Assembly: GCA_946061495.1 (NCBI GenBank)
Contig: CAMGSV010000002.1
Span: 1 to 34,924, forward strand
DNA from: an uncultured Spirochaetales bacterium
GTDB taxonomy: Bacteria > Spirochaetota > Spirochaetia > Treponematales > Treponemataceae
Direction: 5' to 3'
Length of the DNA: 34,924 bases
Shown here in pieces: positions 1 to 34,924 of this stretch. The notes beneath the pieces are model-generated. The model had not been told where the DNA came from. It saw nothing but the letters and a program-made list of their open reading frames with translations, and made no database searches. The translations under genes and the position numbers were made by a program. Position 1 is the first letter of the stretch, and every line of letters begins with the position of its first letter.

Positions 1-1293
1 CCCGGTCAGCATGAGCTGGCCCCCATCTACACCACCACCAACATCGCCGCCGACAACAACCAGATCACCATGGAAATCATGAAGAAGCTGGCTCCCCGCC
101 ACGGGCTGGTGTGCCTGCTCCACGAAAAGCCCTTCCAGGGTGTCAACGGCTCCGGCAAGCACAGCAACTGGTCCCTGTCCACCGACAAGGGGGAGAATCT
201 TCTGGAGCCGGGCAACACCCCGGAGGACAACGCTCAGTTCCTGCTGGTGCTCTGCGCCATCATCAAGGGAATCGACGAGTACCAGGACCTCCTGCGGATT
301 TCCGTAGCATCGGCAGGCAACGACCATCGTCTGGGGGCCAACGAGGCACCTCCCGCCATCATCTCCATGTTCTTAGGAGACGAGCTGGAATCCATCCTTG
401 AGTCCATCCAGAAGGGCAAGCCCTTCGACCGCAAGGCAAAGCAAGTGATGCAGCTGGGAGTGGACGCACTGCCCGCCTTCCCCAAGGACAACACCGACAG
501 GAACCGCACCTCCCCCTTTGCCTTCACCGGCAACAAGTTTGAGTTCCGCTCCCTTGGCTCCAGCATGTCCATCTCCTGCCCCAACCTCACCCTGAACACC
601 ATCGTGGCGGAGGAATTCCGGCAGTTTGCAGACATTCTGGAAAAGTCATCGGACTTCACCAAGGACTTAAACCAGCTCATCAAGACCACCCTGACACACC
701 ACCACCGCATCATCTTCAACGGCAACGGCTATTCCCAGGAATGGGTGGAGGAGGCGGCACGACGCGGCCTGTCGAACCTCAAGACCACCTCCGAGGCCCT
801 CCCCCGCTATCTGGAGGAGAAGAACATCGCCCTGTTCAGCGGCCACGGCGTGTACTCCGAGACGGAGATGCGGGCCCGCTACGACATCCTGATGGAAGAA
901 TATGTCAATGTGCTGATGATAGAGGCACGGACCATGCTGGACATGACCCAGAAGGAAATCCTCCCCGCCGCCTTCAAGTATGTGGCGGTGCTGGCCACCT
1001 CCCTTACCCAGGTGCGGGCCGCCATGATGGGCTTGGAATGCAGGGCCCAGGTCGAGAATCTGCGGCTGGTGCAGGAGACCATCGACAGGATCCACCGTGA
1101 GGCCGGCTCCCTCAAGCAGATTCTGGCGGACACCAGCGGCAGCCAGGACCTTACCGCCACCGCCACCTTCTACACCACCTGGATCATTCCGGCTATGGAG
1201 GGGCTGCGGGCGGCCGTGGACAGTCTGGAGATGATGATGGGCAGAGAATTCTGGCCCTTCCCCACCTACGGCGACCTGATGTTCACCAACTGA
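1..1293 (+). CDS. glnN: Glutamine synthetase type III, C-terminal part (5' truncated by window edge)
   Basis: Frame 1 is open from base 1 (PGQHELAPIYTTTNIAADNNQITMEIMKKLA...), with GQHELAPI and C-terminal WPFPTYGDLMF typical of GSIII; TGA at 1291-1293. Confidence 0.92.
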   Translation, partial: PGQHELAPIYTTTNIAADNNQITMEIMKKLAPRHGLVCLLHEKPFQGVNGSGKHSNWSLSTDKGENLLEPGNTPEDNAQFLLVLCAIIKGIDEYQDLLRISVASAGNDHRLGANEAPPAIISMFLGDELESILESIQKGKPFDRKAKQVMQLGVDALPAFPKDNTDRNRTSPFAFTGNKFEFRSLGSSMSISCPNLTLNTIVAEEFRQFADILEKSSDFTKDLNQLIKTTLTHHHRIIFNGNGYSQEWVEEAARRGLSNLKTTSEALPRYLEEKNIALFSGHGVYSETEMRARYDILMEEYVNVLMIEARTMLDMTQKEILPAAFKYVAVLATSLTQVRAAMMGLECRAQVENLRLVQETIDRIHREAGSLKQILADTSGSQDLTATATFYTTWIIPAMEGLRAAVDSLEMMMGREFWPFPTYGDLMFTN

Positions 1294-1304
1294 GACTGAA
1301 ATCC

Positions 1305-1337
1305 CCAGGGAAGCCTGATTGACTTGGCCTTCCCTGG
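1305..1337 (+). terminator. Hairpin downstream of glnN (no clear U-run)
   Basis: Inverted repeat CCAGGGAAG (1305-1313) / CTTCCCTGG (1329-1337). Confidence 0.45.
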
Positions 1338-1387
1338 TACATTGAATACAAGGCCCGCTTCGGCTGGTCATACGACAGGAGGAAATT

Positions 1388-1900
1388 ATGGTTCATACCA
1401 TCAAGGGGCACAGCCCAAAGATTCACGAGAGCGTCTTCGTCGCCTGGAATTCCGAGATTACCGGAAACGTCACCATTGACGAAAACGCTTCCATCTGGTT
1501 CTCCGCCTCAATCCGGGGAGATATGAACAGCGTCACCATCGGAAAGGGCTCCAATGTCCAGGACAACTGCGTCATCCACACCGACTCCAACCGGGGAGCC
1601 GTCATCGGGGACAATGTGACGGTGGGACATGGCGCCATCCTGCATTCCTGCACCATCGGCAACAACACCACCGTGGGCATGGGTGCCATCGTGCTGGACG
1701 GAGCCAAGGTGGGGGCAAACTCCATGGTGGCAGCCGGCTCCGTGGTTCCCCCCGGCAAGGAATTCCCCGACAACAGCATGATCATGGGCTCACCCGCCAA
1801 GGTTGCCAGGGAAATGCGGCCGGAGGAAATCGAGGGCTTTGCCAAGAACTGCCAATCCTACGTGGCCATGGGACAGCTCTACCGGGCGGAGTGCAAGTAA
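1388..1900 (+). CDS. Gamma-carbonic anhydrase family / hexapeptide-repeat protein (YrdA-like)
   Basis: Left-handed beta-helix hexapeptide repeats (NVTIDENASIWFSASIRGDMNSVTIGKGSNVQDNCVIHTD...VTVGHGAILHSCTIGNN); RBS AGGAGG upstream of ATG. Confidence 0.9.
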   Translation: MVHTIKGHSPKIHESVFVAWNSEITGNVTIDENASIWFSASIRGDMNSVTIGKGSNVQDNCVIHTDSNRGAVIGDNVTVGHGAILHSCTIGNNTTVGMGAIVLDGAKVGANSMVAAGSVVPPGKEFPDNSMIMGSPAKVAREMRPEEIEGFAKNCQSYVAMGQLYRAECK

Positions 1901-1930
1901 AAGAAAAAGGGTGGCGCAAAGGCCACCCTT
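1900..1930 (-). terminator. Rho-independent terminator of the DUF1963 gene, possibly bidirectional
   Basis: AAGGGTGGC/GCCACCCTT stem; minus-strand reading is followed by TTTTTCTTTT. Confidence 0.7.
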
Positions 1931-1938
1931 GCTAGGAT

Positions 1939-2880
1939 TTAACAACAATCCCAGGTGTATAAGACTCCGGAAAAATCCAGCTGCTGCAAATCTTCTGGGG
2001 CAATGAAGAAGTTTCCCACTCCCATATCTCCCCACAAAATATCCTCAGAACTGTCCATTTGAAACAAGAGCCTAGTACAGGCAGCATAGTCTGGGCGAGA
2101 AAAACGAGGGTCATCCTGAGTAAAGTAAGGATACCCACCGAGCCAATGGCCTTCATTCCAGTCTGCCATCTGATTATACATGTCTTCACAGAATATATCG
2201 TAAAGGCTTGTTCCTTCTGGTGGCAGAGGAAGCCCAACGGCAACAAGGGCTTTTTGTAGCTCCTGCTGAAAATCGTCATGGGCACAGGGCCCCAGCCAAG
2301 TGTCTACCAATTCAAAATCAAGCTGGAACTCCCCAGCAAAGGGAAGTTCCGAGTCTTCTTCACTGCAGGTGGTAGGAAGATGTAATTCTGCTACCATAGC
2401 TTGAGTAATGGAAGCATCCACCACAGGATGATACACCACCCGCCAATTTTTCTGGCTCATCTGGTTATCAAAATCCAAGCCATAGGCATCATCATTGCTG
2501 ATAAAAAACTGGAGGAGACCAGCTTTGGGAAATCCTTCCAGCGGTGGCAGCTGTTGACAATCAAATTGAGCAAGCAGAACCAAGGGGCTTCCATCCTCAT
2601 TTGTTGGATAGGTTTCAGCAGGATTCCAGTAGGGGATGCCACCGAACTTGCTGGCAGTAAGAGCCAGTGGTGATGCAGCCTTTGTGGGATGAAGCCGAAT
2701 GGCTTTTCGTTGGGTCTGCCGCTGAATCTGAGCCATCAAGAGCTGCTGCTGCTCCAAGCTAAAAAATCCGTCTTGCTCTTCACTTTCATTTGAAGCGGGA
2801 GATGACGTTGTTGGTGCCGCTTGGACAGCTTTTTGCTGAGATTTTCCGAATCCAAAAAGCTTTTGTATCAGTCCCTCCAT
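1939..2880 (-). CDS. DUF1963/YwqG-like protein
   Basis: SKFGGIPYWNPAETYPTNEDGSPLVLLAQFDCQQLPPLEGFPKAGLLQFFISNDD...; ATG at 2880 preceded by GGAGG. The ORF track extends to 2904 but the RBS supports 2880. Confidence 0.85.
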   Translation of the reverse strand: MEGLIQKLFGFGKSQQKAVQAAPTTSSPASNESEEQDGFFSLEQQQLLMAQIQRQTQRKAIRLHPTKAASPLALTASKFGGIPYWNPAETYPTNEDGSPLVLLAQFDCQQLPPLEGFPKAGLLQFFISNDDAYGLDFDNQMSQKNWRVVYHPVVDASITQAMVAELHLPTTCSEEDSELPFAGEFQLDFELVDTWLGPCAHDDFQQELQKALVAVGLPLPPEGTSLYDIFCEDMYNQMADWNEGHWLGGYPYFTQDDPRFSRPDYAACTRLLFQMDSSEDILWGDMGVGNFFIAPEDLQQLDFSGVLYTWDCC

Positions 2881-3020
2881 TTTACCTCCACAATTATTTG
2901 TCACTACTCCAGCAAGTGTACCACGAATTTATTGGCTGGACAACCTTCGTGTCCTAAATGTATCTGGAATGGCCGCCCTCACTTTACCAAATCCCCCGTC
3001 TGCTGTAAAATACCTTCAAT

Positions 3021-4865
3021 ATGAAAGCTTCCAATACATTGATTGCCACTCTGCGGGAAGTGCCTGCAGAGGCTGTTATCGCCAGCCACCAGCTGATGCT
3101 GCGGGCGGGGCTCATTCGCAAGTTGGGCAACGGCCTGTTCACCTATTTTCCCCTGGGACTGCGGGCCTTCCGCAAGGTGGAGAATATTGTCCGTGAGGAA
3201 ATGGATGCCGTCGGGGCGCTGGAATGCAAGCCCTCCGTGGTGGTGCCAGGGGAGCTGTGGCGTGAGTCCGGCCGCTGGGAGACCATGGGAGCGGGAATGC
3301 TCCGCATGAAGAACCGGGTGGACCAGGAACTGGTGGTGAGTCCCACTGCCGAGGAAGCCTTTACTGCCCTGGTGCGGGACGAGCTTGAGTCCTACAAGCA
3401 GCTGCCCCTCACCCTCTACCAAATCAACACAAAGTACCGAGACGAAATCCGCCCCCGCTACGGCGTGATGCGCGGCCGTGAGTTCACCATGAAGGATGCC
3501 TATTCCTTCCACACCACGGCGGAAAGCCTGGACGAGACCTACCTCGCCATGGAATCTGCCTACAAGCGGATCTTCAAGCGGCTGGGACTTTCCGTCATTC
3601 CCGTTTCCGCCGACTCTGGCGCCATGGGTGGCAGCGGCTCCGAGGAATTCATGGTGGAGAGCGCCGTTGGCGACGACACCCTCATTCTCTGCCCCAACTG
3701 CGACTACGCCGCCAACACCGAGAAGGCGGCCTGTGCCCCTGACGTTGCCCTGGACAAGGACGGCAAGCCCCTGGTGGCCACGGAGCTGCCCATCGAGAAG
3801 GTGCCCTGTCCCGGCGTGGAGACCATCGCCCAGATGGAGGAATTCTTCAAAATGAGCGCCACCCAGTTCATCAAAGTGCTGATCTACAAGGTGCACAACT
3901 GCGAGCTGGACCTGCGGACTGCCCCCGGCGGCCAGGGCTTCAAGCGGGAGGTTGAAGGCGGTGTGCCGGTGTATCCCGTATGCTTCGTTGCAGTGGCCAT
4001 CCGTGGCGACCTGGACGTGAACGAGGCCAAGCTGGCTGCATCCCTCAAAGCCAGCGAGGTGGAGCTGGCGGAGGAGGCCGACGTCATCGCCTATTCTGGC
4101 GCTCCCCACGGCTTTGTGGGACCTGTTGGCCTCACCAAGCTGCCCTTGCTGGCGGACTTCAGCGTCATGACCCAGAAGGAGGACGGCAGCTTTGAGGCCC
4201 ACCTCCACGACACCGTGACCGGCGGCGGCTCCGCCGACGTGGACAACATCCACGTGGAGCCCATCCGTGACTTCACTCCCTTCATCACCGCCGACGTCCG
4301 CACCGTGGTGGCCGGGGACAAGTGTCCCTGCTGCAACAGCGAATTCTACAGCAAGAAGGGCAACGAGCTGGGCCACATCTTCAAGCTGGGCTACAAGTAC
4401 AGCAAGTCCATGAACGTCACCTACCTTGACGAGAACGGCAAGCAGCAGGTTCCCATCATGGGCTGCTACGGAATCGGGGTGGACAGAGCGCTGGCCTCCA
4501 TCATCGAGGAGCACCACGACGAGAACGGAATCATCTGGCCCATGAGTGCCGCCCCCTATCAGGTTGCCATCGTGCCGGTAAAGTACGACGGACAGATGAA
4601 GGAAGTGGCAGATTCCCTGTATTCCCAGTTACAAAAGCGTGGTGTGGAGGTTTTACTTGATGACAGGAACGAACGTCCCGGCGTAAAGTTCAAGGACATG
4701 GACCTGATTGGCATTCCCCTCCGCATTGTGGTGGGTGACAAGACCCTGCCCAATGTGGAGGTCAAGCTGCGCTCCCAAAAGGATGCCCAGCTGGTGGCCG
4801 CAGATGCCGCCGCAGAGGAGGTTGCCAAGCTGGTTCAGTCTGAGCTGGACCGCCTGAGGGCATAA
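3021..4865 (+). CDS. proS: Prolyl-tRNA synthetase (bacterial type with insertion domain)
   Basis: ASHQLMLRAGLIRKLGNGLFTYFPLGLRAFRKVENIVREEM; RPRYGVMRGREFTMKDAYSFH; CYGIGVDRALASIIEEHHDENGIIWP. Confidence 0.97.
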   Translation: MKASNTLIATLREVPAEAVIASHQLMLRAGLIRKLGNGLFTYFPLGLRAFRKVENIVREEMDAVGALECKPSVVVPGELWRESGRWETMGAGMLRMKNRVDQELVVSPTAEEAFTALVRDELESYKQLPLTLYQINTKYRDEIRPRYGVMRGREFTMKDAYSFHTTAESLDETYLAMESAYKRIFKRLGLSVIPVSADSGAMGGSGSEEFMVESAVGDDTLILCPNCDYAANTEKAACAPDVALDKDGKPLVATELPIEKVPCPGVETIAQMEEFFKMSATQFIKVLIYKVHNCELDLRTAPGGQGFKREVEGGVPVYPVCFVAVAIRGDLDVNEAKLAASLKASEVELAEEADVIAYSGAPHGFVGPVGLTKLPLLADFSVMTQKEDGSFEAHLHDTVTGGGSADVDNIHVEPIRDFTPFITADVRTVVAGDKCPCCNSEFYSKKGNELGHIFKLGYKYSKSMNVTYLDENGKQQVPIMGCYGIGVDRALASIIEEHHDENGIIWPMSAAPYQVAIVPVKYDGQMKEVADSLYSQLQKRGVEVLLDDRNERPGVKFKDMDLIGIPLRIVVGDKTLPNVEVKLRSQKDAQLVAADAAAEEVAKLVQSELDRLRA

Positions 4866-4930
4866 GGTTCTCCGCCGCCTTGGACTTGGATTCAGGGCGG
4901 CCTGTTAAAATCTCTTTTCACAGGAATACA

Positions 4931-6064
4931 ATGAAAAAAACATCTGTTGCATCCATTCTTTTTGGACTTGTGTTGCTGGTGGCGGCACTCACTCCGGCAG
5001 CCGCCTTTCCCGGCATCCAAAGCTATTTGAAGGACGAGTCCGGCCAGTACGTGTACTACCGTGACTACACCTTTCCCTACGAGGCCTACGTGGGCTTCCT
5101 CCACTACGACGAGGGCACCTACGGCATGCGGTTCTATGCCCCCAACCAGCCCTTGGAGGGTGTCTCCCAGGCGGCGGCCCAGGCAGGGATGGCAGCCAAG
5201 GGCGGCATGGTGGGTGTCCCCAAGTCCGTGGAGATTCTATTTACCGTGAACACGGAGACCAAGGTGACGGAGATGACCGGGGAGAAATTCCTCACCACCA
5301 TCACCGGCAGCGACACGGAGATTGTGAACTACCTCCACGACCTGGTGTATGAATTCTCCGCCCGCCGCCGAAAGCTGGCAGACCCCGTGGTGACAAAGGC
5401 GGTCTCCAGCCGTGAGGACTTCCCCCAGTTCGGCGGCCCTGTCACCATGAAGTACTCCTTCGATATACCCATCTTCAACCTGCAGGAAATCATCGGAGCA
5501 GACGGAGCCCCCTCCTTCCAACTGGCCACCGTGGGAGCCTTGGCCTCCTCCAGCGACAACAGCTTCTTTGCCTTCACCGGCTTTCCCGCACCCATGCAGG
5601 ACAAGGCCAGGAATTTCACCTCCACCCAGAAGAAGCCCTCCCAGAAGATTCAGTACAAGGGGCAGGAAATCAAGCTGGATGAGCAGTGGACCCAGGCCGC
5701 CGAGAACATGTACCTGCTGGGTGACGTGGCCATGGTTGCCATGACGGAATTCCAGCCCTCGGAGCAGGTTGCCGCCGCCGGAACCGCCGCCATTCTGGAT
5801 GCCTTCTGCCGCACCCTTTCCCTAGGCTCCACCGGCTCCTACACGGACTGGGGCAACAGGAAGCTCAAGCGGAGCAAGAACAGCCTGGAGGTGAGCCTCC
5901 GCACCCACATCCCGGAGGACAATGCCGTGTCCCAGAACTTCAAGTTCATCACCAAGAACAAGGCCGGCGGCTACTCCATCATGACCCTCACCATCTTTGA
6001 CCGAGCCTACAAGGACAACCGCACCTACTTTGATGCCATCCTCAAAAGCTACAAGGTGAGGTAA
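4931..6064 (+). CDS. Secreted protein of unknown function
   Basis: ATG at 4931 after AGGAA; signal peptide MKKTSVASILFGLVLLVAALTPAAA; no domain recognised. Confidence 0.75.
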   Translation: MKKTSVASILFGLVLLVAALTPAAAFPGIQSYLKDESGQYVYYRDYTFPYEAYVGFLHYDEGTYGMRFYAPNQPLEGVSQAAAQAGMAAKGGMVGVPKSVEILFTVNTETKVTEMTGEKFLTTITGSDTEIVNYLHDLVYEFSARRRKLADPVVTKAVSSREDFPQFGGPVTMKYSFDIPIFNLQEIIGADGAPSFQLATVGALASSSDNSFFAFTGFPAPMQDKARNFTSTQKKPSQKIQYKGQEIKLDEQWTQAAENMYLLGDVAMVAMTEFQPSEQVAAAGTAAILDAFCRTLSLGSTGSYTDWGNRKLKRSKNSLEVSLRTHIPEDNAVSQNFKFITKNKAGGYSIMTLTIFDRAYKDNRTYFDAILKSYKVR

Positions 6065-6079
6065 ATCGGTGGTTTGAGG

Positions 6080-6108
6080 CAAGCGGGTGTGATTCCCGCT
6101 TGTTTTTT
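6080..6108 (+). terminator. Rho-independent terminator
   Basis: AAGCGGG TGTGATT CCCGCTT followed by GTTTTTT. Confidence 0.8.
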
Positions 6109-6129
6109 AGGAGTGGGAATGAGTACAAT

Positions 6130-6407
6130 CTATTTTCCAAATAAATCAGCATGTGCACCTGTGGCTGTTAAGGTGAGAATCAGAAGATTTTTCCACCTTG
6201 TAGATTAATAACCAGTCTGGTTTAATGTGTGCTTCTCGGTAGGAACTCCAATTTCCTGTCAAGGCATGATTCCGATATCGGGATGGCAGAATCTCACCTT
6301 GAGCTAGTCTTTTGATGATGCTTGTCAAAAGAGAAATATCGTATCCCCCTTCTCTTCATCAAGCGAACATCCTCCTCAAACTGTTTCGTGGTTTTTACCG
6401 TGTACAT
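6130..6407 (-). pseudogene. YafQ-family type II toxin, frameshifted
   Basis: ATG at 6407 overlaps the relB stop by 1 nt (TGATG). Pieces MYTVKTTKQFEEDVRLMKRRG / (Y)DISLLTSIIKRLAQGEILPSRYRNHALTGNWSSYREAHIKPDWLLIYKVEK / LLILTLTATGAHADLFGK lie in different frames. Lesions are near C5 at 6345-6349 (one extra nt) and near 6187-6192 (two nt missing). Confidence 0.82.
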
Positions 6408-6703
6408 CAGACCTTGTATTCAGGCTCCTGCTCTGCCACCGACAAAATATCTTCCATCATCTTATTTATGTCGGTGTAGCCCTGAGCGTCTGGATCACTG
6501 GCGATTGCATCCGCTTCCTTGAATGCTTGCAGAAGCCGTGGGCTGGGGATGTCTGACTTTATCTCAAAAGGGATGCGCTGTTCCCGAACGACAGTCTTGG
6601 CAAACAAATTGAAGGCCGTTGAAACAGACATTCCAACAGAATTGCAGAATTCATCGAACCGTTGCTTTGTCTCGTCGTCCAGACGAATGCTTATGGCAGC
6701 CAT
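6407..6703 (-). CDS. RelB/DinJ-family antitoxin
   Basis: MAAISIRLDDETKQRFDEFCNSVGMSVSTAFNLFAKTVVREQRIPFEIKSD is a typical RelB/DinJ N-terminus; immediately upstream of the yafQ remnant. Confidence 0.88.
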   Translation of the reverse strand: MAAISIRLDDETKQRFDEFCNSVGMSVSTAFNLFAKTVVREQRIPFEIKSDIPSPRLLQAFKEADAIASDPDAQGYTDINKMMEDILSVAEQEPEYKV

Positions 6704-6788
6704 ACATCACCTCTCTACTCACAATTGTACTCCATTTGCTGGCATTTGCATAGCATATCACCGTAATTTCACCCAGGAAGGGAGTCCG

Positions 6789-7685
6789 CTACTTGAAGCT
6801 GGCCACCGACAAGGGTGTGCCAATCCACACGCCCTCGCTGCCTAGGTACTCCTTCTTTTGGCCTTCGATGATGAACTGCACGCTGTCCACCGTGGGGAAG
6901 GATGCGGCGGTGTAGACAATCTGCATCAGCTGGTTAATGTAGCCATCCACCCCGTAGGTGTTGAACTCGAACTCCTCGCTGAAATTCAAGGTGGCCACCC
7001 GATTCTTCACCGAGGCGGAGAGGAGGCGACTTCCCTCTGGAATCAGTGTCATGCAATTTTCGATTATGTCGTCGTGATTGGGACCTTCCAAAAGGCTGTT
7101 GATGGAAGCCGACAAGGGGGAATTCGTCTTTGGAATGCGGCGAACCACCTCCTTGCGGGAAACAGTGCCGTCCTTGCCCAGCACCACGAAGAAGAGCTTC
7201 ACCTGGGTTTCCTCCGCAGGGATTCCAGCTGTCTGTTCAGCAGTGATGCTGCCATAGGGGGTCTCGATGATGGTCTCGCTGGGAAGTGGCAATGGCTCTG
7301 GTGGAAGGGCTGCCAGTTCATCGGCAGTGGAGGCGGGAACTGAGTCGGCATCCTCCACAGTAACCAAGCTGCCCAAATCGATGGTGGACAAATCCTGGAA
7401 CTCCACCACCGGTCCTGGTCCCTGACTTGAATTGTCCTGTATTATTACTGGGGAAGCAGTTTGCGTCAGCGTAGTTGGAGAAGAACCATCCTCCTCCAAC
7501 TGATAGTTCTCCACAAATGCAGGCTCAGAGCCGATGAGATGGGTAAAAAAACCGGTCTTTTTAAGGGTTGCCAGGATTTTATCCTGCATCAGGAAAAATG
7601 CAATCAGAAGAACAAGGGCCAGAAGCAACCACACGATGACTCCAAGGCTCAGTTTGAATTGTTTTTTTTGCTGACTCATGTCCAC
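6789..7685 (-). CDS. GerMN-domain protein with a single N-terminal TM segment
   Basis: TM LSLGVIVWLLLALVLLIAFFLM; C-terminal GerMN-like EVVRRIPKTNSPLSASINSLLEGPN...LIPEGSRLLSASVKNRVATLNFSEEFEFN...VDSVQFIIEG. Confidence 0.83.
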   Translation of the reverse strand: MDMSQQKKQFKLSLGVIVWLLLALVLLIAFFLMQDKILATLKKTGFFTHLIGSEPAFVENYQLEEDGSSPTTLTQTASPVIIQDNSSQGPGPVVEFQDLSTIDLGSLVTVEDADSVPASTADELAALPPEPLPLPSETIIETPYGSITAEQTAGIPAEETQVKLFFVVLGKDGTVSRKEVVRRIPKTNSPLSASINSLLEGPNHDDIIENCMTLIPEGSRLLSASVKNRVATLNFSEEFEFNTYGVDGYINQLMQIVYTAASFPTVDSVQFIIEGQKKEYLGSEGVWIGTPLSVASFK

Positions 7686-7711
7686 AGTATAATACCCCCT
7701 TTAAAATCATG

Positions 7712-9079
7712 TCAATGCGGGAACTTCAAAAACATGGTAGTTCCCTGCCCCACAAGGCTTTGGACTTCCAATTCCAAGTCCAGCCTGTCCACCAAGGTAC
7801 GGGCAATGGACAATCCCAATCCGGTGCCGCCAGTCTTCCTGTTGCGGGACTCGTCCACCCGGTAGAACCGATCAAAAATGCGGCCAAGGTCAGACTCGGC
7901 AATGCCCCAGCCCTGGTCCGCAACGGAAAGCTGTCCCGCCTCCCCATTCCAGCGGAGGGTCACGGAGGCAGGCTGCTGGCTGTAGGTGATGCTGTTTTTG
8001 ATGAATATACGTAAAATCTGCCGCAAGGCCTCTTGGTTACACTGAATGATAGCATGGCTGGGGCAGTCAAGCTGGAAAAGCACCTCGGGATGAATCAGAT
8101 TGAAATCAGCTGCAATCTCCTGCAGAAAGGGCTGGAGCTGGATGTTCTCCGGCAGATAGATGGAATCAGGGTTGTTTTCCGCCCTTGTCAGCTGCAAGAG
8201 ATTTTCTATCAGCAGTGACATGGAGCGACTTTCCTTCTGCAGGGTCTGAAGGGATTCCTCCAGCACCGCAGGATTTTCCTTGCCCCAGCGGCACAGCAAA
8301 TCCACATGGCCGGAAATCACCGCTAGGGGAGTTTTCAGCTCATGGGCGGCATCGGAGGTGAAGCGGCGCTGCTTGTCAAAGTCCTCCTCCAGCCGGGAAA
8401 AGAGCCGGTTGAAGGTCACGGCCAATTCCTGCAGCTCGTCCTTTGCCCCCGACTCATCAAGCCGGCTGTCCAACTTTTCGCTGGTAATCTCCTGGGCCTG
8501 CACGATTATGCGACGCAGGGGACGCAAAATGCGGCGACTCACGATGTAGGCGATTATGTTGGAAATCAGCAGCAGCGGGATAGCGGACAGCAGGAAAATT
8601 CGGGGCAAGCCTTGGAGAATCAGGTTGGCATTGTCCTGATGCAAATCCATCGCCACCTGGACCCGATAGCCGCCACCTTCGCTTGAGTTGCCGACCGTCC
8701 TTGCCATGTACAGGAGATTCAGATTGCCGTCGATGAAGAAGCCTTCCCGAAATTCCGTGGCAGCTTGGCCAGCCTCGGTATCTGGCAATGCGGGAACGAG
8801 GGCATCATTGGTCCGCACCAAGGAACCGTCCACCTTGGAAATGCGATACAAAATATAGTAGGGAATGGCATGGGAGGGGAAGGCAATACCATCCCGAACA
8901 GAATGCTCGTATCCCAGCTCCACAATGTTCAGAAAATGACTCAGTTCCTCGGTCTGCTTCCGCTCCAGGGACTGCTTGGTGAAGGTTATCATCAGGAAGG
9001 AAAAGAAAAAGACAGAGACAAAGATCAGCAGGGTGAAGATTGCCGTCAGTTTGACAGAAAGGGTGAGCTTGTAGTTCAT
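7712..9079 (-). CDS. Two-component sensor histidine kinase (two TM segments, HAMP, HisKA, HATPase_c)
   Basis: HELKTPLAVISGHVDLL H-box; DQGWGIAESDLGRIFDRFYRVDESRNRKTGGTGLGLSIAR. Confidence 0.96.
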   Translation of the reverse strand: MNYKLTLSVKLTAIFTLLIFVSVFFFSFLMITFTKQSLERKQTEELSHFLNIVELGYEHSVRDGIAFPSHAIPYYILYRISKVDGSLVRTNDALVPALPDTEAGQAATEFREGFFIDGNLNLLYMARTVGNSSEGGGYRVQVAMDLHQDNANLILQGLPRIFLLSAIPLLLISNIIAYIVSRRILRPLRRIIVQAQEITSEKLDSRLDESGAKDELQELAVTFNRLFSRLEEDFDKQRRFTSDAAHELKTPLAVISGHVDLLCRWGKENPAVLEESLQTLQKESRSMSLLIENLLQLTRAENNPDSIYLPENIQLQPFLQEIAADFNLIHPEVLFQLDCPSHAIIQCNQEALRQILRIFIKNSITYSQQPASVTLRWNGEAGQLSVADQGWGIAESDLGRIFDRFYRVDESRNRKTGGTGLGLSIARTLVDRLDLELEVQSLVGQGTTMFLKFPH

Positions 9080-9084
9080 TTCCG

Positions 9085-9804
9085 CTACAGGTCCTTCATG
9101 ATGTAGCCAATTCCCCGCAGGGTGGTGATGCAGGAGGTCTTGCCGTCTCCATCCAGCTTGCTCCGCAGATACCGCACATACACGTCAACGGAATTGGGAT
9201 CGATGAAGTGCTCCTCTCCCCACACCATATCGATAATCCGTTCCCGAGAAAGAGCCTCGTTCTTGTGGGACATGAAGCAATGGAGCAGCTGATATTCTGT
9301 CTTGGTGAGGGAGAGTTCCTGGCCGGAAAGACTGACGGTGCAGGACTTGGGATTCAGGGTGATGGCACCACAAGTCAGCACCTCTTCCACCACTCCCGCT
9401 GCCTTGCTATGGACGGTCTCCTCAGCGGGGCCGCTCCAGGCTGTTTTTCGTCTCAGGAGGCTACGGATTCGTGCCAGCAGCTCCTCAATGGCAAAGGGCT
9501 TGGGCAGATAGTCATCGGCCCCGGCATCCAGTCCCATCACCCGATCCATGGTGTCGCCACGGGCAGTCAGTAAGATGACAGGAACGGAGGAGGTCTTTCT
9601 TATCCGTCGCAGAACCTCCAACCCATTTATGCCGGGCAGCATGATGTCCAGCAGCACCAAATCCCACTGTTCCTGCTGAAACAACTCCAGTGCAGTTCTA
9701 CCGTCCTCTGCCACCTGCACCTTATATCCTTCGTGGGTCAACTCCAGCCGCACGAAGGATGAAATCCCCTGTTCATCCTCCACAATTAAAATTCGTTCCA
9801 TCAT
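9085..9804 (-). CDS. OmpR/PhoB-family response regulator
   Basis: ILIVEDEQGISSFVRLELTHEGY...DLVLLDIMLPG...VILLTARGD...GADDYLPKPF; winged-helix C-terminus VDVYVRYLRSKLD. Confidence 0.96.
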   Translation of the reverse strand: MMERILIVEDEQGISSFVRLELTHEGYKVQVAEDGRTALELFQQEQWDLVLLDIMLPGINGLEVLRRIRKTSSVPVILLTARGDTMDRVMGLDAGADDYLPKPFAIEELLARIRSLLRRKTAWSGPAEETVHSKAAGVVEEVLTCGAITLNPKSCTVSLSGQELSLTKTEYQLLHCFMSHKNEALSRERIIDMVWGEEHFIDPNSVDVYVRYLRSKLDGDGKTSCITTLRGIGYIMKDL

Positions 9805-9831
9805 GCCTCCCCAACTGATGATGCTACAACC

Positions 9832-10254
9832 TCATTGCGGAATCTCATCCCACTCAAGCTCATCATCGGGCCCCAGGGAAAAAGTAGACAACGGCTCCAT
9901 CAGCTGGCCATGGAACGAAACCACCCCCTTCACCGCAATGGAAAGCACCCGTCCCCTCCACTCCGGCAACTCCCGAATCACCAGCTCATCTCCCCGCCGG
10001 TTGAAAAAGAACGACACCGTATCTGGCAGGGGCTTGCCCTCCACCAAAATTTTTTCCCGAGTAACTGACTCTGGATTCACGGGAACGCTGAAGTCAAAGG
10101 AGATTTCTCCATCATCCCGCTCAATTTCTTCAATATATAAAGGTTTGTTTTCAAAATAAGCGTTCCGCCGATTGCCAAAGACTGGTAGCAATGCCATTAT
10201 CAGCAAATAGAATGCAACACTTCTTTTTGACACGACATCACTCTCCATACTCAT
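9832..10254 (-). CDS. Small exported protein, possible SbsA-type Ig-like domain
   Basis: Hydrophobic N-terminus AFYLLIMALLPVFG; FSVPVNPESVTREKILVEGKPLPDTVSFFFNRRGDELVIRE resembles SbsA_Ig patterns. Alternative GTG start near 10233. Confidence 0.6.
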   Translation of the reverse strand: MSMESDVVSKRSVAFYLLIMALLPVFGNRRNAYFENKPLYIEEIERDDGEISFDFSVPVNPESVTREKILVEGKPLPDTVSFFFNRRGDELVIRELPEWRGRVLSIAVKGVVSFHGQLMEPLSTFSLGPDDELEWDEIPQ

Positions 10255-10302
10255 ATCATGCCCAATATTGAAGTGGAATGTCTAGCACAGACATTCCCTC
10301 AC

Positions 10303-10333
10303 ACAAAAAAGCCGGCGAATCAATCACCGGCAC
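10303..10333 (-). terminator. Rho-independent terminator of the PepSY-like gene
   Basis: Minus strand GCCGGTGA TTGAT TCGCCGGC TTTTTT. Confidence 0.8.
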
Positions 10334-10346
10334 AATCGCAACTCCC

Positions 10347-10772
10347 TTAGTCGTCGTACTTCTGTCCCCTGTACGTGCCGTCCTTGTCGAAGAACACTTC
10401 CATCCTGTTGGAAAGCTTCAGCTCAATGCTATTCCAATCCTTTTCTGCCTCCACAATCTTTGCATCGGCAAAATTCTTCTTCACATAGGAAGTGATTGCC
10501 TCTGGCAGCACTCCAGCAGGAATTCCCTCGTAGCTTTTGACGCTCTCCCACTCTCCATTGCCGCCGAACTCGATTTCAGTGCGGTCGCTCAGCTGCACCT
10601 CGAACTCGTTGAAATCCATCTCCACATACTGCACCGTCTTTCCGGCAAAATGTGCGGAGATGAAATCCTGTGCTGTCTTGGGCAGCTGATCTGCAGACAC
10701 AATCTTGTCCCGGGCGCTCACCGCAGCCAGAGCCACAACCAACACAACAGCAATCATTGCAATCTTCTTCAT
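10347..10772 (-). CDS. Secreted PepSY-like (DUF2874-type) protein
   Basis: ATG at 10772 after AAGGAG; signal MKKIAMIAVVLVVALAAVSA; duplicated pattern LPKTAQDFISAHFAGKTVQYVEMDFNEFEVQLSDRTEIEFGGNGEWESV / LPEAITSYVKKNFADAKIVEAEKDWNSIELKLSNRMEVFFDKDGTY. Confidence 0.85.
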   Translation of the reverse strand: MKKIAMIAVVLVVALAAVSARDKIVSADQLPKTAQDFISAHFAGKTVQYVEMDFNEFEVQLSDRTEIEFGGNGEWESVKSYEGIPAGVLPEAITSYVKKNFADAKIVEAEKDWNSIELKLSNRMEVFFDKDGTYRGQKYDD

Positions 10773-10956
10773 ATAAAACTCCTTGAATCCTTGTTCTACA
10801 GCCTTTCTCGCTGCCATCTGAACTAATTATACTGGATTTCTTTCGGCGTTTCATTAAAACTTTCTGAGAGAACAACGGAGTTTTTCTTAAACCTGCTGAC
10901 AATGGCCTTTTATTCTGACAATTGCACATTTTATGAAAAAGTGTTATCCTCGGCTT

Positions 10957-12147
10957 ATGAACACCCTGGTGGCCCTCTGTGCCATTGGCGCAGAAAAGAT
11001 TTTGGGCAATGAAATAAAAAAGCTTGGTTATTTCCTCAAGGATATGGGCGGCAACAAGACCTTGGGTCGTGTCACCTTTTTAGGAGACGACGACGCACTG
11101 TTCCGCAGCAACCTTTGCCTGCGCACTGCTGACCGTGTGTACCTCCAGCTGGCCTCCTACAAGGCAGAAGACTTTGACGCACTCTTTGACAGCGTGTACT
11201 CAATTCCCTGGCAGGACTTTTTCTACAAGGATGTGCGGGTGGTGGTGGACAAGGTTCGCAGCCACAAGAGCCGCCTTTCCTCAGAGCACAGCATCCAGGG
11301 CGTTGTCCACAAGGCTATCTACACCAAGCTGGGGGATGTGTGGCGAATCCACACCATGCCGGAAAGCGGTGCCCGCAGCGATGTCCGCATTTACATAGAA
11401 AATGATGTGGTCACAGTGCTGCTGGACCTGTCCGGTGTGCCCCTCCATCGCCGGGGCTATCGCAGGGACGGTGGCATTGCCCCCATCCGCGAGACCATGG
11501 CGGCGGTCCTCTTGCAGCTGATGAACTGGCGGCGGAAGACGCCCCTCCATGACCCCTTCTGCGGGTCGGGAACCATTGCCAGCGAGGCCATGCTCTACGC
11601 CTACAACGTGGCTCCTGGCTTTGGCCGACGCTTTGCCTTGGAAAACCTCAGCATCTACGACGAGAGCCGAGCCTTCGAAATCAAGTGCCGTGAGGCGGAA
11701 AAAATTCAGCCGGAGTGCCAGACCCGCATCACCGGCACCGACATTGACGACGATGCGGTGGAGCGGGCCAGGGCCAACGCCGAGCGGGCAGGTGTCACTG
11801 CGGGCCGTGCCCTCCAGCTCATCGGCAGCGACCAGCGCATCCAGCGGCCGGACTTTGACCAAGCGGACTTCCGTGACCTGGGAGCACCCTACGACAGCGG
11901 CCTGCTGCTGGGAAATCCTCCCTACGGCGAGCGGCTGGAGGATGAGGCTTCCGCCCAGCTGCTGTACAAGGACATGGAGGAGCTCTTCCAGGCCTTCCCC
12001 GGCTGGGACATGGGGTTCATCACCTCCCGCTCCGACTTTGAGAGCCACTTGGGGCGGCAGGCCAATTCCACCAAGAAGCTGAAGGGCGGTAATCTGGACA
12101 CCTATTTCTATCAGTTCATCCAACCAAAAACAGGGGAAAAAAAGTAA
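10957..12147 (+). CDS. Class I SAM-dependent RNA methyltransferase, THUMP/RlmL-type
   Basis: MNTLVALCAIGAEKILGNEIKKLG; HRRGYRRDGGIAPIRETMAAVLL; DPFCGSGTIASEA; NPPYGERL. ORF track begins at 10933; 10957 is the likely start. Confidence 0.93.
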   Translation: MNTLVALCAIGAEKILGNEIKKLGYFLKDMGGNKTLGRVTFLGDDDALFRSNLCLRTADRVYLQLASYKAEDFDALFDSVYSIPWQDFFYKDVRVVVDKVRSHKSRLSSEHSIQGVVHKAIYTKLGDVWRIHTMPESGARSDVRIYIENDVVTVLLDLSGVPLHRRGYRRDGGIAPIRETMAAVLLQLMNWRRKTPLHDPFCGSGTIASEAMLYAYNVAPGFGRRFALENLSIYDESRAFEIKCREAEKIQPECQTRITGTDIDDDAVERARANAERAGVTAGRALQLIGSDQRIQRPDFDQADFRDLGAPYDSGLLLGNPPYGERLEDEASAQLLYKDMEELFQAFPGWDMGFITSRSDFESHLGRQANSTKKLKGGNLDTYFYQFIQPKTGEKK

Positions 12148-12755
12148 TGGCCATTGTAGTTGAACACGACAAGCGGAAGCGGGAGATTCTCGACACCGCC
12201 CTAGCTCTTTTTATGGAGAAGGGGTTTGAGGAGGTGACCTTCCAGAAGATTGCCGACCGCTGCGGCATCACCCGCACCACCCTCTACATCTACTTCAAGA
12301 ACAAGAAGGAAATCTTTGTCTGGAGCATCAAGCAGCTCACCAGCGAGATTGAAGCCTCATTGATGGACATCATCAATGATGGAACAAAGTCGGTGACGGA
12401 ACGGCTGCTGCTGGTGCTGGACGCCATCCTAAACAAATGCGCCGAAAACCACCTGCTGTTCACCGTCACCCTCACCTACCTTTTGCAACTGAAGAAGTCC
12501 GGCAAGGATCCAGCTGTGCGGGTGAAGCGGCGCATCATCAGACTGCGGCACATCCTCTCCATGATTATCATCGAGGGAATCAACCGGGGGGAATTCCAGG
12601 AGGTGAATGTTCACGACGCCAACGAATTGCTCTACAGCGTCATTGAGGCGGCCATCTTCCGGCTGGCGGTGCTGGACCAGAAGGACATCAGCGAGCTGCG
12701 CCGCCCCTTCCACCTGACGGTGACGGGCCTTCTGGCCAAGACAGAAACGCCCTAA
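12147..12755 (+). CDS. TetR-family transcriptional regulator
   Basis: KREILDTALALFMEKGFEEVTFQKIADRCGITRTTLYIYFKNKKEIF; TAATG overlap with the upstream methyltransferase. Confidence 0.93.
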   Translation: MAIVVEHDKRKREILDTALALFMEKGFEEVTFQKIADRCGITRTTLYIYFKNKKEIFVWSIKQLTSEIEASLMDIINDGTKSVTERLLLVLDAILNKCAENHLLFTVTLTYLLQLKKSGKDPAVRVKRRIIRLRHILSMIIIEGINRGEFQEVNVHDANELLYSVIEAAIFRLAVLDQKDISELRRPFHLTVTGLLAKTETP

Positions 12756-12801
12756 CCTGGCAGCATGGCTCCTGTCCCGCCGCACAAACTGCTCGCCAGC
12801 A

Positions 12802-13227
12802 TCACTCGCCGTTGAGGAAAATTCTCACCTGCTCTCCCAGTTTTTTATCCTCCAGAACAATGTGCTGCACCAGCCAATTGGCAATGAAGGAATAGAGTTC
12901 ACCGAGATTTACTGCCTCCCCAGCAAAGAATTTCCCCAGCAGCCCTGACACGTACAGGTTGAAATCCCGGTGTTGTCCCAGATGGTTTTTCCGGGCAGCC
13001 CCTTCATACTCCACCTCATCCATCAGAGACTCTTCGCTGGAGAAATGAAAAAGAATGTATTCGGCACATTCCTGCAGCAGCTGCTCAACATAGGAACGTT
13101 CCCAAGCCACGCCTGCATCCAACACGTTGTACAACTTATCCGCCAGCTCAAAAAGATGCTGGTGCTGACTATCAATCATGGGGTGCCCCACCTTATATTT
13201 ATCATCCCATGCAATATGCTCAATCAT
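12802..13227 (-). CDS. Bacteriohemerythrin
   Basis: MIEHIAWDDKYKVGHPMIDSQHQHLFELADKLYN...FHFSSEESLMDEVEYEGAARKNHLGQHRDF...WLVQHIVLEDKKLG. Confidence 0.93.
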   Translation of the reverse strand: MIEHIAWDDKYKVGHPMIDSQHQHLFELADKLYNVLDAGVAWERSYVEQLLQECAEYILFHFSSEESLMDEVEYEGAARKNHLGQHRDFNLYVSGLLGKFFAGEAVNLGELYSFIANWLVQHIVLEDKKLGEQVRIFLNGE

Positions 13228-13252
13228 ACACTTCTCCAATCTCCCTTAAAAT

Positions 13253-13291
13253 AAAAGAGGATGGCACCCTTCGGCAGGGGAGCATCCTCTT
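13253..13291 (-). terminator. Rho-independent terminator of the upstream hemerythrin gene
   Basis: Minus strand AGAGGATG...CATCCTCT followed by TTTATTTT. Confidence 0.75.
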
Positions 13292-13339
13292 CTTCAAAAC
13301 CACCGTACTACCATCTCCCTGTCAGTCTCGGGATAAAAA

Positions 13340-13753
13340 TTATGAGTCAACCTTTGCTACATAGGTTGCCAATTTCTTGTCTTCCGTAGAGATGTGCTGA
13401 ATAAGCCACTCAGCCACAAAATCGTAGAGCTTGTCCAAGTCGATTTTAACCCCACGAGAAAAATCACTCATCAAGGTGGCTACGTATGAGGTAAAGGCCT
13501 TGTGCTGGTTCATGTGCTCCTCCAGCTCCTCGTACTTGCTGTCCTGCATCAGCTTTTCCTCACAGCTGAAATGGAAGTTCACATACTTGGCACAATCCTG
13601 CAACACAAGGGCAGTGTCCGAATCCTTCCGATCCTGGGAAGATTGGGTGAGACTGTACAACTCATCGGCAATCTCGAACAGACGCTTGTGCTGACTGTCA
13701 ATCATAGGATGACCGACCTTGAAACTATCATCCCAGCTAATGTGCTTTGCCAT
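13340..13753 (-). CDS. Bacteriohemerythrin (paralogue)
   Basis: MAKHISWDDSFKVGHPMIDSQHKRLFEIADELYS...FHFSCEEKLMQDSKYEELEEHMNQHKAF...WLIQHISTEDKKLA; AAGGAGG RBS. Confidence 0.93.
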   Translation of the reverse strand: MAKHISWDDSFKVGHPMIDSQHKRLFEIADELYSLTQSSQDRKDSDTALVLQDCAKYVNFHFSCEEKLMQDSKYEELEEHMNQHKAFTSYVATLMSDFSRGVKIDLDKLYDFVAEWLIQHISTEDKKLATYVAKVDS

Positions 13754-13872
13754 AAAAAACCTCCTTAGGCAATGATTTTTGATATATCTATTGAGTATAT
13801 CGGTAAAATCAATGCTACCATAATAAAAATATCAATTAGGGTTCATTTTGTAAAGACAGCATTAAGGTCAGA

Positions 13873-14382
13873 TCAAAGAACTTTTCCTCCACCATACAAG
13901 GGGTGTCGCAAAATCCGTTGGTTGCGGGAACCTCGAAACTGCAGCCCCACCTCCTTTTCCGATTCCACAAAGGGACCGTCCACCAACACGTCAATGCAAG
14001 AAAGCAGCTGTTCCGTATATGCGGTGTGGCAGCGGCCCTGAACTGAAAGGATGTCCCGTTCCAAGATGCAGCCGGTAAAGCACCAGATGTCCTTCTGGGG
14101 AAACAGAAGCTTCACCCGCTGCAAAAAGGCGGCCAGCACCTGCTGGTTTTCCGGTTCAAAGGGCTCTCCCCCCAGCACCGTAAGGCCGCTGACATGGGGT
14201 GGCTCCAATGCCGTGAGCACCAGCTCCTCCGTGGCAGCGGTGAATTCCTGACCGTACTGGAAATCCCAAGTCTCCCGATTGAAGCAGCCGGGACAGCAAT
14301 TGCGGCACCCTGACACAAAGAGACTGACCCGCACTCCCTCCCCATTGGCAATGTCGTTCCGCTTGATTTCACCGTAATACAT
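13873..14382 (-). CDS. nrdG: Anaerobic ribonucleotide reductase activating protein
   Basis: MYYGEIKRNDIANGEGVRVSLFVSGCRNCCPGCFNRETWDFQYGQEFT; adjacent to nrdD. Confidence 0.95.
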   Translation of the reverse strand: MYYGEIKRNDIANGEGVRVSLFVSGCRNCCPGCFNRETWDFQYGQEFTAATEELVLTALEPPHVSGLTVLGGEPFEPENQQVLAAFLQRVKLLFPQKDIWCFTGCILERDILSVQGRCHTAYTEQLLSCIDVLVDGPFVESEKEVGLQFRGSRNQRILRHPLYGGGKVL

Positions 14383-14385
14383 AGG

Positions 14386-16554
14386 CTACAGGTGCAGCAC
14401 CCGCTCCTTGATTTCCTCGGTTCGGCCCTGGTTCCAGTACTGGGTTCCGATGTAGCCGCAGGTACGGCGGGCCACATTCATTTTTGACTGGTCACGGTTG
14501 CCGCAGTTGGGACATTCCCACACCAGTTTTTCGTTCTCGTCAGTGACAATGGCAATCTCGCCGGTGTAGTCGCACACCTGACAGCAGTCGCTTTTGGTAT
14601 TCAGCTCCGCATACATGATGTGGTCATAGATGTGGCGCAGCAGAGCCATGACAGCGGGGATGTTGTGCTCCATGTTGGGAACCTCCACATAGCTGATGGC
14701 CCCGCCGGGGGATAACGCCTGGAACTGGGACTCAAAGGTGAGCTTGGAAAAGGCATCTATGGGCTGGGTGACGTGGACGTGGTAGCTGTTGGTGATGTAG
14801 TTCTTGTCGGTGACACCGGGAATCACCCCGAACCGCCGCTTGAGGCATTTGGCGAATTTGTAGGCGGTGCTTTCCAAGGGTGTTCCGTAGAGGGAGAAGG
14901 CAATGGTGGTTTCTGAGCGCCATCTGTTGCAGGCATCATTGAGGTGACGCAAAACCGCCAGCGCAAAGGGGGTGGCCTCTGGATCTGTGTGGGGCTTTCC
15001 AGTCATGCGGCGGGTCATCTCCGTCAAGCCAGCATAGCCCAGAGAAATAGTGGAGTAGTTGTTGTACAGGAGGGAATCAATCTTCTCCCCCTTTTTCAGC
15101 CGGGCCAAGGCACCATTCTGCCACAGGATGGGAGCCGCATCCGAGAGGGTTCCCTTGAGCCGATTGTGGCGGGCCATCAAGGCACGACGGCACAGCTCCA
15201 GCCGCTCATCCAAAATCTTCCAGAAGGCATCCCGGTCTCCATCGGCAGAACAGGCCACATCCACCAGATTCAAGGTCACCACTCCCTGGTTAAAGCGACC
15301 GTAGAATTTCGGCTTGCCCTCCTGATCACGATACACGGTGAGGAAGGAGCGGCAGCCCATGCAGGGATAGCAGCAGCCCTCTTTGAGCTCCAGCATCTTC
15401 TTCTCGGAAATATAATCCGGCACCATGCGGCGGGCGGTACACCGTGCCGCCAGCTCCGTCAAATAGTAGTAGGGGCTGCCTTCCTGGATATTGTCCTCCT
15501 CCAGCACGTAAATCAGCTTGGGGAAAGCGGGCGTGACCCAATGTCCGCTCTCGTTCTTCACCCCCTGATACCGTTGCCGCAGCACCTCTTCTATAATCAG
15601 CGCCAGGTCATCCCGCTCCTGCTGGTTCCGAGCCTCTCCCAGATACATGAACACGGACACGAAGGGAGACTGGCCGTTGGTGGTCATGAGCGTCACCACC
15701 TGGTACTGGATGGTCTGGACTCCCCGCTGAATCTCCTCATCAAGCCGCCGTTTCACCAGGTAGTCGAACTGCTGCCGGGTATACTCAATCCCCATAATCT
15801 TGGCGGAATCCCGCAGGTCTTTGGCAATACGCTGGCGGCTCACCTCCACAAAGGGTGCCAAGTGGGTGAGGGAAATACTTTGTCCGCCGTACTGACAGCT
15901 GGCCACCTGGGCAATAATCTGGGTGGCGATATTGCAGGCCGTGGAAAAGGAGCGAGGTGTTTCGATATAGGTTCCGCTGATGACGGTGCCGTTCTGGAGC
16001 ATATCCTCCAGATTCACTAGGCCGCAGTTGTGCATGTGCTGGGCAAAATAATCGGAGTCATGAAAATGGATGACGCCCTCCTGGTGGGCCTGCACAATGT
16101 CTTCCTCCAGCAGAAAGCGCTTGGTAATGTCCTTGCTGACCTCCCCAGCCATGTAGTCACGCTGGACACTAACGACGGTGGAATTCTTGTTGGAATTCTC
16201 CTGCTTCACCTCCTCGTTGGAGCATTCCAGCAGGGAAAGAATCTGACGATCCGTGGAATTGGCCTTCCGCATCAGCTCATGCTTGTAGCGGTAGGTGATA
16301 TATTTCTTGGCTATGGAAAAGCCGCCAGCACGCATAATCTCCTCTTCCACCAAATCCTGAATGGACTCCACATGCATGGCGGTATGACTCTGACGACAGC
16401 TCTGAGCCACCCCTTCAGCGATTTCCATCACCTGTTGGGGAGAGAATTGCTCCACCAAGGGCACCTCCTTGTTGGCTTTGGAGATGGCCACGGCAATCTT
16501 ATTGATGTCAAAGGATACTTCCTGCCCGTTCCGCTTGATAATATTCATGCCCAA
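14386..16554 (-). CDS. nrdD: Anaerobic ribonucleoside-triphosphate reductase with ATP-cone
   Basis: ATP-cone N-terminus MNIIKRNGQEVSFDINKIAVAISKANKEV; class III RNR body; C-terminal Zn-type cysteines CQVCDYTGEI...CPNCG and C-terminal RRTCGYIGTQYWNQGRTEEIKERVLHL. Confidence 0.97.
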   Translation of the reverse strand: MGMNIIKRNGQEVSFDINKIAVAISKANKEVPLVEQFSPQQVMEIAEGVAQSCRQSHTAMHVESIQDLVEEEIMRAGGFSIAKKYITYRYKHELMRKANSTDRQILSLLECSNEEVKQENSNKNSTVVSVQRDYMAGEVSKDITKRFLLEEDIVQAHQEGVIHFHDSDYFAQHMHNCGLVNLEDMLQNGTVISGTYIETPRSFSTACNIATQIIAQVASCQYGGQSISLTHLAPFVEVSRQRIAKDLRDSAKIMGIEYTRQQFDYLVKRRLDEEIQRGVQTIQYQVVTLMTTNGQSPFVSVFMYLGEARNQQERDDLALIIEEVLRQRYQGVKNESGHWVTPAFPKLIYVLEEDNIQEGSPYYYLTELAARCTARRMVPDYISEKKMLELKEGCCYPCMGCRSFLTVYRDQEGKPKFYGRFNQGVVTLNLVDVACSADGDRDAFWKILDERLELCRRALMARHNRLKGTLSDAAPILWQNGALARLKKGEKIDSLLYNNYSTISLGYAGLTEMTRRMTGKPHTDPEATPFALAVLRHLNDACNRWRSETTIAFSLYGTPLESTAYKFAKCLKRRFGVIPGVTDKNYITNSYHVHVTQPIDAFSKLTFESQFQALSPGGAISYVEVPNMEHNIPAVMALLRHIYDHIMYAELNTKSDCCQVCDYTGEIAIVTDENEKLVWECPNCGNRDQSKMNVARRTCGYIGTQYWNQGRTEEIKERVLHL

Positions 16555-16596
16555 CCTCTATATATACTGAATTATTCTCAAAAGTTGAAATACATT

Positions 16597-16628
16597 ACAC
16601 TATATCTAGTGTACACTAGATATAGTGT
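16597..16628. promoter_or_regulatory. Two abutting NrdR-box-like palindromes (32-bp perfect palindrome) in the nrdD promoter
   Basis: ACACTATATCTAGTGT (16597-16612) + ACACTAGATATAGTGT (16613-16628), each other's reverse complement; fits the recalled NrdR pattern acaCwATATaTwGtgt. Confidence 0.85.
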
Positions 16629-16636
16629 CTTTGCAA
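16608..16636 (-). promoter_or_regulatory. Predicted nrdDG promoter
   Basis: Minus strand TTGCAA (16636-16631), 17-nt spacer, TACACT (16613-16608). Confidence 0.6.
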
Positions 16637-16694
16637 AAATACTATACTACCAGTAGCGGTAAATGTCAATAAAAAAAGAACGATTTTTTTTCAC

Positions 16695-16728
16695 AGAAAA
16701 AGGGGAATGACACAACGTGCCACTCCCC
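16695..16728 (-). terminator. Rho-independent terminator at the end of the uptake operon
   Basis: Minus strand GGGGAGTG...CATTCCCC followed by TTTTTC. Confidence 0.75.
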
Positions 16729-16763
16729 CAAAAACCTCTCGACTTCCCTGTACCGAAATCGGA

Positions 16764-17552
16764 CTACATGGCGATGGACAGGGGAACCACCGTGTTGTAG
16801 AGCTTGCCCTGCACCTCGAACTTGTGGATGGACACATTCACCCCAAAGGAATGGCACATATTTTCCTCGTTCACCACCTCCTGAATGGGGCCGTAGCAGT
16901 TAGTGCCATCCTTGTTCAGCAGCAGGGCCTTGTGAGCCACCTTCAGGGCATGGGCGGGATAGTGGGTGTTGACGATGGAGGCGATGTTCCTGTCCCTGGC
17001 AAGATGCTCCAGCACCTCAAGGATTACCAGCTGGTTCTTGAAGTCCAGGTTCGACTCCGGCTCGTCCAGCACCAGCATCTTTGGATCGGCAGTGAGGGCA
17101 CGGGCAATGAGCACCATCTGGAGCTCGCCGCCACTCATGCCGTTGCACATCTTGTCCTTGAGGTGGAGGATGCCGATGTCCTCCATGGCAGCCAGGGCGG
17201 CGGCCTCATCCTCTGCCCGTGGGCGGGACAGCATCCCCAACCGGGAGCTGCGTCCCATCACCACCATGTCCAGGGCGGAAAAGGAAAAGGCGGATGCCTT
17301 GGACTGGGGAACGTATGCGATGGTCTGCCACAGCTCCTTGTGGGAAAGTCCCGCAATATTCCTGCCATCCAGCAGGCTTTCGCCCTTCCGCCATTTCTGC
17401 AAGCCCATCATGCACTTCAGCAGGGTGGTCTTTCCCACCCCGTTGGAACCCAGCACCGCCAGCACCTCTCCGCTGGAAACGGAAAAGGAAATATCATTGA
17501 GGACAGTTCCCTTGCCGTAGCCAAAGGAACCATGCTTCACTTCAAAGGTCAT
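16764..17552 (-). CDS. ABC transporter ATP-binding protein (FecE/BtuD type)
   Basis: LGSNGVGKTTLLKCMMGL Walker A; MSGGELQMVLIARALTADPKMLVLDEPESNLD; ATG at 17552 overlaps the permease stop. Confidence 0.95.
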   Translation of the reverse strand: MTFEVKHGSFGYGKGTVLNDISFSVSSGEVLAVLGSNGVGKTTLLKCMMGLQKWRKGESLLDGRNIAGLSHKELWQTIAYVPQSKASAFSFSALDMVVMGRSSRLGMLSRPRAEDEAAALAAMEDIGILHLKDKMCNGMSGGELQMVLIARALTADPKMLVLDEPESNLDFKNQLVILEVLEHLARDRNIASIVNTHYPAHALKVAHKALLLNKDGTNCYGPIQEVVNEENMCHSFGVNVSIHKFEVQGKLYNTVVPLSIAM

Positions 17553-18565
17553 GACCAAACACCTCCAGTTTTTCTCAGCAGCCCGATGAAGAAGGGGGCG
17601 CCGATGATTGCAGTCAGAATTGAAATGGGAATCTCCGCCGCCGTAGCACTGCGGGCAGCGGTGTCGATTATCAGCATGAACACCGCCCCCAGGGACAGGG
17701 ACAGGGGAATCACCGTGTTGTTGTTGCTGCCCATGAGCATACGGGCAATGTGGGGAACCAGCAGGCCAACCCAGCCCACCAAGCCGCACATGGACACCAC
17801 CGAGGCGGTAATCAGGGAGGAGGCCACAATCACCAGCAGCCGCAGCAGCTTGATGTTCACCCCCATGGAACGGGCCTCATCCTCCGTCAGAGAAAGGATG
17901 TTCAGCCGCCACCGCAGCACAAAGATGATGACCGCCCCCAGCACAATGCAGGGCAGCCCGAAGAGCAGGTTAGTGTAGGTGACGCTGGACATGCTGCCCA
18001 GAAGCCAATAGGTGATGGAGGGAAGCTCGTCCTCCGGATCCGCCAGGTACTTCAGCAGGGACACAAAGGCCTGGAAGAGGGCGGACACCACCATGCCGGA
18101 AAGCACAATCATCACCACCGACCGCTGGGACTTCACCCGGCTGATCCAATAGGTTATGCCGCAGGCCACCAAGCCGCTGGCCAGAGCAAACAGCTGGATG
18201 ACAATCAGGTTGCCTCCCAGCATCATGGCCAGCACGGCTCCGAAGGATGCTCCGCTGGCCACGCCCAAGGTGTCGGGGGTGGCCAGGGGATTGGAGAACA
18301 GGCCCTGGAAGGCGGCACCGGAGCAGGCCAGCCCCGCACCAGCGGCAATGGCCAGCAGGATTCGGGGCAGCCGCACCTTGAAGATGACAGTGGTAGCCGT
18401 CCCCGCCCCTCCCCCACCAAAGAGGGAGGAAAAAATCACCTCCACCACCTCTGACAGGGGAATCGAATAGCGGCCGAAGCCCAAGCAAATCAGGGCAGTC
18501 AAAACCACCAGTCCAAAGGACAGGCCAATCACCAGTCCCTGGGTCTTCTTGTTGGAAATCAGCAT
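17549..18565 (-). CDS. FecCD-family ABC transporter permease
   Basis: VRLPRILLAIAAGAGLACSGAAFQGLFSNPLATPDTLGVASGASFGAVLAM; VGLLVPHIARMLMGSNN. Confidence 0.96.
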   Translation of the reverse strand: MLISNKKTQGLVIGLSFGLVVLTALICLGFGRYSIPLSEVVEVIFSSLFGGGGAGTATTVIFKVRLPRILLAIAAGAGLACSGAAFQGLFSNPLATPDTLGVASGASFGAVLAMMLGGNLIVIQLFALASGLVACGITYWISRVKSQRSVVMIVLSGMVVSALFQAFVSLLKYLADPEDELPSITYWLLGSMSSVTYTNLLFGLPCIVLGAVIIFVLRWRLNILSLTEDEARSMGVNIKLLRLLVIVASSLITASVVSMCGLVGWVGLLVPHIARMLMGSNNNTVIPLSLSLGAVFMLIIDTAARSATAAEIPISILTAIIGAPFFIGLLRKTGGVWS

Positions 18566-18566
18566 G

Positions 18567-19721
18567 CTACTTTCCCGATGCCTCTCGAGCCGGATGGTAA
18601 ATCATGTGCAGCTCCTCCTCCGTCAGCTCCACATTGTAGAACCGCTTGAAGTAGTCCCGCACCATCTGGTCCAGGTCGATGTCGGTGAACAGGTCGGGAT
18701 GCAGGGTCTTTGCCATCCACATCACTGCCAGGGGCGTGTCCGATGAGGGCGGGAACCAGCGGTACATGCCTAGGGGAAACTTGTACACCCGGCCCGTCTG
18801 CACCGCCGCCACGGAGCTCCAGTCGTCAGCGGCAATGGTGTTGCTGTAGAAGTCCTCCGGCAGGCGGGGGCTGAAGTTGGTGATGAAGATGGCGTCGGGA
18901 TTCCACTGGTACACCTGCTCCATGTTTACGCTGGGGGAGCCAGACAGTACCGCCGCCACATTCACGCCGCCTGCCACCTCAATCCAGTACTGGCCGAAGA
19001 AGTTGGAGCCGCTGGTGCGCAAGCCGCCAGCATCATCGTAGTAGAAGGCAATCATCACCCGGGGCTTGTCCTCCGGGGCCACCTCCGCCAGCCGCTCCTT
19101 CACCAAGGTCTCCACATCCCGTCCATACTGAACGATTTCTGCGGCACGGCCAGTGTCAATCCTGCGGTCACCAGCAAAAACCTGACCCAAAAGCTCAATC
19201 CAGCCGGCATAGGTCTCCACCGTGTTGTAGCCAGCCTGGGTGGTGCTGAAACCCACGGCCGGAATGCCTGCGTTGTCCAGGGCTTGCCGGGTCTGGGCGT
19301 TGCTGGAGCCATAGAACACCACGTCGGGCTCCAGCTCCAGCAGCCGCTCCACATTCACCACGTCGTTGGCCTCAAAGTCCGTGGGCAGGTCTGCCAGAGC
19401 GGGATAGGCCTGAATCAGCAGGGAATTTTCCGCCGCCGCCTTGGAGCTGGCAGGAATGCCCACCAAGCGGTCGCTGGAGCCGGTGTACAAGCAGTACACC
19501 GAGGGCATGGGCATGAGCCCTGCGATCACAATGCGGTCAATTTCGGCGGGCAGCACCACCTCCGCCCCTGTGTGGTCCACGATGGTGCGGGTACGGGCAG
19601 CCTTCCCCTCAGAGGACGCAGCCCCTCCGATGGCGGACGAATCCTTCTTGGTGCAGGAAACAAGTCCTGCCACCATCACCATAAGCAGCACACAGGCTGC
19701 TGTCGATACCATTCTTCTCAT
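18567..19721 (-). CDS. ABC transporter substrate-binding lipoprotein (Fe/siderophore/cobalamin type), copy 2
   Basis: Lipobox AGLVSC; TRTIVDHTGAEVVLPAEIDRIVIAG; LLELEPDVVFYGSSNAQ; NPDAIFITNF. Confidence 0.92.
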   Translation of the reverse strand: MRRMVSTAACVLLMVMVAGLVSCTKKDSSAIGGAASSEGKAARTRTIVDHTGAEVVLPAEIDRIVIAGLMPMPSVYCLYTGSSDRLVGIPASSKAAAENSLLIQAYPALADLPTDFEANDVVNVERLLELEPDVVFYGSSNAQTRQALDNAGIPAVGFSTTQAGYNTVETYAGWIELLGQVFAGDRRIDTGRAAEIVQYGRDVETLVKERLAEVAPEDKPRVMIAFYYDDAGGLRTSGSNFFGQYWIEVAGGVNVAAVLSGSPSVNMEQVYQWNPDAIFITNFSPRLPEDFYSNTIAADDWSSVAAVQTGRVYKFPLGMYRWFPPSSDTPLAVMWMAKTLHPDLFTDIDLDQMVRDYFKRFYNVELTEEELHMIYHPAREASGK

Positions 19722-19747
19722 GTACTACTCCTTCTTGAACGTGAACC

Positions 19748-20890
19748 TCACGCTCCCCCAGCCGCCTCACGGGAAGGATTCCAGATGGACTGGAGATCCG
19801 CAGCCGTCAGCTCAAGGTTGTAGAATTCCTTGTAGAAATCCGCCGTCACCTGATCCATGTCGATGTCGGCAAAAAGGTCAGGATGATGCTGCTTTGCCAT
19901 CCACAGGAGCATCAGGGGAGAATCCGTGTTGGTGACGTACCAGCGATAGATTCCCAGGGGAATCTTTTTCACCTGCTGGTCCTGCACCGCCTTCACGGTG
20001 CTCCAGTCGTGGCCCCCTAGGGCATTGCTGTACAAGTCCTCCGGCAGGGCATCGTTGAAGTTGGTGATGTAGATCCTGTCGGGATTCCAGCTATACACCT
20101 GCTCCATGGAGACGGAGGGGGTTCCTGCATTGTCCGCCCCCACATTACGGGCTCCGCTGGCAGTAATCCAGTAGTCCGCCCAGGTTCCTGTACCGGGAAC
20201 CGCCAGGGTGGCGTTGTCATACCGGTGGATGAACATGGCGCGAGGCCGCTGCTCCTCTGGAATTGTGGCAATCCGGTCCGCCACCAGCTGCTGAATCCTG
20301 CGGCCATACTCCACGTACTTGCTGTTGTCCCCCGGCTCCACCCCCATCACGGCGGCCAGCTGCTCGATCCAGGTGTGGATGGTCTCCACTGCGTTGTAGT
20401 CCTTGATGCTAAGGCTGAATCCCACGGCAGGAATGCCCGCTTGGGTGGCAATGTCGTAGTCCGCCATGACCCCCGACGCATAGAGCACCACATCCGGATC
20501 CAGAGCCAGCAGCTCCTCGGCGTTCAGGTTGCCGTTCTTGCTGAACCCCGTCTCGATGGAGCCGATGTCCGGTGCAATCTGTATCAGCATGGAATTCTCC
20601 GCCGCACTGACAATGGCGGGGTCAAGGCCCACCAGCTTGTCCGTGCCGAACATCTGGCAGTAGACCGAAGCCAGGGGCCACACCGAGGCGATGACCACCC
20701 GCTCAATCTTTTCTGGAAGGTGCACCGTATGCCCCACCTGGTCAACGATGGTGCGGGTGGCAGACTGGCTTGTCCCCTTGTCGGCCCCTCCGACGGCGGA
20801 ACCTGCCTCCTTCTTGGCGCAACCGGCAAGTCCTGCCACCATAAAAGTTAGCAATAGATAACTTATAGCGGTAAAAAAAATACGACGCAT
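19748..20890 (-). CDS. ABC transporter substrate-binding lipoprotein, copy 1
   Basis: Lipobox AGLAGC; TRTIVDQVGHTVHLPEKIERVVIAS; LLALDPDVVLYASGVM; NPDRIYITNF. Start overlaps the previous stop (TAATG). Confidence 0.92.
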   Translation of the reverse strand: MRRIFFTAISYLLLTFMVAGLAGCAKKEAGSAVGGADKGTSQSATRTIVDQVGHTVHLPEKIERVVIASVWPLASVYCQMFGTDKLVGLDPAIVSAAENSMLIQIAPDIGSIETGFSKNGNLNAEELLALDPDVVLYASGVMADYDIATQAGIPAVGFSLSIKDYNAVETIHTWIEQLAAVMGVEPGDNSKYVEYGRRIQQLVADRIATIPEEQRPRAMFIHRYDNATLAVPGTGTWADYWITASGARNVGADNAGTPSVSMEQVYSWNPDRIYITNFNDALPEDLYSNALGGHDWSTVKAVQDQQVKKIPLGIYRWYVTNTDSPLMLLWMAKQHHPDLFADIDMDQVTADFYKEFYNLELTAADLQSIWNPSREAAGGA

Positions 20891-21525
20891 TAGGCACTCT
20901 CCTTTTGGGTCAGCTTGGCCTCAATGTCACTCACCACCCACTGCATAAATTTTTCCATGAAGGGAACGGTGGTGGGCATAAACCCCTGACCGATGTGGTA
21001 ATCAGGATCCAGGGAGGTAACGTACAGTGTTCCGGCAAAGTGGCAGTCATCCTTGTACAAGATAGGCCGCCCCACTTCATCCACCAGAATCTTCTGGCAT
21101 CCCTCATCCACCTCAAAGGTTCCGTGGTAGTGCCATTTGCACTCCCGCACCTCAAGGTAATTCCACAGACGATGATTTTTGTCATGGGCATAGAGGGGCA
21201 GATCCGCTCCGGGGTGAATCCACCACCAGAAATTCGTCTCGCAGGGCTGAAAGGAAATGTGGGGAATGTAGGGAGGACGCACGCTGCCGAAGGTCACCAC
21301 ATTGCCACCTTGTTCCAGATAGGACACAATTTTTTTGGAATTCTGCATCAGAAAATCTGGATTCAGTCCCGTGGCAATCACCACGCAGTCAAATTCATCA
21401 AGGGATTCCTCATGCAAACGAGGAAGGTAGAGCACCTTGTCGAATAGTGCACCAAATTTTCCGCCGTGAACCTTCAAAAAACCCTGCTGGAAGCTGGAGC
21501 CTCCAGTAATCAACGCCATTCTCAT
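20890..21525 (-). CDS. GATase1-like/ThuA-like fold protein of unknown function
   Basis: MRMALITGGSSFQQGFLKVHGG...FDCVVIATGLNPDFLMQNSKKIVSYLEQGGNVVTFGS; ATG at 21525 overlaps the upstream stop by 4 nt. Confidence 0.65.
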   Translation of the reverse strand: MRMALITGGSSFQQGFLKVHGGKFGALFDKVLYLPRLHEESLDEFDCVVIATGLNPDFLMQNSKKIVSYLEQGGNVVTFGSVRPPYIPHISFQPCETNFWWWIHPGADLPLYAHDKNHRLWNYLEVRECKWHYHGTFEVDEGCQKILVDEVGRPILYKDDCHFAGTLYVTSLDPDYHIGQGFMPTTVPFMEKFMQWVVSDIEAKLTQKESA

Positions 21526-22202
21526 GCTACCTCCCGTTCTCTCATGGCTTTTTCCAGCCACAGCATCAGGTTCACTCCCAGCCGCTTGGCCGTACTGCTT
21601 TCTGCCAGACCAAAGCCCACCAAATCGGCACCTGCAGTGCTGAGGATAACCCCCTTCGTTGTGGCTGCATCGATGTAGGCCACACACTCACCGTCAGAAT
21701 CCTTCAAAATGACAGCAGCGCCTTCCGGTGCCTTAAAAAATCCACGGTTGAAGAAGCCCTTCACCCCGCAGCGAAAATTCATATCGTATTCCCGCACGCC
21801 TTCGGTAATGGGATGACCACAGGCTACCACCATTCGCTCCTTGATTGGTGTAGGGCTAGCTTGATACAGGGAATTTCCCGGCAGCCACTCCAGATAATTC
21901 TGGGTAAAGCTGATGATGATGCCGCCCTTGTCCAGAAATTCCTGAATCTTCTCCTTATTTTCCAACAGCAGGATTTCATCCGCATTGGCAGGAATCTCCA
22001 CCACCTTGAAGTTCAGCAAGCCGTTTCCAGGCTGCTGGAACAACGTGTACCCGTCAACTTTTTTGAAAATACCATTGTAGAAGGAGTCCAAGGTGTTTCC
22101 TTCCATGGAAAGTCCCCCTCTCGTATCAATATAGGCAATGCCACCCTGGGATTTTAGGTAGTCATAGCAATTCTGGACATTGGAATAGTCCACCATGTTC
22201 AT
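21522..22202 (-). CDS. GATase1-like protein of unknown function, first gene of the uptake operon
   Basis: NVQNCYDYLKSQGGIAYIDTRGG...EILLLENKEKIQEFLDKGGIIISFTQNYLEWLPGN...VACGHPITEGVREYD; RBS AGGAGG. Start may be ATG 22202 or 22196. Confidence 0.6.
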   Translation of the reverse strand: MNMVDYSNVQNCYDYLKSQGGIAYIDTRGGLSMEGNTLDSFYNGIFKKVDGYTLFQQPGNGLLNFKVVEIPANADEILLLENKEKIQEFLDKGGIIISFTQNYLEWLPGNSLYQASPTPIKERMVVACGHPITEGVREYDMNFRCGVKGFFNRGFFKAPEGAAVILKDSDGECVAYIDAATTKGVILSTAGADLVGFGLAESSTAKRLGVNLMLWLEKAMREREVA

Positions 22203-22218
22203 GCACCTCCTGATAGAG

Positions 22219-22247
22219 CCAAACCTAATGGCTGCCATGAGATTTGG
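22219..22247 (-). other. 5'-UTR stem-loop of the uptake operon
   Basis: Minus strand CCAAATCT...AGGTTTGG 8-bp stem (one G-U), just upstream of the AGGAGG RBS. Confidence 0.55.
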
Positions 22248-22265
22248 TCATTTGAAAACGTAGAA

Positions 22266-22315
22266 GTTACTCTATGCTAACTCGATAAAAAAGTCAATAG
22301 TTATCTTATGCTAAC
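22266..22315 (-). promoter_or_regulatory. Promoter with duplicated operator-like repeats for the uptake operon
   Basis: GTTACTCTATGCTAAC (22266-22281) and GTTATCTTATGCTAAC (22300-22315); minus-strand TTGACT (22297-22292), 17 nt, TAGAGT (22274-22269). Confidence 0.7.
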
Positions 22316-22342
22316 CATCGGGAAAATCATCATCAGTTTTTA

Positions 22343-22380
22343 CAAAAATGCCTGGCCTCCCCAAACGGCGAAACCAGGCG
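22343..22380 (-). terminator. Terminator of the chemotaxis gene
   Basis: Minus strand GCCTGG...CCAGGC followed by ATTTTTG. Confidence 0.6.
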
Positions 22381-22453
22381 TTCTCATCAGAAATTGTGGA
22401 CAGGCACATTCCCTGCTTCGACACAAGCGTCGGACCATGCACCCATCACAGAA

Positions 22454-24505
22454 TCAAGACAGCTTGAACTTTTCCAAAATCTTGTCCAGGATGTTGATGG
22501 CCACCTTGGTTCTTGTTGCCTGGTTTGACACATCCTCGGCCGCAGAGCTGATTTCATGGATGCCTGCACCCATCTCCTGCATACTGCTGGCAACGCTGTT
22601 GGCAATGGCCTCCAGGCTGTCGGCGGAGCTGTGGAGCTCTCCAATGTTGTCCCGCATTTCCTTGGAGGTCTGCTGAACCTTCATGCTCGCATCGTTTATG
22701 TCCCGCAAGGAAGACAGAACCTGCTTGGAGGCCTCCTGCTGCTCCAGCATGGCACCGTCAATTTCCCGCACCAGATTCTCCGTGCTGGAAACCTTGCCGC
22801 TAATCTGGTCGAATTCCTCCACAGATATGGCGGAGGTCTCCACCACATTCCTGATGGTGGCAGTGATGTTCCCCAGCTCCATCTTGATGGCCTTGGACTG
22901 GGTGGCGGCAGTTTCGGCGAGCTTGCGGATTTCGTCGGCAACCACGGCAAATCCCTTGCCGGACTCTCCCGCATGGGCTGCCTCGATTGCGGCGTTCATG
23001 GCCAGCAGGTTGGTCTGGCTGGCGATTTGGGAGATGACGTTGTTCGCCTCACCCAGATGGCGGGACTGCTCCGCCATGGTGTCAATCTGCTTGGCCACAT
23101 CGTTCTGCCGCTGGCGGCCCGACTCGGTGATGGTGATGAGCTCCTGGTATTCCTGAGCCATCTTGTTGATGGAGCCGGACACGGCGGAGATGTTTCCCAC
23201 CATCTCCTCTATTGCCGCCGACGACTCGATGATATCCGCCGACTGGTTCTCAATGAGGCTGTCCAGCTTGCCAATGCCCTCCACGCTGGTCTGGAGGATT
23301 CCCTTTACACCACCCATAGCCTCATTCTGCTGACGGACCTGCTGAGTCACGTCCTCAATGCCGACGGAAATCTGCTGGGCGGAGCTTGCAGCCGTCTTGG
23401 ACAAGCTGGAGAGTGTGTCGGCGCTTTCAGTGATGTGGTCGCTGGACTTCCGCACGCTCAAGATGATTTGATGCTGGGTGTCGATGAACTGGTTCACCTC
23501 GGAGCCCATGGAGCCAATCTCGTCGTCATACAGTATCTTGATGCGGTAGGTCAAGTCTGACAGGCCGCTGTCTCCGTTCAACTGGCAAAAGGCCCTGTTC
23601 AGGTTCTGGATGCGCCGGAGAATCAGCCTCCGCAGCAGCAGAATGATGATGATGGCCACCAGCAGAAACAGCACGGCCGCCTGCAGGATTACTGAGACTA
23701 CAATTATCAGGTAGGAGTGCCGCACGGCAGTGATAATCTGACCGGGCACAAAAAACACTGGCTCCTGCCCCTCCAGCTCTGGAGCCTGGAGCCTCTTGTA
23801 TACTGCCCAGAACTGCTGGCCGTCCACCGTGGTGAGGACGGGATAGGTTCCCAGGCGGAAAACCTCCTGGGCGATATCCGGGTTCATGGTGGCAGAGCCT
23901 GCGCCACCGGGGACAATGGTGCCGATTCGGTTGGTGCCCAAATAAAGACTGCAGTAGGTGTCCGGGACACTGATGACATCGGAAAGGAAGGCATGGGTGG
24001 AGAGGGACTTCTCCACCAGGAGCAGAGCATTCCCCTCTGGCAGGGAGACGGGGGCCACGCAAGAGGCGCAAATCTTTCCGTTGCCCGCCACGATGAAGGT
24101 CTGGATGCCACTGGCCCGGGCGGCGGCTATGGCCCGCTGCTCCACCGGCAGGGTGAATGCGCCCGGCTCGGCACTGACCATGACGGAGCCGCTTCCACCC
24201 AGTACCGCCGCATTTGACAGACCGTTGGCCCCACAGAATTCCTGCAGCCAGTTCCTGTCAGAAAGATTGCCGATGAGGGAGCCATCCTGCACCAGAAATT
24301 CCATGGCCGAAGCAAGCTTTTCCCGCTCCTCGTTGGCCTTGGCTAGGAAAAAGTCCGTTGTCACCAAGACATCCTCCAGCACCAAGTCTATCATCCGGCT
24401 TCGCACTTGCATAAAAATCAACACAGCCAAAATCAGCAGGCCCACAAAAATGACAATATTCACCGGCAAGATGATTCTGAATATCAGCTTGTTTTTTGTC
24501 TTCAT
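22454..24505 (-). CDS. Methyl-accepting chemotaxis protein
   Basis: N-terminal TM, periplasmic region, second TM, signalling hairpin [55 protein letters not shown]. Likely start 24505 after GGAGGG; ORF track extends to 24541. Confidence 0.97.
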
Positions 24506-24658
24506 GCTTATTTTACCCTCCATCATCCCATCCCCTCTCATAGCAAAACATCGGTAAAAATAGAGGGGAAGGAGACTATGAACATCTCCATTCTAGCATA
24601 ACTACAGGAAAAAACAACAAAATGAAAGGCTTTTTCCTACAAAAGTACGGGAGTTGTG

Positions 24659-26098
24659 CTACCACCCACCCACCAGCACCGCCCCGCTCTTGCGGTCAAC
24701 CCTGGGATTTCCAGGCTTCGGCAGCCTCACCAGCATTCCCGGCGCAAGCTCGTTCCCGGCGGCGGATTCCACCAGCACCAGTCCCCGGCGGCAGCAGCCG
24801 TAGTGGCCGATTTTGTCTCCCGGCAGGTTGATAGGCTCCGAGATGATTCGGATGGAAAGCAGGTCTGGGTTCCCGGCGGCAGCAGCTCCGGCAGAAGACG
24901 CCAGCACAAAGGCCAAGCTGGCACGATCCTTGGGGAGGCCGGCGCTGGCAGAAAGCCGTTGCAGCTTGGCAGGAGCAGCCTCCGTGGAAAAGGTGAAGTG
25001 GCACCACTTGCTGCCACGGCTGCCGTCCATGGGACAGCCACAGGAGTTCTTTTCCACCCCAGCCTTTTCCTGGCCACCAGTCCATTCCATACCGGCGGGA
25101 CAGGGAGCGGTGATGCGAAAGCCCTTGCGAGCCAGTGCCCCTCTGAAGGCAGTCAGAAACCGGGCAGATGGTGGCGTTCCCGGCTCCACCACCAGCACCT
25201 GGGACTCAGCAGCAGCATAATGGCTGATGATGTCAGCAGCCCGCTTGGCGGTAAATTCCGGAGGCTTTCCAGAGCCCTCCACCACCTCGTTGAACAGGTT
25301 GGCGGCAGTCACCAGCTGGACCTGCTGCCGTATGGACACCCCCAGCTCACCCTTGATGCGGACAATCCGCCAGGGCTCCACCTCATCTGTCGCACCTCCC
25401 GCATCCAGAGTTCGGGCCGAACTTGGTAAACGACAGGTTCGAGCCGCCACGGCAAGATACAGCTCCTCTCCCAAGGACAGGGCCTGCTGGGAATAGTCGA
25501 TGCAATACCAGGTGAGCCGCTTTTTCCGCAGGTCGGGACGGGCCAGCCACAGGGCAATGGGTACCGTCAGAGGGCCGCTCCCAATGTCCACGCAAACTCC
25601 CTCCTCAGGCAGATTCAGCTGGCTGGCCGTCAGCCCCGCAAACAGCTTGGTGAGCCGCAGCAGGTTCCACCACAGGAAATACCGCAGGTAAGCAGAAAGA
25701 TGGGCAGTGTCGTTGAGGTAGCCCACCCGTCGGCCTCCCCGTTGGTCCGTCAGCAGATGGGACAGGCTACGAATTTGCTCCGGCAGGGAAAGCATTTGCC
25801 GTGAGGAAAGGGGCCGCACTCCTTGGACAATTGTGTCAAAGCTGTCAAGAATCTGGCAGGAACCGGCAGGCAGCTGGGGCAACAGGTCCTCCAGCAGCTC
25901 CATTCTCGGCTCGGCAGGCCTTCTCGTTGCGGAATCTTTTTGGGGCCGCGACGCAATCCGCTGCCGAGACACAGCTTTCCCCCCGGTACTTTGTTTCGGC
26001 CCGACACTATGTTTCGGCCCGGTACTTGGTTCCGGCCCGGTACTTGGTTCCGGCCCGACCCCACCCTTGTCTTGATGAAAATTCTTATTGTAAGCCAC
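24659..26098 (-). CDS. Rsm22/METTL17-like methyltransferase with repeat-bearing N-terminal extension
   Basis: YLRYFLWWNLLRLTKLFAG; VCVDIGSGPLTVPIALWLARPDL; VLVVEPGTPPSARFLTAFR; cysteines ending in KWCHF. GTG start at 26098 with GGAGG. Confidence 0.75.
   Translation of the reverse strand: MAYNKNFHQDKGGVGPEPSTGPEPSTGPKHSVGPKQSTGGKAVSRQRIASRPQKDSATRRPAEPRMELLEDLLPQLPAGSCQILDSFDTIVQGVRPLSSRQMLSLPEQIRSLSHLLTDQRGGRRVGYLNDTAHLSAYLRYFLWWNLLRLTKLFAGLTASQLNLPEEGVCVDIGSGPLTVPIALWLARPDLRKKRLTWYCIDYSQQALSLGEELYLAVAARTCRLPSSARTLDAGGATDEVEPWRIVRIKGELGVSIRQQVQLVTAANLFNEVVEGSGKPPEFTAKRAADIISHYAAAESQVLVVEPGTPPSARFLTAFRGALARKGFRITAPCPAGMEWTGGQEKAGVEKNSCGCPMDGSRGSKWCHFTFSTEAAPAKLQRLSASAGLPKDRASLAFVLASSAGAAAAGNPDLLSIRIISEPINLPGDKIGHYGCCRRGLVLVESAAGNELAPGMLVRLPKPGNPRVDRKSGAVLVGGW
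25985..26056 (-). repeat. 4 x 18-bp imperfect tandem repeat encoding hexapeptides
   Basis: Units at 25985, 26003, 26021, 26039; the last two identical (GGTACTTGGTTCCGGCCC); encode GPEPST-GPEPST-GPKHSV-GPKQST. Confidence 0.9.
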
Positions 26099-26447
26099 TC
26101 GAGGTGCCTCCAGTCTTGCGATATTTTTTTACCAGCATGAACAATTCCGTGAGGGAAGATCGCAGCTCGGCAATAGTTTCCAGTGCGGAGGACAACTCCT
26201 GCTGGGGAGAAACGTAGGCCCCAGCCTCGGCAATCATCTCCGACCGGGCACCCTCGATGGTAAAGCGGCGTTCCTGAATCAAGTACTTGAGCCGCATCAC
26301 CGTCTGGAAATCTCGCTGGGAATAGGAACGGCGGCCACCCAAGTCCTTCTTGGGGGCAAGACTGGGAATCACCTCCTCCCAGTACCGCAGCACGTGGGCC
26401 TTGATTCCCGTCAGCTCCTCCATCTCCCCAATCGAATAGGATGCCAT
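26085..26447 (-). CDS. MerR-family transcriptional regulator
   Basis: MASYSIGEMEELTGIKAHVLRYWEEVIPSLAPKKDLGGRRSYSQRDFQTVMRLKYLIQERRFTIEGAR; TGATG overlap with the der stop. Confidence 0.92.
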   Translation of the reverse strand: MASYSIGEMEELTGIKAHVLRYWEEVIPSLAPKKDLGGRRSYSQRDFQTVMRLKYLIQERRFTIEGARSEMIAEAGAYVSPQQELSSALETIAELRSSLTELFMLVKKYRKTGGTSSGLQ

Positions 26448-27937
26448 CAGAATTTCTCCCGGTCTTCCCACTTTTTGCGACTGGCCTTCAGCTCCAGCAT
26501 CACCGGAATCTTGTCAAAGCCCAGGTCGCTACGAATCTTGTTCTTGATGTAGGCCAGATAGGAATCGGACACCACCTCCGGACGGCTGGCGAAAATCAGG
26601 AAGCTGACGGGATTGGTGGAGGTCTGCACCATGTAGCGCATCTTGAAGTGGGCCGTTCGACTGGCAGGCGGCGGATAGGCGGCCACCCAGTCCTTCAAGG
26701 CCATGTTCAGGCTGCCGGTGTCTATCTTGCGGTGGAGCTGGGCCTGCATCTCCAAGGCCGTGTTCAACAGCTCCTGCATTCCCTTGCCCTCCAAGGCGGA
26801 GATGGCAACCACTGGGGCGTAGCCCATGTGGCCAAACATAATGCGGATGTTCTCCTCCGCCTGCCGCAGAGCCTTGCGTCCCTGCTCCTGGGTGTCCCAC
26901 TTGTTCAGCACAAAGATCACTCCCCGTCCCCGATCATGGGCCAGAGCGGCAATCTTCTTGTCCTGCTCCGCCAGCCCCTCCTGGGCGTCAATCATCAGGA
27001 ACACCACCTCGCAGCGGTCCAGGGTTTTGATGGCCCGGTTCACGGAGTAGTACTCCACGTTCTCCTTCACCTTGGCCTTGCGCCTGATTCCCGCCGTGTC
27101 CAGCACCTGGAAATTCCGCTCCTTGTAGATGAAGCTTCCCTCCACCACGTCACGGGTGGTTCCGGCGTAGTCGCAGACAATGGAGGCATCCGTGTGGGTC
27201 AGGCGGTTTGCCAGAGTAGACTTGCCCGTATTGGGCTTGCCCAAAATGGCCACCCGCACCGGCTCCCCGCCAAAATCCTCCTCCACCGCCGAAAAGTCCA
27301 GCCGTGCAAGGAGCTGCTCCTTCAGCTCAGGGATGCGATCCCCATGCTCGGCGGAAATGAACAGCAGGGTCTCAAAGCCGAACCGCATGTAGTTCCAGGC
27401 CTCTTCCTCCAGCCTGCCTCCCTCGGTCTTGTTGACGGCGGCAATCACCTTTTTCCAATAGGGCCGCAGCAGGTCGATGAACTCCTCGTCCTCCCCAGTA
27501 ATGAGCCCCGCATCCAGCAGCAGCAGGATGACATCAGCCTTTTCCAGAGAGCGGATGGTCTGCTCCACCACCAGCTCGTCCATCACTGCCTCCATGGAGC
27601 CACTGTCACGATCCAGTTTGAAGCCGCCAGTATCCATCAGGTTCACAGGATAGCCGTTGATGAAGGCCGTCTCCTGGATGGGATCACGGGTAACGCCGGG
27701 GGTTGGGTCTGTAATGGCACGGCGACGATGGAGCAACCGGTTAAAAAGGGTGGACTTTCCTACGTTAGGACGGCCGGCTATCACCACCAGGGGCAGATTG
27801 CGGTACCGCTTGTCCCGGCTGAATCCTGCCTCCTGCTCCATAACCAGTTCCTCTGAAATCTCTTGTGACTCTATCTGGGAAAAGTCCTCCGCCTGTGTCA
27901 TGGACAGCGGCTTTTCCTTGGTACATTTCTTGCTCAT
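26447..27937 (-). CDS. der: Ribosome biogenesis GTPase Der/EngA (two G domains)
   Basis: VVIAGRPNVGKSTLFNRLLHRRRAITDPTPGVTRD and VAILGKPNTGKSTLANRLTHTDASIVCDYAGTTRD; C-terminal KH-like region. Confidence 0.97.
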   Translation of the reverse strand: MSKKCTKEKPLSMTQAEDFSQIESQEISEELVMEQEAGFSRDKRYRNLPLVVIAGRPNVGKSTLFNRLLHRRRAITDPTPGVTRDPIQETAFINGYPVNLMDTGGFKLDRDSGSMEAVMDELVVEQTIRSLEKADVILLLLDAGLITGEDEEFIDLLRPYWKKVIAAVNKTEGGRLEEEAWNYMRFGFETLLFISAEHGDRIPELKEQLLARLDFSAVEEDFGGEPVRVAILGKPNTGKSTLANRLTHTDASIVCDYAGTTRDVVEGSFIYKERNFQVLDTAGIRRKAKVKENVEYYSVNRAIKTLDRCEVVFLMIDAQEGLAEQDKKIAALAHDRGRGVIFVLNKWDTQEQGRKALRQAEENIRIMFGHMGYAPVVAISALEGKGMQELLNTALEMQAQLHRKIDTGSLNMALKDWVAAYPPPASRTAHFKMRYMVQTSTNPVSFLIFASRPEVVSDSYLAYIKNKIRSDLGFDKIPVMLELKASRKKWEDREKF

Positions 27938-27938
27938 A

Positions 27939-29687
27939 TCAACTCCTTCCCTGGCTACTGCCCTTCCCTTGACTCATCTTGAAGTCACCGCCAAGGCTCC
28001 CGTTGGCCATGGCCTCCAGCTCCTTCATGGTGTGGGAAGCCAGGGCCTTCTTGATGGCGCCAATCCGAGTGGGAACCATGCTCATGGTCCGCACGCCCAA
28101 GCCAGCCAGCAGCAATGCCCGATCAGGGGAACCAGCCATCTCACCACAAACCGACACGGGAATTCCGGCGGCGGCAGCACAATCCACGGTATATTTGATG
28201 AGCCGCAGCACCGCCACATTCTTGTCGTCATACAGCTCCGCCACAGAGGGATTCTCCCGGTCAATGCCCAGTACATACTGAGTCAAGTCATTTGTCCCGA
28301 TGGAGAAAAAGTCCGAATGGGCGGCAAAGATGTCGGCGGAAACAGCGGCGGCGGCAGTCTCCACCATGATTCCAACAGGCACATCAGGCTTGAAGGGGAG
28401 TCCCTCCGCCGTCAGCTCCTTCTGTATCTCGGCAATCAGCTCCAGTGTCTCCGTCACCTGAACTCCATGGGTAACCAGCGGGAGCATAATCTTGAGGTTT
28501 CCGTAGACACTGGCACGATACAAGGCCCGCAGCTGCCGCTTGAACAGGGATTTGTGGGCCAGCGTCAGGCGGATTGCCCGATTGCCCAGCAGGGGATTCT
28601 GCTCCGAATCCGTATGGATGCCCGCCTCCTTGATGAGCTTGTCGCCACCAGCATCCAAGGTCCTGATGATGACGGGCCGCTCCCCCATTATTTCCAGCAC
28701 CTGCCGATAGGCCGCCAGCTGGGCCGTCTCGGAAACGGAATGAATGCCAGAAGAACCAGCCTTGCGGGCATCCTGCACCGCCCCCATGAACAGGAACTCC
28801 GTGCGAAACAAGCCAATTCCCTCGGCACCCTCATCCAGGGCCAGCTGAGCCTCCTCCGGGGAACCGATGTTGGCCAGCAGGGTGAAGGAAACGCCATCAG
28901 AGGTGGTGGCTGCCTTACCCTTAAGCTTGGCAAGGCCCTTGGTTTCCTTCTGCTTGGCCACCTCGGACTTACGATATTTCTTCACGGTTTTTTCATCAGG
29001 ATTTGCAATCACCAGCCCCTGGGTTCCATCCACCACCACCTGCTGGCCCGACTCCAGCTTTGACGTGATGCCTTTGACACCAAACACTGCCGGCAAACGG
29101 TTGTTTCGGGCAAGAATTGCAAGGTGACTCGTAACGCCACCCTCGCTGGCCACCAATCCCACCAGCTTTCTTCTGAACAAGGCCACGGCATCCGCAGGAC
29201 TGACCGAGTCAGCCACCACCACCTTGCCCTCTGGAACGAGGTCATAGTCAAAGGGCTTGTATCCCAAAAGCTCATCCACCACCTGGCCAAACACATCGGT
29301 AATGTCACTGGCCCGTTCAGACAGATACTCGTCGCCGGAAGCACGCAACAAGTCCGCCATCTCATCAGTCTTTTTGTGGAGCACCGACTCAATATTCTGG
29401 AGACTCTTGGAAAGCAGGCTCCTGACCTGTCCTAAGAATTCCGTGTCGGACAACATGACGATGTAGGTCTGGAGGATGTCAGCATACTGACTGTTGGCAG
29501 TCCCCACCTGACTCTCCAGACGTTGACGCACCCGTTCCAAGGCACCCTCCAGACGGTGCCATTCTGTATCTATATCAGAACCTTGTATCGTATATTGGGG
29601 AATCACCCGGGAGGCCGAGGCGGGAACGAGGAACACCTCTCCAACACCAATGCCCTCAGAGGCAGCAAGACCCTTGTAGTTTTCCAT
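27939..29687 (-). CDS. ptsI: Phosphoenolpyruvate-protein phosphotransferase (EI)
   Basis: GGVTSHLAILARNNRLPAVFGV; GIGLFRTEFLFMG; TLDAGGDKLIKE; FFSIGTNDLTQYVLGIDREN; SVCGEMAGSP. Confidence 0.97.
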   Translation of the reverse strand: MENYKGLAASEGIGVGEVFLVPASASRVIPQYTIQGSDIDTEWHRLEGALERVRQRLESQVGTANSQYADILQTYIVMLSDTEFLGQVRSLLSKSLQNIESVLHKKTDEMADLLRASGDEYLSERASDITDVFGQVVDELLGYKPFDYDLVPEGKVVVADSVSPADAVALFRRKLVGLVASEGGVTSHLAILARNNRLPAVFGVKGITSKLESGQQVVVDGTQGLVIANPDEKTVKKYRKSEVAKQKETKGLAKLKGKAATTSDGVSFTLLANIGSPEEAQLALDEGAEGIGLFRTEFLFMGAVQDARKAGSSGIHSVSETAQLAAYRQVLEIMGERPVIIRTLDAGGDKLIKEAGIHTDSEQNPLLGNRAIRLTLAHKSLFKRQLRALYRASVYGNLKIMLPLVTHGVQVTETLELIAEIQKELTAEGLPFKPDVPVGIMVETAAAAVSADIFAAHSDFFSIGTNDLTQYVLGIDRENPSVAELYDDKNVAVLRLIKYTVDCAAAAGIPVSVCGEMAGSPDRALLLAGLGVRTMSMVPTRIGAIKKALASHTMKELEAMANGSLGGDFKMSQGKGSSQGRS

Positions 29688-29751
29688 CCCGTCAATATAT
29701 CAAAAAAAAAAGCCTTTGACTATGGCGGGAATTTTTACATTGAATCAGACC

Positions 29752-29794
29752 TTGACAAAACATGAGGGGGGGGGGGAGAATGATAGTATATATT
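29752..29794 (+). promoter_or_regulatory. Candidate phase-variable promoter region with G11 tract
   Basis: TTGACA (29752-29757), G11 (29766-29776), TGATAGTAT extended -10-like (29781-29789), then AAAGGAG RBS. Confidence 0.6.
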
Positions 29795-29813
29795 CAGATA
29801 CAAAGGAGTGAAT

Positions 29814-30851
29814 ATGAAACTTATGAAGAAGGTGCTTGTTCTGGCACTGGTGGCTGCCACCATCCTGATGGTAGCCTGTGACAACGGAAATGGCGGCGGT
29901 GGAACCGGCAGTAGTGGAGCTGACGGAAATGGCGGCGGCACGAATACTGGTGGTGATACATTCGTTCCACCAACCCTGCCCAAAAACAAGGGAGACGATC
30001 CCTTTGCGGGACTGAAGACCTTGACTACAGACAGCGACACTGTACGTTACCAGGTGGACACCACAAAGAAGGTGCTCACAGAGGAGCGTTCTGAGGACGA
30101 TGGTAAAAATTGGAGCACGAGTGCGGAGTACAGCTACAGCTATGACGGCACAGCAAACCCACCCACCATCACCGGACGGATTGAGGCTCAGTACGAGGAA
30201 GGAACGAGATTCACCCTGGCTGAGGCGCTGGCCGCTTATGAACCCGAATTTAAGGCAGATTTTACCCAAGGATTTGGGGAGATGTTTGACCAGTTGAGTG
30301 GCCTAGACACAGCTCAGAAGGAGGCTGCACTTGAAGGGCTAAAAGAGCAATTCGGTCTCGACCTCACTGTGGCGGATCTTGCAGCAGACAAGAAGGCTGC
30401 CACCTTTGAAAAGGTTTGGAAATCAGAGACTGTTCAGGATATGCTCAAAGAGGGGCGGGATACACTGAAAAAGATGTTTTCCATGACACCCACCTATGCC
30501 GTGACGTTTACCGACAAAATCGAAACCACCGCCAAGCTTGCAGTGAAAGGACAGTACGACAGCACGCTTCCATGGCATGAGCAGACAGCCGGCACATTCT
30601 ACGGCAGGAGCAGCGACGATACTGCAAACGCTTCCTTTGGCCTAGGATTTGGTTCTGTCGAAACAAAAGATGGGTCTTATAAGGTCACGAAGATCACCGA
30701 AGGCACCATAACCTGTAAAGACAGAGATGGTACCTCTAAGTCCTTCTCCTATACCACCACCGGCACTGACAAGGACATGGTTGTCACTATAACTGTGGAC
30801 TCTGGCAAAACTATTGAATGCACCTGGCAGCCTAGCACCACAATCGGTTAG
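29814..30851 (+). CDS. Putative surface lipoprotein of unknown function
   Basis: AAAGGAG RBS; MKLMKKVLVLALVAATILMVAC lipobox; Gly/Asn-rich linker GNGGGGTGSSGADGNGGGTNTGG. Confidence 0.85.
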   Translation: MKLMKKVLVLALVAATILMVACDNGNGGGGTGSSGADGNGGGTNTGGDTFVPPTLPKNKGDDPFAGLKTLTTDSDTVRYQVDTTKKVLTEERSEDDGKNWSTSAEYSYSYDGTANPPTITGRIEAQYEEGTRFTLAEALAAYEPEFKADFTQGFGEMFDQLSGLDTAQKEAALEGLKEQFGLDLTVADLAADKKAATFEKVWKSETVQDMLKEGRDTLKKMFSMTPTYAVTFTDKIETTAKLAVKGQYDSTLPWHEQTAGTFYGRSSDDTANASFGLGFGSVETKDGSYKVTKITEGTITCKDRDGTSKSFSYTTTGTDKDMVVTITVDSGKTIECTWQPSTTIG

Positions 30852-30889
30852 TAGTAGTAAAACAACCGAGTAATAGCTATACAATCCAG

Positions 30890-30920
30890 TCCCCCGGAGC
30901 TTGTTTCGGGGGATTTTTTT
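30890..30920 (+). terminator. Rho-independent terminator of the lipoprotein gene
   Basis: CCCCCG GAGCTTGTTT CGGGGG ATTTTTTT. Confidence 0.85.
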
Positions 30921-30990
30921 GTGGTGGATTCTTGCCGGACTCAGGGTGGCAACCTTTCTTTTTTACCTAAATCCTGCTATACTTACTTCC

Positions 30991-32892
30991 ATGAAAAAGC
31001 TTATCCTTAGTGTCGTCGTATCACTGTTTGCTGCAGCTTCCCTTGCAGCCCAAACCCATACCGCAGTTCCCTTGGACGACCCGATTTATACGGTCATCGA
31101 GCAGGCTCAGCTCAAGGGGCTGTGTCCTGTCTTGAGTGAGGCAAAACCCTATTCCCAGCATAAAATACAATCCATCATCAACACCATCCTGTCCACAGAG
31201 ACGGACCTCCCCTGGGCAGCCCTCACTGCCGCAGAGCGAGCCATCTTAAACCAGACCCTAGATTCCTTCCGAAAGGAGGAGGGATGGAGTTGGCTCAAGG
31301 GGGAAGCATTCCACCAGCACACCACAAAGTCAGGCATCCCCATGACCTTCAACGCAGGAGTATCCTGGCAGTCAGTGTTCTCAGGCTCCGCCCAAGCTGA
31401 AAACGGAGACCTGACAGGGGGAACAGACAACTGGGGCATTGTCTCTCTCAGCGGAGACATGGGCCCCGCCTTCTCCTGGCGTTTCTCCGCAGGCGGCGGA
31501 CTCATGCGTGCCCCCAGAGACTACCTGGGAAAAGCCTACACCTTTTATAAGGGTTTTGAAGACAAGGATATAGATGAGGCCAGAAAAGACCAGAACAAAA
31601 TTTACGATGTGATGACAGAGCCGCTTTCCTTCTTCCCCTACACCTACAGAAAGAACTGGGACGGCTCCATATTCAAGGGAGACAGCCTTGGCTCCAGCGG
31701 CTTCTTCGACTGGCCCCAGGGAATCTCCTTCGGCTACCAGTTGAACGGAGAGGCCGCCGTCTCCTTCTTGGACGATGCCATCTCTGTGCGGGCAGGACGC
31801 CTGATCCGAGAGTGGGGGGCGGGAACCAATGGCAGCAGCCTCGTGCTCAATGCCGCCGCCCGTCCCTTCTTCGGCGTGGAGGCAAACTTCGAGCCATTCA
31901 GCTGGCTCAGGATGGCAACCCTCACTGGTGTCCTGGAGTATTACAATGCAGAGGGCATCAGCGTCAGCTCCGCAACCTTCCAAAACCTCTTCTCCATCGG
32001 CATGGCTGAGGCAAACTACAAGAACTTTGTCCATTTCAGTCTCGGCTCCAGTGTCGTCTATCCAAAGCGGTTCGAGCTGGGCTACGCCTTCCCCCTGCTG
32101 AGCCGTTTCTTCTACCAGAACAATGTAGGAGACTTTGACAATCTGACCATGTTCGCCACCTTAATCGTGCAGTATCCAGGCATCGGAAAGCTCTGGGGCT
32201 CCGCCTATGTTGACGAGATGGATTTGACCAGCCCAGAATTCTTCAATCAGGACCGCAACATGTATGCCCTCCAAGCTGGTGCCGCTGCCACGCTCCCCAT
32301 TCCCGGACTGGCTTTCAGCAATTTCACCTTCCAGTACACCAAGCTAGAGCCCTACGTCTACACCCACCAGCTGGTAAAGACCCCTTGGTACGAAGTATGG
32401 ATGGAGGAGCCCTATATGAACAATGGTGTCTCTTTGGGCTACTACCTACCGCCCAACTCTGACGAGCTGAAAGTGCGGTTTGACTCTTCCTTTATAGGGG
32501 GGGGGGTATTAAATTTCCACCTTCAGTATCAGATGGTACGCCATGGTGCTGAATATGGAAGCCGGGCGGTGGATGGCAGTAGCCTCAATTCTCAGTTGGA
32601 CACCACAGGCCGCAACGACAAGGAAGGCAAGCCAGAGCTGTGGAAGCACTTCCTCCACGATGGTGCCTACCAGTGGCAGCATATCGTCAAGATTGGCGGC
32701 GACTACAATCTGGAAGGTTTCAACATCCCCGTCAAGCTGTTCTGCGACTTGGGCCTGGTCTACTCCTACTTCACCGACATCGACGGCAAGCCCAACTCCG
32801 GACAGCACCAGCCCATCCACAGAATCAACACCTCGGAATACCCCACCCAGACCCGGTTCATCGGAACGGTGGGATTCAAGCTTTACCCATAG
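30991..32892 (+). CDS. Putative outer-membrane beta-barrel (Wzi-like N-terminal pattern), paralogue 1, with G10 tract
   Basis: Signal MKKLILSVVVSLFAAASLAAQ; TAVPLDDPIYTVIEQAQLKGLCP...KPYSQHKI; amphipathic strands; ends RFIGTVGFKLYP. Confidence 0.8.
   Translation: MKKLILSVVVSLFAAASLAAQTHTAVPLDDPIYTVIEQAQLKGLCPVLSEAKPYSQHKIQSIINTILSTETDLPWAALTAAERAILNQTLDSFRKEEGWSWLKGEAFHQHTTKSGIPMTFNAGVSWQSVFSGSAQAENGDLTGGTDNWGIVSLSGDMGPAFSWRFSAGGGLMRAPRDYLGKAYTFYKGFEDKDIDEARKDQNKIYDVMTEPLSFFPYTYRKNWDGSIFKGDSLGSSGFFDWPQGISFGYQLNGEAAVSFLDDAISVRAGRLIREWGAGTNGSSLVLNAAARPFFGVEANFEPFSWLRMATLTGVLEYYNAEGISVSSATFQNLFSIGMAEANYKNFVHFSLGSSVVYPKRFELGYAFPLLSRFFYQNNVGDFDNLTMFATLIVQYPGIGKLWGSAYVDEMDLTSPEFFNQDRNMYALQAGAAATLPIPGLAFSNFTFQYTKLEPYVYTHQLVKTPWYEVWMEEPYMNNGVSLGYYLPPNSDELKVRFDSSFIGGGVLNFHLQYQMVRHGAEYGSRAVDGSSLNSQLDTTGRNDKEGKPELWKHFLHDGAYQWQHIVKIGGDYNLEGFNIPVKLFCDLGLVYSYFTDIDGKPNSGQHQPIHRINTSEYPTQTRFIGTVGFKLYP
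32497..32506 (+). repeat. G10 homopolymer inside the outer-membrane protein ORF
   Basis: TTTATA GGGGGGGGGG TATTAAA, read in frame as F-I-G-G-G-V-L. Confidence 0.97.
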
Positions 32893-32902
32893 GACACCCA
32901 CG

Positions 32903-32931
32903 GGGATTCCGGCTTACCCGGCTGGAATCCC
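32903..32931 (+). terminator. Intergenic hairpin between the two OMP genes (no U-run)
   Basis: GGGATTCC (32903-32910) / GGAATCCC (32924-32931). Confidence 0.5.
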
Positions 32932-33081
32932 AACCCCTTCCCTCCCGCAAAGGCAAGCCCACAGCTATCTTCACAACGACAATTTCCTAGCAAAAGTCCT
33001 CTTCATCATAGCTTTCCAAGTGCTATGGAGACCATATATTCCAACCAAATTCCATCACCCTTAATCTATTTGGAGAAATAT

Positions 33082-34773
33082 ATGAACAGACTACTTTTCA
33101 GATTCCTTTTCCTTGCATCCATGTACCTGCCGCTTTCGGCCCAAACCCACAACTCGGTTCCCTTAGACGACCCGATTTACTTCCTGCTAGAAACAGCCTC
33201 CATCAAGGGCTATTGCACCCTACCAGCAATCCGTCCCTATTCCCAGAAGACCATCCTCAAGGCGCTGGAACAGATTGCAGCCAGTGATGATGCAAGTCCA
33301 CTGGAGCGGGACAGTGCCCAGGCTGCCATCCTGCGCCTGCAGCCTCCATCCCAGGAAGCCTGGTATAAAACGGGCCGGCTCAACTTCAACTACGATACAG
33401 CCAGCGGACTGAAAAACAGGCTGGGACTGGGGGTAAACCTTTCTGCCCACATCGGCTCCAACTTCACCAAGCCTTCTTTCACGTGGGAGGCTATTTTGGA
33501 CGCTTGGGTAAACGGAGACTTCACCAAGTACTTCTCCTACAAGCTGCTGATGGCAGCGGGTCTCTCCCACTACGACTTCGACGCATACCCGCCATACACC
33601 TTCTCTCAGCCGTACGATGGATTCCAATTCCTGCTGAATCCCATGGGAGACTTTACCGCAAAGTCCCAGGATGGCCACATCGGCATGAAAATCCAGCCGG
33701 AACTATCCTTTGGCTTTGGAGATGGCATGCTGAGCATCAACTTCTCCCGAATCAGGAGGGACTGGCAGCTGGCTCAGGGAGTCGGCGGATTGCTGCTGGC
33801 AGGTTCGGCCCGCCCCTTCATGGCTCTGGACATCTACTTTTCTCCCACTAAATGGCTGCAACTGGCCTTTCTCAACGGCGTACTGGAATACAACCGAGCC
33901 GACTCAGACACCATCCGTCCCTTTGACTTCCAAAACAGCTTCACTGCCATGAAGGCTCAATTCGGCCTGGGAAAATATGTGGATGCAGCCATCAACTCTG
34001 CGGTGGTATTTACAAAGCGATTCGAGATGGGTTACTTCAATCCGTTGATGGTTCCCCTTTTCTATCAAAACATGGTGGGTGACTTTGACAATCTGTATTT
34101 TGGTGGGACTCTCGTTGTCAAGCTCCCGCCCTGGGGACGAATCTTTGCAGATATTCTTCTCAGCGAGATTCGTTCCCTGGACATTGTATACACACCGCAG
34201 AATGTCTATGCCTGGCAGGCGGGCGGACAACTGGCAATTCCAGGCAGCCCAACAACCATCACACTGCAATACACCAAGATTGAGCCATTCATGTACACCC
34301 ATTATGGCACGATCACCCCTTGGACTGGTGATACGGAAATGAACACCAGCCTTGTAAACCACGGCGAGGGCATAGGCTCCAATCTACCGCCCAATACAGA
34401 CGAGCTCAAGCTTTCCGCCACCGGGATGCCCCTTTTGTTCCTGGAGTGGAACGCCTCCTACCGCATGGTTCGCCACGGCATCACACCACCGGGGAGCACC
34501 TACGAGCCAACCGAATACAGCGATATGCCCGACAGAAAGCACTTCCTCCACGATGGGGTCTACCAGTGGCAGCACATCTTCACGGTGGGATGCAGCTACA
34601 CTATGCAGCAGCTCCATATTCCCATAAACATTTTCTGTGATTTGGGTTTAGTGTATTCCTACCACACCGACACAACAGATGCCTCATCCTCTGTCATCCA
34701 CAGAATTAACACCTCGGAGTATCCAAACAGGCTTTCTGTCTTGGGAAAAATCGGAGTGAAGGTCTTTCCCTAG
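33082..34773 (+). CDS. Putative outer-membrane beta-barrel, paralogue 2
   Basis: RBS GGAGA; signal MNRLLFRFLFLASMYLPLSAQ; NSVPLDDPIYFLLETASIKGYC...RPYSQKTI; C-terminus IFCDLGLVYSYHTD...IHRINTSEYPNRLSVLGKIGVKVFP parallels paralogue 1. Confidence 0.8.
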   Translation: MNRLLFRFLFLASMYLPLSAQTHNSVPLDDPIYFLLETASIKGYCTLPAIRPYSQKTILKALEQIAASDDASPLERDSAQAAILRLQPPSQEAWYKTGRLNFNYDTASGLKNRLGLGVNLSAHIGSNFTKPSFTWEAILDAWVNGDFTKYFSYKLLMAAGLSHYDFDAYPPYTFSQPYDGFQFLLNPMGDFTAKSQDGHIGMKIQPELSFGFGDGMLSINFSRIRRDWQLAQGVGGLLLAGSARPFMALDIYFSPTKWLQLAFLNGVLEYNRADSDTIRPFDFQNSFTAMKAQFGLGKYVDAAINSAVVFTKRFEMGYFNPLMVPLFYQNMVGDFDNLYFGGTLVVKLPPWGRIFADILLSEIRSLDIVYTPQNVYAWQAGGQLAIPGSPTTITLQYTKIEPFMYTHYGTITPWTGDTEMNTSLVNHGEGIGSNLPPNTDELKLSATGMPLLFLEWNASYRMVRHGITPPGSTYEPTEYSDMPDRKHFLHDGVYQWQHIFTVGCSYTMQQLHIPINIFCDLGLVYSYHTDTTDASSSVIHRINTSEYPNRLSVLGKIGVKVFP

Positions 34774-34802
34774 CATGGAGAATTCTATACTATGTCACAA
34801 TG

Positions 34803-34842
34803 GGTGCAAGCTCCAGGGGCCATTTTCCCCGAGGCTTGCACC
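34803..34842 (+). other. Long stem-loop (terminator or 5'-leader structure)
   Basis: GGTGCAAGC (34803-34811) / GCTTGCACC (34834-34842) with inner GGGG/CCCC; no U-run; AAAGGAG RBS four nt downstream. Confidence 0.6.
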
Positions 34843-34858
34843 GAGCAAAGGAGCCGTC

Positions 34859-34903
34859 ATGAAGTCTAAAATAATCCCCGCAAGAATTTGCCCCCCCCCA
34901 TGA
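34859..34903 (+). other. Short ORF start with strong RBS, terminated just after a C9 tract (possible OFF state of a downstream gene)
   Basis: AAAGGAG (34847-34853) then ATG at 34859: MKSKIIPARICPPP*; C9 at 34891-34899. A C8 version stays open to the window end. Confidence 0.4.
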
Positions 34904-34924
34904 ATACAATTTAATTATATATAA

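Follow-up and report, generated by a model that had tools for sequence, protein, structure and literature searches.

A pure G10 tract in the reading frame of a predicted outer-membrane protein gene of an uncultured spirochaete, a candidate site of phase variation

The predicted outer-membrane protein gene P0001 carries an uninterrupted run of ten guanines within its reading frame, and the gene was judged to be phase-variable in this lineage through slippage at the tract, with the assembled state being ON (probability about 0.58). The window, meaning the whole 34,924-nucleotide stretch analyzed, is an entire contig (C2) of an uncultured Spirochaetales bacterium of the Treponemataceae, whose assembly comprises 2.44 Mb in 278 contigs and is 85.6% complete. 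Phase variation is supported by the exact reading frames, by the 23 G/C tracts of at least 9 in the genome, by lipoprotein tracts that are in frame in some genes and out of frame in others, and by tracts in promoter spacers. Further support comes from length differences between orthologous tracts, the clustering of tracts at contig ends, a C12/C13 pair and TA-Gn-TA flanks, as well as from sister-species tracts in gene classes typical of contingency loci (DNA methylase, type ISP restriction-modification, glycosyltransferase). It is weakened by the interrupted runs of the orthologs, the late position of the tract, the homologs without a tract and the approximately two such runs per genome that codon usage would allow. 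ON/OFF switching of the locus is plausible but unproven. The features of the window are listed in Table 1.

Table 1. Features of the window, with positions counted from its first nucleotide.
Feature	Position	Strand	Description
G11 tract	29766..29776	+	In sigma-70-like promoter spacer (29752-29781), 5′ of lipoprotein gene
Putative lipoprotein gene	29814..30851	+	345 aa; downstream of G11 promoter; no Pfam match
Intrinsic-terminator-like hairpin	30888..30915	+	Between lipoprotein gene and P0001
Candidate -10 box TATACT	30978..30983	+	7 nt 5′ of P0001 ATG; conserved in G003, G005, G008
P0001	30991..32892	+	633 aa plus stop; predicted outer-membrane beta-barrel; N-terminus resembling a signal peptide; G10 state in frame (ON)
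G10 tract	32497..32506	+	Codons 503-506 = Gly-Gly-Gly + first base of Val
Tandem paralogue P0002	33082..34773	+	563 aa; longest G run 5
C9 tract	34891..34899	+	25 bp from contig end; G003 ortholog is C12, 5′ of a further large ORF

An earlier note on this DNA had placed an in-frame G10 near residue 503 of 633, and exactly ten guanines starting at codon 503 were confirmed, flanked by TTTATA on the 5′ side and TATTAA on the 3′ side. The two slippage products given in that note were matched exactly when the unchanged 3′ sequence was re-read in both other frames. With G9, the frame reads IGGGY-stop, corresponding to a 506-residue product, and with G11 it reads GIKFPPSVSDGTPWC-stop, corresponding to 15 wrong residues and a 520-residue product. 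Contingency loci are recognized by a tract in which a change in the number of units alters the frame or the spacing of a promoter; this tract is in frame, and both shifts reach stops within 16 codons.

P0001 and P0002 gave no useful match in Pfam, NCBIfam or PDB sequence searches, and searches of the same collections with the P0001 homologs yielded nothing of note. The AlphaFold model of P0001, obtained from three-sequence input, was poor (pLDDT 49); it has a helical N-terminal part and about 18–20 strands, with short and long connections alternating. In this low-confidence model, the tract corresponds to a predicted short turn joining strands 489–503 and 505–519, and the strands 3′ of codon 503 that would be lost on a frame shift are 505–519, 560–574, 581–596 and 620–631. 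When the model was compared with the PDB by Foldseek, the top matches were 18-strand-class outer-membrane channels, all with TM below 0.5, and Wzi appeared at rank 25, likewise below 0.5. The best fold matches, E. coli Wzi and the Pseudomonas OccD/OccK class, are 18-strand-class outer-membrane barrels, whereas P0001 offers a model of pLDDT 49, TM <0.5 and no Pfam Wzi match, and membership is not claimed. Assignment to Pfam Caps_assemb_Wzi (PF14052) was unsupported, as no profile match was obtained for P0001 or 16 homologs; the profile does match another gene of the same genome, on contig C47. On the basis of the model, we take P0001 to be a probable outer-membrane barrel of uncertain family.

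The loss or gain of one G would truncate P0001 to 506 or 520 residues, respectively. As the earlier note had claimed, the C-terminal part would be lost on either slip, since the last strands go in both cases, including the C-terminal strand needed for outer-membrane assembly. General knowledge of C-terminal beta-signals stands behind the expectation that such a truncated barrel would fail to assemble, and the product would probably be degraded. Later slips could bring the frame back. Slippage at this tract, and any selective benefit of it, is what we infer.

Relatives were compared using one genome per species. Full-length orthologs were available in G003 (83% identical protein) and G008 (75% identical), and both conserve Gly-Gly-Gly-Val with an interrupted run, reading GGG GGA GGT GTA and GGA GGG GGG GTA, respectively. 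In these sister species, such an arrangement would amount to a fixed ON state. In the closest species, G005, the protein is 93% identical over the first 84 aa, and the contig ends inside the gene, before the tract. The Gly3 motif is missing from thirteen more distant homologs, which have two residues fewer at the site, and a long tract at the corresponding position was absent in every other homolog read. A scan of the genome contigs for P0001 homologs returned one only, at 48%, and none was found in G029, a complete relative of 1.1 Mb. The tandem paralogue P0002, described earlier as lacking the tract, has no G run above 5, and it has two residues fewer than P0001 at the equivalent site.

The pure G10 is therefore, among the species readable at this site, specific to this one, whose tract length comes from a single genome. 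Retention of a tract at the same position in related genomes, which is common but not obligatory among contingency loci, was not observed. The earlier note had named the conservation of exactly G10 in all relatives as an outcome that would refute phase variation here, and this was not found, the runs of G003 and G008 being interrupted. Its proposal of an ON/OFF contingency locus fared less evenly: the exact frames and the many candidate poly-G/C switches in the genome favor it, and the interruption of the full-length orthologs counts against it. One or two synonymous changes would suffice to create the pure run, or it may be an ancestral tract locked by interruption in the sisters; the three sequences at the site are compatible with either direction of change (purification or interruption).

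The most substantial alternative is that the conserved Gly-Gly-Gly-Val turn happens to use GGG GGG GGG GTA and that no switch is maintained, which is possible, if somewhat doubtful; an accidental run of this kind may still mutate faster than average. Contingency tracts in coding sequence usually sit near the 5′ end, whereas this one lies late, at codon 503 of 633, and this position, the lack of a tract in homologs elsewhere and the different Gly codons used for the same motif in the two nearest full-length orthologs all speak for an accident. A comparable case may be the siaD tract of the meningococcus, described in a review as accidental and mutation-prone (PMC11868660).

Codon-usage shuffling was applied to about 324 kb of coding sequence, comprising contigs chosen without tracts of at least 9 plus the window. 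It gave an expectation of about 0.35 sense-strand G-runs of at least 10 for this set, where the focal G10 is the only one observed, or about 2 genome-wide when avoidance is ignored, which again allows for an accident. However, the same comparison indicated that short coding G-runs are avoided, with 3 observed against 8.7 expected for G7 and 0 against 2.9 for G8, yet a G10 is present here. A tract longer than the coding background, another mark of contingency loci, was thus found.

Within the window alone, G8+ runs were not over-represented (17 of 100 shuffles reached the observed count). Genome-wide, only 6 G/C runs of exactly 8 were counted, along with 23 of at least 9, 15 of at least 10, 8 of at least 11 and 3 of 13; the extrapolated expectation varied with the fit used, from 0.2 to 19 runs of at least 9 and from 0 to 5 of at least 10. 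The genome holds an excess of long tracts, and one coding G10 alone is not decisive. The focal run is unusual, yet possible as a codon accident.

The flanking dinucleotides also bear on this question. Among 88 long tracts in four genomes of the genus, TA was found on the 5′ side in 27, on the 3′ side in 42 and on both sides in 15, the focal tract having both. In a background sample of runs of 4–7 G, TA occupied both sides in 4 of 2638. At the level of sequence, the TA flanks tie the focal G10 to the class of long tracts, where they are approximately 100-fold more common than at ordinary G runs, which argues against an accident, with the caution that these flanks are also codons of the conserved motif, G008 likewise having ATA and GTA.

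Across 65 Treponemataceae genomes, TA came directly after 364 of 703 G9+ runs (52%), whereas AT did so after 57 (8%; p about 8e-56), the count leaving out genus g6 (G014, G034, G045), which has many runs and few TA flanks. The suggestion that the 3′ TA is simply a -10 box was rejected. By hand tally, TANNNT occurred in 181 of 379 TA-flanked tracts, exceeding our own expectation of roughly 30% and leaving at least half unexplained. A broader proposal, that the Treponemataceae poly-G repertoire is made or stabilized by a shared TA-preferring process beyond -10 boxes, with the focal G10 as a recently purified member, is considered unlikely.

Many tracts of this genome, judged from their sequence context, look like contingency loci. 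A promoter on contig C3 holds a G10 in the spacer of TTGACA-21 nt-TATAAT; in the G003 ortholog, a G9 lies within TTGACA-19 nt-TATAAT. The signal-peptide tract of a lipoprotein gene on C255 is out of frame at G10, as are its orthologs in G005 (at G11) and G008 (at G10), and a paralogue on C15 is in frame at G11. The G10 of C72 likewise puts a gene out of frame, one that encodes another lipoprotein, with a sulfatase-modifying-factor-like domain. Between species, tract length differed at the orthologous tracts of C140/C161, C255 (compared with G005), C66, C3 and the C9 of the window (C12 in G003), and was equal at C6 and the G11 of the window. A G-run in coding sequence need not be a switch, since reading frames resembling APRT and NusG (identified by eye, not by search) contain G9 runs as well; the APRT-like ORF of 177 codons reads in frame through its tract.

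Of the 23 tracts, 6 lay no more than 100 bp from the end of their contig, compared with 0.5 expected (p = 1e-5); the focal tract is not among these six, and contig ends are also sites of assembler error. Contigs C140 and C161 (G000; L092, L093) end on one tract, which is C12 in one of them and C13 in the other, and their flanks differ at several points. The clustering and this pair fit a strain mixture with differing tract lengths. The C140/C161 tract sits upstream of an isoamylase-like gene.

In the sister genomes, long G tracts were observed in or at the edge of genes (L133 and L137 in G003, L157 in G008). These genes comprise a DNA methylase with a late tract and the frame shifted downstream, a glycosyltransferase of family 4 and a type ISP restriction-modification gene, and they are candidate phase-variable glycan and methylation genes.

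Two further explanations of the focal tract carry little weight. It is very improbable that the assembled length is a consensus or sequencing artefact: the assembly is divided into 278 contigs, homopolymers of ten invite errors and contigs often end at tracts, but G10 keeps the conserved 633-codon frame open throughout, and the 83% and 75% identical orthologs have the same length. Equally hard to credit is slippage that serves to vary the C-terminus or to give a smaller working barrel instead of an OFF state, which has no positive support, the +1 product gaining 15 residues before its stop, and which is opposed by the end of both other frames within 16 codons, with all remaining strands lost.

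When considering known systems, the haemoglobin receptors HmbR/HpuAB of Neisseria meningitidis carry poly-G in the reading frame, its role being established for HmbR (PMC3786947). P0001 resembles HmbR in having poly-G inside the ORF of an outer-membrane protein, here a predicted one, with frame-shift ON/OFF control as the proposed outcome. It differs in that HmbR switching is documented in isolates, whereas P0001 is an unrelated protein with a tract length taken from one genome and a run interrupted in sister species.

For Treponema pallidum, promoter poly-G control is established for tprE/G/J, tprL and tp0126, and poly-G control of the TP0127 reading frame is suggested (PMC7864442, PMC3373638). 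The present case is similar in the family, assigned by inference, and in the association of poly-G tracts of at least 8 with outer-membrane proteins, predicted in the case of P0001, and the promoter-spacer architecture around the G11 of the window resembles the T. pallidum poly-G promoters. The well-studied T. pallidum cases act at transcription, whereas the focal G10 lies in the coding frame. In the literature searched, nothing was found on phase variation in T. brennaborense or on poly-G in gut spirochaetes. The G10 of P0001 is a candidate new member of the poly-G phase-variation mechanism known from T. pallidum and Neisseria HmbR.

Among treponemes, most of what is known of poly-G switching comes from the syphilis agent, which is hard to culture. 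With promoter-spacer, lipoprotein, restriction-modification and glycosyltransferase tracts in its relatives, other treponemes would become practical models of the way in which a poly-G repertoire arises and is locked. P0001 offers a simple test case, with a pure G10 in one species and the same amino acids encoded by interrupted runs in two.

Upstream of P0001, the G11 promoter consists of TTGACA at 29752, an 18-nt spacer and GAGAAT ending at 29781. Its G005 ortholog reads TTGACA-18 nt-TAGAAT, also with G11; in G003, the lipoprotein gene and the G11 promoter were not found at the corresponding site. Because P0001 has its own candidate promoter and a terminator-like hairpin upstream, the G11 promoter of the lipoprotein gene probably does not control it. 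The P0001 promoter is without a G tract, and the start region is without a Shine-Dalgarno sequence; given this and the 7-nt distance of the candidate -10 box from the ATG, the mRNA is possibly leaderless.

At the other end of the window, no overlap of the last 145 bases with another contig was found. Within 34859–34903, a small ORF preceded by AAAGGAG has the C9 tract at its end, where it enters a run of prolines. This frame is shared by G003, in which the corresponding region is L131 around 5713–5724, and the C12 tract of G003 is located approximately 150 bp 5′ of a 615-codon ORF.
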